Positions 1 through 64,000 of a DNA stretch of 64,000 bases are shown in pieces. The notes under the pieces are model-generated. The model was not told the DNA's origin. It searched no databases and worked only from the letters and a program-made list of their open reading frames with translations. The stretch lies in assembly GCA_009691845.1 (NCBI GenBank), contig SIAJ01000009.1, positions 1 to 64,000 of the forward strand. Reading direction: 5' to 3'. The first letter of the stretch is position 1; every line of letters starts with the position of its first letter. The DNA is from Gemmataceae bacterium. Lineage in GTDB: Bacteria > Planctomycetota > Planctomycetia > Gemmatales > Gemmataceae. The position numbers and the translations under genes are program-made.

Positions 1-137
1 GCCATGCACAGGAATTGATCGAGGCAGGAGAAGTGCCTGGTACGATAATTTCCTTTGTACTTGTGGACGCAGCGGTCGAAATCGCGTTTCAGCAAGGAGT
101 CCATGAGTTGCGCGAAGAGATACTTCCCGGAGTTCAT
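1..137 (-). mobile_element. IS4-family-like (DUF4372-type) transposase, N-terminal part, runs off the left window edge
   Basis: Reverse-strand translation from 137: MNSGKYLFAQLMDSLLKRDFDRCVHKYKGNYRTRHFSCLDQFLCMA. The F-x-Q-L-M...YKGNYRTRxFSCxDQFLCMA pattern is typical of IS4-type transposase N-termini. Open to base 1, so absent from the ORF track. Confidence 0.8.
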
Positions 138-147
138 CGTCAAGTCC

Positions 148-169
148 TTTCCACGGTTTTTCGTGGAAA
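148..169. repeat. Stem-loop tttccacg-gttttt-cgtggaaa just upstream of the IS4-like transposase start
   Basis: 8-bp perfect stem, 6-nt loop. Confidence 0.6.
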
Positions 170-307
170 AGAATACGGAATTCCGAGCGGGCGAGTTGAA
201 ATCGATTCAGCTGGAAATGGCTCATAAGATTAACTGCGACAAGATGTTGCAGCTGGATAGCGAATTCTTAACGGGACAGTAGTGTCTTCGGATCTTTCAA
301 TGCCGGT

Positions 308-330
308 GCGGCGACACTGAGTGTCGCCGC
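308..330. repeat. Short palindrome GCGGCGACAC-TGA-GTGTCGCCGC
   Basis: 10-bp perfect stem, 3-nt loop. Confidence 0.7.
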
Positions 331-608
331 GACCGTAAACCATGCCAGTACGCTGAGAATCCGTAGCATTCGAGGCTCTCCCCAGTCGCCAACTATCTCC
401 AGCCATCTTACCTTGCCGCGGCGCAGGTCGCCACATTCTTCCGTTGCTTATCGCTGAGCTAGAGGGCGGAGAAGGCGTCATCCTGGAGGACTGCTCCGAC
501 GTTCCCCGATGACGCGAATAACGTCTCTTGCCTGAAAACCCTTTCCTGGCTATTAGCCATCGAATTACCTCCGTTCCCCGCTCACCAAGGCAGGCTACCG
601 TGACTCAG

Positions 609-1091
609 ATGAAAGAAAATACCGCCGAAAGGCTCGCCCCCGCTCGGGCCACCGAACTTGCCCAAGTGCTCGACCTCCAGGCTCAGTGGGAAAACCTGCG
701 GGCCGACAACATCGACTCGACGACTCACCTTCAGTCTTTGCAGAAGGCGTTCGAGGCGTACCGCTCTCGCCAGGCTGCGTACATTGCGAACGACCCAAGC
801 GAACCCATCCCCGAGATGTCGCCAACCAGGCCAGCTAGGCTCGGCGCGTGGTGCAGAACGGTGCGGGCAGTATTCCGGCGAACCGGGGAGACGAGCGAAT
901 GTCCGACCCACGTTGTCACGAAGGTTCATCGACTTGCGGATCAAATTGCCGCACGAGTCCAGGTGGAACCGGCCGGTCGAGAGTTGCCGACGGACATGAC
1001 CACGGCGATCCGGCAGTTGGACAAGGTAATCTCATGGTGTGACGGCTTGGACGGTGGCGTCCAGTCGCCGGCGGTTGCGGCGGCTATCTGA
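609..1091 (+). CDS. Hypothetical protein
   Basis: ORF 528..1091; ATG at 609 (MKENTAERLAP...) is a plausible start. Protein-like composition; overlapping frames look like shadows. Confidence 0.55.
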   Translation: MKENTAERLAPARATELAQVLDLQAQWENLRADNIDSTTHLQSLQKAFEAYRSRQAAYIANDPSEPIPEMSPTRPARLGAWCRTVRAVFRRTGETSECPTHVVTKVHRLADQIAARVQVEPAGRELPTDMTTAIRQLDKVISWCDGLDGGVQSPAVAAAI

Positions 1092-1140
1092 GGAAACAGG
1101 ATAGCAGTGAGACTAACACGGCGGCACCCAGCAACTCTGG

Positions 1141-1167
1141 CGAACTGAGTACTGAGTACTCAGTTCG
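1141..1167. repeat. Palindrome CGAACTGAGTA-ctgag-TACTCAGTTCG (GAGTACTGAGTA-type repeat)
   Basis: 11-bp perfect stem; shares the CTGAGTACTGAGTA word with 53347-53377 (reverse complement). Confidence 0.75.
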
Positions 1168-1317
1168 CATCATTCGTGCCGGGCCAGATTTGTACGGCTT
1201 TTATCGGGCTCTTCAAACTTCTTCAAATTCTTGTTCCCTTTCACCCGTCTATCTGGGTACGATATTCCCTACCCACCCTGCCGGTTCTCTCCTACTCCAC
1301 CTTCAAGGAGCCGATTG

Positions 1318-2346
1318 ATGAAAGACATGTTGAATCCAGAATGCCCGGAATGTCCGGGTCTTGATCGTCGCGATTTCGTTCGCACCCTGGCCGTAGGCGG
1401 TGCCGCCCTCGCTGCTGGTGGTGCCGTACTTTCTCCACGTACCATGCTGGCTGGCGAACGCGGGCCGATGCCACGCGTCGTCAACACTGTTGCCGAAGAA
1501 CTGGTCAAGGAACTTTTCGCCGGACTAGATGCCGAGCAGAAGAAAGCCATCGTCAAGCCGTGGGATCACCCGGCGCGGAAGACCGTGAACCCGAACAAGG
1601 CCCTCGACAAGAAGATTGGGGCCGTCCTAACCAAGCCGCAACAGGAATTGGTCGAGCGGATCGTGAAGGCCATGGCCTCGGACGACAAGGGCTGGAATCA
1701 GGTCAGCCGGGCCGGCACCTGGGACGCCAGCAAGAGCTTCGATCAAACGGGTGCCGACATCTTCGGCGATCCGTCCAAGGGCAAGTTCGCGTTCCTGTTC
1801 ACGGGTCACCATCTGACGATGCGTTGCGATGCCGACAGCGAAGAAGGGGCGGCATTCGGCGGGCCGATCTATTACGGCCACACCCCGAACGGCTATCACC
1901 CCAGCAACGTGTTCGCGAATCAAACGCAGCAAGTTGCCAAGGCCTACGACGCGCTGGACGAGAAGCAGCGTGCGAAGGCGACCGTCAAGACCGGCAACCC
2001 AGGCGAAGGTGCGAATTCCGTCAAGCTCAAGAAAGACGGCGCTCGACCCGGCATCGCCATGGCCGAACTGAGCAAGGATCAGCAAGAACTCGTCGAGCTG
2101 ACCATGAAGTCTCTGCTCTCACCGTACCGCCAACAGGATGGGGCCGAAGTCGTTGCCGTCATCAAGGCGATGGGCGGCTTGGCGAAAGTTCACCTCGCGT
2201 TCTACGACGAGGCCCACGAAGGCACCAAGACCAATGAGAAGCAGCCGTGGAGCTTCTGGCGTCTCGAAGGCCCAGGCTTCGTGTGGAACTTCCGCGTTCT
2301 GCCGCACGTCCATACCTACGTGAACATCTCGTCGAAGATTGGCTAA
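1318..2346 (+). CDS. DUF3500-like protein with Tat-type signal
   Basis: ATG 1318 preceded by AAGGAG; DRRDFVRTLAVGGAALAAG signal; FTGHHLTMRCDADSEEGAAFGGPIYYGH motif. Confidence 0.8.
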   Translation: MKDMLNPECPECPGLDRRDFVRTLAVGGAALAAGGAVLSPRTMLAGERGPMPRVVNTVAEELVKELFAGLDAEQKKAIVKPWDHPARKTVNPNKALDKKIGAVLTKPQQELVERIVKAMASDDKGWNQVSRAGTWDASKSFDQTGADIFGDPSKGKFAFLFTGHHLTMRCDADSEEGAAFGGPIYYGHTPNGYHPSNVFANQTQQVAKAYDALDEKQRAKATVKTGNPGEGANSVKLKKDGARPGIAMAELSKDQQELVELTMKSLLSPYRQQDGAEVVAVIKAMGGLAKVHLAFYDEAHEGTKTNEKQPWSFWRLEGPGFVWNFRVLPHVHTYVNISSKIG

Positions 2347-2355
2347 GCCAAGTTG

Positions 2356-2423
2356 AGTCACCACAAAGACACGAAGAACACAAAGCAAACGCACTTTGTG
2401 TTCTTCGTGTCTTTGTGGTGACT
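2356..2423. repeat. Long hairpin repeat AGTCACCACAAAGACACGAAGAACACAAAG / inverse
   Basis: 30-bp perfect inverted arms (2356-2385, 2394-2423), 8-nt loop. Confidence 0.95.
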
Positions 2424-2457
2424 GTTTTGAATTCCCAACCTCACCAGGAGCTTCGCA

Positions 2458-3132
2458 ATGCAGGTCTCTCCGTTCGTCGCCTTCGTGGCCGCGATCATGT
2501 TCGTCGTCCCAGCAAACGCCGATTCGCCATTCAACGGCAAGAACACGGACGGCTGGAAGCTGAAGGGCGATGAGAAGAAAAGTAAATGGAAGGTCGGTTC
2601 CGCCAGTCTGGATGAAAAGGACCCCGGCAAGATCGTACTGAAGGACGGCTCCGAGTTGGTGAACACCGCGACAGGCGGTGTGGACATCATCTCCGAAGCG
2701 AAGTACGGCAACTGCACGATTGAGGTCGAGTTCATGGTGCCCAAGGGCTCAAACTCGGGCATCTACGTCATGGGCGAGTACGAAGTGCAAGTACTCGATA
2801 GTTATGGCAAAGCGGCCGACAAGCTGACGCAGGGTGATCTGGGTGCGCTTTACAGCGCAGCCGCCCCGAAGGTGAACGCGAGCAAGAAGCCAGGTGAATG
2901 GCAAAAGATCATCATCGAATTCCAGGCCCCGAAGTTCGAGGGAGCCAAGAAGTTGTCGAAGGCTAAGTTCATCAAGGTCACGCTCAACGACGTCGTGCTA
3001 CACGAAAACGTCGAGATGGAAAAAAACACGCCGGGAGGAGTGACCGGAAAGGAAATGGCCGAGGGACCGATCATGTTCCAGGGCGACCACGGACCGGTGG
3101 CGTTTCGGAACATCAAAGTGACGAAGAAATGA
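2458..3132 (+). CDS. DUF1080 (3-keto-disaccharide hydrolase-type) secreted protein
   Basis: Signal peptide; SPFNGKNTDGWKLKG, GSNSGIYVMGEYEVQVLDSYG, GPIMFQGDHGPVAFRNIKV. Confidence 0.9.
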   Translation: MQVSPFVAFVAAIMFVVPANADSPFNGKNTDGWKLKGDEKKSKWKVGSASLDEKDPGKIVLKDGSELVNTATGGVDIISEAKYGNCTIEVEFMVPKGSNSGIYVMGEYEVQVLDSYGKAADKLTQGDLGALYSAAAPKVNASKKPGEWQKIIIEFQAPKFEGAKKLSKAKFIKVTLNDVVLHENVEMEKNTPGGVTGKEMAEGPIMFQGDHGPVAFRNIKVTKK

Positions 3133-3138
3133 TGAATG

Positions 3139-3184
3139 ATGAATGATGAGTGCTGAATGTCTTTATTCAGCACTCATCGTTCAT
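3139..3184. repeat. Hairpin repeat ATGAATGATGAGTGCTGAAT / inverse
   Basis: 20-nt arms (3139-3158, 3165-3184) with one mismatch, 6-nt loop. Confidence 0.85.
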
Positions 3185-3192
3185 AGTTCATC

Positions 3193-4446
3193 ATGATGAA
3201 AATCTCCGCTCTCGAAACGATCCACCTCCCCGAATATCCCGCGTTCCTTTTCGTCGCAGTCCACACGGATGACGGGCTGATCGGCTACGCGGATACGTGC
3301 TACGCCTCCGAGGCCGTGGCCGGGTTCATTCATCAGTTCGCGGCCCCGATGCTCATCGGGCACGATCCGCTCGCCATCGAATTGCACTGGCGGCGACTCT
3401 ACGAAGTGATCGCACACACCGTCGGCAAAGGGGCCGAGTTACGTGGGCTTTCCGCGATCGACGTGTGCCTGTGGGATATTTTGGGCCAGGCCGCGGGGAT
3501 GCCGATCTGGCAAGTGCTCGGCGGGGCGGCACGCGATCGAATCAAGACTTATAACACCTGCGGCGGGCCGAACTACGGCAAGGCGGTTAAGGGCGGCACC
3601 GGGTACGGCACGGAAAACCCCACGGGGAAATACGAGGACTTGGCCGCCTTCATGGAACGAGCCGACGAACTCGCTTTCGATTTGTTGAGCGAGGACATCA
3701 CGGCCATGAAAATTTGGCCGTTCGATTATGTCGCACATTTTCCGGGCGGCTGGGACAACTGGCGCAACTTTCGCGGCATGTTCGATCCGACGATCCGTTC
3801 CCTCGGCGGACACGACATTTCAACAGCCGACATCGATCGTGCACTCGAGCCCTTCCGCAAGATTCGCAAGGTTGTGGGCGACCGCATGGAGATCATGCTC
3901 GAAGGGCATGGCTTGTGGTCGCTGCCGGCCGCGACCAAGATCGCTCGGGCCGTCGAAGAATTTAGGCCTGCCTGGCTCGAGGACCTGATGCGAGCAGATG
4001 AAGTCGAAGCCCTCGCCGAGTTGCGCAGTCAAACGACGACACCGATCCTGGCGAGCGAATACCTGGCCACGCGCTACGAGTACAAGCCACTCCTGGAAGC
4101 CCGGGCCGTGGACATCGTGATGATCGACCCGACCTGGGCCGGCGGCATCACGGAGTGCAAGAAAATATGCACGATGGCCGAAACCTACAAGAGGCCGGTC
4201 GCAATGCACGATTGCACTGGACCATTCACGTTGTTCGCGGGCATTCATCTCGCGATCAATGCCACGAACGCGATCTATCAGGAAAGCGTGCGCGCCTTCA
4301 TTCGCGTGAACTATCCTGATATCGCAACCGAGATGCCGGTGATCGAGAAGGGACACATCCTTGCTCCGACCAAGCCCGGGCTGGGCACGGCATTCTTGCC
4401 GGATATACGAAAACGGCCTGGCGTAACGGTACGAATTACGCGGTAG
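3193..4446 (+). CDS. Mandelate racemase/muconate lactonizing enzyme family (enolase superfamily)
   Basis: AIDVCLWDILGQAAGMPIWQVLGG, MKIWPFD, LEDLMRADEVEALAELR, MIDPTWAGGITE, ordered as in the superfamily. Confidence 0.9.
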   Translation: MMKISALETIHLPEYPAFLFVAVHTDDGLIGYADTCYASEAVAGFIHQFAAPMLIGHDPLAIELHWRRLYEVIAHTVGKGAELRGLSAIDVCLWDILGQAAGMPIWQVLGGAARDRIKTYNTCGGPNYGKAVKGGTGYGTENPTGKYEDLAAFMERADELAFDLLSEDITAMKIWPFDYVAHFPGGWDNWRNFRGMFDPTIRSLGGHDISTADIDRALEPFRKIRKVVGDRMEIMLEGHGLWSLPAATKIARAVEEFRPAWLEDLMRADEVEALAELRSQTTTPILASEYLATRYEYKPLLEARAVDIVMIDPTWAGGITECKKICTMAETYKRPVAMHDCTGPFTLFAGIHLAINATNAIYQESVRAFIRVNYPDIATEMPVIEKGHILAPTKPGLGTAFLPDIRKRPGVTVRITR

Positions 4447-4486
4447 TCACTGTTGAATTTAACGCGGTTGAACCGCAAGCATAGTA

Positions 4487-4509
4487 GTCGGCACACTCCG
4501 TGTGCCGAC
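4487..4509. repeat. Palindrome GTCGGCACAC-TCC-GTGTGCCGAC
   Basis: 10-bp perfect stem; core GGCACACTCCGTGTGCC recurs at 29821 and, inverted, at 29848. Confidence 0.85.
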
Positions 4510-4794
4510 AGCGGTTTTTCCCGAGCGATACGGCATCTGGCCCCCCCCCGAAGTCTTCACAACAAAACACGGTCGCCGTGATTCGAAAGATAAAGCCGAC
4601 CCAGTCCTCGCAGTTCCAACTCTTTGCACTCGATGCTCGCCTCCTCGCGGATCAAGTTTGCCGCCTAGCCCGTTGTACTTGCCGAGGTGTTGATCGTTCG
4701 GGCTTGCGTTGCGATGGATCAACAAGACCTGCAGGTAAAACGAAGATTCAACGCACCCCCTTCGTCTCGTTCGTGCATGCAACAGTGCTCCACT

Positions 4795-5313
4795 CTATTT
4801 TTTGCGTTTGTAATGGATCGTGAAGGCCGGCGCTTTGCCGTCGCCCAGGAACATGCTGAAGAAAGTGTTATCGTCGTCCTTCATTTCGGAAACTGCCTTG
4901 AACTTGGTTGGTTTCCCGTCCGTACCTGGATGTTCTCCCGACATCGTGAGCGTTTTCTTCTCCTTGTCGTACGTGCCTTCCATCGTCATTGGGGACGTGG
5001 ACATCGAGTCTATCCACACGCCGACGAACTTCTTCTTGGCCGGGTCGTACGAATCGAATCCTTTACCGGTGAATTTTGAACCGAAGAGTTCGCCATCGAA
5101 CGTGCTTGTCAGCCAGAGACCGCCGAGGTCCATCTTGTAAACGGCTGTCCCTTTCGACTCCATACCGCCCGTCTTCATGACGGTGTCCCAGGTACCTTCC
5201 TGTTTCTTGAGCATCGCGTGCTCTGGGCCAGGCTTCGGCGGCTCCTGGGCCTTCGCCGTGGAAGCGAGGAGCAAGCCAGCGATGACGAGAGCGGAGGAAA
5301 GCAAATTTTTCAT
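4795..5313 (-). CDS. DUF1579-like secreted protein
   Basis: MKNLLSSALVIAGLLLASTAKAQ signal; EGTWDTVMKTGG...GFDSYDPAKKKFVGVWIDSM... Confidence 0.75.
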   Translation of the reverse strand: MKNLLSSALVIAGLLLASTAKAQEPPKPGPEHAMLKKQEGTWDTVMKTGGMESKGTAVYKMDLGGLWLTSTFDGELFGSKFTGKGFDSYDPAKKKFVGVWIDSMSTSPMTMEGTYDKEKKTLTMSGEHPGTDGKPTKFKAVSEMKDDDNTFFSMFLGDGKAPAFTIHYKRKK

Positions 5314-5748
5314 GAGCGTTCTCCAATGAAGGGGAAATGGGGTGGGATCGCCCCGGACCACTCGGGGAGATTCACCCGGATGACGATTAGCAAGCCCTCA
5401 TATCGACAAAGCAGCTCAAAGGCGGTCGAAACAAATAGACAAATGAAGAGGTTTTTATTTGGCCTCCGGGCTGCGGAAACAAGAATTGTGCGTGCCTACT
5501 TAACTGCCCCTCAGGGAGATCGAGCCGAATAGAGTCCCGGGCATCGCTTGGCCTTTGGGAACGGTCGGGCTCAGCCGAACGCCTTCCGCATCCTCGATAC
5601 TATACAAAGGCACACCACAAGCTCCTTCTGTCAACTGGAAAAATCTAGAAGCGACAATATTCGCGAGAGTCGTTGGGTTGAGAATGTTGCCGCCGGGAGC
5701 TTCTCAATCGATTCAGTCGCACGTGAGTCCTTTCCTCGCCCCTCGCCT

Positions 5749-5795
5749 TCGCTTGGGGAGTCGGTTACATTCTCTGTAGCCGACTCCCCAAGCGA
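5749..5795. repeat. Strong stem-loop ending 7 nt upstream of the Gfo/Idh/MocA start
   Basis: TCGCTTGGGGAGTCGGTTAC-attctct-GTAGCCGACTCCCCAAGCGA; 20-bp stem, one G-T pair. Confidence 0.9.
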
Positions 5796-5802
5796 GAAAC
5801 CC

Positions 5803-7083
5803 ATGACATTCTCTCGACGTTCCTTCCTACGAACCGCTGCCGCCTCCGTATCCGTGGGCGGCGTGACGTACTTCCTGCCGCCGTTCCCGCAATCGCGTGG
5901 CCAGGACAAGCCAAAGCCGTCCGAGCAAATCCGCATTGCCTCGATCGGCATCGGCAATCAGGGCACCGGAAACACGAAAACCCATGCCAAGAACATCGTG
6001 GCCGTTTGCGAAGTGGACCAAAAACGCCTGGCCGATGCAGTGAAATTGATCGAGGCGTCCGGTGCCAAAACGCCCGCTGCCGAATCGGACTACCGCAGGA
6101 TTCTCGATCGCAAGGACGTCGACGCCGTGGTGATCACTACGCCAGACCACTGGCACGCGTTGATGTGCGTCGATGCCTGCAATGCCGGCAAGGATGTCTA
6201 TTGCGAGAAACCTCTCACACTCACGATTGCCGAGGGGCGGGCCATCGCCAACGCGGCCGCCAAGAACAAACGCATTTTGCAGACCGGCAGTCAGCAACGA
6301 TCGGACGAACGATTTCGTCGTGCGTGTGAATATGTGCGTTCCGGCCGCCTCGGCAAGATCACGGAAGTGCGTGTCGGCATTCCTGGCCCGAACTGGATTG
6401 ACCGTGCCAAGAAGCCCGCTCAGGATTCGCAACCGCCGGCCGGGTTGAATTACGACATGTGGATCGGCCCAGCGCCGATGCGGCCGTTCAATCAGAACCG
6501 CGTTCATTATCTGTTCCGCTTCTTCTGGGATTATTCCGGCGGGCAGGTGACGAACTTCGGCGCGCATCATCTCGATATCACCCAATGGGCGCTCGGCATG
6601 GATGCATCCGGCCCAACGACGATTGAAGGGACTGCGACCTATCACAAGGACAAGTGGTTCGAGACGCCGGAGAAATGTTCGATCACCTATACGTACGCGA
6701 ACGGCGTGAAAGTGGTGTGTGCGAACGGGGAGAAGGGCGGCTGCACATTCATCGGCGAGAAAGGCACGCTCTTCGTCGATCGCGGCAAGATCGTGGCAAC
6801 GCCGGAAGATATTCTCAAGGATGAATTGAAGGACACGGACACGCATCTCTATGTGAGCAAGAGCCATCACGGCAACTGGCTCGATTGCATCCGTAGCCGC
6901 AAGGCCCCGATCTGCGAAGCCGAGATCGGCCATCGCTCGGCCACGGTCTGTCACCTCGGCAACATCGCGCTCCGGACCGGCCGCAAGCTGACATGGGATC
7001 CGGTGAAAGAAGAAATCGTCGGCGACAAGGAAGCGGCGGCGATGGTGACGAAGTCTTATCGGGAGCCTTGGAAACTCGTTTAG
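5803..7083 (+). CDS. Gfo/Idh/MocA family oxidoreductase, Tat signal
   Basis: MTFSRRSFLRTAAASVSVGG; CEKPLTLTIAEGRAIANAA; GAHHLDITQWALGMD. Confidence 0.92.
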   Translation: MTFSRRSFLRTAAASVSVGGVTYFLPPFPQSRGQDKPKPSEQIRIASIGIGNQGTGNTKTHAKNIVAVCEVDQKRLADAVKLIEASGAKTPAAESDYRRILDRKDVDAVVITTPDHWHALMCVDACNAGKDVYCEKPLTLTIAEGRAIANAAAKNKRILQTGSQQRSDERFRRACEYVRSGRLGKITEVRVGIPGPNWIDRAKKPAQDSQPPAGLNYDMWIGPAPMRPFNQNRVHYLFRFFWDYSGGQVTNFGAHHLDITQWALGMDASGPTTIEGTATYHKDKWFETPEKCSITYTYANGVKVVCANGEKGGCTFIGEKGTLFVDRGKIVATPEDILKDELKDTDTHLYVSKSHHGNWLDCIRSRKAPICEAEIGHRSATVCHLGNIALRTGRKLTWDPVKEEIVGDKEAAAMVTKSYREPWKLV

Positions 7084-7140
7084 CCGTCAAGCGGAGCGCG
7101 GGCAGGCTGCCGATGTATGAGTATTTTATTCGGGGACTAA

Positions 7141-8061
7141 ATGCGTCTCTTCGTCACCGGGGGCACCGGCCTGGTTGGTCAACAAGTTGCCGCTCGCCTC
7201 CGCGAACGCGGGGACGAGGTGCTTGTCTTATCGCGTTCAGCGAAGGCTGCCGAGAAGTTGCCAGCAGGGGCGCAGGTCATCTCGGGCGATCCAACTGTCC
7301 CGGGGGCCTGGCTCGATGATTTAGCTACCTGCGATGGTGTCATTCACTTGGCCGGCGAGTCGATCGCTGGGCATCGCTGGTCGAGCGAGTTCAAGAAAAA
7401 GGTTCTCGATAGCCGGGCCGTCAGCACACGCTTGATTGCCGAGCGGATGGCTCAGACCCCTGAAAAGACCCGCGTGCTCGTCAATGCCTCGGCCGTCGGT
7501 TACTACGGCATGTTCGGGGACAATCCGACTGAGTTCATCGAAAGCGATTTGCCGGGTAGCGGATTCCTGGCCGACGTGTGCGTGGCATGGGAAACGGCGA
7601 CCGAGCCTGCGGCAGCGGCAGGCGTGCGAGTCGCCATCATTCGCGTTGGCCTCGTGTTGGCCAAGCAAGGCGGGCCGCTCAAGCAAATCGCCCGGCCATT
7701 TCGTTTCTTCATGGGCGGACAAATTGCGAGCGGCCGGCAGTGGGTGAGCTGGATTCACATCGACGACCTTGCGAAGCTTTTTATCTTCGCCCTGGATCGC
7801 GAAGAAGCTCGCGGTCCGATCAACGGCACGAGCCCGTATCCCGTAACGAACTGGGGCTTCAGCAAGGCGATTGCCTCGACGCTACATCGCCCATGCTGGT
7901 TGCGAGCGCCCAAGCTGGGGCTGAAACTATTGATGGGGGAGATGAGCGAGTTAGCCACGCTCGGCCAGCGTGCGATGCCGAAACGGGCGTCGCAGTTGGG
8001 CTTCGACTATCGGTATCCGATGTTGGATGATGCGTTGAAAGAGGCGCTGTTGGGTCAGTAG
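7141..8061 (+). CDS. TIGR01777-type NAD(P)-dependent epimerase / SDR
   Basis: MRLFVTGGTGLVGQQVAARL...GVIHLAGESIAGHRWSSEFKKKVLDSRAVSTRLI...WVSWIHIDDLAKLF. Confidence 0.93.
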   Translation: MRLFVTGGTGLVGQQVAARLRERGDEVLVLSRSAKAAEKLPAGAQVISGDPTVPGAWLDDLATCDGVIHLAGESIAGHRWSSEFKKKVLDSRAVSTRLIAERMAQTPEKTRVLVNASAVGYYGMFGDNPTEFIESDLPGSGFLADVCVAWETATEPAAAAGVRVAIIRVGLVLAKQGGPLKQIARPFRFFMGGQIASGRQWVSWIHIDDLAKLFIFALDREEARGPINGTSPYPVTNWGFSKAIASTLHRPCWLRAPKLGLKLLMGEMSELATLGQRAMPKRASQLGFDYRYPMLDDALKEALLGQ

Positions 8062-8090
8062 GGCGGTGGAAGAGCCGGCTTCGTTTAGAG

Positions 8091-8156
8091 TTCGAGCCAA
8101 CGGCTCGAAGGTAGGATCTCGCTTAGGTTCGCTCGACCAGCCGGGTCGAACGCTAA
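8091..8156. repeat. Palindromes TTCGAGCC-AAC-GGCTCGAA and a degenerate inverted copy of the 12281-12310 element
   Basis: 8091-8109 is a perfect 8-bp stem. GGTCGAACGCTAAAC at 8144-8158 matches the inverse of the TTTAGCGTTCGACC words at 12283. Confidence 0.7.
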
Positions 8157-8234
8157 ACAAAGTCGCAAGCCCTACAACCGGGTTCCCCGCAGCCATTCTC
8201 ATTTTTCTCATGTAGTTTTAACAGCGCGGTGGGG

Positions 8235-8240
8235 TATACT
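8235..8240 (+). promoter_or_regulatory. Possible -10 box TATACT upstream of the pseudopilin operon
   Basis: AT-rich segment 38 nt upstream of ATG 8278; -35 not clear. Confidence 0.3.
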
Positions 8241-8277
8241 AACTATTATATTACGGGCCTAGCCTTAGAGGTGTTTC

Positions 8278-8682
8278 ATGATTCTGCAACGACGTTCCGG
8301 TTCCGTCAGTCGCCGCACGGCTTTCACGCTTCTTGAAGTGCTGGTCGTGGTGGCCATCATTTTGGTCCTGGCCTCCGTGGCCACCGTCTCCGTGATGCAG
8401 CTGTTGAAGGACAGCAAGGGGGATTCCGCGAAAATGAACGCCGTCAACTTGGAAAAATCCGTGCAGATGTACATCCTGAAGAATCAGGATCTCCCACAAC
8501 CCACGGATATCAACGAGATTCTCAAGTACGTGGACGGCAACGACCCGAGCAAACTCATCGACCCGTGGGGCAGCCCGTACCAGATCGGCTACAACGACTC
8601 GGGTAAACCTTACGTTTTCTGTCAGAACATCGACACGGGTGAGACGATCCGCAGCGACGCCAAGAGTGGCCCTTCGCGCTAG
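8278..8682 (+). CDS. GspG-like major pseudopilin
   Basis: RRTAFTLLEVLVVVAIILVLASVATVSVMQ prepilin motif; LIDPWGSPYQIGY. Confidence 0.88.
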   Translation: MILQRRSGSVSRRTAFTLLEVLVVVAIILVLASVATVSVMQLLKDSKGDSAKMNAVNLEKSVQMYILKNQDLPQPTDINEILKYVDGNDPSKLIDPWGSPYQIGYNDSGKPYVFCQNIDTGETIRSDAKSGPSR

Positions 8683-8697
8683 AAACTTGGCGTTCCC

Positions 8698-9243
8698 ATG
8701 GTACTTTCTCGAAACGATCGCCGTGCCGGCCTCACCCTGCTCGAAGTGTTGCTGGTTGTGGCGATCATTATCGTTTTGGGGGCCGTGGCCTATCCAACGC
8801 TCGACGCCATGTACGGCGATGTGCGTGTGAAGGCCGCAGCCGACCAGGTTCGTGGAGCCTGCACCGAGGCCCGAACGCGAGCCATTGAGGACGTTCGACC
8901 CTATCGCTTGGCGGTGCAGCCTGGGACCGGCAAGTTCCGCGTGGCACCCCATGCGTCCGAATTTTGGGACGGCAGCAGCAGCGAAGGAATGGGGGAAGAA
9001 GTCTCGGTCCCCGCATTCATTCAGGAAGAAGAACTGACCCAGCCCATCCTCTTCGAGATCGACGGCGACTTTCCGACCGAAGGCGAATGGACCACGATCG
9101 TGATTTTCAATCCGGACGGAACCTGCTCGGCGGACGTTGAAATCGCCCTCAAGGAGGAGGACGACACGAGTCCCCTCATCATTCGCATTCGAGCCATGAC
9201 CGGGGCGGTCAGCGTACGCAGGAAAACCGTGGAGGAACGCTAA
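8698..9243 (+). CDS. GspH-like pseudopilin
   Basis: RRAGLTLLEVLLVVAIIIVLGAVAYPTL; second pilin gene in the series. Confidence 0.8.
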   Translation: MVLSRNDRRAGLTLLEVLLVVAIIIVLGAVAYPTLDAMYGDVRVKAAADQVRGACTEARTRAIEDVRPYRLAVQPGTGKFRVAPHASEFWDGSSSEGMGEEVSVPAFIQEEELTQPILFEIDGDFPTEGEWTTIVIFNPDGTCSADVEIALKEEDDTSPLIIRIRAMTGAVSVRRKTVEER

Positions 9244-9246
9244 CCC

Positions 9247-9708
9247 ATGCGCTTATCACCGGCAACACGTCGGCCTGGCATGTCCCTCCTCGAGGTCCTG
9301 GGAGCGACGGCCATCTTCCTCATCTCGATCGTCGCCATCGGCGAGTTGATGAGCCTGTCCACGGACCAGGCACTCGAAGTGCAGTTCCGCTCACGGGCGA
9401 CCCGGCTGTGCCAGTCCAAGATGAACGAGTTCGTCTCAGGCGTCGAGCAACTCAATGGTGCAACTTCCGGCGAGTTCGAAGAAGAACCGGAATGGACCTG
9501 GTCCGCAGAAGTGACCAGCGAATCTTCCGCGTTGAATCTGTATCGCGTCAAGATTACGGTCACCCGTGAACTTTCGGGCGAACCGATCGAAGTCAGCATG
9601 ACGCAGTTTGTGTTCGATCCGCTTCAACGCGGCCAACTGCCGAGTGCGGCCACGACAACCGAAGCGACGACCACCACGGGAAGCACATCGACGGGAGGCG
9701 CGCCATGA
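9247..9708 (+). CDS. GspI-like pseudopilin with Thr-rich C-terminus
   Basis: RRPGMSLLEVLGATAIFLISIVAIGELM; C-term ATTTEATTTTGSTSTGGAP. Confidence 0.75.
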   Translation: MRLSPATRRPGMSLLEVLGATAIFLISIVAIGELMSLSTDQALEVQFRSRATRLCQSKMNEFVSGVEQLNGATSGEFEEEPEWTWSAEVTSESSALNLYRVKITVTRELSGEPIEVSMTQFVFDPLQRGQLPSAATTTEATTTTGSTSTGGAP

Positions 9709-10571
9709 TCCTGCATCGCCATCGCCGAACTGGCTTTACTCTTCTCGAAGTATTGCTGGCCAGCGCGCTCGCGTTGATTTTGATGGCCGCGTTGTACGTC
9801 GCGCTCGATGTGCAATTGCGACTGGCGGCCGCCGGTCGCGATGCAATTGACGAAGCGACCCTCACGCGGGCCATCGTCCAACGCTTTGAGAACGACCTGG
9901 CGAACAGCATCGGCCCGGTCGCACCGGCCGTCGGCAATCAGAGTTCCACGACGGGCACGACGGGAGCGACCACTGGAACTACCTCGACGACGGGCCAAGC
10001 CGTGATGGAAGCCGTCACGATGTCCGATGCCCCAATGTTTCAGGCGGGCGTGATCGGCGAATCGGATGGCGAAAACAGGCCGCGGCTGACGATCTTCGTG
10101 GCCCGCGTTGCCGCGATGCAAAAGACAGGCGAAGAATCAGTCGATGCGGCTGTTCCGTCCGACATTCGCCGCGTGACTTACTGGATGACCGACACGGGCT
10201 TGGCCCGGCAAGAGATCCCCTGGGTCACTTCGCAAGAATTGCTGTCCTCGACCGAGCCGAGCTTTCAGAACAACGAGGGCGACAGCAATTTCGTGATTGC
10301 GGAGGAAGTGAGCCAACTCGTCATCGAATACTGGGATGGCAGTGCCTGGACCGAGACCTGGGATGGGCGTGAAACGCTAGAAGATGGCAAAACGCTCAAA
10401 GGCCCGCCGATGGCCATTCGCGTTCGCGTCTGGTTGAAGCTGGCCGGTCCAGAGGCGGGCGAGACGATCGAAAAAGAATTCCGCCACACGATCGCGGTCC
10501 GCGGCGGACCCGGCCCAGCCCTGCCGGAAACGCCGATGCCGGCAGTCCCGGCGACGACGACGACGCCTTGA
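9705..10571 (+). CDS. GspJ-like pseudopilin with internal Thr/Gly-rich insert
   Basis: RRTGFTLLEVLLASALALILMAALYVALDVQLR; 4-bp ATGA overlap with the preceding gene; VRVWLKLAGPEAGETIEKEFRHTIAVRGG. Confidence 0.8.
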   Translation: MILHRHRRTGFTLLEVLLASALALILMAALYVALDVQLRLAAAGRDAIDEATLTRAIVQRFENDLANSIGPVAPAVGNQSSTTGTTGATTGTTSTTGQAVMEAVTMSDAPMFQAGVIGESDGENRPRLTIFVARVAAMQKTGEESVDAAVPSDIRRVTYWMTDTGLARQEIPWVTSQELLSSTEPSFQNNEGDSNFVIAEEVSQLVIEYWDGSAWTETWDGRETLEDGKTLKGPPMAIRVRVWLKLAGPEAGETIEKEFRHTIAVRGGPGPALPETPMPAVPATTTTP

Positions 10572-10577
10572 ATTATC

Positions 10578-10604
10578 TCCCCCTCTCCGAAGCGGAGAGG
10601 GGGA
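10578..10604. repeat. Hairpin between gspJ- and gspK-like genes
   Basis: TCCCCCTCTCCG-aag-CGGAGAGGGGGA; 12-bp perfect stem. Confidence 0.9.
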
Positions 10605-10620
10605 ACAGGAGAGACGACTC

Positions 10621-12276
10621 ATGCTCCTCAGACATCCCGCTCCCGGCCAACGCTCCGCCGCCTCGCGTCGAGGTGGCTTCGTCATCGTTGCCGTGCTGAT
10701 GGTCGTGACCGTGCTTTCGCTGGCGGCCTATCAATACAGCGCGCTCATGGATGCCGAGGTTCTGGCCGCGGAACGGATTCGCAAAACCACCGAAGTAAAA
10801 GCTCTCGCGGATTCGGGTCTCTACCATGCCATGGCCCACGTGACCGATCCGGATGCTTTCGAGGGTGTCCTTAGCAACAATCCGTTCGACAACCCAGGCA
10901 AGTTCCAAGACGTGATTGTCAACGAAGGCGAATCGGCCCGAGCGCAAGGTCGCTTTTCGCTGGTCGCGCTCGATTATGGTCAGGATCCCGCGGCTGGCTC
11001 GATCCCATTGCGTTACGGCATGATGGACGAAGCCGCTCGGCTCAACCTCAACGCGTTGTTCGCTCTCGATTCATCCGGCAAAGTGCTGCACGATGCGCTC
11101 ATGAAGTTGCCGAGCATGACCGACGAAGTGGCCTGGTCGATTGTCGATTGGGTTGACCCGAACGACGAACCGAGTGCGGGCGGAGCGGAGAACGAATATT
11201 ACACCGCTCGCAGCCCAAGCTACCTCTGCAAGAACGCCCCTCTCGATACGGTGGAGGAATTGTTGCTCGTGAAGGGGGTCACTCCGTCGTTGCTCTTTGG
11301 CACCGACCGCAACCGAAATGGCAAGCTCGATCCCGGTGAAGACGATGGCATGGGCTACACGCCCGGCTGGGCCGCGTTCCTGACCGTCTATAGCCGGGAA
11401 CGCAATGTCGATGTGGAGGGCATGCCACGTATCAATTTGAACGGCAACGACATGAACCAACTCAAGAACGACCTCGTCGCGGTCGTCGGCGAGGAGCTGA
11501 CGACGTTCATACTTGCCTACCGGCTGTTGGGCCCTGGAACGGCCGCTAAGGGTGGCAGCGCGGCTACAGCGACGTTGAACATGGGGACGGGGAAATTGAC
11601 CATCGTCACGATCACGAGTCCCACCGTGGAAGGATCGATTGCCCAACTTGCAACGCTCGTTCAGGACGCGATCACGAAAAAGCAGCAACCGAAGCAGCGG
11701 ATCTCGTCGCTCTTTGCCCTGGTCAGTGCCACCGTCAATGTTGAGCAGGCAGGAAAAGCTCCCACTGGCGGCAAAGGCGGCCCAGCGCCCACCACCACGA
11801 TCTCGTTCAAATCGCCGCTAGCGAACAAGACGACGCAAGTCGATTTGCTCGGCAAGATGCTCGACAAGACGACAACCCAACAGGGAGCCGAGCTTCCCGC
11901 CAAGGTGAACGTGAACACGGCACCCCGAGCGGTTCTGCTGACTTTGCCGGGTATAACGGAAACCGATGCCGATTCCATCCAAGCCAAGAGGCCACAATAC
12001 CTCGACGGCGAATCCCCAGATGCCAAGTTCGCGACGATTGCCTGGCTGTTGGGGGATAACACGCTGACTGTCGCAAAGATGCAGGCTCTCGAGCGCTACC
12101 TCACGGCCCGCACGCAGGTTTATCGGGTACAATCCATCGGCTACTTCGACGAAGCCGGGCCGATGGCCCGCGTCGAGGCCGTCATCGACACGAATCAGGG
12201 TAAACCACGAATCGTCTACTATCGCGACCTGACGGATTTGGGTCGCTCGATTGATCCGAGGACTTTGAATCGTTAA
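10621..12276 (+). CDS. GspK-like minor pseudopilin
   Basis: RRGGFVIVAVLMVVTVLSLAAYQYSALMDAE; ARLNLNALF; WVDPNDEPSAGGAENEYY; helix-hairpin-helix-like VNVNTAPRAVLLTLPGITETDA. Confidence 0.88.
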   Translation: MLLRHPAPGQRSAASRRGGFVIVAVLMVVTVLSLAAYQYSALMDAEVLAAERIRKTTEVKALADSGLYHAMAHVTDPDAFEGVLSNNPFDNPGKFQDVIVNEGESARAQGRFSLVALDYGQDPAAGSIPLRYGMMDEAARLNLNALFALDSSGKVLHDALMKLPSMTDEVAWSIVDWVDPNDEPSAGGAENEYYTARSPSYLCKNAPLDTVEELLLVKGVTPSLLFGTDRNRNGKLDPGEDDGMGYTPGWAAFLTVYSRERNVDVEGMPRINLNGNDMNQLKNDLVAVVGEELTTFILAYRLLGPGTAAKGGSAATATLNMGTGKLTIVTITSPTVEGSIAQLATLVQDAITKKQQPKQRISSLFALVSATVNVEQAGKAPTGGKGGPAPTTTISFKSPLANKTTQVDLLGKMLDKTTTQQGAELPAKVNVNTAPRAVLLTLPGITETDADSIQAKRPQYLDGESPDAKFATIAWLLGDNTLTVAKMQALERYLTARTQVYRVQSIGYFDEAGPMARVEAVIDTNQGKPRIVYYRDLTDLGRSIDPRTLNR

Positions 12277-12287
12277 CCAAAGTTTAG

Positions 12288-12310
12288 CGTTCGACCCAGC
12301 GGGTCGAACG
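12288..12310. repeat. Palindrome CGTTCGACCC-AGC-GGGTCGAACG
   Basis: 10-bp perfect stem between gspK- and pilM-like genes, 14 nt before the TTG start at 12325. Confidence 0.9.
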
Positions 12311-12324
12311 AGAGGTACTCACGC

Positions 12325-13986
12325 TTGTCTCGAATATTAGCCATCGACATCGATCAAGGCTCCGCGTACGTGGCCACCGGCGTGGCACGTGGCGGAAGCG
12401 TCAAGCTCGAGCAGGTGGTCACCATCCCGCTCGGCGAGACGCTCACTCCGTCCAACGCGGCCGCGCTGGGGAAGCAACTCAAGGACGCTCTGAAGTCTCA
12501 TGGGATTCCCCCAGGTCCGGTTGTCGCCGTGGTCGGCCGCGATCGCGTGATCCTGAAGGACATCAAGATCCCAAAGGTCGCTCCTGGTGAAGAGCCGGCA
12601 CTTGTCCGCTTTCAAGCCAGCAAGGACATGACCGAGGCATTTGACTCGGTCGTGCTCGACTATTTCACGCTTGACCGACCGGATGCCGATGGCCAGATGC
12701 GGGCCGTCACCGCCACCGTTCGCAAAGATCTTCTCGCGTCGTACAAGTCTTTCTGCCAGGCTGCGGGACTGAAGCTGGAAGGCCTGACGGCACGACCGCT
12801 CGGTACTTTGGCCGCCCTCGATCGCGCGTTCGTGACCGGGGCCGTCACCGCCCCGGAAGCTAAACATTCTTCGATAGCCGTGCTGAGCCGGGGCGAAAAG
12901 TGGGGCGAACTCGTCGTGGCCCGCGATGGGCAGGTCATCTTCTCGCGAACCATCTCGGCGACGTCATTGACTGCGGAGGCGATGCTTCTCGGTGAACTTC
13001 GCCGTAATTTGGCCGTCTACAACGGCCAAAACCCGCAGCAACCGGTTGAATCTCTCTTCATCGCGGAAGCCGCCGGCCCCTCCGGAACTTGGAGTGGCCG
13101 CATCCGGGCTGGGTTGACGATTCCCGTTCAAGCCTTCGACCCGCTGGCCGGCGTGGAGCACGACACTTCGGCCGATGCGCGCGGACAATTTGCGGGCCTG
13201 GCCGGCGTGCTGCAATTGAAGTCCAAGGCAAAGCCGTTGCCGATTGACTTCGCCTCGCCCCGGCAAGCAGTCTCGACAGAGGCGGCCAACAAACGGATTG
13301 CCTTGTCGATCGCCTCGATCCTGGCACTGTTCATTATTGGCGGCCTGGCGTTCGGATACATCCAGGTTGAGAAGAAGCAGGCCCGGCTGACCGAGCTTGT
13401 CAAGGAGAAGAGCGCACTCGACAAGGAGGTCAAGGAACTGGAAGAAGACGCGAAGCGCATCAAGATTTACAAGGAATGGGACACGCAACGAGTGAACTGG
13501 CTCGATGAAATATACGACCTGGCTGCCCGGTTCCCGGACATCAACGGCGCACGCCTCGAGCAGTTCCGCGGCGAGCCGTACGCCATGCCGAAGGCCGCCA
13601 AGAACGTGAAGGTCGATAAGAACCTGCCGGTGCTCGTCGCCAAGATGTTCCTCAAGATCCAAACCGAGTCGGGCAAGCTGATGGACGAGTTCCAAACTGC
13701 CTTGCAGGCCGACAAAAAATATCACCACCTCGCCCGGCAGACCAAGGGCGGTGCGACGGCCGGGTCAAGTCGATTCACGCATTCGTATGAACTGATCGCA
13801 CTCGTCGAGCGACGCCCGGCCAGCGAGTACACTCGAACCCTGTCCGCCAGCGTGCCCGCCAAGCCGTCGCGGGCCATGAAAGGCTTCGGCGAACGGACGG
13901 GCGGCGGCTTCCCGGAGTTCGGCAAACGCCCTGAGTCCAAGGCCGAAGAAAAGACGGAAGAACTTCCGGGAGGGCCAAATCGATGA
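12325..13986 (+). CDS. PilM-like actin-fold protein fused to a PilN-like membrane domain (GspL analogue)
   Basis: MSRILAIDIDQGSAYVATGV, VVGRDRVILKDIKIPK; single TM IALSIASILALFIIGGLAFGYI followed by coiled coil. TTG start. Confidence 0.75.
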   Translation: MSRILAIDIDQGSAYVATGVARGGSVKLEQVVTIPLGETLTPSNAAALGKQLKDALKSHGIPPGPVVAVVGRDRVILKDIKIPKVAPGEEPALVRFQASKDMTEAFDSVVLDYFTLDRPDADGQMRAVTATVRKDLLASYKSFCQAAGLKLEGLTARPLGTLAALDRAFVTGAVTAPEAKHSSIAVLSRGEKWGELVVARDGQVIFSRTISATSLTAEAMLLGELRRNLAVYNGQNPQQPVESLFIAEAAGPSGTWSGRIRAGLTIPVQAFDPLAGVEHDTSADARGQFAGLAGVLQLKSKAKPLPIDFASPRQAVSTEAANKRIALSIASILALFIIGGLAFGYIQVEKKQARLTELVKEKSALDKEVKELEEDAKRIKIYKEWDTQRVNWLDEIYDLAARFPDINGARLEQFRGEPYAMPKAAKNVKVDKNLPVLVAKMFLKIQTESGKLMDEFQTALQADKKYHHLARQTKGGATAGSSRFTHSYELIALVERRPASEYTRTLSASVPAKPSRAMKGFGERTGGGFPEFGKRPESKAEEKTEELPGGPNR

Positions 13987-15284
13987 CCACGCGCGAACGC
14001 ACACTCAGTATTGGGCTCGGCACTCTCATCGGCGTCGGACTTCTCGGCTTCCTGGCCTGGCAGTTCGTCATCGGCCCGGTCATCGAAAAAGACAAGCAGA
14101 TCAAGATGCGCGAGGCCGAGGTGGCCCAGCTTCAGTTGGACCTGATGGACATTCAGGCTCAACGCAAGAAATTTGAAGCCAACCGACAGCAGAGCCTGCC
14201 GAGCGACGTGGGACTTTCACGCACGCAATATGGCAATCTTCTTGAAGGCCTGATGCGCAAGTCCGATTTTGCGCCCGGTTCCTACAAGATCACGGTTCGC
14301 GAAGCCGAGAACAAATCCACGCCGACGATTGCTCCCAAGAAGCCCGCGTACACCCGGCTCAAGTACGATGTCACGGTCAAGGGAGAACTGTATCACCTCG
14401 TTGATTTCATGCGCAGCTTCTATTCGCAATCGCTTCTGCATCAGATCAAGACGATCAACATTATTCGTCCGAGCGATCAACGCGCACAGGGCCGCAAGGA
14501 ACTGGACATCACCCTGGATATCGAGGCCCTGGTGCTGGACAATGCGCCGGCCCGCCCCACCTTGCTTCCCTTGGCCGAGGGAGGTGGCTCCTCCGTTCCT
14601 CCAGCCGATGTGCTTGCCAGCGTGCCACGCGAGTACCTGACCATCCCAGGCAAGGACGTGTTTTTTGGGCCACCGCCCAAGGCTCCCGTTGCGCGAGAAC
14701 CCGTTGTGGTGCCTGAGTTGCCGCCCGAGGACGACCATTCTCCGTTTGTAACCCTCACCTCAATAGTTGGTAACGACGACGGGAAAATCATTGCGGTCTT
14801 CCGCGATAAGTTGGACAATGCTAATTATTCCATCACGCAAGGGATCAAGGGGGAGCTTCGCGTTCGTGGCGAATACGAGTTGAGTGCCGGCCGATGGAAA
14901 ACCCTTCCCGAATACATCGTGAACCCCGGCCCGCGTTTGTTCTTCGGATCGGAGGAAGGCCAGAACCTCCGCATGTGGCGCGTCCGCCGAGTGTTGCTCG
15001 ATGGCGTCATCGTGGAGAAGATCGATGCCGTCAAAGCGGGCACCACGGCCAAGCTGCAGCCGCTTGAGGCCATTGCCGGGGGGCTTGGGGCCTTCGTGAA
15101 TGTGCCCGAGGGCAAGATTTACAAAGTTGGCCTGGGGCAGACGCTCATGCCGGCCGCGTTCGGGGAAACCAAGCAGGCAAGTGGGCCGGTGAAGTATTTA
15201 CTGCAAAAAGAGGCATGGCGGGATATTTACGCTCCCCTGGTGATTCCAGCCGCCCCGGTTAGTGCGGAGGATCGCGGGAGATAG
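13983..15284 (+). CDS. PilO/GspM-like protein with extended C-terminal domain
   Basis: N-terminal TM then coiled coil; LKYDVTVKGELYHLVDFMRSFYSQSLLHQIKTINI; 4-bp overlap with the preceding gene. Confidence 0.65.
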   Translation: MTTRERTLSIGLGTLIGVGLLGFLAWQFVIGPVIEKDKQIKMREAEVAQLQLDLMDIQAQRKKFEANRQQSLPSDVGLSRTQYGNLLEGLMRKSDFAPGSYKITVREAENKSTPTIAPKKPAYTRLKYDVTVKGELYHLVDFMRSFYSQSLLHQIKTINIIRPSDQRAQGRKELDITLDIEALVLDNAPARPTLLPLAEGGGSSVPPADVLASVPREYLTIPGKDVFFGPPPKAPVAREPVVVPELPPEDDHSPFVTLTSIVGNDDGKIIAVFRDKLDNANYSITQGIKGELRVRGEYELSAGRWKTLPEYIVNPGPRLFFGSEEGQNLRMWRVRRVLLDGVIVEKIDAVKAGTTAKLQPLEAIAGGLGAFVNVPEGKIYKVGLGQTLMPAAFGETKQASGPVKYLLQKEAWRDIYAPLVIPAAPVSAEDRGR

Positions 15285-15473
15285 AAACCCGACTTTCGGA
15301 CGGAATCCTGGTCAGGATGAGTCGATTCTGAAAGTTTGTGGGTTCCCGTCAACTATTAGAACAGGTCGTGCCGAATTGAACGAAGACAACGGCCGGGAAT
15401 CGGTCCGCGAATGTCATGTCCGCACGCACTCACGGGGGATGGCGTGCAACCTAGAACGGTGGAGCTTCCGCAT

Positions 15474-18400
15474 ATGACTAATACACCTCGCAAACTCTTC
15501 TGGCCGAAACGTTGGTTGCGTTCCTTCGCGGGAGTCGCTCTCGCGTCCTCCGTTGCGGGCGGAATGCTCTGGGCCGCCGAGCCGCCGCTCAGCTACCAGG
15601 TTGCGCAGAAGGAAGCTCCCAAGTCCGACCTCCCGCCAGTGCCCAAGCTGGAATTACCCAAAACCCCGAAGGTCGAAGCCCCCGCTGCGCCCAAGGAACG
15701 GACTATTGCGTTCTCGATGAGCGATAAGCCTTGGGCCGACGTCATGAAGTGGTATGCCGACGAAAGCGGCCTGGCGTTCAATTCCGTCGTCAAGCCGCCG
15801 GACGCCACCTTCAACTTCCTTCCGCCCAAAGACCCGGTCACGGGCCTGACGAAGCGCTACACGCTGTCGGGCGTAACGGACGTCATCAACGAATCATTGT
15901 TGGCCAAGAACTTCGTGCTCATTCGCTTCGAGCAGTCGTTCCGCCTCTGGCCGGCCGACCAGCCGATTGACCCGGCCCACGTTCGCCGTGTGTCGCTCGA
16001 AGAATTGAAGACGCTCGCCAAGACCGACATGGTGCAGATCGTTCTCGAACTGAAACAATTGATCGCCTTCGACCAGGTCAATAACGTTCGCAAGATGATG
16101 AGCAAGGTCGGCGAGGTTGTTGCGCTCGAAGGGGGCCGCAATGCCCTGATCATGATCGACATCGCCGGCAACCTGCGTCGCATCGTTGACGATTTGACCG
16201 CAGGCGAGAAGGAAGGTGCGAGCGAGGCCGAGGCGTATTCGCACAAGTGCAGGTATGTGAAAGCCCATGAAGCCGCCGCCCATTGCCGCGAGTTGATCGG
16301 GGCCGAGGGTGGCCCGGAACCGCAGATATATACAAGCGGAGGAACGGGTAGTCGTGGCGGTGATTCGGGGCGCAGCCGGTTCGGTGATCCAAACAGCTTC
16401 GGCTCAGGTGACCGCGGCTTTGACTTCCGCGGCTTCGGTCGTGACAGCAGCGGCGGGTTCGACCCTCGACGCGGTGGTTCCAGTTCGCGCACGCTCAAGC
16501 CCAGCAAGGTCATTGCCGATGATGACACGAATACCGTTTTCGTAAATGGTCCCGCGGATAAGGTTAGCCAGGCCAAGGCGTTCCTCGTGAAATACGACAT
16601 GGGAACGACGAAGATCGATGTGGGCCCAGCGACGTTTCAGAACTATCCCGTTCCCGCAGGCATGGCCGAGGCGTTCACGCAGGCCCTGATCGAAAAGTAC
16701 AGCAAGTCGGGCATTCGCGTCAAAGCCCTCTCGCCTAATTCGATTTACGTCTACGCGGCCCCGGCCGACCATTTGCAGATCATCGGCTACATCAACGATC
16801 TTGGCAAGGCTCAGAAGCTCACAAGTCGCTCGCTTGAAATCACCAGCATGGACGTCGGCGAAGCCGTGACGTTGCTCAAAGCCATTTTCCCGTCGTCGTT
16901 GAGCGGCGGCCCGGTCATTGAGAAACATCCAAATGGAACGGGGATCGTCGTCAGCGGCCGGCTCGATCAAGTCTCGGACGTGGAAGCCGTTCTCGGGAGT
17001 ATTACAGGCACCGCGACATCTACGCCAGGTTCGGCGGGTGGTACCTCTCGCATCATCAACCTGAAGGACGGCAGTGCTGGCGACCTGGCCGAGGCGATCC
17101 GTCAGATGATGGAAAGCATGGGCAACAAGGACGTGAAGGTGATCCGTCCCGGTGGCCCGAGCGTACCGAAGCCGATGCCATTGGTCCCGCCACGCGAGTT
17201 GAAGTCGGAGTTACCCAAAATTCCGCTCATCCCGAAATCTCCGGAGGTTCTCGACAAGAAGATCGGTATCCTGCCGGGCGACATCAAGCCGATCGGCCTC
17301 GGTGTGCGCGATCTCGATTCGACCATGATGCTGGCGCTGAACACGCAGCTCGTGAATCCGGCCGAAGAGAAGAAGTCCAGTGGCGGCGGGCTGATCATCA
17401 CGGCCATCGGCGACAAACTGTACATCACGGGGAACGATCCGAAGGTCGTGGCCCTCGCGGCCGACTTGGCTCGGATGATCGTCTCGACCAAGGGCGAAAC
17501 GTATCAGGTCTTCAAGCTCAGCAACGCGAACGCGGTCGAGGCTGCCCGCGTTTTGAACGAATGGTTCAATCCACCAGCACCCCAGCAGGGTCGCGGTGGC
17601 AACAACCCGCTTGCCCAGTTGTTCGGCGGCGGTGGTGGCGGTGGCCGAGGCGGCTTCGGTGGGGGCGGTGCCGATCCGGCTGCTGCGGCTGCTGCTGCGG
17701 ATGCCGCGAAGCCTCGCGTCCGAATCGTTGCCGAACAGACAAGCAATTCGCTGCTGGTGCGAGCCAACATGCTCGATTTGCTCACCATCAAGAACATGCT
17801 TGAGACGGTGATCGATACCGGCCCCGGCGATTCCAAGGCGGTCGTGAAGCCCTTCTTTATTGAGCCGTTGCAGTACGCCGTGGCTACGGAAGTGGTCGCG
17901 ATCATCCAGCAGGTCTTCCGCGAGAGCACAAATTCCGCATCCAGCCAGGGAGGCGCGTCTGGAGGCTTCTCGCTTGGCGGATTCGGCGGATTCGGCGGTG
18001 GCGGCGGTGGCGGCCGTCAACAACCACTCGACGCGCTGGGTCGGCCCAAGCAAGTGACTCTCACGATCGCGGCCGACGATCGCACCAACAGCATCCTGGG
18101 CACGGCCACGGAGTTGATGGCCACGGACATCAAAGCCATGGTGCAAATCATGGAAGAGAATGCCAAGGACTCGACCAAGGTCGTCACGCTCGTTGGCACG
18201 AAGGGGCTCGATCCCACGCTCGTTCAGCAGGTGATGGACGCAATTCAAGGCCGTAGCCCGACGACGCAACCTGGCGGTGGCTTGAGCCCGTTCGGCCAAC
18301 AAGGCGGCAGCCCCTTCGGTCTAGGCGGCCAAGGTGGTGGCCAGTTTGGTGGAGGAACCGGCGGCGGCTTCGGCGGTCCTGCGGCCGGCGGTGGACGATT

Positions 18401-21400
18401 TGGTGGACGATTTGGTGGACGAACCGGCGGCGGCTTCGGCGGTGCCGGCGGCGGACGCGGTGGGGCCGGAGGAGGCCGAGGAGGAAAAAGTCGAGCACCT
18501 GCTCCGCCGCCTATAGGCGGGGCGCTCTCTGGAGGGCCCGATTTTTTTGACCACCGGGACATGGATGTCCCGCAGCAGACCTCCCTATTCGACGCTTACG
18601 AAGACTCCTTGAAGAATCGGCAAGCATCGAGCGAGCCGATGATCATCAACCCTGTTCGCCTCGTCGGTGCGAAGGATATTGTCCCGGCATCTAAGGTGCC
18701 GGCCACCTTCGTGGCACAAGCCAAGAAGGACCCCGTCGTTGAGCCGAAAGTCGAGCCGAAGCCCGGCTCTGTAGAACTGACCGGCCCCCGTGGTCCTGTT
18801 GCCATCACTCCGCTCCCGGAATTCGGACGCGTCATCGTCACAGCCAATAACCAGGCCGACCTGGAGTTGGCCCTCAAGATCATTGAGCAACTTCGCAAAG
18901 AGATTGAAAAAGAGGGTGCCGAGGGTGGTCCGAAACTTGAATTCGTCGAACTCGAATTCGGCGATGCCGTCGAGATCGTGAGCCTCGTCAATCAACTCGG
19001 TTCACGAGCGACGCAGGGGACGGCCGCGACCCGCCCGCAAGCCGGTCAGGTCGGGCAGCAAATTCAGACCTCGACGGGCGGCTCCGTGTTGCTGATCCCG
19101 GTTGCACGACGCAACTCGATCCTGATGTTTGGGTCCGAACTGCGCTTCGAGTACTACAAGAAGCTCATTAAAGACCTGGATATCAAGAACACGAACTTGC
19201 CGACGGTCATTCCGCTGAAGAAGGCGGCGGCCCAGCAGGTCGCGACCTACCTGACGCGCTTCTACGCGGCCCGTTATCCAGAGGACACGACGAACGGCAA
19301 TCTCATCCGCATCACCTACGACACACGCAGTAACTCGATACTAGTGCAGGCCGGCCCCGCGGACCTGGAAGAAATTCAGTTGATCATCCAGCGGCTTGAT
19401 ACCAGCCATGGTCCCACGAACGAACTCCGCATTTATCGCCTGAAGAACACGGTCGCGGAAGATCTGGCCACCGTGCTGCAGACGGCCTTGATGCAGAACA
19501 TTATGCCGCAAGGAATCGGAGTCGTCCCGCCAGACCAGGGCGGATTAGGCGGTGCCGGGGGCTTCGGTCAGCAAGGCGCAGGCGGTCAGGGACAACAACC
19601 TGGCGGGGCCCAAGGTGCATTCGGCCAGGCCACGGGCGGCCTTCGTGCCCAGCTTGGCTCACCAACAACCAACACAACCAAGACGGTTTCGCTTCGCTTC
19701 CTCGTGCCTGGCAAGAACGGCACGTTCGAGTCTGGCTACCTCGAAGACGTCCACATCACGCCCGATGTGCGTTCGAACAGCCTGCTGATCTCCGCACCGG
19801 AGGAGACGCTCAAGCTCCTCGAAGAAGTCATCAGGAATCTGGACGTGGCCAGTGCCACCAAGGCCCAGGTCAATATCTTCACGCTGAAAAAGGCCGACGC
19901 CACGTTGACGGCCAACATGCTGCAACAGCTCTTCGGCGGCACAACAACCGCCGGAGGAGGGGGCCAGGGGCCTGGCGGTCTCGGTCAAGCGGGTGGCACG
20001 AACACGCAAGGCTTCCGACCGCTCTTGACAGCGACCGGAACCGTGGGCGAAGGCGCAGGCCTCATCAACCTCGGCATCACAGTCGATGATCGAACCAACT
20101 CGATCATCGTGGCCGCGAGCCAAAACGATCTGGATGCGATTCGGGCCATCATCGCCCGGCTTGAAGACGCGGACGTGCAGCAACGCACGACCAACGTCAT
20201 CAAGCTGAAAAATGCCGGTGCCGTCGATGTGGCGAACGCATTGCAGCCCTTCCTCACGCAGTCGCTCCAGGTCATTCAGACCGGGATTACGCAGACGAAC
20301 TATCTGGAATCGTCGCGGAACATCGTGATCGCGGCCGAGCCGGTGACGAACAACCTGCTCATCAGCGCCACGCCCGCAGCCTTCGCGGCTCTGAAGCCGG
20401 TAATCGAACGGCTCGACGCACAACCGTTGCAAGTCTCGGTCGAAGTCCTCATTGCCGAAGTGATCCTCAACAACAGCGAGGAATTCGGCGTTGAGGTCGG
20501 TCTTCAGGCCCCCGTATTGTTCCAGCGAGCGTTGATTCCAACGACCAGTGCGAGCTTCTCGAACGCGACGGGTGGCTTTATTCCGCCCGGCACGTCCGTG
20601 AATAGCACGATCACCCAGTATGCCGGGTCCGCGTTCCCGTTCAACAACCTGAACGGTACTGCGACTCCTTACAACAACGCGGTGCGAACGGGCATCGTCG
20701 GCATGCAGGGGATCACGAACTACGGCGTCGGTCGAGCCAACTCGAATGGCCTCGGCGGATTCGTGTTCTCGGCGGGTTCGGATACGGTCAACGTCCTGAT
20801 TCGCGCACTGAAGACTCAGCGACGCGTGGACAATCTGTCCCGTCCGACCGTCACCGCTCTCGACAATCAGATCGCCACGGTGAACATCGGTGGGCTATAC
20901 CCGTATATTTCGGGTGGGCAGTTCACAGCCCTCGGAACGTTCCAGCCGCAGATTACCCAGCAGCAGATCGGTACGACGCTCACCATCACGCCACGAATCA
21001 GCCCGGAAGGCCGGATTCTGATGCGAGTGGAACCGAGCATCATCGCTCCGGAAGAAACGCTCATCAGCCTCGGCAACGGCCAGTTCGCAACTGCATTCCG
21101 CCAGCAGGCGGTGCAGACAACGGTCTCTGTCATGGACGGAGAGACGGTTGTTCTCGGAGGGTTGATCTCGAAGACGAACGTTCGTCAGGAGAACAAGGTG
21201 CCGTGGCTGGGCGATCTGCCTTACATTGGCTCGGCCTTCCGCTTCCGAACGCAGGAGCAGGAGAAACGCGAACTACTCGTGATTTTGACACCGCACGTGA
21301 TCCGCAACAGTGCCGATAGCGAACGGTTGCTGATCGACGAAGCCCGCAAGATGAGCTGGGCACTTCGTGACGTGGACCGCATGTTCGGTACTCCTCCTCC

Positions 21401-21638
21401 TGGTGTGAACCCACCGAGCGGGAACACGCCGGGTGCGTTGCCTCCGGACGTACAGCCCGAAGTCGGAACGCCAGCCGCCCCCGTGCTGGGACCGCAACCG
21501 GTCATGCCGCCGTCCAAGGTCACACCGAAACCAAAAGTGCCGGACGCCCCGAAGCCGATGCCACCGAAACCAGCGGCACCAATTTCGCCTGCGGCTGCTA
21601 CGGAGCCGGCGCGTGGGATCATGATCCCGGATTTGTAG
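15474..21638 (+). CDS. Giant multi-module secretin (GspD/PilQ type)
   Basis: Serial N1-like modules (e.g. VIPLKKAAAQQVATYL...DTRSNSILVQAGPADLEEIQLIIQRLD) and C-terminal secretin domain (VEVLIAEVILNNSEEFGVE, GTTLTITPRI, TTVSVMDGETVVLGGLISKTN, VPWLGDLPYIGSAFR). Likely start MTNTPRKLFW at 15474. Confidence 0.92.
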   Translation: MTNTPRKLFWPKRWLRSFAGVALASSVAGGMLWAAEPPLSYQVAQKEAPKSDLPPVPKLELPKTPKVEAPAAPKERTIAFSMSDKPWADVMKWYADESGLAFNSVVKPPDATFNFLPPKDPVTGLTKRYTLSGVTDVINESLLAKNFVLIRFEQSFRLWPADQPIDPAHVRRVSLEELKTLAKTDMVQIVLELKQLIAFDQVNNVRKMMSKVGEVVALEGGRNALIMIDIAGNLRRIVDDLTAGEKEGASEAEAYSHKCRYVKAHEAAAHCRELIGAEGGPEPQIYTSGGTGSRGGDSGRSRFGDPNSFGSGDRGFDFRGFGRDSSGGFDPRRGGSSSRTLKPSKVIADDDTNTVFVNGPADKVSQAKAFLVKYDMGTTKIDVGPATFQNYPVPAGMAEAFTQALIEKYSKSGIRVKALSPNSIYVYAAPADHLQIIGYINDLGKAQKLTSRSLEITSMDVGEAVTLLKAIFPSSLSGGPVIEKHPNGTGIVVSGRLDQVSDVEAVLGSITGTATSTPGSAGGTSRIINLKDGSAGDLAEAIRQMMESMGNKDVKVIRPGGPSVPKPMPLVPPRELKSELPKIPLIPKSPEVLDKKIGILPGDIKPIGLGVRDLDSTMMLALNTQLVNPAEEKKSSGGGLIITAIGDKLYITGNDPKVVALAADLARMIVSTKGETYQVFKLSNANAVEAARVLNEWFNPPAPQQGRGGNNPLAQLFGGGGGGGRGGFGGGGADPAAAAAAADAAKPRVRIVAEQTSNSLLVRANMLDLLTIKNMLETVIDTGPGDSKAVVKPFFIEPLQYAVATEVVAIIQQVFRESTNSASSQGGASGGFSLGGFGGFGGGGGGGRQQPLDALGRPKQVTLTIAADDRTNSILGTATELMATDIKAMVQIMEENAKDSTKVVTLVGTKGLDPTLVQQVMDAIQGRSPTTQPGGGLSPFGQQGGSPFGLGGQGGGQFGGGTGGGFGGPAAGGGRFGGRFGGRTGGGFGGAGGGRGGAGGGRGGKSRAPAPPPIGGALSGGPDFFDHRDMDVPQQTSLFDAYEDSLKNRQASSEPMIINPVRLVGAKDIVPASKVPATFVAQAKKDPVVEPKVEPKPGSVELTGPRGPVAITPLPEFGRVIVTANNQADLELALKIIEQLRKEIEKEGAEGGPKLEFVELEFGDAVEIVSLVNQLGSRATQGTAATRPQAGQVGQQIQTSTGGSVLLIPVARRNSILMFGSELRFEYYKKLIKDLDIKNTNLPTVIPLKKAAAQQVATYLTRFYAARYPEDTTNGNLIRITYDTRSNSILVQAGPADLEEIQLIIQRLDTSHGPTNELRIYRLKNTVAEDLATVLQTALMQNIMPQGIGVVPPDQGGLGGAGGFGQQGAGGQGQQPGGAQGAFGQATGGLRAQLGSPTTNTTKTVSLRFLVPGKNGTFESGYLEDVHITPDVRSNSLLISAPEETLKLLEEVIRNLDVASATKAQVNIFTLKKADATLTANMLQQLFGGTTTAGGGGQGPGGLGQAGGTNTQGFRPLLTATGTVGEGAGLINLGITVDDRTNSIIVAASQNDLDAIRAIIARLEDADVQQRTTNVIKLKNAGAVDVANALQPFLTQSLQVIQTGITQTNYLESSRNIVIAAEPVTNNLLISATPAAFAALKPVIERLDAQPLQVSVEVLIAEVILNNSEEFGVEVGLQAPVLFQRALIPTTSASFSNATGGFIPPGTSVNSTITQYAGSAFPFNNLNGTATPYNNAVRTGIVGMQGITNYGVGRANSNGLGGFVFSAGSDTVNVLIRALKTQRRVDNLSRPTVTALDNQIATVNIGGLYPYISGGQFTALGTFQPQITQQQIGTTLTITPRISPEGRILMRVEPSIIAPEETLISLGNGQFATAFRQQAVQTTVSVMDGETVVLGGLISKTNVRQENKVPWLGDLPYIGSAFRFRTQEQEKRELLVILTPHVIRNSADSERLLIDEARKMSWALRDVDRMFGTPPPGVNPPSGNTPGALPPDVQPEVGTPAAPVLGPQPVMPPSKVTPKPKVPDAPKPMPPKPAAPISPAAATEPARGIMIPDL
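18390..18424 (+). repeat. 12-bp tandem repeat GGTGGACGATTT in the secretin Gly-rich segment
   Basis: ggtggacgatttggtggacgatttggtggacga. Confidence 0.8.
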
Positions 21639-21653
21639 CACCCCGGAACATCG

Positions 21654-21714
21654 GAGCCGCGACCGTAAGGGAGCGGTCAACGACGAGTTCCCCCCTCCCT
21701 TACGGTCGCGGCTC
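21654..21714. repeat. Hairpin GAGCCGCGACCGTAAGGGAG / inverse downstream of the secretin
   Basis: 20-bp perfect arms (21654-21673, 21695-21714), 21-nt loop. Confidence 0.92.
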
Positions 21715-21733
21715 TGAAAATGGAGTACAGAAG

Positions 21734-22459
21734 ATGGATCTTCGCAAACTATTCCCGCTCTGTACATGTCTCGCGATCGCGGGCCTGGTCGGGTGCGTGA
21801 CTTCCTCCAAGCCGGCCCACGATCAGAACGAGAAAATCAAGGCAGCCGCGGCCTCGCCCGAGCCGGGCGATGTGATTCCCCCAGGCCTGACGCCGAAATT
21901 CCTTGGCTTACTTACGGGCGAAGGACTCTCCGCCACGCCGGCCCAGATGGGCGAAGCGTCGAAGGTGACGGCTGCGTGGAACAACAAGATCGTGTTCGCA
22001 CCCGATCCCACGCGGGGCGGCGATCCGATGCCAAGTTTGATCGTTCGCTTGTGGCTCTTCGGTCCGGATGAGGGAACGCCGGTTGCTCCCGATGGCGAAT
22101 TGCTCGTTGCCCTGTGGGACAACATGCCAAAGAGCGGAAGCGGCAAGCCCGAGCTGAAAGAGTTATGGCACATCGATCGCGAGACCGCGATGAAGTTCCG
22201 CAAGCGCGATGCGATCGGCGATGGCTACACGCTGCTGCTGCCGTGGAGCAACTACAACATCGACGTCAAGCAAGTGAATCTGGTTGTGCGTTTCAACGGT
22301 GCGGATGGCCGCAGCGTGGCCTCGGCCCCGGAAAAACTCAGCATCGACCACTCGGCCACCCTGCAAAAAGCTCAGGAGCGATTGGGCATCTCGACGAAGT
22401 CGGAGAGCTTCGAGAAACTTCCAACTCCGGCACTTCGACCTTGGCCGGAAACAAAGTAG
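21734..22459 (+). CDS. Putative lipoprotein
   Basis: Lipobox IAGLVGC; follows the secretin gene on the same strand. Confidence 0.75.
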   Translation: MDLRKLFPLCTCLAIAGLVGCVTSSKPAHDQNEKIKAAAASPEPGDVIPPGLTPKFLGLLTGEGLSATPAQMGEASKVTAAWNNKIVFAPDPTRGGDPMPSLIVRLWLFGPDEGTPVAPDGELLVALWDNMPKSGSGKPELKELWHIDRETAMKFRKRDAIGDGYTLLLPWSNYNIDVKQVNLVVRFNGADGRSVASAPEKLSIDHSATLQKAQERLGISTKSESFEKLPTPALRPWPETK

Positions 22460-22470
22460 GCCGACTTTTC

Positions 22471-22541
22471 GTAGCCGCACTCGTCAGGGTGCGGGCGATT
22501 GGCGCTTCCAGGCCATTCCCGTGTTCTGGCGAACGCGGCTA
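22471..22541. repeat. Inverted pair of GTAGCCGC-type hairpins
   Basis: gtagccgcactcgtcagggtgcgg ... ccgtgttctggcgaacgcggcta; same architecture as 36347-36420. Confidence 0.8.
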
Positions 22542-22563
22542 ACGCCCTTCGTACCATGAACGC

Positions 22564-22971
22564 ATGGACTCGAACCCGGACGTACACATAGGCTGGCGGC
22601 GAATTGGGCTCGTCACGCTCGGCCTGATCCTCGTCGGGCTCGGCTATCTGGGCGTGTTGCTTCCCGGATTGCCAACCACGCCATTTCTGCTTGGTGCCAG
22701 TTATTGCTTCTATCGTTCGTCGCCGCGATTGCACCGCTGGCTGCGTTGCTCGCCGGTGTTTGGCCGTATCCTGCACGACTGGGAAGTGCATCGCGGCATC
22801 CGCAAACCCGTCAAGATATTCGCGGTGTGCATGGTCGCAACCGTGGTGACATGCAGCATCACTTTCAGTTCGCTTCCCGTTTGGCTCAAGGTGACAATTG
22901 GCTGCCTCGCGGCACTCGGGATAACCGTGATCCTGTGGGTCCCGACCGTGGGGAAGCCAGACGACGCGTGA
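22564..22971 (+). CDS. YbaN/DUF454 family membrane protein
   Basis: VGLGYLGVLLPGLPTTPFLLGASYCFYRSSPRLHRWL...FGRILHDWEVHRGI. Confidence 0.9.
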   Translation: MDSNPDVHIGWRRIGLVTLGLILVGLGYLGVLLPGLPTTPFLLGASYCFYRSSPRLHRWLRCSPVFGRILHDWEVHRGIRKPVKIFAVCMVATVVTCSITFSSLPVWLKVTIGCLAALGITVILWVPTVGKPDDA

Positions 22972-23076
22972 GTCAGAGGCTATCTGGAAAGGGGATGGCG
23001 AGGCAATGGTTTATCGCCAAATAAAAGAGGCTCGCCTTGATGGCGAGCCTCTGGAGCTACACTTGAAGAACCAACC

Positions 23077-24378
23077 TCAGGAAAGAAGAGCCTTAATGGC
23101 CTTGCCCGGCTTATCGACGATGCGGATCGGCCGTTTGGTTGGCGTCTCGTTTTCCTTCGTGTGGTCGATGCCCATCAGTTCGCACACAGTGGCCAGGAAG
23201 TCCTTGGCGTCCGTCTTGCCTTCCTCGACCGTTGCCCCTTCCTTGTCCGTCTTGCCGTAGACCGCGCCACCCTTCACGCCGCCACCCATCATCAGCAGGC
23301 TCCAGGCCTTCGGGTAGTGGTCGCGGCCCGGCTTGTCGCCACGAGCGTTGATGTTTGGCGTACGGCCGAACTCGCCCATCCAGATCACCAGGGTGCTGTC
23401 GAGCATCCCGCGGGTCTTGAGGTCGGTCACGAGAGCGGAAAGCGACTGATCGACCTGTCCGGATAGGCTCTTCACGCGGGCGAAGTTATCCTGGTGCGTG
23501 TCCCAACCGCCGAGATTCACTTCGACGAACGGGATACCGACTTCCACCAGGCGACGCGCCATAAGGCAACCGTCAGCGAAACGGCCGGTGCCGTAGGGAC
23601 TTCTGGTTTCTGTCTTCTCCGAACTCAGGTCGAAGGCCTTGGCTTCCTTCGATTGCATCATGCTGACAGCCCGAGAATAGGTCGTCTTATGATCGTTGAT
23701 CGAATCGGCCTGGTAGTCGTGGTAGAACGCGGATTCGAGTTCCTGAAGCAGCGAGACGCGGTTGTCGAATTGCTTGCCGCTGACGGCCGAGGCAAGGTCC
23801 TGCACGCCACGGGCGGGGTCGGTCACGATCAGCGGCTGATGTTTTGGCCCGAGGAATCCGCTGCCGTAGCTGCGATTGCCGATGGCCACGTAGTTCGGCA
23901 TGGGGAAGTCGCTTCGGCCGATTTCCTTCGAGACGATTGAACCGATCGAAGGATAGATCAGACCACCTTGACCTTCGCGATAGCCGGTGTGCAGGTTGTA
24001 CTTGGCACGCGGGTGAGCCCCCTCGGCCGTGCTCATGCCGCGAATGATCGCCCCGTGATTCATCAGCTTGGCGACGCTGGGCAGATGTTCGCTGATCTGA
24101 ATTCCCGACGCGGCCGTCTGGATTTGCTTGAACTCGCCTGCACCTTTGCTGCCTGGCTTCAGGTCCAGCGTGTCTTTGTGGCTAGGTCCGCCGTCCATCC
24201 ACAGCAGGATGCAGCGCTTGGCCTTGGCATTCGGGTTGGCAGCCGAGCCTGCAGCTCGAGCGGCCAGTACATCCATCCAGCCGGAATAGGATGTGGCAAA
24301 CACGCCGGCTGCCGAGAGTTTCATAAAGTCTCGGCGAGACTTGTTTTGAAGAGTCTGGGAAAACATGCGGAACTCCAT
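23077..24378 (-). CDS. DUF1501 protein, Tat-type signal
   Basis: SRRDFMKLSAAGVF; RCILLWMDGGPSHKDTLDLKPG; MGEFGRTPNINARGDKPGRDHYPKAWSLLMMGGGVKGG. Confidence 0.93.
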   Translation of the reverse strand: MEFRMFSQTLQNKSRRDFMKLSAAGVFATSYSGWMDVLAARAAGSAANPNAKAKRCILLWMDGGPSHKDTLDLKPGSKGAGEFKQIQTAASGIQISEHLPSVAKLMNHGAIIRGMSTAEGAHPRAKYNLHTGYREGQGGLIYPSIGSIVSKEIGRSDFPMPNYVAIGNRSYGSGFLGPKHQPLIVTDPARGVQDLASAVSGKQFDNRVSLLQELESAFYHDYQADSINDHKTTYSRAVSMMQSKEAKAFDLSSEKTETRSPYGTGRFADGCLMARRLVEVGIPFVEVNLGGWDTHQDNFARVKSLSGQVDQSLSALVTDLKTRGMLDSTLVIWMGEFGRTPNINARGDKPGRDHYPKAWSLLMMGGGVKGGAVYGKTDKEGATVEEGKTDAKDFLATVCELMGIDHTKENETPTKRPIRIVDKPGKAIKALLS

Positions 24379-24433
24379 GCTTTGTGTTTCAGGTTTCAAG
24401 GTCGGCCAAAGTAGCTGCACACTTCGACTACTA

Positions 24434-26158
24434 TCAACGGTTGAGTGCAAACTCCGACGAATTCAAAAGCACCCAGAGCACGTCGCCATAGGCGGCACGT
24501 GGGTCTTGATGCTTGGCCAGGAAGTTTTTCATCTTGGTCGTCTCGTCGGCCGTTGGCCGTCGGGACAGAGTGGCCACATAGAGCTTCTCGACGGCTTTCT
24601 CCGGTGTGGCACCGCGAGACAGATCAGCCGCTCGGCCGGCGACCTGCGTCAATCGTGCGGACGCCATGAGCGGGCTGTTCATCAAACGCAAGGCCTGAGG
24701 AATGCCGGCCTCGTAATCCGTGGGCTTGGCGTTATCGGTGCCCAGGAAGAACGCCGCGAACTGATCGCGTGGTCCTTGCGGTCCACCCTTCGCACCCGCT
24801 GCCTTGGGCATCGGCCGTTCTTTTTGTGTCGGGTTGCCAAGCACCGTGGTCAAGCTGTCGAACAACGCTTCGCCGGTCAGCACCTTGATCGACTGATGAC
24901 TAAAGAGCGTGCGGTCGTCGCGGTTATCGCCGGCTGGCTTGCTGGTGCGTTGATAGGTTTTGCTGTTGCAGATGCCACGAATCATGTGCTTGATGTCGAA
25001 GCCGCTGGCACCGAACTCCTTTGATAGCGAGGCCAACAGTTCTGGATGGCTCGATTCGTTCTCCTTGCTGAGGTCGTCAACCGGGTTCACGAAACCGCGA
25101 CCGAAATACTGCGACCAGAGACGATTCACGAAGGCCTTGGCGAAGAACGGATTCGATGGCGTGGTGAGCCAGTTGGCCAGCACCGGACGGTATGGCTTGG
25201 TCGAATCGAGCTTGAGCGTGTCGGCCCCGAGCAACTTGGGAGCCACGTTCTTGGCAGACTCGGGAATTGCATTCCCCTTCTTGGCCGGGCGTCCTTCTTC
25301 ACTGACCGAGATCGTGCCGCCGTCTTTGGCCGCTCGCGGATTCGAGATGTTCACCTTGTAGAAGAACTGAGCGAGGCCCCAGTATTCGGTTTGCTTCCAG
25401 TGTGTGAACGGATGGTTGTGGCACTGGGCACATTGAATCTGCACGCCGAGGAAGAGCTTGCCGACACTGTCGGTCATCTTGTCCACGCCGCGATTCGACA
25501 TGAGGTAGCCAGTGGCTCCGTTCTTGTCGAGGTCGCCCGTGGCCGTCACGAGCTCGAAGGCCATCCCATCCCAGTGCATGTTGGCGTTGAATTTCTCGGT
25601 CAGCCACTCGCGGAGCGGCGACTTGTTTACGAAGCGATTGTCCGAATCGACCAAGTACATCAGGTTCGTCCAGACGTCTGCCTGGTGTTTGCCGAAGTTG
25701 GCGTCCTGAAGAAGTTCGTCGACGAGCTTGGCCCGCTTGTTGGGCGACTTGTCGTCCAGGAAGGCAATCGCCTTTTCCGGGGTCGGGATGATACCCGTGA
25801 TGTCCAAATATACACGTCGCAGAAACTCGGCGTCCGAGGCTTCTGGGGAAGGCTTGATGCTCGCGGCATTCAGTCGAGCGTCGATGCCTTGATCGATGAG
25901 CTTCGCGAGCGCATCAACGGCCATTGGTTTTGATGGTGCTGCGGGAGGGGTAATATTCGTTGGGGCCGGTTTTGCCAGCGGGTCCGTTGGTGTGCTTTTC
26001 TTCTCAGCTTCGGCTTTCAGCTTTGCGGCCAGTTTCGCTTTCAAGGCTTTCTTATCGGCCTTGGCGTCTTGGCCAGCGACCTCGGACGGCATCTGAGATA
26101 CAAGTATGAGAGTGATCCCGCCCAGAAGCATCGAGGCCAGAATATGTCGCATGCTCAT
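24434..26158 (-). CDS. DUF1549/DUF1553 (PSCyt2-PSD1) protein
   Basis: DAEFLRRVYLDITGIIPTPEKAIAFLDD; CAQCHNHPFTHWKQ; FVNRLWSQYFGRGFVNPVDDLS. Confidence 0.93.
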   Translation of the reverse strand: MSMRHILASMLLGGITLILVSQMPSEVAGQDAKADKKALKAKLAAKLKAEAEKKSTPTDPLAKPAPTNITPPAAPSKPMAVDALAKLIDQGIDARLNAASIKPSPEASDAEFLRRVYLDITGIIPTPEKAIAFLDDKSPNKRAKLVDELLQDANFGKHQADVWTNLMYLVDSDNRFVNKSPLREWLTEKFNANMHWDGMAFELVTATGDLDKNGATGYLMSNRGVDKMTDSVGKLFLGVQIQCAQCHNHPFTHWKQTEYWGLAQFFYKVNISNPRAAKDGGTISVSEEGRPAKKGNAIPESAKNVAPKLLGADTLKLDSTKPYRPVLANWLTTPSNPFFAKAFVNRLWSQYFGRGFVNPVDDLSKENESSHPELLASLSKEFGASGFDIKHMIRGICNSKTYQRTSKPAGDNRDDRTLFSHQSIKVLTGEALFDSLTTVLGNPTQKERPMPKAAGAKGGPQGPRDQFAAFFLGTDNAKPTDYEAGIPQALRLMNSPLMASARLTQVAGRAADLSRGATPEKAVEKLYVATLSRRPTADETTKMKNFLAKHQDPRAAYGDVLWVLLNSSEFALNR

Positions 26159-26431
26159 TTGGATTCACTCCGCTACTACTGGTGGATAGTTACTGAACCC
26201 CAACCCACAGGCAAAGTTTCTCTTGAAATATGTTATCAAGTCGGTCGGGTGATCTGGCAACAATCGCGAGAACGAACGTGGACATTCCGCGGTGTGCACA
26301 TTCGTCACCGCAAACAAGCTCCAAGTTCCTCGCCGGAATTATGAGAAATGTGTTGACAGCCGGTCCTCCCAGATGTTACTCATTAATATATCTTCATTTT
26401 TGGTTTTACTCACAATCTGGCCGGTTGATCT

Positions 26432-27406
26432 ATGCGTTGGCCGTATCGGCAAGGGCGTCCGGGATTTACCCTGGTTGAGCTACTCGTCATGATCGCCTTG
26501 ATGGCGATCCTGCTCGGCCTATTGCTTCCGGCAGTCCAGCGAATTCGTGAGTCCTCCGATCGGATGGTTTGCGCAAACCACCTGAAAGAGATCGGGCTGG
26601 GGTTCCATCGCTTTCACGATACGAAGGGCTACCTGCCTGATGGCGGTAAGAACAAGTGTGATGCACCTTTTCATCCTCTGATGCCGCCACATTTACGCCA
26701 GATGTGCGAAGCGGCAATTGCCAATCCTTCAAACCTTTACGCCTGGAATGTGCCGTACACTCCCCTAGGACCCACTTCCCAGCGGCGGTCTGAATGGAGT
26801 TGGCCGTACCAGATCCTGCCATATGTCGATCAGGAGGCCTGCTTCGAAGACCAAACTGATCAGCACGTGACACGAACGTCGCTCCGCCTCTACACCTGCC
26901 CAACTCGGCGACCATCGCAGCTGTTCGCGAATCACTCCGTCATCGACTATGCCGGCTCGGCCGGGACGAGCAACAGCAACGGGATGGTTGTGCGGATGGG
27001 GCTTGGCCCGATCAGCCTGCAAGAGGTGACGGATGGAATTTCCAATACCGTGATGGTGGCCGAGAAACGGTTGAAGACTGACCGATTTGGCGTCTCGTAC
27101 GACGACAACGAGAGTTGGGCCAATCCGGGTTGGGACAGCGAAATCTATCGGCAAGCGACGAGCGACAAGGACCGACCTGAAACCGATCGAGGACCCAGTC
27201 CGGACATCCGCCGGACCGACCCATTTGTATTTGGCGACACCAACCTGGGGCTCATGCAGTTTGGATCGTCGCACCCGAAAGGCATCTGTGCCGTTCTGGG
27301 CGATGGCTCGGTTCGCTTTATTCGCTTCGGGCCTGATCCAACCGCGTTCGAACGTTTCTGCATACGCGACGATGGCATCAAGCTGACGTCGAACAATTCT
27401 GACTGA
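26432..27406 (+). CDS. DUF1559 prepilin-type protein
   Basis: [77 protein letters not shown]. Confidence 0.93.
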   Translation: MRWPYRQGRPGFTLVELLVMIALMAILLGLLLPAVQRIRESSDRMVCANHLKEIGLGFHRFHDTKGYLPDGGKNKCDAPFHPLMPPHLRQMCEAAIANPSNLYAWNVPYTPLGPTSQRRSEWSWPYQILPYVDQEACFEDQTDQHVTRTSLRLYTCPTRRPSQLFANHSVIDYAGSAGTSNSNGMVVRMGLGPISLQEVTDGISNTVMVAEKRLKTDRFGVSYDDNESWANPGWDSEIYRQATSDKDRPETDRGPSPDIRRTDPFVFGDTNLGLMQFGSSHPKGICAVLGDGSVRFIRFGPDPTAFERFCIRDDGIKLTSNNSD

Positions 27407-27419
27407 GTCCGCAACGCGA

Positions 27420-27470
27420 AGCGGGAGCGAAGATGCTGGAGGAACCTTCCTTTGCATCCTCGCTCCCGCT
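27420..27470. repeat. Hairpin AGCGGGAGCGAAGATGC / inverse
   Basis: 17-nt arms (27420-27436, 27454-27470), one mismatch; downstream of the DUF1559 gene. Confidence 0.8.
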
Positions 27471-27608
27471 GCGGCCTGCGGGATAGGCCTTAGAATCCGG
27501 TCTAAAACAACTTCCCGATTTCCCGATGCTGGCCTTCGAGGAGCAATCCGTCCTACCCTGAGATGGTCACTTCCTTTGGAAGGGAATCGTACACGTGGTG
27601 ATTGCATT

Positions 27609-27690
27609 CAGCCCAACGGGCTGGAAGAATACAGCCCAGGGCAACGCCCTGGGTATACGATCACCACCACGGAATAAGCACTGCAAGGGC
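27609..27690 (+). repeat. REP-like element, left copy flanking the RAYT pseudogene
   Basis: AGCCC-AAC-GGGCT and CCCAGGGC-AAC-GCCCTGGG hairpins, followed by a tract similar to the right copy. Confidence 0.85.
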
Positions 27691-27710
27691 GAAAGAAACG
27701 GAGCCTGCCG

Positions 27711-28163
27711 ATGTCGCAGTCACTCTCCAGAAACATTGTGCACCTCGTTTTCAGCACCAAAAACCGCGAGCCTCTCTTGCGAGCCGATGTTTGACCGGAT
27801 TTGCACCGCTACATCGGGGGAATCCTGCGACAATTGGAGAGCCCGGCGATTGTCATGAACTCTGTGGACGACCATATTGACATCCTCTTCGTTCTCTCGA
27901 AAAACCATGCGTTGAAAAAGGTTGTCGAAGAGGTCAAGAAAGGATCGTCCAAGTGGATCAAGACGAAAGGGGAAGCTTTCGCCGCGTTTTACTGGCAAGC
28001 CGGCTACGGAGCGTTCTCGGTCAGCCAGTCCAATGTGGAAATGGTTGAACGATACATCGAGAATCAGGAAGACCACCACAAGACGGTGGGCTTTCAAGCC
28101 GAGCTTCGCGCTTTCCTGCGAAAGCACCAAATCGAATTCGACGAAAAATTCCTGTGGGACTGA
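27711..28163 (+). pseudogene. REP-associated tyrosine transposase (RAYT; IS200/IS605 TnpA-like), in-frame TGA
   Basis: MSQSLSRNIVHLVFSTKNREPLLRADV*PDLHRYIGGILRQLESPAI...KKGSSKWIKTKG...YWQAGYGAFSVSQSN...QEDHHKTVGFQAELRAFLRKHQIEFDEKFLWD. TGA at 27792-27794 with no frame change. Confidence 0.88.
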
Positions 28164-28164
28164 G

Positions 28165-28260
28165 TTTTCTTTTGCCCTTACAGGGCGTTTGCCGCTGGGG
28201 TTGGACGTATTCCCAGAGCGTTGCCCTGGGCTGGAATCTTCCAGTCCGTTGGACTGAAGA
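28165..28260 (-). repeat. REP-like element, right copy, inverted relative to 27609-27690
   Basis: Reverse complement: tcttcagtccaacggactggaagattccagcccagggcaacgctctgggaatacg..., aligns with the left copy. Confidence 0.85.
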
Positions 28261-28345
28261 CAAGTGCGCTCTCTGAGACTAGCGTTCATGCCGCCAGTCG
28301 GATGCTGCGAAGGCTGAAGTCGGGAGGTTATTTCGCCGGGGGCCC

Positions 28346-29770
28346 TTACTTCTTCTTCGGTTCTTCCTTCTTCGGCTCCTCGCCGGGCGGGTAGGCCGCT
28401 TTCACCAGTGCGCCACTATCGCCGTTATAGATTCGCAGCACGCCTTCTTCGCCACCCGCCGCGACCAGCTTGCCGTCAGCACTCGCGGAGACTGCGAACA
28501 GATAATCGGTGGCCCCACTGAAAGTGCGTTGTGCGTTACCGTTGTCCACGTTCCACAGCTTGACCGTGGCGTCGCCACTCGAGGTCAGGAACGTGAGCGT
28601 TTTGCCGATGAACACGAGGCGGGTCACTTGCTTCGTATGCGCGTTGGCTACCGTGCGAGCCTGTTCACCCTTCTCGTAGTCCCAGATTTTTACCGCATTA
28701 TCCGCCCCGCCCGAGGCGAGCAGCTTGCCATCGGGTTTCCAGCCGACATCCAGCACGTGATGCGTGTGTCCTTCAAAGGACTTGAGGAACTTGCCCGAGG
28801 GAATCTCCCACACTTTCACGAACTTGTCGGCCCCGCAGGTTGCCAGCTTGGTGCCATCCGCGCTGAAACAGACACCCAGAACCGTGTCGCTGTGCGGGGA
28901 CTTGAACTCGCCAACGGGCTTCATCGTCGCGACGTCGAAGACTTTGATCTCGCCATCTTCGGTCGCAGGCCCGCCACCAGTTGCAAGTAATTTGCCATCG
29001 GCCGAGTAGTGCAATGCGACCACTCGATCGCTGAAACCGGTGAGAGTGCTCTTGAGGGCACCGCTCTCCGCATCCCAGAATTTCACTTCCTGATAGCTAC
29101 CCGAGGCAAGCGTCTTGCCGTCGATCGAGTACACCATCGACTCGACCAGCGAGATATGGGCGGCCTTTGCTTCTTTGCCGTCGGCCGTCTTCAGATTCGG
29201 ATCGACGAGTGTCTTCGCGTGGTCGCCCGTGGGCTTGTACAAGTGAATCTGGTTGCCACGACCCGAAGCGACCGCCTTGCCATCGGCACTGATGGCCACC
29301 GCTCGCACCGGTTTGACGATCGCGGGCGGCAGGGATAGCACCACCTTCGGTCGCGTCAGGCTCATACCGGTGGGTGCTTTCGCCCCCTGGTCTATCCAGA
29401 GTTTCACGAGTGCCAACTCCGGAGGAGTTAGTGGCGTCTCATCTTTGGGGGGCATGATGGGTTTCATCTGCCGAGAAATGAGCTTGTACAGGTAGCTCTC
29501 GCTCGCTTTTCCCGCGACGATTGGCGTGCCTTTCTTGCCGCCTTTCATCAGCTTGTCGAACGTCGAAAGATCAAGCTTTCCGTTGAGCTCCTTGCCGGAG
29601 TGGCAAACGAAGCACTTGTTCGCCAGGATCGGCTCGATGTCCTTCTCGTAAAGAACAGGGTCCTTGCGATCGATCTTGATCTCGGCGATCGGATCGACTT
29701 TGGCGTCCTTCTTCTCCTGTGCGAAGCAGAAGGTTGGAATCAGCAGTGCGACCAAAGCGTATCGTGTCAT
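28346..29770 (-). CDS. c-type cytochrome domain (PSC-type) plus WD40 repeat protein
   Basis: ILANKCFVCHSGKELNGKLDLSTFDKLMKGGKKG; repeated WD40 units (LASGGADNAVKIWDYEKGE). Confidence 0.92.
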   Translation of the reverse strand: MTRYALVALLIPTFCFAQEKKDAKVDPIAEIKIDRKDPVLYEKDIEPILANKCFVCHSGKELNGKLDLSTFDKLMKGGKKGTPIVAGKASESYLYKLISRQMKPIMPPKDETPLTPPELALVKLWIDQGAKAPTGMSLTRPKVVLSLPPAIVKPVRAVAISADGKAVASGRGNQIHLYKPTGDHAKTLVDPNLKTADGKEAKAAHISLVESMVYSIDGKTLASGSYQEVKFWDAESGALKSTLTGFSDRVVALHYSADGKLLATGGGPATEDGEIKVFDVATMKPVGEFKSPHSDTVLGVCFSADGTKLATCGADKFVKVWEIPSGKFLKSFEGHTHHVLDVGWKPDGKLLASGGADNAVKIWDYEKGEQARTVANAHTKQVTRLVFIGKTLTFLTSSGDATVKLWNVDNGNAQRTFSGATDYLFAVSASADGKLVAAGGEEGVLRIYNGDSGALVKAAYPPGEEPKKEEPKKK

Positions 29771-29814
29771 GACTGAGATCTCGGGTGTGGCTTGTATCGA
29801 TCCATGTTTCCTAA

Positions 29815-29870
29815 GTAGTAGGCACACTCCGTGTGCCGTCACTGAACGGCACACGGAGTGTGCCTACTAC
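29815..29870. repeat. Hairpin GTAGTAGGCACACTCCGTGTGCCGT / inverse
   Basis: 25-bp perfect arms (29815-29839, 29846-29870), 6-nt loop; right arm touches the stop codon of the PPC-type gene. Confidence 0.95.
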
Positions 29871-32509
29871 TATTTTTTCTTCGGCTCTTCCTTCTTCGGG
29901 GCAGGGGCTTTCTCGATGTTCAGCGTGAGCTTCGGGCTTTCCTGAACGATGGCGAGCTTGCCATCGAACATTCCGGTCACCTGCACGGTCGGCTGGATTT
30001 GCCCGGCAACTACGTCCGGAGCAAGTTTCACCACAAACTTGGCTTCGCTTTGACCGGCGGGGATTGTGATGTCGTCCACGGTCACGCCTTTCGTGTTCGG
30101 CGGCAGCACCAGCTTGGCTTTGAATTCACCGGCGAAGTCGAATTGGCGTTCCACCTTCACGACCAATTCGCCATTGGTTCCACCAACGAACTTCCCCGTG
30201 GGCGTGCCCGACACCTTGGCGAGGGCCAAGGGAACCACTTGAATCGTAATCGGCGTCACAGCCTGCTCGACGGTCGTCGGCCGTTTGCCCTTGGCTCCGG
30301 CGCGTTCCAGTTGTAGTTGGCCTGTGGCCGTCAACACGATCGAGTACAGGCCCGGCGGGGCCGTGCTCTTCACGTCGATCACAAAGGTGCCGTCGGCCTT
30401 GTCGGGAGCCAGGGCTGGCAGGGCTGCTCCGTTACTCACGGTCACCGGCATGGCCTGAGGATTCTGGGCCGTGCTGATCTGCCGCATTGTCAGTGCGACC
30501 TTCGCATCCGCATGGATTCGGGCCACCTTGAACGGCACTGTGACCTTTTCGCCTTGCTTGAGCGTGAGCGGTTGCGGCAACTTCTCGCCGGCCTTGACGA
30601 GAAACGCGTTCTCGGGCTCGGCCGTCACCTTGAAGTATGCCTGATCGCGAACGGCCAGCATCAAATTCTGGTCGAGCCGGGTGATGGTCGGAATGTTCTG
30701 CATCGGCTGCACGCTCCACGAAATGGTCGCGTAACGCACATCGCGAGCCACGGGCTTGCCAGCAATCGTCGCCGTGGCTTTGAGAGTGATTGGACCGCTG
30801 AACGCTTTCGCACCGGCGGCCGCGCTCAACACCAGCGAACCGGAACGCTGGCCGCTGCCAATCACTTGCGGCAGGGCGGTAACGCCGGCTGGCAACCCTT
30901 CGGCCACGATCGAAATCGGGCCGGTGAAGCCGTCGTTACGGAAGGCATAAAGTTCGAGGTAGTTGTTGCCGTCGGCACGCAGAACGGTCACATCCGGGGC
31001 ATAGTTGCTCGCTGGCATGGCTACCACGCGGAAGTCTGGTCGAGCGGGGCCGACACGCAATCGGTACGTCGAACGAGGCCCGTATTGATACCCCGACTCG
31101 CGGCTGATTACCTGAATCGTGTAGCGCCCATCTTCCGCGGCCGTGAAGGAGAATGCATCTGGGTCAGTCGTTCGGGCGTAGAACTGCGTGTTGTTCATGA
31201 CTTCGGGGTTGTCGTCCTTCTCCGTCATGTCGGTCGTCGCTTTTGGCGCACGCACGCTGAACAGAAAGTCGGTCGGCACACCCATGCGATCGGCCCACAG
31301 GTCGATGACGTACGACTCGCCTTTCTTCGCGTTGATGGCGTAGAAATCGCGGTCGCCACGCTTGTCGATTCGCCCAGCAATTTCGCACGGAGCCGGGATC
31401 TCCATCGCGAGGTCGGCCTTATCGTTCGGCTCTTTTTCGAGAACCGCCTTGTCCTGTGCAAAGCCAATCAGAATCGGGTTTGAGACGCCACCCGGACCTT
31501 TCAGGCGATACTCGAAACCATCGGTGCCGCCCGAACGCGGTTCAACTCGGCCACGATAGGTCAGCTTCGTGGACTCGGCAGGCGCGGTGATTGTCACGAC
31601 CAGCTTTTCCAGTGGCCGACCGTCGAGAAATGCACCTGGCTCCGGCGTGCCGCCCGGCAAGTTACGCCCATACACCGTGACCTGGGCCGACTTGCCTGGC
31701 TCGACCATCGGCGGATAAACCGCGTCGATCCAGGGTTTCGTGCTGGCCGTAAGGCGATAGAAGTTGTTTGGCCCGCCGACGTTGTAAGTGAACTCCGCAA
31801 CGCGGATGTAGTATTCGCCATCGGCCGGAACCACGAAATCGGTCACGGCATCTGGGCCACTCGTCCCGACCAGTCGTCGACCGGAGACATCGTACACTTC
31901 GAGCAAGGGTTGGGCCCGGCTGTCGATCGACTCCGCAATTACGGCCAGAACGATTCGTTGTCCCTTTTTCGGGGAGATCGAATACAGGTCCACGTCCGTC
32001 GGGGCGGCAATCGTTCCGTTCACCGTCGTGTTCAAATCGAGCTTCATCGCTTCGGGTACGTCGTTGTTCGGCTCTTTTTCCATTACCTCGATGAGGTCGC
32101 CGACCACAAACACTCGCGGATTGCTCACGCCAAACTTGTTCACGACGCGAACGTCATAGTTGCCCGGCGGAACATCGGCCGCGACCGTGATCTTGAATTT
32201 GCTTGCTGGCTGTGGGCCTTTCGGCATTGGCGGCGGCTCTTTTTTCGGAGCCTTCGGATCCACCTTCGCAGGGGGCGGTGCCGGCGGAACGATGATTTCC
32301 GCTTTCAATCCGGGATGATTGAACAGCAACGCCTCCGTGTCTTCGAGATCGGCACCGACCAGGGCCAGTTCGGCAATCGTGGTGCCGGCCTTCGCCCCAG
32401 GTGGAGTGATTGCGTCGAGACGAGGCAACGGCAAGCCTGGTTGTTGCTGGGCGAACGCGGGAATGGCGGCGATTACCATGCAGGCGACGCAGAGGCGGAA
32501 CCGAATCAT
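29870..32509 (-). CDS. Large secreted protein with pre-peptidase C-terminal (PPC)-like domains
   Basis: MIRFRLCVACMVIAAIPAFAQ signal; EKEPNNDVPEAMKLDLNTTVNGTIAAPTDVDLYSI and EKEPNDKADLAMEIPAPCEIAGRIDKRGDRDFYAI repeats. Confidence 0.85.
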   Translation of the reverse strand: MIRFRLCVACMVIAAIPAFAQQQPGLPLPRLDAITPPGAKAGTTIAELALVGADLEDTEALLFNHPGLKAEIIVPPAPPPAKVDPKAPKKEPPPMPKGPQPASKFKITVAADVPPGNYDVRVVNKFGVSNPRVFVVGDLIEVMEKEPNNDVPEAMKLDLNTTVNGTIAAPTDVDLYSISPKKGQRIVLAVIAESIDSRAQPLLEVYDVSGRRLVGTSGPDAVTDFVVPADGEYYIRVAEFTYNVGGPNNFYRLTASTKPWIDAVYPPMVEPGKSAQVTVYGRNLPGGTPEPGAFLDGRPLEKLVVTITAPAESTKLTYRGRVEPRSGGTDGFEYRLKGPGGVSNPILIGFAQDKAVLEKEPNDKADLAMEIPAPCEIAGRIDKRGDRDFYAINAKKGESYVIDLWADRMGVPTDFLFSVRAPKATTDMTEKDDNPEVMNNTQFYARTTDPDAFSFTAAEDGRYTIQVISRESGYQYGPRSTYRLRVGPARPDFRVVAMPASNYAPDVTVLRADGNNYLELYAFRNDGFTGPISIVAEGLPAGVTALPQVIGSGQRSGSLVLSAAAGAKAFSGPITLKATATIAGKPVARDVRYATISWSVQPMQNIPTITRLDQNLMLAVRDQAYFKVTAEPENAFLVKAGEKLPQPLTLKQGEKVTVPFKVARIHADAKVALTMRQISTAQNPQAMPVTVSNGAALPALAPDKADGTFVIDVKSTAPPGLYSIVLTATGQLQLERAGAKGKRPTTVEQAVTPITIQVVPLALAKVSGTPTGKFVGGTNGELVVKVERQFDFAGEFKAKLVLPPNTKGVTVDDITIPAGQSEAKFVVKLAPDVVAGQIQPTVQVTGMFDGKLAIVQESPKLTLNIEKAPAPKKEEPKKK

Positions 32510-32645
32510 GGTCCTTCTCCGAAAGAGTGCGGCTAGTTCAATCGAGCAGAGACAAACAAAACGTGGGCAGGGGAGGGAGTACAAAGAAATCCTAAGCGAT
32601 GAGCGGGCGAGTTTCAAGTCGGTTCAGGCGATTGTGTTTCCAAAG

Positions 32646-32745
32646 TAGCCCTCTCGCTCCCCGAGAGGAAGGCTGACGCCACAAGGATCGTAGACATCCC
32701 TGCAACGGCCAACCCTCGCTTCCCGCTCGCGGAGCGAGTGGGCTA
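32646..32745. repeat. Inverted pair of TAGCCC(T/A)CTCGCTCC-type hairpins
   Basis: tagccctctcgctccccgagagg ... ccgctcgcggagcgagtgggcta. Confidence 0.8.
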
Positions 32746-32747
32746 GA

Positions 32748-34388
32748 TTATTCCCAAATCGCTTTCGATGGCGGGAGCACGATCTCCCCCATCGGCTCCT
32801 TCACTTCGTGAACGACATAGCGCCCGGAACGATACACAACCGGTTGGTTCCAGGGATAAAAATCCGCGTGCCAGGTGGGGAATTCGGTAGGCAACTCGGT
32901 TGCAGGTCCAGGCGGCGGAAACGGCCCAAAGCGAGCCGCGCTCATGATCGGCACGAGATCGCTGACCACGTATCGAGCGGGGCTGGAGAACGTCTCCCTC
33001 TTGATCTGCTCGCGCTTGGTGCGGAACTTCATGGCCGTGAGCACATGCGGATACCGAATCCCGGGCTTGATGCCGAGTTCGACGTACAGCGGGTGCGTCG
33101 AATCGTGCCAGCAGATCAATTCGCGATCCTGGAGGCTCTTCGTCTTTAGGAACTCCCCGACGCGATTCAGGTCGGCCCAGTTTGGGGCACAATGTATCAT
33201 GGCGTAGAAGGAGAGTTGATCCTTCAACTCCCACGAATCGTCATGCCAACAACGTCCCCAATGAGCGAGTCGATTGCAATCGAGCATCGGGTAGTTCGGG
33301 AGGATTGCCTTCGTGGTGATGCGACAATCTCGCTGGAGGCCGCGGAACCAGCGGTGATCCCGCGCGAATTCATTCGTTAGACCTCCGACGAGACACCAGC
33401 CGAGCAGCACTGGCCCAACCGGCAATCGGAACGATGCGATCACAGCAAGGCCCAGCAACATCGGCGGATAATGGGCATAGTCGAACGGCTTCTGAACCAG
33501 CGTCGCCTGGGCCAGCCAGCCTAGATAGAGGGCGGCAAGAATCGCCCGCGAAGCATCTCGACGAAACACGGCCACGAACGCGAGCGGAATCGAAGCACAG
33601 TGCAACAGGCTGAACGGGGCGAAGTATGCAAGGAGCAGTCGGCACTTCAGGAGCATGTCCTCCCATGACCACGAATAGTATTCCTGGTTCCAGTTCAACA
33701 ACACGTCCCACATCGGCTGCCAGGTGCTCGTGGTTATCAGCCACACGGAACCGCAACCCCCGGCAAGCAGCCCACCACCTACCAGCCAGCCCACATCGCG
33801 AACCGCAACGCGGCGAGTCTGAAAGCGCAGACTCATCAGCCAGACCAGAAGTGCCGGGACCAACACATGAGGCTTGATCCAGACCGCCAGGCCCCACATC
33901 AGCCCTTCACAGACTGTCCACTTCAAGGAACGCGTGGAGCTGAGGTGCGTTAGCCGCATCGTGGCCGCACCGACGGCAGGCAGCAACATCCATCCATCTC
34001 GCTGGCAGTGAATGAACTCGGTCTCGGCCAAGTAGAACAGAGCCACGGCCGTCACGAACCAGATGCGTCCGCTGATCGACACGCCGGATCGCTTCAACAA
34101 GCGCGAAAGCAGAAAAACCACACTGCTCACCACGAACAAATCGACAATGCGAATGGCCTCGTGGCTCCAGCCGACGACGGGACGCACGAACGCGTGCGAC
34201 CAGACCATTCCGGGCAAGTTCGTTTCAAACACGTCCTTATAGTGCGTGCCGCCGTGCAGAATGTTCCAGGCACTCAGGTCGTGGTAGGTGACATCGACCC
34301 AGATCGGTGTGCGCAAGAACAACGGCACTCCCACGACCAGTATGGCCACGAGAACGAATAGCGCCAGAATCAGCGAGCGATGTTTCAC
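32748..34388 (-). CDS. Multi-spanning membrane protein, glycosyltransferase-39/ArnT-like
   Basis: Many hydrophobic segments; DVTYHDLSAWNILHGGTHYKDVFETNLPGMVW resembles the first luminal loop of such enzymes. Confidence 0.7.
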   Translation of the reverse strand: MKHRSLILALFVLVAILVVGVPLFLRTPIWVDVTYHDLSAWNILHGGTHYKDVFETNLPGMVWSHAFVRPVVGWSHEAIRIVDLFVVSSVVFLLSRLLKRSGVSISGRIWFVTAVALFYLAETEFIHCQRDGWMLLPAVGAATMRLTHLSSTRSLKWTVCEGLMWGLAVWIKPHVLVPALLVWLMSLRFQTRRVAVRDVGWLVGGGLLAGGCGSVWLITTSTWQPMWDVLLNWNQEYYSWSWEDMLLKCRLLLAYFAPFSLLHCASIPLAFVAVFRRDASRAILAALYLGWLAQATLVQKPFDYAHYPPMLLGLAVIASFRLPVGPVLLGWCLVGGLTNEFARDHRWFRGLQRDCRITTKAILPNYPMLDCNRLAHWGRCWHDDSWELKDQLSFYAMIHCAPNWADLNRVGEFLKTKSLQDRELICWHDSTHPLYVELGIKPGIRYPHVLTAMKFRTKREQIKRETFSSPARYVVSDLVPIMSAARFGPFPPPGPATELPTEFPTWHADFYPWNQPVVYRSGRYVVHEVKEPMGEIVLPPSKAIWE

Positions 34389-35251
34389 GGGGACTCGAAG
34401 TTCACTTCATCCGGTCCACCCGCACGGGTGAACATGGCCTGCAGGATGGCGGGATCGATCGTGTCCTTGATGAATTTCGCGGAACCATCAGCCATCGACG
34501 CGCACATGCCGCCGGGATGACAGCCGCCGAACGGACGACCGACGCCGAGGAAAGGCGATGTGGCCGGATCGAGAGCCCGCAACGTGCCCGGCCCGCCTTG
34601 CAACCACGGGGCGAGATTCTCGTTCGTCTCAAGGAACTGTGCCGTCTGCTGCAGGCCATCCGTGATGGCCTTGAGTGGCGTGGAGCCATCGTAGCGATAG
34701 GCTCCGCCACGTTTCCCGGCTTCTTCGAGAGTTTTTCCTGGCGTATCCAGACCGATGCCACCGTTCGCGATGTAGTTCGACAGCAACGGTTCATCAGTCT
34801 TGAACCCGCGAAATTGAGCCGGGCAGATGACGACTTTCAGGTGGTAGTTGGCGAGCGCCTTGTTGGCTTCCGCGTCCCAGGCCTCGGTGGCGGCGAAGCC
34901 TTGCAGTGCCTGTGCGAGCCCGGCCGGTTTGCGATGTTTGGCAGCCGGATCCGAGCTGGCCGAACCTTCGTGAAAGACGTTCAACATGTACGTGTACCAA
35001 CTCATGCGTCGATCGGGCGATCGTGCCGGATTCAAGAAGGTTCCGGGCGGCAATTCATCGCGTGGCTTGGTTGGCAGGCCTTGGCCCGGCGGAGAGGCGT
35101 GCTGAACACCGATCAGTCCCAGTTCACGCAGGTGATCCTCGCAACGCACCCGGTCGCTCTTGATGCGCGACTTGATGATAAACGGTACGACCAGTCCTGC
35201 GACGGCGAACACCACGAGCGCGATCAGGGCGATGCGAATCGTGCGGGACAT
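34385..35251 (-). CDS. DUF1559-related protein
   Basis: N-terminal TM; CEDHLRELGLIGVQH; GGCHPGGMCASMADGSAKFIKDTID; 4-bp overlap with the next gene. Confidence 0.75.
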   Translation of the reverse strand: MSRTIRIALIALVVFAVAGLVVPFIIKSRIKSDRVRCEDHLRELGLIGVQHASPPGQGLPTKPRDELPPGTFLNPARSPDRRMSWYTYMLNVFHEGSASSDPAAKHRKPAGLAQALQGFAATEAWDAEANKALANYHLKVVICPAQFRGFKTDEPLLSNYIANGGIGLDTPGKTLEEAGKRGGAYRYDGSTPLKAITDGLQQTAQFLETNENLAPWLQGGPGTLRALDPATSPFLGVGRPFGGCHPGGMCASMADGSAKFIKDTIDPAILQAMFTRAGGPDEVNFESP

Positions 35252-35361
35252 GAATGAAACACGGCTCTCTTGTGGGCGATCTTGGTGGCAAATCCGTCTC
35301 GCAAGCGGAGCCGGAAAGCCTTATCATATGTCCATCGCGGCTCATTCACGGAGTGAAACCG

Positions 35362-36336
35362 ATGCGTCATCGGACCTGGCTAGTCGCCACCGTCGGGGCC
35401 TGTGCCCTCCTGGGGGGCGGACTCATCATTTTCAACCAACTGTACGCCAAGCCCGAGAAGAAAGACCCGCTCGACCCGAAGCTGCACAAGGCCGGGGCAT
35501 TCGATGGCGATCGCGCCCTCGCGTACCTCTCGGCCATCTGCGATCTCGGCCCACGCATCAGCGGCAGCGAGGGCATGACCAAGCAACAAGAACTTTTGCA
35601 GAAGCACTTCGAGAAGCACGGAGCCAAGGTCGCGGTGCAGAAATTCGATGGCAAACAGCCGAGCCGGGATAAGGCCGTGCCGATGGCGAACATGATCGTC
35701 AGTTGGCATCCCGACAGCAAAACCCGCGTGATCGTCTGTGGTCACTACGATACCCGGCCGATCGCGGATCAGGAAACCAACGTTCGCGACTGGACCAAGC
35801 CGTTTGCCAGTGCGAACGATGGCACCTCGTCGGTCGCGTTCCTGATGGAGTTGGCCCATCACATGAAGGACCTGAAGACGGAAGTCGGCGTGGACTTCGT
35901 GATCTTCGATGGCGAAGAGTACATGTACGACAGGAACCGCGACAAGTTCTTTCTCGGCTCCGATCACTTCGCCGCCGAGTACAAGAAGGCGAAGACCGGC
36001 CCCAAGTACAAGGCTGGCATTCTGCTCGACCTGTTCGCGGGCAAAGGTGCTGAGTTCAAGATCGAATACAACTCCGCAAGGCTGGCCGGTGGGCTGGTGG
36101 AAGACGTCTGGAAGCTAGCGGCCGAGCTGGGCGAAAAACGCTTCATCTTCGAATATGGCCACGAAGTGCTGGACGATCACATTGCCCTGAATCGAGTGGG
36201 CATCCCGTGCATCGACATCATCGACTTCGACTATCCCCATTGGCACCGGCTAAGCGACACGCCGGACAAATGCTCCGCAGTGAGCATGGCCAGCGTGGCG
36301 AAGGTCATCATGGCTTGGTTGCAGAAGGTGAAGTGA
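35362..36336 (+). CDS. M28 family metallopeptidase
   Basis: LGPRISGSEGMTKQQELLQKHFEKHG; VCGHYDTRPIADQE; GANDG-like SANDGTSSVAFLMELA; FDGEEY; GIPCIDIIDFDYPHWHRLSDTPDKCS. Confidence 0.92.
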   Translation: MRHRTWLVATVGACALLGGGLIIFNQLYAKPEKKDPLDPKLHKAGAFDGDRALAYLSAICDLGPRISGSEGMTKQQELLQKHFEKHGAKVAVQKFDGKQPSRDKAVPMANMIVSWHPDSKTRVIVCGHYDTRPIADQETNVRDWTKPFASANDGTSSVAFLMELAHHMKDLKTEVGVDFVIFDGEEYMYDRNRDKFFLGSDHFAAEYKKAKTGPKYKAGILLDLFAGKGAEFKIEYNSARLAGGLVEDVWKLAAELGEKRFIFEYGHEVLDDHIALNRVGIPCIDIIDFDYPHWHRLSDTPDKCSAVSMASVAKVIMAWLQKVK

Positions 36337-36346
36337 GAGAGGGAGC

Positions 36347-36420
36347 GTAGCCGCGTTCGCCTGAACGCGGAAAAGCTTCCCAATCGCAAGGTTCTCCCGC
36401 ACTCTGGCGAGTGCGGCTAC
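36347..36420. repeat. Inverted pair of GTAGCCGC-type hairpins with compensatory stem changes
   Basis: GTAG-CCGCGTTC-gcct-GAACGCGG ... CCGCACTC-tggc-GAGTGCGG-CTAC. Confidence 0.9.
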
Positions 36421-36576
36421 TCGTGTGTGCCGCTACCCGCATCTGCACCAAATCAATGCGACTGAAGTGGAGTTCCGTCGCCTCGTCGATGGCATCCGAG
36501 TGCTACCCCCCCGAGCCTTTGTTTCTTCTTTTCAAAACTTGAAAGACCAACGTAATCTGAGTCGTTCGCTGGTCGC

Positions 36577-37551
36577 TCACTTCAACGCCGTCGCAAGTGC
36601 CGCCGTGGCCCAACTGCTCGCGGCCGCCGAGATGAACTGATCCTTCCCGTGTGGGAAACCACTCTCGTAGTACGGCTGAAACGGCTTGCTTCGCGATTTG
36701 ATCATCCAGGAACCGTCGGCCTTCTGTGTTCGCAGCAGGAAGCCAAGCCCGCGCAGATAGTCCGGGTCCTTCGCGTTCAACCCGCCAACGCGATTGAGAG
36801 CAACCAATGCACTGCCCGTGGCATAGGAATCCGATGGGCCGCCATCGAGTTGGGACCAGCCGCCATCGTCGCGTTGTGAATCTAGCAGCGATTTCGCCGC
36901 GACCCGAATCACGTTGTCCTCCACGCTGGCCTCTTTCATGGCCAAGATGCGGAACACGCGGTCTTCCGTGTCCTTCGGTAGCGTCTTCAGAAGCCAGCCA
37001 TGCGTTGCTTCGACCCGCTTGGCGATTGGGTCTTTCTGGTCCTTGCTTCCCCAGACGCGTAATCCACGCAGGGCCAAATAGGTCGTCGTGAAGTTGCTCG
37101 CCTCCGAAGGCGGGCGGTTCGAAACCGTTCGCCAATAATCGTTGTTGGGCTGGTACTTCAGCAAGTAGCCGGCAACGGCCTCGGTGACATCGTCGGGCTT
37201 TTGGCCGCCGAGTTCGAGCGTCAGCATCGCATAGCCGGCCGTATCCACTTGGCCGCCGGTCCCTTCGCCCTTCACGAACTTCGCCTTGTTCGTCTTCAAA
37301 AAAGCGTATACGAAATCCGTCTGTTCCTTGATGTCGCTGTCCTTGATGGCGAGGCCGCGTCCCCGTGCCGCGTGAAAGGCCAACATCGGCAGTGCCTGAT
37401 TGTGACACGCGAAACAGGTCTGCTTACCAATGTGACCTTCCGCAGCCTTCATCAACAACGGCAGCGAACGATCCACGGACGCCTTGACGTTGGCAGGGGT
37501 CGGTACGGTCGAGAGGGTAGTAAGCAGCCACAGTGCTGTTGTGGGAGTCAT
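36577..37551 (-). CDS. Prenyltransferase/squalene-oxidase-repeat type protein, secreted
   Basis: MTPTTALWLLTTLSTVPTPA; KQTCFACHNQALPMLAF; DDGGWSQLDGGPSDSYATGSALVAL; LRTQKADGSWMI. Confidence 0.82.
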   Translation of the reverse strand: MTPTTALWLLTTLSTVPTPANVKASVDRSLPLLMKAAEGHIGKQTCFACHNQALPMLAFHAARGRGLAIKDSDIKEQTDFVYAFLKTNKAKFVKGEGTGGQVDTAGYAMLTLELGGQKPDDVTEAVAGYLLKYQPNNDYWRTVSNRPPSEASNFTTTYLALRGLRVWGSKDQKDPIAKRVEATHGWLLKTLPKDTEDRVFRILAMKEASVEDNVIRVAAKSLLDSQRDDGGWSQLDGGPSDSYATGSALVALNRVGGLNAKDPDYLRGLGFLLRTQKADGSWMIKSRSKPFQPYYESGFPHGKDQFISAAASSWATAALATALK

Positions 37552-37875
37552 GGAATTCTCCAATGCGGGTGGCGGATATTCTAAGCGAAATCGGCATTCC
37601 GAACGATGGATCAATACAAGGGCTCAGTTCTCTTTGCTTGAATCAAATGGACCGGACGCCTTGTATTTCTCTCCAGACCGAGAATCGAGTGACGCATCAG
37701 GAACTTCCAGAATGGGTGAAGTGCAGAATCGATCGCATGGATGTATTTGTTGCCTTGTGCGAGGAATTAACCCGCGAACCGCAACAGTTGTTTCGTCGAG
37801 CCATGGGTCTGGATCCCTTGAGAGGGTACGATATGCAGGGTCGAAATCGTTGTCGGGCAACCAAGGAGGTACCTC

Positions 37876-38199
37876 ATGTCATTCGATCGCAGCTACGACA
37901 AGGCGGAGCCGACACGGGAAGAAGTGGACGGCTGGTCCAGCCAGTCCTTGCTCGAATTTGGTGCCGACTGGTGCCCGATCTGTCAGGGAGCACAACCGAT
38001 CATCGAGCACTCAGTGGCGGATCATCCCGACGTGAGGCACGTCAAAGTCGGTGACGGCAAAGGCAAGCCGTTGGGCCGATCTTACAAGGTCAAGTTGTGG
38101 CCAACGTTGATCTTCCTGAAGGATGGCCTGGAAGTTGCTCGAGTGGTTCGGCCCTCGTCAGAAGTGGAATTGCAAGAAGGCTTCGCTGCCCTGAAATGA
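37876..38199 (+). CDS. Thioredoxin-like protein
   Basis: LLEFGADWCPICQGAQPIIEH; VKLWPTLIFLKDGLEVARVVRP. Confidence 0.88.
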   Translation: MSFDRSYDKAEPTREEVDGWSSQSLLEFGADWCPICQGAQPIIEHSVADHPDVRHVKVGDGKGKPLGRSYKVKLWPTLIFLKDGLEVARVVRPSSEVELQEGFAALK

Positions 38200-38252
38200 G
38201 CGAAGGCAAACCCATCACGGGTCCGCCTTCACTGATGCTTCAGGCTCCGGAC

Positions 38253-39740
38253 TCATTCCGCTTCAGCGAATTGTTCCAGACGGACGCTGCGAATCGGTTG
38301 GCGGAGTTTCAAGATACCGCGGGCCTCGATCTGACGAATACGCTCGCGAGTGATGCCGAAGAGACGAGCAACCTCGTCGAGTGTCCTCGGTTGGCCATCC
38401 TTGAGTCCGTAACGAAGTTCAATCACTTCGCGTTCCCGTTGGGCAAGCGAACGAAGCACCTCAGTGATGCGTTCACGGAGCAAGTGCTGATCCACAAATT
38501 CGCCAGGCGTGGTCGTGGCCCGATCGCGGAGAAAATCCTCCAGTGCTCGCTCGCCATCGCCGCCGACTGGTTCGTGCAAGCTGACCGGGTGTTTGCCGAC
38601 AGCCCTCAGCGAACGGACTTCATCGACCGGCAGGCCGACACGCTCGGCGAGTTCTTCGATCGAAGGCTCCCGGCCAAGAACGCCCGTCAACTCGGTGCGT
38701 GCCCGTTCCGTTTGGCCAAGCACCGCAATCTGATGGCAAGGAACGCGGACCGTTCGGGATAGATCCGCCAAGGCACGCTGAATGCTCTGGCGAATCCACC
38801 ACGTCGCATAGGTGCCGAACTTGAATTCGAGTTTGTACTCGTACTTGTCCACGGCACGCAGCAGGCCGCGATTACCTTCCTGGATCAGGTCGGCAAACGG
38901 TAGGCCGCGGTTGCGGTACTTCTTGGCAATCGACACGACCAGCCGCAGGTTTGCTTCGGCCAGTTCGCTGCGAACGCGCTGGTATTCCTCGCGACGTCGG
39001 CGGATCACGCGAAGCAGCGCGTTCAGTTCTTCCGGCTCGGCAAAGCGGGTTTCAATCGCCGATCGGAATGCCTCGTTGCGGTTCGCACGTTCCTTGAGGT
39101 CCTTCGGACGCACCAAGTGTATCGAGGCCATCATGCGATTGAGTTCACGAGCCTTCACTGCCAACTCGTCCGACCAGCGTTCCAGGCTTTCGGTACGCGG
39201 CGACAATTCGGCCATCAACTTGTACGCTTTTCGGGCGCGTCGCCAGCGGGCACGTCGCCATTCATTGACTTGTTTCGCATTCGTCAGCGTCAGCCCCTTG
39301 GAGAACTCCTCTTGTTCCTCACGGAGGATTGTTTCCAGAGTCGGCAAGTGCAAAGGCAAACGAAGCAAGATCTGATCGCGACGAAGCTTATGCGTCGTAA
39401 TGACATCGACTTGTGGGTCGAACGCCAGCTGACCGGCCTGAACGGCCTCGAACGTGTGATAGGCTCGGCTCAGAATGTATCCGCTTCGAAGCGCAGCAAA
39501 ACGAAATCGCGCGCGGACTCGTTCGAGCCGGCTGGCTACCTCGATTTCGGCTGGTCGCTTCAGCATGGGGATTGACCCCATCTGTCGCAAGTACAGACCG
39601 AGAGTATCGTCGGCCCCGCGCGAGCCAAGTTCTTCCTGCTCGGCTAGGGTCAATTCTGCGTCCACAGTGTCCTCATGTCCCGACCGGGTATCCCGGTCGG
39701 CAGGGAGGCGATTGTAGGCGTGCAGCGGGGTGTGCTTCAT
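38253..39740 (-). CDS. RNA polymerase primary-type sigma factor (sigma-70)
   Basis: [97 protein letters not shown]. Confidence 0.97.
39680..39700. repeat. Palindrome CCGACCGGG-TAT-CCCGGTCGG inside the sigma factor N-terminal coding region
   Basis: 9-bp perfect stem; encodes PADRDTRSG in frame. Confidence 0.8.
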
Positions 39741-40042
39741 TCGTGTCCATCCTGACCGGGCCGTCCGTCCTGAACGGGGGCGGGCCTTCTAAGGGCAAGG
39801 GCGTTCCAAATCCTCCAACCTGCCAAATGGCTCCTCAACTATAGCACCGACTTTTCGCTACAGCCGGTAAACCTTATCAGGCCGAAGCATGACTATTCGA
39901 CGCGGGCAGGTTATAACAAGGATACAACGGAACTACAGCAAGGTTCGCCCGCCGAACCTAAGCTTGCGGATGGCCTGTACTTTCGTTTACCATCATTCTA
40001 CCGGTCCACCCAAACTAGACGTTTCCCGGAGGCCCGACGTTC

Positions 40043-42346
40043 ATGAGCAACCGGATCTTCCTTGGACTCTGCCTTCTCTGTACGCCGGTTCAGGCCCAGA
40101 AGGTTGAGCCAGTTACCGAGAAGCCGATCCGGCCCGCCGATCGGGCCCACTGGTCTTTTCAACCACCCAAGCGATCGAAGGTTCCGAATATTCGTTTGGG
40201 CTCGTGGGTTCGCAATCCGGTTGATGCCTTCATCCTGGCCCGGCTTGAGGCATTCGGGCTCGTGCCCGCAGCGCCTGCGGAACGACTCGCGCTGCTTCGC
40301 CGCGTCCACATTGATCTCGTCGGTATCTCCCCATCTCCTGAAGAGCAGGAAGCCTTCCTGACGGATTCTTCTCCAGATGCGTACGAAAAAGTCGTTGATC
40401 GCCTTCTGACCTCACCCCATTACGGCGAACGCTGGGCTCAGCGCTGGTTCGATGCGATTCGTTATGCCGAATCCAACGGTTACGAAGCCGATGGCGATCG
40501 TCCGAATGCGTGGCGTTATCGGGATTTCGTGGTGCGCTCGTTCAACGACAACAAACCCTTCGATCGGTTCCTGATCGAGCAACTCGCAGGCGACGAACTG
40601 GCAGCAGGGAAGGACCTTCGAGCCGCGGCCGAACTCTGGATCGCCACGGGCATCCATCGAGCCGGCCCGGTGCATCTCGTGAGCGGCAATTCCGACCCGG
40701 AGATCCTGCGCCAGGAAGTACTCACCGAGTACGTCCAGGGTGTCAGCTCGGCCGTGTTGGGACTGACGGTCAACTGTGCTCGCTGCCACGACCATAAGTT
40801 CGATCCGGTTTCCCAGGCGGATTATTACCGTCTCGAAGCCTTCTTCGCGGCCACGCGGTTCAAGGAAATCGACTTCGCCACGGCCGAGGAGAAGAAGGCG
40901 TACCAAACCGAAGTCTCCGCCCTGAACGAAAAAATCAAGCCATTCAGGAGTCAAATCGAAGCCATCGACGCGAAATATCGCCCGGGGATTCGCGAGGCCA
41001 AACGTCTGAAGCTTGAGCCGATCTTCCGCGAGGCCCATGATACCGACGTCAAGAAACGGACAAAGGAGCAGGCTCAACTCGTGAAGGAGTCGGAAGTCCT
41101 GCTCAAGGTGACGTGGGATGAAGTCGTCGCGGCACTCTCACCCGAAGACCGACTGAGACGCGGTGCATTGCGGGCGCAGATGCACGAACTTCAGGCTAAG
41201 ATGCCTGCCCCCCCGCCAGGAGCCTGGGCCATCGGTAATGACGAGAAAATTCCACCCACGTACATACTCCGTCGCGGCGAAGTGAAACGGAAGGGTGGCA
41301 CCGTCGAGCCCGATTTTCCTCGCATCCTGGAGCCCGGGGATCCCGGGAAAGAACCGAGCGTTCGCCGAAACCGCATCGATCTGGCGAAGTGGATCACACG
41401 TCCCGATCATCCGCTGTCGGCACGTGTGTTCGTCAATCGCGTCTGGCAGCATCATTTCGGCCGCGGAATTGTCGGCACGCCGAACGATTTCGGCCTGCGT
41501 GGCGAGAAACCGACGCATCCCGAGTTGCTCGACTGGCTGGCCACGGAGTTCGTGGCAAGCGGCTGGAAGATCAAGGACCTGCATCGGCTGATCGTGCTCT
41601 CGAACACGTATCGCCAATCTGAACGTGTCAGGAATGAGGAGTTAGGAGTGAAGAGTAAGGAGCCCACTCCGCACTCCAAAGACCCCGAGAACAGATTGCT
41701 GTGGAAGATGCCCCGCCGACGCCTGGAAGGTGAGTCGTTACGGGATGCGATGCTGGCGGCCTCGGGAACTTTGAATCGCCAAGTCGGTGGCCCAAGCGTT
41801 CGAGTGCCATTGGAACCCGAGGTATACGACTTGCTGTTCACGGAAGGGGAACCCGACGGTTTGTGGCACGTCACGCCGGATGTTTCTCAGCACAATCGTC
41901 GGAGTCTTTACTTGCTCGCGAAACGCAACGTCCGCTTGCCGATGCTGGAAGCATTCGATCAGCCCGATAGCCTGACGCCGTGTGCGGCGCGCGCCGTTTC
42001 GACTTTCGCCCCGCAAGCCCTGATTCTAATGAACGGGCCGTTCGCACAAGAACAAAGCCGGGCGATGGCAGCTAGCGTGATTCGCGAGGCTGGCAATGAG
42101 CCGGAGAAGCAAATCGCGCTGGCATATCGGCGAGCGTTTTGCCGAGCGCCGACTGTCGAGGAGGTGCGGCTCGCTAGGGAATTCCTCGACGGACAGGTTG
42201 GATTGGTTCAAGAACGTTTTCTGGCTCGCTTGCCGGCCGGGGTGCCCGAACGATTGCCCAAGGATGCGGATGTAGCCCAGGCCGTGGCGCTCGCGGATTT
42301 CTGTTTGGCGTTGTTCAATGCGAATGAGTTTGTGTACATGCCGTGA
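40043..42346 (+). CDS. DUF1549/DUF1553 (PSCyt2-PSD1) protein
   Basis: HIDLVGISPSPEEQEAFLTDSSPDAYEKVVDRLLTSPHYGERWAQ; CARCHDHKFDPVSQADYY; VFVNRVWQHHFGRGIVGTPNDFG. Confidence 0.95.
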   Translation: MSNRIFLGLCLLCTPVQAQKVEPVTEKPIRPADRAHWSFQPPKRSKVPNIRLGSWVRNPVDAFILARLEAFGLVPAAPAERLALLRRVHIDLVGISPSPEEQEAFLTDSSPDAYEKVVDRLLTSPHYGERWAQRWFDAIRYAESNGYEADGDRPNAWRYRDFVVRSFNDNKPFDRFLIEQLAGDELAAGKDLRAAAELWIATGIHRAGPVHLVSGNSDPEILRQEVLTEYVQGVSSAVLGLTVNCARCHDHKFDPVSQADYYRLEAFFAATRFKEIDFATAEEKKAYQTEVSALNEKIKPFRSQIEAIDAKYRPGIREAKRLKLEPIFREAHDTDVKKRTKEQAQLVKESEVLLKVTWDEVVAALSPEDRLRRGALRAQMHELQAKMPAPPPGAWAIGNDEKIPPTYILRRGEVKRKGGTVEPDFPRILEPGDPGKEPSVRRNRIDLAKWITRPDHPLSARVFVNRVWQHHFGRGIVGTPNDFGLRGEKPTHPELLDWLATEFVASGWKIKDLHRLIVLSNTYRQSERVRNEELGVKSKEPTPHSKDPENRLLWKMPRRRLEGESLRDAMLAASGTLNRQVGGPSVRVPLEPEVYDLLFTEGEPDGLWHVTPDVSQHNRRSLYLLAKRNVRLPMLEAFDQPDSLTPCAARAVSTFAPQALILMNGPFAQEQSRAMAASVIREAGNEPEKQIALAYRRAFCRAPTVEEVRLAREFLDGQVGLVQERFLARLPAGVPERLPKDADVAQAVALADFCLALFNANEFVYMP
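41630..41678. repeat. GGAGTTAGGAGTGAAGAGTAAGGAG...CACTCC repeat-type tract in the DUF1553 coding region
   Basis: Encodes NEELGVKSKEPTPHSK between YRQSERVR and DPENRL, at a site where the paralog at 52.8 kb has a shorter linker. Confidence 0.65.
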
Positions 42347-42411
42347 AACGCCACGCACCGTTCGAAGGCTTCGCGGTACATCGAGACTAAACGATCCGAG
42401 GCGATTCCAGA

Positions 42412-43860
42412 ATGGACCCTACTCTCCGTCGTTCGCTCTACTCGCTCATGCTCGTGGCCACCACGGGCATGATGGTAGCCCGCGTCGTCAATGTCGAATT
42501 TCTCTTCGAGCCCAGTTTGTACAAGGCCTATCCCAAGCGAAACTGGCCAAAGGACAAGCCAGACCCGCAGCCTTCGTTCGGTTCAAATGATCGGGCCCGC
42601 TGGGCAACCGTGAAGGCCCTCGTCGAAAATGGCGAGTTCAAAATCGGGGAGCGAATTGCAGATCCCACTGTTCCCAAGGGTTATCGAGACGAAGGGGTAT
42701 TGTTTTCGCCGGGCTTCGGTTCCGTGGATGTGGTTTTGCACCCGGAACGACAGCACTTCTATTCCACCAAACCGCCACTGCTCACGATGATCGCAGCGGG
42801 CGAGTACTGGGTGATCTATCACGTCTTCAAGAAGGAAATTGCCGCGCAGCGATGGGAGACAGTCATTCCCATTCTGCTGCTCACGAACGTCCTGCCCTTG
42901 ATACTCTCGCTGTGGCTGCTCTCACGGCTACTCGAGAGCTACGGCCAAACCGACTGGGGCCGGCTGTTCGTGTTCGCGGTTGCGTGTTTCGCAACCTTCC
43001 TGCCGACCTTCGCGAACACCTTGAACAACCATGTGCCGGCGAGTTGTTGCGTCATGTACGCGACATATGCGCTCCTCGGAGTGGGCAGGCAACGTGGGCT
43101 GCAGGAGTCGAATAGTTCGGGGATTCAGATCACCAGTTCGCCTTTCCGATTGCTGTTGGTCGGCCTCTTCTCGGGCTTGGCCGCGAGCATGGATCTTCCC
43201 GCACTGGCCTTTGCGGGCATCGCGGCCACCTTGATCTTCACCCAATCGTGGAAAGGCCTGATTTGGTTTCTGCCCGCTCTGGTGTTACCGCTTAACGTTC
43301 AAACCTACATCAACTACCTCATGATCGACACCTGGAAACCGATCTACGCGATGTTTGGCACCGAATGGTACGAGTACGCGGGCAGCCACTGGGCGAAACG
43401 GCACGATGCGAAACCGGAGGGAATTGACTTCGCCAACGAGCCAAAGCACGTATACACGTTTCACTTACTGTTCGGGCATCACGGCTTGTTCTCGCTGACG
43501 CCCGTGTGGCTCATCGCACTCGTGGGCATGGGCATGGTGTTCAGCCGCGAGCGTCTGGCCGGCCTCTTTCATCGCGGGACGATTGTGACGCTGCTCGTCG
43601 TTGTCGTGTTCTACATTTTCAAGAGCAACAACTACGGAGGCTGGACGAGCGGACCACGCTGGTTCTTTTGGTTGACACCGATGCTGCTATTGGCCATGCT
43701 CCCCGCGGCCGACGTACTGAGCCGCTCGAAAAGCGGTCGTGGGTTCGCCTATCTGTGCTTGGGCGTGTCCGCGTTCTCGGCCACGTATCCCTGGGCAAAT
43801 CCCTGGCGACATCCGTGGGCGTACCAGATGTGCGAGTACATGGACTGGGTGAAATATTAA
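42412..43860 (+). CDS. Multi-spanning membrane protein, possibly glycosyltransferase-like
   Basis: Many hydrophobic helices; EGVLFSPGFGSVDVVLHPERQHFYSTKPPLLTMIAAGEYW. Confidence 0.65.
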   Translation: MDPTLRRSLYSLMLVATTGMMVARVVNVEFLFEPSLYKAYPKRNWPKDKPDPQPSFGSNDRARWATVKALVENGEFKIGERIADPTVPKGYRDEGVLFSPGFGSVDVVLHPERQHFYSTKPPLLTMIAAGEYWVIYHVFKKEIAAQRWETVIPILLLTNVLPLILSLWLLSRLLESYGQTDWGRLFVFAVACFATFLPTFANTLNNHVPASCCVMYATYALLGVGRQRGLQESNSSGIQITSSPFRLLLVGLFSGLAASMDLPALAFAGIAATLIFTQSWKGLIWFLPALVLPLNVQTYINYLMIDTWKPIYAMFGTEWYEYAGSHWAKRHDAKPEGIDFANEPKHVYTFHLLFGHHGLFSLTPVWLIALVGMGMVFSRERLAGLFHRGTIVTLLVVVVFYIFKSNNYGGWTSGPRWFFWLTPMLLLAMLPAADVLSRSKSGRGFAYLCLGVSAFSATYPWANPWRHPWAYQMCEYMDWVKY

Positions 43861-43870
43861 CGAGGCCGAC

Positions 43871-45067
43871 ATGGCGACCGACGATTTCGATGATTACGAC
43901 GATGCGATGCCACCAAGCGACCCTCCGGTGCTCCGCCCTTTGCATCCCGATGAGATGTCGCGCGAAGAGTTGCGCGCGAAGTATTTGAAGCCGGGGTTTG
44001 GGTTTTGGATGGCGGTGCTCTGGTGTGTGCTGTATCTGCTCGTGACACAAATTGTGGCGGGAATCGTCTTTGGCATCCCGATCATCGGCATCGCGATGAT
44101 CCCCGAGTTTCAGGAAAACGGGATGGAAGTCCTGAACGATCCGGCAAAGCTAAACGCCTGGATGGCGGGGCCAGATGGTCGCGTGGCCACTCTGTTGGTT
44201 GTTGCAGCAACACAGTTTTTCGGCTTGGCTTTTAGCCTCTTGCTCTTGCGTCTTCGCTGTGGAAAATCGTGGAAACGCAAGATCGCTTTGACCCGGCTTC
44301 CCTTCGGGATCCACGGATTGCTCGTGCTGATAGGATTTCCGGCTTTGCTGGCTGTTGGTGCCACTATTGAAATCCCGATCGAGAAGTATGTGCCTAGCAT
44401 CCAGCAAATCCTCGATGCTTTGAACATCAACTTCAAGTTTGATGGTTCCGAAACTCTCATACCTTTGCTGAAGCATACTCCGTTCTTGTTCGCGATCTTC
44501 GCGATTGCAATCGCGCCAGGAATTTGCGAGGAGATGTTTTGCCGTGGGTTTATCGCCCAGGGCTTGGGGGGACGCTACAGCATGTGGTTGGTTGTGGTGA
44601 TTACTTCGTTTCTGTTTGGGTGCCTGCACATGGATCCCCGACAAGGACTTGGTGCAGGACTGTTAGGCTTGGCCATTCATGGTTCCTATGTCGCTACCCG
44701 TTCGATGCTCGTCCCCATGTTCATTCACTTTGCAAACAACGGCATGGCCGTAGTCCACTTCAACGAGGGACTGGCCTTTCCGATTCTCGCACCACTCGAG
44801 GAAACTTTGAAAGGTGCTCCAGCGTTGTTCGTTCTGAGTTCGGTCCTGTTCTTCAGTGCCGTCTGCTACGCCCTCTACCAAACCCGCTGCAAGCTCGCCC
44901 CGGTCGAACCGGGAATGCCAACCTGGGAGCCGAAAGGCGTCAGTAGTGTGGAACTTCCGCCGCCGAACTCCGGGACCATTGTCACGCACGACCCGATCTC
45001 CACGTTGAGCGTGGGACTGGTTCTAGCGGGGGCGGTTATCTTTGGAATGGTGCTGGCGTTTGCGTAA
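43871..45067 (+). CDS. CPBP family intramembrane metalloprotease
   Basis: APGICEEMFCRGFIAQGLGGR; SFLFGCLHMDPRQGLGAGLLGL; FIHFANNG. Confidence 0.92.
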   Translation: MATDDFDDYDDAMPPSDPPVLRPLHPDEMSREELRAKYLKPGFGFWMAVLWCVLYLLVTQIVAGIVFGIPIIGIAMIPEFQENGMEVLNDPAKLNAWMAGPDGRVATLLVVAATQFFGLAFSLLLLRLRCGKSWKRKIALTRLPFGIHGLLVLIGFPALLAVGATIEIPIEKYVPSIQQILDALNINFKFDGSETLIPLLKHTPFLFAIFAIAIAPGICEEMFCRGFIAQGLGGRYSMWLVVVITSFLFGCLHMDPRQGLGAGLLGLAIHGSYVATRSMLVPMFIHFANNGMAVVHFNEGLAFPILAPLEETLKGAPALFVLSSVLFFSAVCYALYQTRCKLAPVEPGMPTWEPKGVSSVELPPPNSGTIVTHDPISTLSVGLVLAGAVIFGMVLAFA

Positions 45068-45076
45068 AGGCAAAGG

Positions 45077-45136
45077 CGAGCGGCGTAAGCCGCCGGGTGA
45101 TGTTGCCGAACATCACCCGGCGGCTTACGCCGCTCG
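45077..45136. repeat. Long hairpin CGAGCGGCGTAAGCCGCCGGGTGATGTT / inverse between convergent genes
   Basis: 28-bp perfect arms (45077-45104, 45109-45136), 4-nt loop. Confidence 0.95.
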
Positions 45137-45149
45137 GCTCGCCAGTCGG

Positions 45150-46280
45150 TTACTTCTTCGTCACATAGCTCAACGACAAAATCGCAAATGAAGTTGCGAG
45201 TTCCTGCGAGTTCTCCATGAACTGTCCGTTTAAATTCTTCCAGCTCCCATCGTCCGCTTGCTTTTTCTTCAGTGTCTCAAACAGTTCCTTTCGCCAATCG
45301 TGCTTCTTGCCGACTGCATCGGTAAAGATGTCTTCGTCGAGTGCGTCCATCGCCTTGGCGAAGACGTGGTAGTAGTAGTAGAGTCCCGAGTCTTTCTGGC
45401 CGGGGTTCTCTTCCAGCGTGTAATGTTGCTTGATCCAGTCGATGGCCGCCTTCACTCGTGGGTCGTCCTTGCCAATACCGGCATAGAGGAAGCTCTTGAG
45501 GCCGGCGTAGGTCATGCCGCCTTCGGACCGCAAGCCGCCTTCCGGAGTGCGTTTGGCACTCTTGGCATTCGTGGCATCGAATGGGTTGTAAACGAAGCCG
45601 CCCTTGTCCGCGGCCGTGGCCTTCTTCGCATAATCCTGCTTGTTCCCTTCGCCGGCCAGATTTTGGCATCGGCTCAGGAAAATGATCGCGTTCTTGATTG
45701 CCGGGTCGTCCTTTGGCACGCCGGCTGCGAGCAAGGCCTCCAGCGTGAAGTGCGCGTTGGAGACGTCCGGTCGCGACTTCGCGTCGTAGCCGAAGCCGCC
45801 GAAGGGGAGTGCATCTACCGCTCCGCCTTGCTGCAGTGTCTTTAGATACTTGCTGGCATTGGCGATCACCGCATCGTACTTGCCGCTCTTGTTTGCCTCC
45901 TTGAAGGTGACGAGTGCGATGCTGGTCGTGTAGTTTTGCAGGAACCCGGCATAGACACCGCCATCCTTCTGAACGTGTTTTTCGACGCTGGCCAGTGCTT
46001 TAACCACAACCGGATCGTCGATGGGCTTACCCAGGCGGACGAGTGCGGCCGCAATGAGGGCGGTCGTGCCCGGACCTGCTTTGACCGGCTCGAATGAGCC
46101 ATCGTCCTTCTGCCTGCCTTTCAAGAAGTCGTAGGCCTTGTCCGTTACCGCCTTGACCTCTTTCGGATCGGGGCCGGCCTTCTGAGCGAACGCCGGTGCG
46201 GCAACGGCGAGGGTTAGAGCGAAGGTCAATAAACGTTGCACGATACGATACTCCTGGAGTGAAGCGGAACTTGAGGGCAA
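45150..46280 (-). CDS. Prenyltransferase/squalene-oxidase-repeat type secreted protein
   Basis: Signal peptide; FLKGRQKDDGSFEPVKAGPGTTALIAAALVRLG; LKKKQADDGSWKNLNGQFMENSQELATSFAILSL. Confidence 0.85.
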   Translation of the reverse strand: MPSSSASLQEYRIVQRLLTFALTLAVAAPAFAQKAGPDPKEVKAVTDKAYDFLKGRQKDDGSFEPVKAGPGTTALIAAALVRLGKPIDDPVVVKALASVEKHVQKDGGVYAGFLQNYTTSIALVTFKEANKSGKYDAVIANASKYLKTLQQGGAVDALPFGGFGYDAKSRPDVSNAHFTLEALLAAGVPKDDPAIKNAIIFLSRCQNLAGEGNKQDYAKKATAADKGGFVYNPFDATNAKSAKRTPEGGLRSEGGMTYAGLKSFLYAGIGKDDPRVKAAIDWIKQHYTLEENPGQKDSGLYYYYHVFAKAMDALDEDIFTDAVGKKHDWRKELFETLKKKQADDGSWKNLNGQFMENSQELATSFAILSLSYVTKK

Positions 46281-46430
46281 ATCGTGTTCCGGAGTTGAAC
46301 GGGCTCTCAGGTTCTTTGTAGGCAGTCACTCGAAGATACACACTGATCGCAGGCACGCAAAATTTAGCCCGAGGGGGCCATTTTTTGACCGGATCGAATC
46401 CACACCATCCATCGCTCATACGCTAGTTTC

Positions 46431-47717
46431 ATGCTCACCTTCCTTCGCACTCGCTCGCTGACCCAGTGGATTCTGGTGTCGATGGTCGTCGGTACGCTCG
46501 TGGGTTGGGCGTTTCCGGAATCGTCGCAGAGCCTCAAGCCTCTCTCGACCATCTTCCTGCGGATGATCAAGTCGCTGATCGCCCCGCTCATCTTCGCGAC
46601 GCTGGTGGTCGGTATCGCGGGACACGGCGACGACATGAAGCGTGTTGGCCGCCTGGCATTCAAATCGCTCGTCTATTTCGAGATTGTAACCACGCTCGCC
46701 TTGTTCATCGGCCTGGCGTTCGTGAATCTCACCGAACCGGGCGTGGGAGTGAACCTCCCGGCAGAAGCGGGCAAGGCCGGGGAGTTAAAGGGCAAGCAGA
46801 AGACCTTTGGCGAGATCGTCGAACACGTGCCTCCTCAAAGCGTCTTTGAAGCAGCCGCCACGAACGACGTGTTGCAGATCGTCTTCTGGTCGATTCTCTT
46901 CGCGGTCGCTCTCACGCAAGTGCGCGGCAAATCCAAAGAGGTCATGATCAACGGGCTGGAATCGCTGGCACAGGTGATGTTCAAGTTCACAGGCATCGTG
47001 ATGAAGTATGCCCCGATCGGCATTGGGGCCGCGATTGCTGTCACGGTCGGCCACAGCGGTCTCGGCATTCTCCAGAACCTGGCGATTCTCATTCTGACGC
47101 TCTACATCGCCCTCGTTGTCTTCATGCTGGTCGTGCTGTTGCCGGTCGCACTCGTGGCTCGCGTGCCGTTGAAGAAGTTCGGCAAGGCTATCAAGGAGCC
47201 GGCCCTGATCGCGTTCTCCACCACCTCTTCCGAAGCGGCCCTGCCAAAAGCGATGCTGGCGATGCAGGCCATTGGCGTGCCCAAGCGTGTCGTGGCGTTT
47301 GTCATGCCGACGGGCTACTCGTTCAACCTGGACGGCACGACGCTCTACTTGGCCGTGGCGTCGATCTTCGCGGCGCAAGCGGCCGGCGTACATATGAGCT
47401 TCGATCAACAGCTCGTGATGATGCTCACGCTGATGCTGACGAGCAAAGGCGTAGCCGGTGTGCCACGCGCATCGCTGGTGATCCTGGCGGGAACCTTGGT
47501 CTCCTTCGATCTGCCCCTGGCCGCCATCGCCGTGATCCTGGGTGTGGATGAACTGATGGACATGGCCCGCACGACCGTGAACCTGATCGGCAACTGCCTG
47601 GCAACCTGCGTGATGGCCCGCTGGGAAGGGGAGTTCGACGACAATGCAACGGGCGAACTGATCGTCGAACCAGATGTGCCGACGCTTAATGTCACGAAAA
47701 GTGAGCCGGCGACGTAA
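46431..47717 (+). CDS. Dicarboxylate/amino acid:cation symporter (DAACS family)
   Basis: FAFSTTSSEAALPKAM-type motif (IAFSTTSSEAALPKAMLAMQAIGVPKRVVAFVMPTGYSFNLDGTTLYLAVASIFAAQ). Confidence 0.96.
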   Translation: MLTFLRTRSLTQWILVSMVVGTLVGWAFPESSQSLKPLSTIFLRMIKSLIAPLIFATLVVGIAGHGDDMKRVGRLAFKSLVYFEIVTTLALFIGLAFVNLTEPGVGVNLPAEAGKAGELKGKQKTFGEIVEHVPPQSVFEAAATNDVLQIVFWSILFAVALTQVRGKSKEVMINGLESLAQVMFKFTGIVMKYAPIGIGAAIAVTVGHSGLGILQNLAILILTLYIALVVFMLVVLLPVALVARVPLKKFGKAIKEPALIAFSTTSSEAALPKAMLAMQAIGVPKRVVAFVMPTGYSFNLDGTTLYLAVASIFAAQAAGVHMSFDQQLVMMLTLMLTSKGVAGVPRASLVILAGTLVSFDLPLAAIAVILGVDELMDMARTTVNLIGNCLATCVMARWEGEFDDNATGELIVEPDVPTLNVTKSEPAT

Positions 47718-47754
47718 GTCGGCGGAGTTTGGAATTCCCTTCGGAGAACCGTCG

Positions 47755-48101
47755 ATGTCATTCCAAGCTCAGCCTTTGGTCGGTCACCGGGTTCAACTTG
47801 AACCTCTTGAGCCTGCCCATCGCGAACCGCTACGTGAAGCGGCGAACGACGAACGCATCTGGCGGCACACAATCGAGGTTGCTCGCGGAAAAATATTCGA
47901 TGTCTGGTTCGATCAAGCTCTTGCCGAGCAGCAGGCCTGCCGACGGATTCCTTTCGCGGTTCGGAACCGTTCCGATGGCCGATTGATCAGCGGCATATGG
48001 TCGTACAGGAAGGCCGTCTCCGCGACAGCGTGGTTTTCAGCATTCTTGCGAGCGAATGGCCGGGCGTTCGTGCGGGATTGCAACGCAGGCTCGAGAAATG
48101 A
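47755..48101 (+). pseudogene. GNAT N-acetyltransferase remnant: N- and C-terminal parts, central region deleted, frame shifted
   Basis: MSFQAQPLVGHRVQLEPLEPAHREPLREAANDERIWR...FAVRNRSDGRLI, then in another frame RHMVVQEGRLRDSVVFSILASEWPGVRAGLQRRLEK*. Confidence 0.82.
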
Positions 48102-48204
48102 GCAACCCGTTCCGGAGGCCGTGGCCATCAATTGGCTGGACTAATGCCAAGCGAGAAGGTAAAATTTCTCCTCATCTTTATCTCTGTCACATTCGAGATT
48201 CATT

Positions 48205-49056
48205 ATGTATTCGAGCAAACGTACTCCCCGGAGAGCCTTCACGCTTATCGAACTTTTGGTGGTAATCGCGATCATTGCGATCCTGATTGGTTTGTTGTTG
48301 CCGGCCGTGCAGAAAGTGCGCGAGGCCGCCAATCGCATGAAGTGTTCGAACAACCTCAAACAAATTGGCGTCGCCTACCATAGTTATCACGATACGCTCG
48401 GCCGATTCCCGGCAGCGGGTGACAACGGTCCGACGGCATGCTGCTCGGCGGACGCAGGTTACTTCGATTATTACAACTGGACCTATCACATCCTCCCGTA
48501 CCTGGAACAGGACAACATTTGGCGATTGGGCCAAACCAACCAGGCGGCCCTACGAACCTCGATCACCAAGACCTATTTTTGCCCGACCCGCCGCCAGACT
48601 CAACTCTATAAGAACGTGGCGAAGAGCGATTACGCAGCCTCCCGTGGTACGGGTGAGAATGGCGTTGCCTCTCGCTACAACCTCGGCTTCGTGGTAATGA
48701 TGGCCCATATCCTGGATGGCACGTCCAATACTCTCCTGGCCGGTGAAACGCGCGTGCACCGAGCGTTCATGATCGCCGGCGACGATTGCTGTTCCGACAA
48801 CGAGGACGCCTACACCAACGGTTGGGCCGACGATGTGGTTCGCCATGGTGCCTCCCCGCCGCAGCCGGACATATGGAATCCTGCGTTAATCGGGGGCGTG
48901 GCCGATGGGTACTTCGGGTCCAGCCATCCCACCGGGATAAACGCTGTCCTCGTGGACGGGTCCGTCCGGCATATCCGCTTCAGCGTGAACGCGACCACTT
49001 TCAGCCGCCTCGCACAACGCGACGATGGCCAAAATGTCGATCACGACGGTCTCTAA
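48205..49056 (+). CDS. DUF1559 prepilin-type protein
   Basis: [77 protein letters not shown]. Confidence 0.96.
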
Positions 49057-49070
49057 TACTCGGACATCCC

Positions 49071-49538
49071 ATGAAACCGCTTCACTTCCCCGGTCGCTGG
49101 GCCGGGGGTATTGCTTTGTGCCTCACCACCTTGCTTGTTGCGGGCTGCGAGACCCGCGTCGCAATCACCGGCAAGGTGCTCAACGCCGGCCAACCGTTGC
49201 CGAAAGCCGAACTGCGTTGGGTTTCTGAATCCGACTCCTCGTTGTTTGTCGGTGGCGCAACGGACGCGTCGGGCAATATCATCGTGGACGCGGGTGGGAA
49301 GAGTGCTATTCCTGTTGGCAATTACAAGGTCACTGTCGTTTGGTGGCGATTGGCCAACGGCAAGCCGTTGCCGGACGGCGAAGAAGGCACGGCCATCAAG
49401 GGAAAGCCAGGTGCCGCCAAGCAATTCTCTGCGACGCTCGATGTGGAGATCACCAAGGGAACAACTCAGGTCGATCTCGATGTGACCGGGAAGGGAACCG
49501 TGGTCGGCGACATCAAACCTGCGAGTGTCTTGCCCTAG
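49071..49538 (+). CDS. Small lipoprotein with transthyretin/carboxypeptidase-regulatory-like fold
   Basis: TTLLVAGCE lipobox; ITGKVLNAGQPLPKAELRWVSE; downstream of a DUF1559 gene. Confidence 0.75.
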   Translation: MKPLHFPGRWAGGIALCLTTLLVAGCETRVAITGKVLNAGQPLPKAELRWVSESDSSLFVGGATDASGNIIVDAGGKSAIPVGNYKVTVVWWRLANGKPLPDGEEGTAIKGKPGAAKQFSATLDVEITKGTTQVDLDVTGKGTVVGDIKPASVLP

Positions 49539-49559
49539 CATAAAACACTCGCAGCCGAT

Positions 49560-50969
49560 TCATTTTTTCTTGGGCGGCAGTGGCGCCGAAGCCCAGTCGT
49601 CCGTTCGGAACGGGGCGGCTGGGAGACCGGACTTGCTGTAGAGATTCGCACCATCCGGGTTTGCTGAGTACGCGTAGCGAACGGCAACCGGCTTCGCGAC
49701 ATCAGGGCTCGAAACCACGACCGAATCACCTTCGATTACAGCGTCGGCCCAGACCCATTTCTTATCCTCGCCGGCAATGGCGAATCGCTTTAACTTGCCT
49801 TCCTTGTCCTCGGCCACAGGCGATCGGCCGGTCTTCTTGCCGACGATCAAACCGCCTTCGACATGGTTGAAAGAGACTCGGGCCTTGCTGCCATCGATCT
49901 TCATCTCCTTCAACATCGGGCTGCAATGGGCGATGTCCTTCATGGCGTAATCCTTGACCAGGGCCCAACGTGCAAGTCGTTCACCCACGTCCTTCTTGTT
50001 CTTCGGGTGAATGTCACGGGCCTCGCCGACATCGATGATGACGGCCATTCCGGAGTTCTTGATGTCCAGCGCCTTGGCCTCCGCCTCGCGGATTTTCGAG
50101 AAACCATCGCCCCCTTCCGGCTTATTCGTGTCGCCGGTGAAATTGGGGAGCTGCACGTTGTAGAACGAGAAATCGCCCTGGCCCCAGGCGTAACGCATGC
50201 CCGACACGAGGCCGCGCAATTTGTGGTAATAGGTTTCCCCTTCACCACCGTTGCTTTCACCCTGATACCACAACATACCACGCATGGCATACGGCTTGAG
50301 CGGTTCGGTGTGCGACTTATACAGGTTCGAGAAGTTGATCTTCGCGTCCTCCGGGCGATTGCTCAGGTACTCGGTTGCCGAGGCTGGGCTCATCCACGGT
50401 TCAATCCGCGTGCCGCCGATGGCATTGTTCAGCAGGCCAACGGGCACGACCTTCGTCTGATAGATGCTGCGTGCGAAGTAGAAGCCGACGGCCGTGAAGT
50501 TCCCGACCGTCTTTGGATCACAGATCGTCCACTGACCATTGTGAGCACGATGGCGAATGAGCGGAAAGTTCGCTTCGGCAGCGTCTTCCCTGGCATCGGA
50601 CTGATTGATGTTCCACTGCATGTTCGACTGCCCGGCACACAGCCAGACTTCGCCGACCAGCACATCCTTGAACACGACGCTTTTTTCAGTCCCAGCGACC
50701 TTGAATTCCGAGGGTGCCTGTTTTTGGTCTGCCATCATCGTATCGAGCTTCAGGGACCAACTACCCTTGTCGTCGGCCGTGGCCGAGGCTTCCTTCGTGC
50801 GGAATGAAACGGTCACTTTCTCGCCAGGAGTTGCCGTACCCCAAACAACGACGGGCATGCCTTGCTGAAGGACCATGTGATCCCCGAAGACGGCCGCGGG
50901 CTTCGGGTCGGCCTGAATCGCGCTAATGGTTGCGAGTGATGCAAGAATCGTTGCGAAGAGTCGTGTCAT
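49560..50969 (-). CDS. Sialate O-acetylesterase-like (SASA) protein
   Basis: VFGDHMVLQQGMPVVVWGTATPGEKVTVSF; VGEVWLCAGQSNMQWNI; GLLNNAIGGTRIEPWMSP; WYQGESNGGEGETYYHKL. Confidence 0.93.
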   Translation of the reverse strand: MTRLFATILASLATISAIQADPKPAAVFGDHMVLQQGMPVVVWGTATPGEKVTVSFRTKEASATADDKGSWSLKLDTMMADQKQAPSEFKVAGTEKSVVFKDVLVGEVWLCAGQSNMQWNINQSDAREDAAEANFPLIRHRAHNGQWTICDPKTVGNFTAVGFYFARSIYQTKVVPVGLLNNAIGGTRIEPWMSPASATEYLSNRPEDAKINFSNLYKSHTEPLKPYAMRGMLWYQGESNGGEGETYYHKLRGLVSGMRYAWGQGDFSFYNVQLPNFTGDTNKPEGGDGFSKIREAEAKALDIKNSGMAVIIDVGEARDIHPKNKKDVGERLARWALVKDYAMKDIAHCSPMLKEMKIDGSKARVSFNHVEGGLIVGKKTGRSPVAEDKEGKLKRFAIAGEDKKWVWADAVIEGDSVVVSSPDVAKPVAVRYAYSANPDGANLYSKSGLPAAPFRTDDWASAPLPPKKK

Positions 50970-50992
50970 GGTGCATCCTTGAGAGAGGTGTT

Positions 50993-51069
50993 GGCGAGCG
51001 GAGCGGCGTGAGCCGCCCGATGATGCTGGTTTTCAACATCACCGGGCGGCTCACGCCGCTCCGCTCGCC
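50993..51069. repeat. Long hairpin GGCGAGCGGAGCGGCGTGAGCCGCCCG / inverse
   Basis: 27-bp perfect arms (50993-51019, 51043-51069). Confidence 0.95.
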
Positions 51070-51080
51070 GGAAGCCCAAC

Positions 51081-51138
51081 GAGCCTGAAGCGTAAGCGAA
51101 GGCGAGACTCGACCGCCCCTTGCTTACGCTTCAGGCTC
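51081..51138. repeat. Hairpin GAGCCTGAAGCGTAAGC / inverse, adjacent to the previous one
   Basis: 17-bp perfect arms (51081-51097, 51122-51138). Confidence 0.92.
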
Positions 51139-51146
51139 AGAAGAAA

Positions 51147-52445
51147 TTACAGCAATTCCGTAACCGGGGCCCGATCGTCCAGAATGTACATCGGCCGGCC
51201 GCTGCCGTTGTTGAACGTCATGGACGGGTCAATGCCGATGGCCTGGTACATGGTGGCGAGAAGTTGCGGCACCTTGTAGGGGCGATCCTTCGGACGTTCG
51301 CCACGAGCGTCGGTCGTGCCGACCATCTGGCCCATGCGGAGGCCACCACCGGCGACCAGCGCGGACATGGCCGGCGACCAGTGATCGCGGCCAGCGTCCG
51401 AGCCGTTGATCTTCGGTGTGCGGCCGAACTCGCCCCAAACCACGGTGACGACGTCGTCTTCCATGCCGCGATCGTGCAAATCCTGAATCAGGTTCGCAAT
51501 GCCGCGATCGAGTTCTGGAAGTTGTCTCTTCAAGGTCTTGAAGTTGCCGCTGTGTGTGTCCCAACCGCCGTAGCTAAGGGTCACGCATCCAACACCCGCT
51601 TCGACCAACCGCCGAGCTTTCAGGAACGCGTCGATGCCGTCCCCCTTGTAGCGGTCGAGGGTCCTCGGATCTTCCTTGCGAAGATCGAGGGCCTTGTGAA
51701 CCGCACCGGAAGCGATCATGTCAAACGCCCGGCCCGTGAACGTGTCCATGCCGGAGAGCGTCGAGCCCTTGTCGATGTCGCGACGGATTGTGTCGAATGA
51801 CGTGAGCAGATTCTTCTTGTCGTCCATCCCCTCGGCCGTGTAACCGCTCTTGAGCTTGAGGTTGTTAATCCCAGGTCCATCGGGACTGAACGCTCGGTGT
51901 GATACGCCGAGGTAGCCTGGTTCGCAACCGAAGCCCATGCCGCGAAGAGTGACGAATGGCGGAATGTCGCTGCTGCCCGCTCGCAGCTTGGACATGACCG
52001 AGCCGAACGAAGGATGCTGGCCTTGTGCGGCCGCGCGATTCACTTGCTCGGTGTAACCGGTCATGACATACGAATCGCTGTGCTCGTCATTGGAGACCAG
52101 CGAACGAACGGCGGCGAGCTTGTCCCACATCTTCGCTTGCCGTGGGAAGTGCTCGCTGATCTGCACGCCAGGGACGTTGGTTTGGATCGGCTTGAACTCA
52201 CCACGAAACTCGGCAGGGGCTTCCGGCTTGAGATCGTACATGTCCATGTGGGACGGACCACCCGGAAGATAAATCATGATTGCCGATTTGATCTTTGGCG
52301 AGGCCGAGAGATTCTTGGCCGCGAATGCATTGGATCGCAGCATGTCCGTCAGGGACAGGCCGGCACCAAACGCACCGAGCTTCAGAAAGTTTCGACGATG
52401 CAAACCATCGCAGAAAGACTGGCGTTTGCCGAGAAATGTCAACAT
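51147..52445 (-). CDS. DUF1501 protein
   Basis: HRRNFLKLGAFGAGLSLTDML; SAIMIYLPGGPSHMDMYDLKPEAPAEFRGEF; WGEFGRTPKINGSDAGRDHWSPAMSALVAGGGL. Confidence 0.95.
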   Translation of the reverse strand: MLTFLGKRQSFCDGLHRRNFLKLGAFGAGLSLTDMLRSNAFAAKNLSASPKIKSAIMIYLPGGPSHMDMYDLKPEAPAEFRGEFKPIQTNVPGVQISEHFPRQAKMWDKLAAVRSLVSNDEHSDSYVMTGYTEQVNRAAAQGQHPSFGSVMSKLRAGSSDIPPFVTLRGMGFGCEPGYLGVSHRAFSPDGPGINNLKLKSGYTAEGMDDKKNLLTSFDTIRRDIDKGSTLSGMDTFTGRAFDMIASGAVHKALDLRKEDPRTLDRYKGDGIDAFLKARRLVEAGVGCVTLSYGGWDTHSGNFKTLKRQLPELDRGIANLIQDLHDRGMEDDVVTVVWGEFGRTPKINGSDAGRDHWSPAMSALVAGGGLRMGQMVGTTDARGERPKDRPYKVPQLLATMYQAIGIDPSMTFNNGSGRPMYILDDRAPVTELL

Positions 52446-52611
52446 GGATAGGTCCCCAATTGGTTGGAGGGGTAAAAGTCGGCCAGTCGGCAAACGACCA
52501 GCCTTGGTAGGTAGATGTATGTTAAGCCGTCTTCAGGCGGGATGCAAACAAAAAAACCAATCCGGCGGGGACGGGGACTAAGCCGAAGGAGTAGATCGGA
52601 GAAGCTCCAAT

Positions 52612-52786
52612 GGGGCGAAAGCCAATAGCTAGTGGCGTAAACCACTGCCATAGGCATGGCATAGTTTTCGACTACCTCAGTTGGATGAGCAAGAACAAGT
52701 ACACTACTTCTGTCGCCCCGGTGGGTTCCCAGGTGAGCCGCAAGGGTTCCAGGCGTTATCGCCCCCTGGCTATTGGCTGCCACCCC
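52612..52786. repeat. Inverted AGCCAATAGC ... GCTATTGGCT repeat region with internal palindromes
   Basis: ggggcgaaAGCCAATAGC (52612-52629) and GCTATTGGCTgccacccc (52769-52786), plus TGCCAT-aggc-ATGGCA. Confidence 0.65.
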
Positions 52787-52808
52787 GTTTGGGCTTAACA
52801 GTATCCCG

Positions 52809-55202
52809 ATGATGAAACCCATCTCCCTCCTCCTGTTCGTGGCCGCGACCTCCCTGGCCGCTGAACCCGCCATCGACTTCAACCGCGATGTGCGGCCCAT
52901 CCTGTCGGACAAGTGTTTTGCCTGCCACGGTCCGGACGAAAAGCATCGGGCGGCGAAGCTGCGCCTGGATGTGGAGAAGGACGCTCAGCGTGCGATCAAG
53001 GTAGAGTTTCTCGACCGGATCTCTTCGAAGGACGAGACCGAGCGGATGCCGCCGAAGAAGGCGAACAAGCCGCTGACGGCAAAAGAGATTGCCACGCTGC
53101 AACGCTGGGTGGCCGAGGGGGCCAAGTGGTCGGCCCACTGGGCCTACGTGACTCCGAAGAAAACCATCGAGCCCCATGTCAAATCGGCATGGCCGATCAA
53201 CTGGATCGATCGCTTTCTTTACGTTCGCATGAGGCAGGAGAAGGTCGAGCCTTCATCCGATGCGAATGCAGTGACCCTCATCCGTCGTCTGTACTTCGAT
53301 TTGACCGGATTACCTCCGTCTCCTGCGGACATTGCCACCTTCAAGGACTCAGTACTCAGTACTCAGTTCTCAGTACTGGTCGACAAACTGCTGGCCAGCG
53401 AGCACTTTGGCGAACGCATGGCCATGTACTGGCTCGATCTCGTGCGTTATGCGGACACCGTCGGCTATCACGGCGATCAGGATCATCATGCCTCGCCGTA
53501 TCGCGATTATGTGATTGATGCGTTCAACTTGAACTTGCGTTTCGATCGCTTCACACGCGAGCAACTCGCTGGCGACCTGCTGCCCGAGAGTGGCGTCGAT
53601 CAGAAAATTGCGACTTGCTACAACCGCTTGCTGCAAACTTCGCACGAGGGGGGAGTGCAGGCCAAAGAATACCTCGCCATCTATGCGGCCGACCGCGTTC
53701 GCAATGTCTCGGCCGTGTGGATGGGTGCAACAGTCGGCTGTGCCCAGTGCCACAATCACAAGTTCGATCCGTACACCGCGAAGGATTTTTACGCCCTGTC
53801 CGCGTTCTTCGCGGATGTCGATGAGGAAAAGCACCTTCGAGGTGGCGGTGCGGATGCGATTCCGACTAAGCGAGCGCCGGAGATTCCTGTGCTAATTCGC
53901 AAGGATCGTTTGGTCTACGAAGATTCTCAGAGACGGCTCGACCGCGCGAAGAAATCGCTCGCGGAGGCAATCGAAGGTCGAAAGAAGGGAATCGACGGCA
54001 CTAACGAGCAAAAACGTAAAGTCGATATGGCGTATCTGGAGGAAATCGAACTTCAGACCACAACAATCAAGGCTCTCGAGACCCAGATTGCATATTACAA
54101 GATGCGAATCCGCCCAATCATGGTCACGCAAGCCGTGATGCCGCGAACGACGCGAATTCTTCCTCGCGGCAACTGGCTCGACGAAACCGGCGAGGTCGTG
54201 CAACCCGCGATACCCGCCTTTCTCGGCAAGATTCCTGGCGACAAGCGATCGACCCGCCTCGACCTTGCGAACTGGCTAACCGACTCGAAGAACGGCGTCG
54301 GCGGTCTGACAGCCCGCGTGTTTGTCAATCGCCTGTGGTATTTGTTCTTCGGCGTCGGCCTGTCGAAGAGCCTGGAGGATTTTGGCGGCCAGGGCGAGCC
54401 GCCGGTTCATCCGGAGTTGCTAGACAATCTCGCAATCGAGTTCATCGAGAGCGGCTGGGATGTGAAGCACATGGTCAAGCTGATCGTGAGTAGCCGGGCG
54501 TATCGGCAGTCGTCCCTCGCAACTCAAGAGTTGCGGGAAAAGGATCCCGAGAATCGCCTGTATGCTCGGCAATCCTCGTTCCGTTTGCCTGCGGAGTCCA
54601 TTCGCGATAATGCACTGGCCGTGAGCGGCCTGCTCGTTCTCGAAGTCGGGGGTAGTAGTGCGAAGCCGTACCAGCCCGCGGGGTTCTATCGACATCTGAA
54701 CTTTCCGAAGCGCGAGTACGCCAGCGACAAGGACGTCAAGCAATGGCGACGCGGCGTGTACGTCCACTGGCAACGGCAATACCTGCACCCGATGCTGCGA
54801 GCGTTCGACGCCCCGACCCGCGAGGAATGCACGGCCCAGCGGCCGCGATCGAATACTCCTCTAGCTGCACTGGTGCTGTTGAACGACCCGACGTTCATCG
54901 AATGTGCAAGAGTTTTCGGGCAACGAATTCTCGGCTGGGCCGCGAAGTCCGATGAAGAGCGAGTGACGCTTTCCTTTAGGGAAGCAACAAGTCGTAATCC
55001 GGACGATGCGGAACGTGGCGTGCTGTTGAAATTACTGAACGCAAGCCGAACACGCTATAAGGCGGATGCCAAGGCGGCCCAGGACATGGTTGCGATTGGG
55101 CAATCGCCGGTCGCGAAGGCATTGGATGTAGTCGAGTTGGCCGCGTGGACCAGTGTGTGCCGGGCGGTCTTGAATTTGAATGAAGTGGTGACTCGGGAAT
55201 AA
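52809..55202 (+). CDS. PSCyt1 + DUF1549 + DUF1553 cytochrome-type protein
   Basis: IDFNRDVRPILSDKCFACHGPDEKHRAAKLRLD; CAQCHNHKFDPYTAKDFYAL; VFVNRLWYLFFGVGLSKSLEDFGGQGEPPVHPELL. Confidence 0.96.
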   Translation: MMKPISLLLFVAATSLAAEPAIDFNRDVRPILSDKCFACHGPDEKHRAAKLRLDVEKDAQRAIKVEFLDRISSKDETERMPPKKANKPLTAKEIATLQRWVAEGAKWSAHWAYVTPKKTIEPHVKSAWPINWIDRFLYVRMRQEKVEPSSDANAVTLIRRLYFDLTGLPPSPADIATFKDSVLSTQFSVLVDKLLASEHFGERMAMYWLDLVRYADTVGYHGDQDHHASPYRDYVIDAFNLNLRFDRFTREQLAGDLLPESGVDQKIATCYNRLLQTSHEGGVQAKEYLAIYAADRVRNVSAVWMGATVGCAQCHNHKFDPYTAKDFYALSAFFADVDEEKHLRGGGADAIPTKRAPEIPVLIRKDRLVYEDSQRRLDRAKKSLAEAIEGRKKGIDGTNEQKRKVDMAYLEEIELQTTTIKALETQIAYYKMRIRPIMVTQAVMPRTTRILPRGNWLDETGEVVQPAIPAFLGKIPGDKRSTRLDLANWLTDSKNGVGGLTARVFVNRLWYLFFGVGLSKSLEDFGGQGEPPVHPELLDNLAIEFIESGWDVKHMVKLIVSSRAYRQSSLATQELREKDPENRLYARQSSFRLPAESIRDNALAVSGLLVLEVGGSSAKPYQPAGFYRHLNFPKREYASDKDVKQWRRGVYVHWQRQYLHPMLRAFDAPTREECTAQRPRSNTPLAALVLLNDPTFIECARVFGQRILGWAAKSDEERVTLSFREATSRNPDDAERGVLLKLLNASRTRYKADAKAAQDMVAIGQSPVAKALDVVELAAWTSVCRAVLNLNEVVTRE
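53347..53377. repeat. ACTCAGTACTCAGTACTCAG-type repeat inside the DUF1549 coding region
   Basis: actcagtactcagtactcagttctcagtact, encodes SVLSTQFSVL. Confidence 0.85.
54528..54545. repeat. Palindrome CGCAACTC-AA-GAGTTGCG inside the DUF1553 coding region
   Basis: 8-bp perfect stem; encodes ATQELR in the YRQSS...DPENRL linker. Confidence 0.7.
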
Positions 55203-55217
55203 CAATTGCGAGCGGAG

Positions 55218-55264
55218 CGGCGTAAGCCGCCCGATTCTGTCTTGATCGGCCGGCTTACGCCGCA
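55218..55264. repeat. Hairpin GCGGCGTAAGCCG / inverse
   Basis: 13-bp perfect arms (55218-55230, 55252-55264); related to 45077 and 50993 elements. Confidence 0.85.
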
Positions 55265-55282
55265 CGCCTGGGAGAATTTTCG

Positions 55283-56683
55283 ATGAACGCGATGAACCGC
55301 CGCTCGTTCCTCTCCACCACAGGCCTCGGCTCCATCGCGCTCAATGCGTTGCTCCAGCAAGACGCCAGCGCCGCCGGCAAGGCCCAGGCTCTCGCGGGTC
55401 TGCCGCATCACACGCCGAAGGCCAAGCGCGTTATCTTCCTGTACATGTCCGGCGGGCCTTCGCATTTGGAAACGTTTGACTGGAAGCCGAAGCTTGCGGA
55501 ACTCGATGGCAAGCCGATGCCCGAATCGTTCACCAAAGGGCAGCCGATCGCGCAACTTCAGGGGCAGGTTCTGAAGGCGCAGGGGGCTCTCACCAAGTTC
55601 AAGCAGTACGGCAAGAATGGCCAGTGGATCAGCGATTTTCTGCCGTATCACGCCAAGATGGCTGACGATATTTGCATCGTCAAGTCGATGCTGACCGACC
55701 AGATCAATCACGATCCGGCCCATACCGTGATGAACACCGGCACGGCCATCAGCGGTCGGCCGAGCATGGGCTCGTGGGTGAACTACGGTCTCGGCAGCGA
55801 ATCGCAAGACCTGCCCGGCTTCGTGGTCATGACGAGTTTCGCGGGCCGCAATCCCCAGCCGATCTCGCAACGCATGTGGAACAACGGCTTTCTGCCCGGC
55901 AAGTTCCAGGGCGTTGAATTCAACTCCGTCGGCGACCCGGTTTACTATCTCGGCAATCCGAAGGGCGTCTCGCCTCAACAACAGCACGACCTGGTCGACG
56001 CCGTCAAGGAACTCGACCAACATCGCAACAAGACCATCAACAGTCCGGATGTGGAAACCCGCATTGCCGCGTATGAAATGGCCTTCCGCATGCAAACGAG
56101 CGTGCCGGACTTGATGGACATTTCGAAGGAGCCGAAAGAGGCACTTGAACTCTACGGGGCCAAGCCGGGCGATGGCTCGTTTGCGTCGAACTGTCTACTC
56201 GCCCGCCGACTGGCCGAGCGAGGCGTGCGCTTCATTCAGCTCTATCACCGCGACTGGGATCATCACGGCGACCTCGTGAAGTACATGAACATCTGCTGCG
56301 GTGCGACCGACCGGGCGACCTGGGCCCTGATGACCGATCTCAAACGCCGCGGCTTGCTGGATGACACGCTGATCGTCTGGGGCGGCGAGTTTGGTCGTAC
56401 GCCGATGTTCCAGGGCAAGGGCGGAGCGGGCCGCGACCATCATATGAAGGGCTTTTCGATGTGGCTCGCCGGTGGCGGCATCAAGCCCGGCATGAGTTTC
56501 GGGGCGACGGACGAACTCGGCTATCACTCGGTCGAAAACAAAGTCCACGTCCGCGATTTACACGCCACAGTGCTGCATCAACTCGGCATCGATCACAATC
56601 GCTTCACGGTGAAGTATCAGGGGCTGGACATGAAGCTAACGGGCGTGGAGCCATCGCGGGTGGTGAAGGAGATTTTGGCCTGA
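55283..56683 (+). CDS. DUF1501 protein
   Basis: [82 protein letters not shown]. Confidence 0.96.
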   Translation: MNAMNRRSFLSTTGLGSIALNALLQQDASAAGKAQALAGLPHHTPKAKRVIFLYMSGGPSHLETFDWKPKLAELDGKPMPESFTKGQPIAQLQGQVLKAQGALTKFKQYGKNGQWISDFLPYHAKMADDICIVKSMLTDQINHDPAHTVMNTGTAISGRPSMGSWVNYGLGSESQDLPGFVVMTSFAGRNPQPISQRMWNNGFLPGKFQGVEFNSVGDPVYYLGNPKGVSPQQQHDLVDAVKELDQHRNKTINSPDVETRIAAYEMAFRMQTSVPDLMDISKEPKEALELYGAKPGDGSFASNCLLARRLAERGVRFIQLYHRDWDHHGDLVKYMNICCGATDRATWALMTDLKRRGLLDDTLIVWGGEFGRTPMFQGKGGAGRDHHMKGFSMWLAGGGIKPGMSFGATDELGYHSVENKVHVRDLHATVLHQLGIDHNRFTVKYQGLDMKLTGVEPSRVVKEILA

Positions 56684-56726
56684 ACTCGCTTATTTCGACA
56701 CGGCTCAAATCGAAAGGATATCTGCA

Positions 56727-57302
56727 ATGGTTACCCGAGGCGTCAGAATTATTTTGTCAGTAGTGGGATTGATAATCGCAACCCAGGCGGCAGTTGCCGA
56801 TGAGCCGAAGGCGGCCAAGCCCGCGAAGCCGACGATTGCCGTGCTCGTCGGCGGAGCGAAGGAAGACCTCGGCATCTTGCGGGAGATCTTGGAGAAGTTG
56901 CCAGGCGTCAAGTTCATGGCGGACGAGATCAAGTACGCCGATTTCGGACGTGACGGCGGTACGTTTACCAGCTTCTTCGCGATCGAGATTGCGGACCTTG
57001 CCAAGACGGAAATCGGCGCGATCGCCAAGTCCCTGGCTGCGGCGAACACATCGAAGAAGGACAGATGCCCGCCGGCGTTGTTCGTGATCCTCCGTTACAA
57101 GCCCGACAGTACCAACAACGAAAAATTTCGGGAGGCAATCTCGAAGGTCAAAGGTGTGCGGGCCGAGAAATCTTGGGCCGGCGACGCCAATCTCTGGGTT
57201 AGCGTGGACTCGTCCGGCGACGGTAAACTGACCGAGATTGTCAAGGCGATTCATGCCGCCCTCATCAAGATCAAGGACCCGATCGCGGACATCAAGGACT
57301 GA
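56727..57302 (+). CDS. Hypothetical secreted protein
   Basis: Hydrophobic N-terminal IILSVVGLIIATQAAVA; uninterrupted, protein-like composition. Confidence 0.6.
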   Translation: MVTRGVRIILSVVGLIIATQAAVADEPKAAKPAKPTIAVLVGGAKEDLGILREILEKLPGVKFMADEIKYADFGRDGGTFTSFFAIEIADLAKTEIGAIAKSLAAANTSKKDRCPPALFVILRYKPDSTNNEKFREAISKVKGVRAEKSWAGDANLWVSVDSSGDGKLTEIVKAIHAALIKIKDPIADIKD

Positions 57303-57307
57303 GTGTG

Positions 57308-57356
57308 CAGGCCGAAGCGGTAGCGAGTATTTTGTCCTCGCTAACGCTTCGGCCTG
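57308..57356. repeat. Hairpin CAGGCCGAAGCGGTAGCGAG / inverse between convergent genes
   Basis: 20-nt arms with one mismatch (57308-57327, 57337-57356). Confidence 0.9.
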
Positions 57357-57374
57357 CTGGCAACTGTCAACCGC

Positions 57375-60300
57375 CTACCGCTTCGGAAACGGCGGCAGCT
57401 TCGGCAACTCCCGTCCCTCCTTCTTGAGTTTCTCCAGAATCACCTCGATGCCTTTGTTCAACTGCTCGTCGGTGCCGGCGAACTCCTTTGCCGGGTCGTT
57501 ATCCTGGAAGATGTCCGGATCGACGCCATAGCCTTCGATGATCCACTCCTTGCCGCCGACATCGACTCGTGAAAACTCCGGGCGATTCAGTGTGCCGCCG
57601 TCGAGCAACGGCAGCGTGCCACGAATGCCGACCACACCGCCCCACGAGCGTTTGCCGATCAGCGGGCCCATCTTGTAGTGCCGGAACCGATACGGGAACA
57701 AGTCGCCGTCCGACGCGGAGAACTCGTTCAGCAAACAAGCCATCGGGCCCATGAACGTCCCGCCTGGATCCACCGACGGGGCGGCATTCCGTGCCACGCC
57801 GACCATTGCGGCCTCACGGCGCAGCCGTTCGATCAACTGAGGTGACACATTGCCACCACCGTTGCCACGCACGTCGATGAGCAGGGCCTTCTTGCCAAGT
57901 TGCGGGTAGTAGTGCTTGGCGAACTCGTTCAGGCCGTTCGCTTGCATGTCGGGCACGTGGATGTAGCCGACTTTGCCATTCGTGGCATCGGATACCTTCT
58001 TGATGTTGCCTTGCACCCACTCGTAGTAATTGAGTTGCGATTCATCCGCGATCGGCGTCACGACGACGGTCCTCGCCCCTTCGAGTTTCGGATCCTTGTT
58101 GACGAGCAGAGTAACTTGCTTGCCCGCCGTGTTGAGAAGCAGTTCGTAAATGTTGCTGACTTCGTTGGTCGGCGTGCCGTTCACCTGCACGATGTAGTCG
58201 CCTTCGTTTACATCGACGCCGATCTCCGTGAGTGGCGAGCGCAGTGCGGGGCTCCAGTTCGCTCCTTTGAGAATCTTGTCGATATGGAAGAACTTCGTCT
58301 GGCCATCCCAGCTAATCCGCGCTCCCAGGAGACCCGTTTGCACGCGTGATACGCTCGGGGCTTCGCCCCCGCCAACGTACGCATGGCCCGCGTTCAACTC
58401 GGCAATCATCTCGCCGATGATGTAGGTCAGGTCGTAACGGTGCCGCACGTGCGCGACGAGTGGTTCGTACTTCTTCTTCATCGCCAGCCAATCGACGCCG
58501 TGCATTCCCGGATCGTAGAAGAAGTCGCGCATCTGCCGCCAACATTCGCGGAAGATCTGCGCCCACTCGGCCTGCTTGTCGAGTTGAACTTCCATGCCGC
58601 CCAGGTCGAGATTCTTGAACGTGAACGGGGCACGCGGCAGATCGATGATTCCGTAGTTTCCGCCTATCGAAACGATCATCTTCTTGCCGTCGGCCGAGAT
58701 GTCGTAGCCATTCACGGTGCCGAGCGCGATCTCTTTCTGACCGGCCAGATCATACGCAAAGAACCCGCTCGGTCCCTTGCTGCTGCCCCGCTGAAAAAAC
58801 ACCAGACCGCCGGCCGTCTGCACACTGCCGTAGTTCCCGGCCGGTCCGGGCACGGCCAGCACGCGATCCTTCAGGCCGTCGATGTCCACGACCATGTCGC
58901 CGGCTGGTTTGGGCTCGGCTTTCTTCGGATCGGCCCCATCCTTCTTCGGTGCCGGCGTCGTAATGCCGACTTCGTCTTGCTTCGGCTTGAACGGGTTCTC
59001 GGTCGCTTTCGCCAGGGACGCGAAGTAGAGCCGTTGCATATCCAGGTAAACGTGGTTGAATTCCGTGCCCCCATACTGCGGGCTAAAATCGCGAGCGGAG
59101 ACGAAGAACATGTGCTTGCCATCGCTGCTGAATCTGGGCGAATTCGCGGAATACCAGCCGTCGGTCACCTCGAAGTTCTTGGCTTGCTCGAGCGAATAGA
59201 TCCAGATTTTGTTCATGGTCGCTTCTTCGGGCCGCGTGAACGCGATCCATTTCGAATCGGGCGACCAGGTGAAGCCGCGAATCTCGAAAGCCGTTGCTTG
59301 GTTGACGAGCGTGACCTTTTTCGTGGCCACGTCCAGGTATTGCAGCCGCTGCTTGCGATCGGTCCAGGCGATCTTCCTGCCATCGGGCGACCAGGCGAGT
59401 TCGTACTTGTAGGTGTCGCCATCGCTCGTCAGTTGCGTCGGCTTGCCGGTGCCCTCCTGGGCGATGGTGTAAATCTCATCTTCGCCACTGGCATCTGAGA
59501 CGTAGGCAATCGACTTGCCATCCGGAGCCCACTCGGCATTGCGGTCGTGAACGCCCGGCGAGTGAGTCAGGTTGCGGGTCAGTCCCGAGTTGGCCGGGAC
59601 GGTGAAGACGTCGCCGCGTGCCGTGAAATACGCTCGCTTGCCGTCCGGCGACAAACCATAGGACGCGATGCTCTTGCTCACATTCGTCAGCGAGCCGCGG
59701 GCACCGGCCGAGTCTTCGAGAATGCGAATCGAAACCTTCTCGGCCTTCTCGGTTTTCGGGTCGAGCCTGTAGATAAGGCCCCCGTTCTCGAACACGATTG
59801 CGGCATCGCCCCGCGACGGAAACTTGCAATCGAACTCCGTGAACTTGGTGATCTGAGTGGCCTCCTTCGTCTTCGGATCCAGTCTCCAGATGTTGAATTT
59901 CTTGTTCTCATCGCGGTCCGAGAGGAAGTAGATCGCGTTGCCGAGCCACATGGGAATGATGTCGGACGCGTTGTCCTTGGTTAGTTGCTCGGTCGCTCTC
60001 GTCTTGAAGTCGTAGGTCCAAATCTCATCGCACATGCCGCCGCGATAACGCTTCCAGGTACGGAACTCGCGAAAAATGCGGTTGTAGACGAGCTTCGAGC
60101 CATCCGGCGAATACGAAGCGAACCCGCCACGCGGCAACGGCAACTGCTCCGGAATTCCGCCTCGGATGCTGACGGTGAATAGGCTGCCGATGAAATCGTT
60201 GAATGTATTCATCCGCGAACGAAAGAGGACTTGCCCGTCCGGCGTCCAGCCCACGACGATGTTGTTCGGCCCCATGCGATCCGAGACATCGTCGCGGACC

Positions 60301-60626
60301 AGGGTTGCAGTGTAAGTCAGCCGCTTGGGTGTGCCTCCCTCGGCGGGTATCACGTAAACTTCTGTGTTGCCGTCGTACTGGCCAGTGAAAGCAATGTGCT
60401 TGCCATCGGGCGAGAATCGCGGGAACATCTCGAAGCCTTCGTGGCTCGTGAGTCGCCGGGCGATGCCCCCCTTGGCCGAAACTGTGTACAGGTTCCCGGC
60501 CGAAGTGAAGACGATCGAGTCGCCATGAATAGTGGGGAAGCGTAAGAGTCGCGCCTCATCGCCCGGCTGGGCGACCGCCAGCCCAGCACCAAGGCCAACC
60601 AGAAGTAGGGATAGGAATCTATGCAT
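57375..60626 (-). CDS. Tricorn-protease-like S41 peptidase with beta-propeller and PDZ
   Basis: RLLRFPTIHGDSIVFTSAGNLYTVSAKGGIARRLTSHEGFEMFPRFSPDGKHIAFTGQYDGNTEVYVIPAEGG; LLIDVRGNGGGNVS; C-terminal PDZ/S41 region. Confidence 0.94.
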   Translation of the reverse strand: MHRFLSLLLVGLGAGLAVAQPGDEARLLRFPTIHGDSIVFTSAGNLYTVSAKGGIARRLTSHEGFEMFPRFSPDGKHIAFTGQYDGNTEVYVIPAEGGTPKRLTYTATLVRDDVSDRMGPNNIVVGWTPDGQVLFRSRMNTFNDFIGSLFTVSIRGGIPEQLPLPRGGFASYSPDGSKLVYNRIFREFRTWKRYRGGMCDEIWTYDFKTRATEQLTKDNASDIIPMWLGNAIYFLSDRDENKKFNIWRLDPKTKEATQITKFTEFDCKFPSRGDAAIVFENGGLIYRLDPKTEKAEKVSIRILEDSAGARGSLTNVSKSIASYGLSPDGKRAYFTARGDVFTVPANSGLTRNLTHSPGVHDRNAEWAPDGKSIAYVSDASGEDEIYTIAQEGTGKPTQLTSDGDTYKYELAWSPDGRKIAWTDRKQRLQYLDVATKKVTLVNQATAFEIRGFTWSPDSKWIAFTRPEEATMNKIWIYSLEQAKNFEVTDGWYSANSPRFSSDGKHMFFVSARDFSPQYGGTEFNHVYLDMQRLYFASLAKATENPFKPKQDEVGITTPAPKKDGADPKKAEPKPAGDMVVDIDGLKDRVLAVPGPAGNYGSVQTAGGLVFFQRGSSKGPSGFFAYDLAGQKEIALGTVNGYDISADGKKMIVSIGGNYGIIDLPRAPFTFKNLDLGGMEVQLDKQAEWAQIFRECWRQMRDFFYDPGMHGVDWLAMKKKYEPLVAHVRHRYDLTYIIGEMIAELNAGHAYVGGGEAPSVSRVQTGLLGARISWDGQTKFFHIDKILKGANWSPALRSPLTEIGVDVNEGDYIVQVNGTPTNEVSNIYELLLNTAGKQVTLLVNKDPKLEGARTVVVTPIADESQLNYYEWVQGNIKKVSDATNGKVGYIHVPDMQANGLNEFAKHYYPQLGKKALLIDVRGNGGGNVSPQLIERLRREAAMVGVARNAAPSVDPGGTFMGPMACLLNEFSASDGDLFPYRFRHYKMGPLIGKRSWGGVVGIRGTLPLLDGGTLNRPEFSRVDVGGKEWIIEGYGVDPDIFQDNDPAKEFAGTDEQLNKGIEVILEKLKKEGRELPKLPPFPKR

Positions 60627-60860
60627 GAGTCCGTTTCTCGCCAGGGTGAAGGATTGATGATGGGCGGTCGTAACTATGGGATAGTCGCGAAGGGTATCGA
60701 ACGGCAATGCTGTTTAGTGATTGGCCGTGACCCCGGAACAACATCTTTTTGCCAGAAGGGACATTTGTGGACATTTTGAGACACCTCCTCCTTTATCCAG
60801 CCACTGGGCACAAACGCCCAACTGACCTGTATTTCTGAGGTGGTCTAAAGGTAACTCGAT

Positions 60861-62021
60861 TTGGGAAAACCTTTCGGAATACTGCTGCGTGAACCGATGA
60901 GCCGCTTCGATGGCAGGGCAAGCATCTCGCTCTCCATGAAACACCGGCGCGGGCTCAACCGATTGCCCTCGCCTACGCGTCGGGCTAGTCTCAAATTGCA
61001 CCGCGAGTCGCGGAGCACAGCCCAAGCATTTCTCTGGCCCATTTCGTGCCTACCACGCACAATACACACATCGACCTCCACGACCGAGCGAGACCACGTG
61101 CCCGACATTGCCGGTAATCCCGTGTATCCCAATCTCCCCAGCTCGCTGTCAAGCTTTGGGGCAGCCGTTGTAGGCGAGTATCTCTACGTCTACGGCGGTC
61201 ATGCGGGTCAGGCACACAACTACTCGCGCGAGACCACACTCAACAAGCTGCGTCGCCTGCATATCGCACAGCCACAGCAGTGGGAGGAGTTGCCGACCGG
61301 CCCCAAGCTGCAAGGGTTGGCACTCGTTGCTCACGGTGGAAATCTCTATCGTATTGGCGGAATGCAGCCGCAGAACGCGAAGTCGGAAAAGCCCGACACG
61401 CGTTCGCAAGCAACGAGTGCAAAGTTCGACCCGGCCACGAAACTCTGGAGCGAGATCGAACCGTTGCCGGAGCCACGCTCGTCGCACGATTCGGTGGTCG
61501 TCGGAGATTCACTGTTCGTGTTCGGTGGCTGGCGATTAAACGGCCTGGCCGGCAAGGCCGATTGGCACGATCACGGCTGGCGACTTGACCTGCAAAGTCC
61601 CGGTTCCGGCTGGCACCGCCTCGACCAACCGTTCCGTCGTCGGGCGTTGACGATGGCCGCCCGTGCTGGAAAAGTCTACGTGATCGGCGGCATAACCGAG
61701 GCCGGCAAGGTCGAATGCACCGTCAACGTGTTCGATACGGCAGCTGAAAGCTGGTCGGATGGCCCTCCACTGCCGGTAGAAAGCTCGCACGGCTTCACTC
61801 CCGCCGCTGCGACGCTAGACGAACGGCTTTTCGTTGCTCCCGCGAATGGCAAGATGTATCAACTCGAAGGCGACCACTGGCAGGAAATCGCCACGACCAA
61901 GGACCACCGCTTCTCGGCCCGGATGGTTTCTGCCGCAAGTCGCCTGTTGATTCTGGGCGGTGCGTCGTCGAGCGGATTGTTGGCGAGTTGTGAAGCCGTT
62001 GGGGTTGCTGGCCGGCACTGA
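60861..62021 (+). CDS. Kelch-repeat protein (start uncertain; may begin near 61098)
   Basis: FGAAVVGEYLYVYGGH; SSHDSVVVGDSLFVFGGW; AARAGKVYVIGGI; Kelch spacing. Confidence 0.8.
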   Translation: MGKPFGILLREPMSRFDGRASISLSMKHRRGLNRLPSPTRRASLKLHRESRSTAQAFLWPISCLPRTIHTSTSTTERDHVPDIAGNPVYPNLPSSLSSFGAAVVGEYLYVYGGHAGQAHNYSRETTLNKLRRLHIAQPQQWEELPTGPKLQGLALVAHGGNLYRIGGMQPQNAKSEKPDTRSQATSAKFDPATKLWSEIEPLPEPRSSHDSVVVGDSLFVFGGWRLNGLAGKADWHDHGWRLDLQSPGSGWHRLDQPFRRRALTMAARAGKVYVIGGITEAGKVECTVNVFDTAAESWSDGPPLPVESSHGFTPAAATLDERLFVAPANGKMYQLEGDHWQEIATTKDHRFSARMVSAASRLLILGGASSSGLLASCEAVGVAGRH

Positions 62022-62138
62022 TCTGCCCGAATCACGAAGCGACGGTCATCGCTTCTCCCTGTTTGTTGAAAGAAGCGAGGAGGGGAGTGTTCGCCAATTC
62101 GCATTGCGCACAATTGCCATTCGCTTGGAAGTGAAGCG

Positions 62139-62996
62139 TTACACCGATGCCAGCTTGGTCGCTTGCGGGATTCGGACTTCCCCTCGTGGATCCCCTTCGT
62201 CGGCGGTTACGACTAGCACACCATAAGGGGTGATGGCGAGCGTGTGTTCGACGTGTACGCTGGGTAGTCCGTCTTGCGTGACCACCGTCCATTCGTCATC
62301 GAGCGTTCTGACGTCGCTACGGCCCATGTTGACCATGGGTTCTACTGCCAGGACCAAGCCAGGCTCGAGGCGGAAGTCGCCGCGCTTTTGCAGGTCCTTG
62401 TTGGCGAAGTTCGGAACCTGCGGGCTTTCGTGCATGTCCCGGCCAATACCGTGACCGACATATTGCTCGACGACGCTGAAGCCGGCTTCCTCGGCGTGGC
62501 GTTGCATTCGCACCGCAACCTCGGACCACCAGCGACGGCGACCAATCTCCAGGATCGCGACATTCAAGACTTCTTCGGCCACCTGGATGAGGCGTTTGCG
62601 TTCGGATCGCACTTCGCCGATGGCCAAGGTGATGGCAGCATCCGCGCACCATCCGTTCAAGCGGCAGGCGGTATCGACCTTGAGCAAATCGCCTTCACGC
62701 AGTGGTCGCGCGTTTGGAATTCCGTGAACGACTTGCTCGTTGAGCGATAGGCAGGTGACAGCGGGAAAAGCGGCCCCCGTGGCACCGGGGACATAGCCTT
62801 TGAAGAGCGGCGTGGCATTGTGCGACTGAAACAACGATTCGACTGCCTCGTTGATGTCCGCCGTTCGCGTACCGGGCTTGGCCATTTCCCGGCAGATGCG
62901 GAGCGCACGGGCCACAAGCTTGCCGGCCTCGCGCATCAGGCCGATGTCGGAAAGCGACTTGAGTTCTGGTGGTGTCTGGATGTCTCGCCGCAGCAC
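62139..62996 (-). CDS. map: Type I methionine aminopeptidase
   Basis: SLNEQVVHGIPNARPLREGDLLKVDTACRLNGWCADAAIT; VGHGIGRDMHESPQVPNF; LEPGLVLAVEPMV. Confidence 0.95.
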   Translation of the reverse strand: MLRRDIQTPPELKSLSDIGLMREAGKLVARALRICREMAKPGTRTADINEAVESLFQSHNATPLFKGYVPGATGAAFPAVTCLSLNEQVVHGIPNARPLREGDLLKVDTACRLNGWCADAAITLAIGEVRSERKRLIQVAEEVLNVAILEIGRRRWWSEVAVRMQRHAEEAGFSVVEQYVGHGIGRDMHESPQVPNFANKDLQKRGDFRLEPGLVLAVEPMVNMGRSDVRTLDDEWTVVTQDGLPSVHVEHTLAITPYGVLVVTADEGDPRGEVRIPQATKLASV

Positions 62997-63002
62997 GCTC
63001 GA

Positions 63003-64000
63003 TCAATCCTCCGTCAGACCTGGGTAATTTCGCATTACCAGGTGACTGTTGATTTTTTGGACCAAGTCCAGGCAAACGCTCACGGTAATAAGCAGGCTCG
63101 TTCCGCCGTAGAATGTCGCGATGCGTGGGTCGATTCCCAACTCGGCCGATGCGATCGTCGGGATAATGGCAATCACGGCCAGGAACGCTGCACCGACGTA
63201 GGTGATTCGCATCAACACTTTTTCCAGATAGTCGGCCGTGCTCTTACCAGGCCGATAGCCCGGGATGAAGCTGCCGTAATCCTTAAGGTTGTTGGCCATG
63301 TCCTTCGGGTTGAATGTGATGGCCGTCCAGAAATAGCAGAAGAAGTAGATCAGGGCGATGTACAGCACGTTGTAAAGCCAACCGGAACCGCGCGTAAGGT
63401 TGGCTCCGAGATCGCCGGCCCACTCCGCCTGTGTGGTCGTGTTGATCAAATTGAACAGCACACCGGGAATGATCAACAAGCTGCTCGCGAAGATGACGGG
63501 CATCACGCCGGCCTGATTGACCTTGAGCGGCAAGAACTGTCGGGTTCCACCGTAAACGCGACGTCCGCGAACGTGCTTGGCGGACTGAGTCGGAATTCGG
63601 CGTTGCCCCTTGGTGATGGCGATGACGGCCACGACCACGGCGACGAACAGCACGACCATCATCAGCATTTTCTCGAAGCTGATGTCGCCGGTGCCGCCCC
63701 CGAGGGTACGAAGCGACTCCTTGAGTTTACCAGTTACAGAATCGAACAATAGAGACTGGGTCGCATCTGGAATTCGCCCGATGATGCCAGCCATGATGAT
63801 CAGCGAAATACCGTTGCCGATGCCGTATTCATCGATCTGTTCGCCGATCCACATCATGAACATGGTGCCGACGGTCACAGTGAGAATGGCTGCAAATCCG
63901 AACCACCAATAATTGAAGCCAACATCGTACCCGGGTGCCATGATCCCCCAGCCGCCGTTTTCCTCGGACATGATGAGCCCGCGTATCCAGAAAATGGCCT
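63003..64000 (-). CDS. secY: Preprotein translocase SecY, C-terminal part, runs off the right edge
   Basis: GIGNGISLIIMAGIIGRIP; GGTRQFLPLKVNQAGVMPVIFASSLLIIPG; DYGSFIPGYRPGKSTADYLEKVLMRITYVGAAFLAVIAIIP. Confidence 0.95.
   Translation of the reverse strand, partial: AIFWIRGLIMSEENGGWGIMAPGYDVGFNYWWFGFAAILTVTVGTMFMMWIGEQIDEYGIGNGISLIIMAGIIGRIPDATQSLLFDSVTGKLKESLRTLGGGTGDISFEKMLMMVVLFVAVVVAVIAITKGQRRIPTQSAKHVRGRRVYGGTRQFLPLKVNQAGVMPVIFASSLLIIPGVLFNLINTTTQAEWAGDLGANLTRGSGWLYNVLYIALIYFFCYFWTAITFNPKDMANNLKDYGSFIPGYRPGKSTADYLEKVLMRITYVGAAFLAVIAIIPTIASAELGIDPRIATFYGGTSLLITVSVCLDLVQKINSHLVMRNYPGLTED

Follow-up and report, generated by a model that had tools for sequence, protein, structure and literature searches.

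The secretin gene and its operon

The window, a 64,000-nucleotide stretch of DNA from a Gemmataceae bacterium (Planctomycetota), contains a giant secretin gene encoding a protein of about three times the usual size (Table 1). Its reading frame on the forward strand is open from an ATG at 15411 to a stop at 21638 (2,075 aa), although an in-frame ATG at 15474 appears to be the likelier start (2,054 aa), since it opens a typical signal peptide, MTNTPRKLFWPKRWLRSFAGVALASSVAGGMLWAAE. The encoded protein consists of a signal peptide, one N0 domain, 13 N1-like modules (M1 to M13), one C-terminal secretin domain and a Pro-rich tail. The gene closes a gspHIJKLM-D operon; next to it downstream lies a conserved lipoprotein gene, and the order H-I-J-K-L-M-D-lipoprotein is also found in Gemmataceae relatives. 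GspE and GspF are encoded on another contig of the host genome (C153) and a separate PilB/PilT/PilC cluster is present at C139.

Table 1. Features of the giant secretin gene, its product and the neighbouring genes (positions in the window)
Feature	Position	Strand	Basis or remark
gspH-like minor pseudopilin	8698..9243	+	Profile matches
gspI-like minor pseudopilin	9247..9708	+	Profile match
gspJ-like minor pseudopilin	9705..10571	+	Profile match
gspK-like minor pseudopilin	10621..12276	+	Profile matches
gspL/PilM-like platform protein	12325..13986	+	Profile matches, including PilM_2 (Pfam)
gspM-like platform protein	13983..15284	+	Marginal GspM profile match; operon position
Giant gspD-type secretin gene	15411..21638	+	2,075 aa from ATG 15411; 2,054 aa from ATG 15474
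Predicted signal peptide region, no lipobox seen	15474..15581	+	Inferred from sequence pattern
N0 domain	15699..15977	+	XcpQ/GspD N0-N1-N2 profile match; AF2 pLDDT ~80
M1, N1-like (canonical N1)	16026..16214	+	Profile-profile, shuffles, XcpQ/GspD N0-N1-N2 match, AF2
M2, N1-like (canonical N2), Gly-rich insert	16233..16607	+	N1 profile, profile-profile, shuffles, XcpQ/GspD N0-N1-N2 match, AF2
M3, N1-like	16626..16814	+	Profile-profile, shuffles, AF2
M4, N1-like	16818..17015	+	Profile-profile, shuffles, AF2
M5, N1-like, ~80 aa Pro/Lys-containing insert	17040..17498	+	Profile-profile, shuffles, AF2
M6, N1-like, Gly-rich insert	17493..17822	+	N1 profile, profile-profile, AF2
M7, N1-like, Gly/Phe-rich insert	17835..18167	+	N1 profile, profile-profile, AF2
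M8, N1-like, split by ~180 aa insert (Gly/Phe/Arg-rich, then Pro-rich)	18174..18905	+	Profile-profile, shuffles, AF2
M9, N1-like, short insert	18930..19190	+	N1 profile, profile-profile, AF2
M10, N1-like, without insert	19197..19409	+	N1 profile, profile-profile, AF2
M11, N1-like, Gly/Gln-rich insert	19419..19853	+	N1 profile, profile-profile, AF2
M12, N1-like, Gly-rich insert	19863..20174	+	N1 profile, profile-profile, AF2
M13, N1-like (canonical N3)	20184..20426	+	N1 profile, profile-profile, AF2, homology to N3
Secretin C domain (PF00263), barrel and gate	20805..21305	+	Pfam; homology; Foldseek
Pro-rich C-terminal tail	21306..21638	+	Sequence
Lipoprotein (lipobox LVGC), candidate pilotin or secretin partner	21734..22459	+	Conserved directly downstream of secretin

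Module count and assignment to GspD

Pfam searches identified Secretin_N in nine significant stretches of the protein (1.3e-81), rather than in only two to four, and the secretin domain PF00263 in one full-length match (1-169; 3.9e-42). An N1 profile built in this analysis matched 12 stretches, nine of them significantly. All 13 modules were backed by profile-profile alignment (hhalign), in which each module, represented by 24 Gemmataceae sequences, was compared with an independent N1 reference; control tiles of the N0 and secretin domains gave no match to that reference. The weaker modules (M1, M3, M4, M5 and M8), together with M2, each outscored 60 of 60 column-shuffled controls, which rules out chance repeats or a low-complexity artefact as the source of the modules. 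In AlphaFold2 (AF2) models the order beta-alpha-(insert)-beta-beta-alpha is predicted for M1, M3 and M5-M13, whilst M2 and M4, in which the first strand is unassigned, are otherwise counted as N1-like; the N-terminal half was modelled from five sequences with low confidence (mean pLDDT 54.6, pTM 0.26). The final tally of N0, 13 N1-like modules and one secretin domain is thus confirmed, and agrees with the earlier note, which had counted an N0-like start, 12-13 N1-like modules and a single secretin C domain.

Among the curated models, that for GspD (TIGR02517, equivalog) scored 427.8 bits against a cut-off of 351.35, whereas that for PilQ (TIGR02515) scored 188.3 bits, below its cut-off of 284.35, and the YscC and MshL models also remained under theirs. 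The N-terminal AMIN domain of proteobacterial PilQ is absent, Secretin_N and Secretin being the only Pfam matches above cut-off. The curated models rule out PilQ identity and identify the protein as a type II secretion secretin. In the N-terminal half, the profile aligns over positions 5-199 with the N0-N1-N2 chains of XcpQ (E values of 1e-6 to 5e-9), and the best Foldseek matches are XcpQ N0-N2 (4ec5, 5mp2) for this half and PulD, GspD and ExeD for the C-terminal half. N0, M1 and M2 correspond to the canonical GspD N0-N1-N2 and M13 to N3, and hence about ten extra modules are, on this alignment, inserted between N2 and N3. The previous description of a giant secretin with 12-13 N1-like modules is upheld as to architecture, and can be made more precise: GspD and not PilQ, with the additional modules between N2 and N3.

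Characteristic of GspD is an outer-membrane ring channel of 15 subunits, and typical members have about three N1-type domains and about 600-750 aa, a typical property that lies outside the definition of the curated model. With 13 N1-type modules and 2,054-2,075 aa, the protein is a GspD variant whose membership by that model stands. It shares with GspD, PulD and XcpQ the N0 domain, N1-type beta-alpha-beta-beta-alpha domains, N3, the conserved secretin domain and the gsp operon context, but has 13 N1-type domains to their three and about 2,050 aa to their approximately 650 aa, and adds long, mostly Gly-rich loops in about eight modules and the Pro-rich tail. A further difference is the downstream lipoprotein, which is of no recognised family. 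GspC (PF11356), the partner to which N0 binds and a feature of the secretion system rather than of the secretin model, gave no match at E<=10 in the host genome (94% complete), where a divergent substitute may be present. The sequence of the GspM-like protein suggested a terminal GspC/PilP-like domain, but this was not clear in an alignment of eight homologs.

The long loops lie between helix 1 and strand 2 in eight of the 13 modules, at the position of an unresolved loop in PulD. Flexible Gly-rich segments amount to about 400 residues in total, and Gly/Pro-rich disordered loops are concentrated in M2-M8, whilst linkers between most neighbouring modules are only about 1-10 residues long. The flexible residues could also act as spacers hindering tight stacking. 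Resemblance of the Gly-rich loops to those of FG-nucleoporins is weak (256 FG and GF dipeptides against a shuffled expectation of 203, about 1.3x).

Conservation and module number by lineage

The architecture is constant within the family: each of the 24 Gemmataceae compared has 13 modules that can be aligned, at a mean pairwise identity of 34-52% per module, which indicates purifying selection. GspD proteins of Pirellulales/Planctomycetales are shorter, at about 1,100-1,500 aa with roughly 6-9 N1 modules; the C-terminal M9-M13 and secretin domain of the giant secretin can be aligned with them at 35-39% identity, but their N-terminal half is shorter and only 17-19% identical. The same downstream lipoprotein is present in most of these loci. 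In other Planctomycetota, including Phycisphaerales, supergiant GspD homologs are encoded by single ORFs of 3,580-5,073 aa with 37-52 N1 modules, amongst them a 50-module secretin in a MAG labelled Phycisphaeraceae (L200). These share module type and secretin domain with the Gemmataceae protein, but their modules are three to four times more numerous and evenly spaced at about 79 residues, Gly-rich loops are few, and some adjacent modules arose by recent duplication, with identities reaching 82%. The one supergiant operon checked (G142), in a related lineage, is of T2SS type, with the homologous supergiant closing a gspE-F-G-...-J-K-L-M-D operon. No description of this architecture was found in papers that deal with secretins together with planctomycetes or Phycisphaerae, within a search that covered few subscription journals.

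A putative elongated channel and its alternatives

The giant secretin is probably the GspD channel subunit of a Gemmataceae T2SS, lengthened by about ten N1 domains and forming an elongated channel. In each subunit, the C-terminal domain would cross the outer membrane and N0 would point to an inner-membrane platform (GspL/GspM) and a pseudopilus of H, I, J and K, serving a putative secreted cargo. On the model of solved secretins, the complex may contain about 12-15 subunits, with each N1 module supplying one ring; the resulting stack of N0 and 13 N1 rings would have a length of roughly 45 nm, provided that every module forms a ring. The Gly-rich loops would project from between helix 1 and strand 2 of about eight rings and could line the lumen, narrow it or seal it, and the downstream lipoprotein would probably help to bring the secretin to the outer membrane or keep it there. 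From the domain architecture, a very long channel is a reasonable inference. PulD is 20 nm long (PMC6882859), and PilQ of Thermus thermophilus (757 aa), in which six domains correspond to six stacked rings, N0-N5, has been described as unusual for a secretin in this number of N-rings (PMC5745081). Extra N1-type domains are common to PilQ and the present protein, and in PilQ they lengthen the periplasmic channel by one ring each; however, PilQ belongs to a type IV pilus system and has six rings, whereas the present protein is of GspD type and has N0 and 13 N1 modules.

An unlikely alternative is that only modules homologous to N2-N3 (and perhaps M9-M13) form rings, and that M1-M8, in which the long disordered loops occur, serve as a flexible tether or ruler, reaching a distant inner membrane or binding peptidoglycan or cargo. 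The concentration of disordered loops in M2-M8, including the insert inside M8, would suit such an arrangement, as would the flexibility of N0-N2 in many solved secretins (PMC6882859). Nevertheless, the loops sit within modules and not between them, the short linkers are those expected of tightly packed ring stacks, and the supergiants of Phycisphaerales type are built from the same modules with regular pitch and few such loops.

Less probable still, the giant secretin may be the core of the crateriform 'press-stud' structures of Planctomycetia, which join outer and inner membranes and emit dextran-binding fibres, with a role in uptake or adhesion and not in protein secretion. These structures span the envelope, are of unreported composition in P. 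limnophila and have been seen in G. obscuriglobus and Tuwongella (PMC5394234, PMC5845749), and a long secretin would be a natural candidate for a stud from outer to inner membrane. However, crateriform structures are reported to be missing from Phycisphaeraceae (PMC8882080), yet the MAG with the 50-module secretin carries that label; module number does not, therefore, simply track this feature. The operon is moreover of T2SS type, though the presence of minor pseudopilins would also be compatible with a pilus. With a reported thickness of 12 nm, the fibres would probably not fit into a secretin lumen. A role in a type IV pilus, suggested by the PilM-like gspL gene (PilM_2) and the close relationship of T2SS and pilus components, is very improbable in view of the GspD and PilQ model scores, the gspH, I, J and K-like genes, the separate PilB/PilT/PilC cluster and GspE-GspF pair, and the gsp operon closed by the related-lineage supergiant.

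Planctomycete envelopes have been disputed for decades. The suggestion in the earlier note that the channel perhaps matches an enlarged planctomycete periplasm finds no support here. Press-studs are located where the membranes lie close and are missing at invaginations (Boedeker et al., PMC5394234), and the Phycisphaeraceae, reported to be without them, belong to a lineage with even longer secretins. A link to structures of G. obscuriglobus termed 'nuclear pore-like' (PMC5287468) was considered, and nothing in this analysis connects them.

The reading of an elongated GspD channel can be extended, tentatively and with the odds against it, to Planctomycetota secretin tubes whose length is set by lineage through added N1 rings: those of Pirellulales types would measure roughly 30 nm, those of Gemmataceae about 45 nm and those of the Phycisphaerales type, with about 50 rings, more than 100 nm; the Gemmataceae lumen might in addition be filled by Gly/Phe-rich disordered loops as a permeability mesh that replaces or supplements a single gate. 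If true, planctomycete tubes would be the longest known secretin channels, well-studied secretins having 3-6 N-rings. A conserved 13-module GspD with relatives of about 50 modules breaks the assumption that secretins are simply sized to a 20-30 nm periplasm, and raises the question of whether module number determines how wide a gap from outer to inner membrane is spanned. The protein represents a large, genetically addressable complex to be sought directly in tomograms of planctomycete envelopes, and its relatives provide a natural length series (about 7, 13 and about 50 modules) for the study of pseudopili and substrates crossing long channels. Planctomycetes may thus build unusually long tubes across the cell envelope.

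A thirteen-module GspD-type secretin

The likelier product of the giant secretin frame is 2,054 aa, since ATG 15474, the start claimed in the earlier note, lies in frame and opens a typical signal peptide. The protein is GspD by curated model (NCBIfam TIGR02517, 427.8 bits against a cut-off of 351.35), and its architecture extends well beyond that of the solved secretins compared here. The NCBIfam models for PilQ, YscC and MshL all fell under their own cut-offs. In Pfam, Secretin_N was significant in nine stretches, not just two to four, together with one full-length Secretin domain, and an N1 profile built iteratively on related proteins matched 12 stretches, 9 with E<0.01. The bounds of N0 and 13 candidate modules (M1-M13, N- to C-terminal) were set from the motif pattern, and the alignment columns of 24 Gemmataceae homologs were turned into a profile for each. 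The reference comprised 273 strong N1 modules of other lineages, and every one of the 13 matched it, with the weaker matches (M1, M3, M4, M5, M8) and M2 each above 60/60 column shuffles; N0 and eight secretin-domain tiles gave no match in the same comparison. The proposal of 12-13 N1-like modules, an N0 and one secretin domain is borne out by this count and by the order in AlphaFold2 models, which place N0 ahead of the modules and the secretin barrel after them.

Modelling of the two halves showed beta-alpha-(insert)-beta-beta-alpha in M1, M3 and M5-M13; in M2 and M4 no first strand was assigned. The C-half model was fair (mean pLDDT 68.5, 33 sequences). The N-half model was poor overall (mean 54.6, 5 sequences) because ~45% of it, mostly insert, had pLDDT <50; N0 and M1 reached ~70-88, M3 mostly ~75-80 and the remaining modules ~60-80. 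Foldseek related the C-half to PulD/GspD/ExeD and the N-half to XcpQ N0-N2. In a PDB profile search, N-half positions 5-199 aligned with GspD N0-N1-N2 and the C-half with N3 and secretin; N0, M1 and M2 are therefore the counterparts of N0, N1 and N2, and M13 is that of N3, leaving ~10 extra modules between.

In the models, about eight modules (M2, M5-M9, M11, M12) carry inserts, invariably between helix 1 and strand 2, and most are Gly-rich. These low-complexity Gly/Phe/Gln/Arg stretches occupy the same loop of several modules, and are strong in Gemmataceae GspDs and nearly absent in the other planctomycete GspDs compared. At the equivalent position of N3, the alignment places PulD residues 288-303, a loop listed as not built in the cryo-EM study (PMC6882859).

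Features of the secretin locus and supergiant homologs
Feature	Position	Strand	Remarks
gspM-like gene	13983-15284	+	long, 433 aa; extra C-terminal periplasmic segment
Giant gspD-type secretin ORF	15411-21638	+	2,075 aa
Gly-rich inserts	aa 293-357, 719-768, 836-886, 946-1045, 1360-1418, 1498-1546		15411 frame
Lipoprotein	21734-22459	+	lipobox LVGC; downstream of secretin
Supergiants	L084-L091 (G142, G254, G210, G235, G130, G061, G085, G177)		named loci L188, L199, L200, L203, L206

Secretion genes of the host

Genes for gspH, I, J, K, a PilM-like gspL and the gspM-like protein lie 5' of the secretin on the same strand. The lipoprotein, without a Pfam family, is a candidate pilotin. Its homologs immediately follow the secretin gene in the Gemmataceae loci that were read. 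The same holds for 23 of the 28 named loci whose flank was long enough, three of them Gemmataceae and most of the others Pirellulales-type; a clear lipobox is present in many of these homologs. Elsewhere in the host genome are GspE and GspF (contig C153), a PilB/PilT/PilC cluster (C139) and, at C56, a Tad-type cluster that includes a separate secretin of 608 aa. GspC was looked for in this genome and not found, and the gspM-like protein could replace it. A second giant secretin-domain protein (G000:C113:92768; L092, L121), of 1,552 aa, has a helical repeat-like N-terminus, no N1 stack and no adjoining secretion genes; many Gemmataceae have similar proteins of 1,400-1,970 aa.

Possible channel and the planctomycete envelope

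In Thermus PilQ each domain forms one ring, six in all (PMC5745081), and PulD is 20 nm long (PMC6882859). At roughly 2.5 nm for each added ring, we infer that 13 modules would reach ~45 nm and a stack of 50 a length well in excess of 100 nm. Such a channel would extend from the outer membrane in the direction of the GspL/GspM platform, with the pseudopilus serving it, and the Gly-rich loops may face the lumen and narrow or seal it.

Crateriform complexes hold both membranes together and are missing at membrane invaginations (Boedeker et al., PMC5394234), a distribution that better fits a fixed-length connector than a tube across an enlarged periplasm. The giant secretin is not equated with them, because Phycisphaeraceae reportedly lack crateriform structures (PMC8882080), yet a 50-module secretin occurs in a MAG labelled Phycisphaeraceae.

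Module number across Planctomycetota

No description of multi-N1 giant secretins of Planctomycetota was found in open-access papers. Secretin ORFs of 1,896-2,442 aa occur in 36 of 61 sampled Gemmataceae genomes; in seven others the frame seems truncated by a contig end, and none was listed for the rest. Every one of the 13 modules can be aligned across the 24 Gemmataceae proteins compared, at 34-52% mean identity per module, and the module number is therefore fixed and old. Most same-class relatives (Pirellulales, Planctomycetales) measure ~1,100-1,500 aa and have roughly 6-9 modules.

Multi-N1 secretins were also seen in MAGs labelled Akkermansia or Verrucomicrobia, with ~41-42 modules at L181 and L196, and 12 and 17 at the contig-cut L192 and L194; either these are mislabelled planctomycetes or the feature is more widely spread.

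In other Planctomycetota lineages, single open frames of 3,580-5,073 aa with no internal stop encode supergiants of 37-52 N1 modules at a regular pitch of ~79 residues, those at L199, L200 and L203 in MAGs labelled Phycisphaerales/Phycisphaeraceae. In G142 the 4,217-aa supergiant is the last gene of an operon in which gspE, F, G, J, K and a PilM-like L were identified, and some near-neighbour module pairs share up to 82% identity, which makes growth by recent duplication visible. The supergiants are probably a more remarkable finding than the 13-module secretin.
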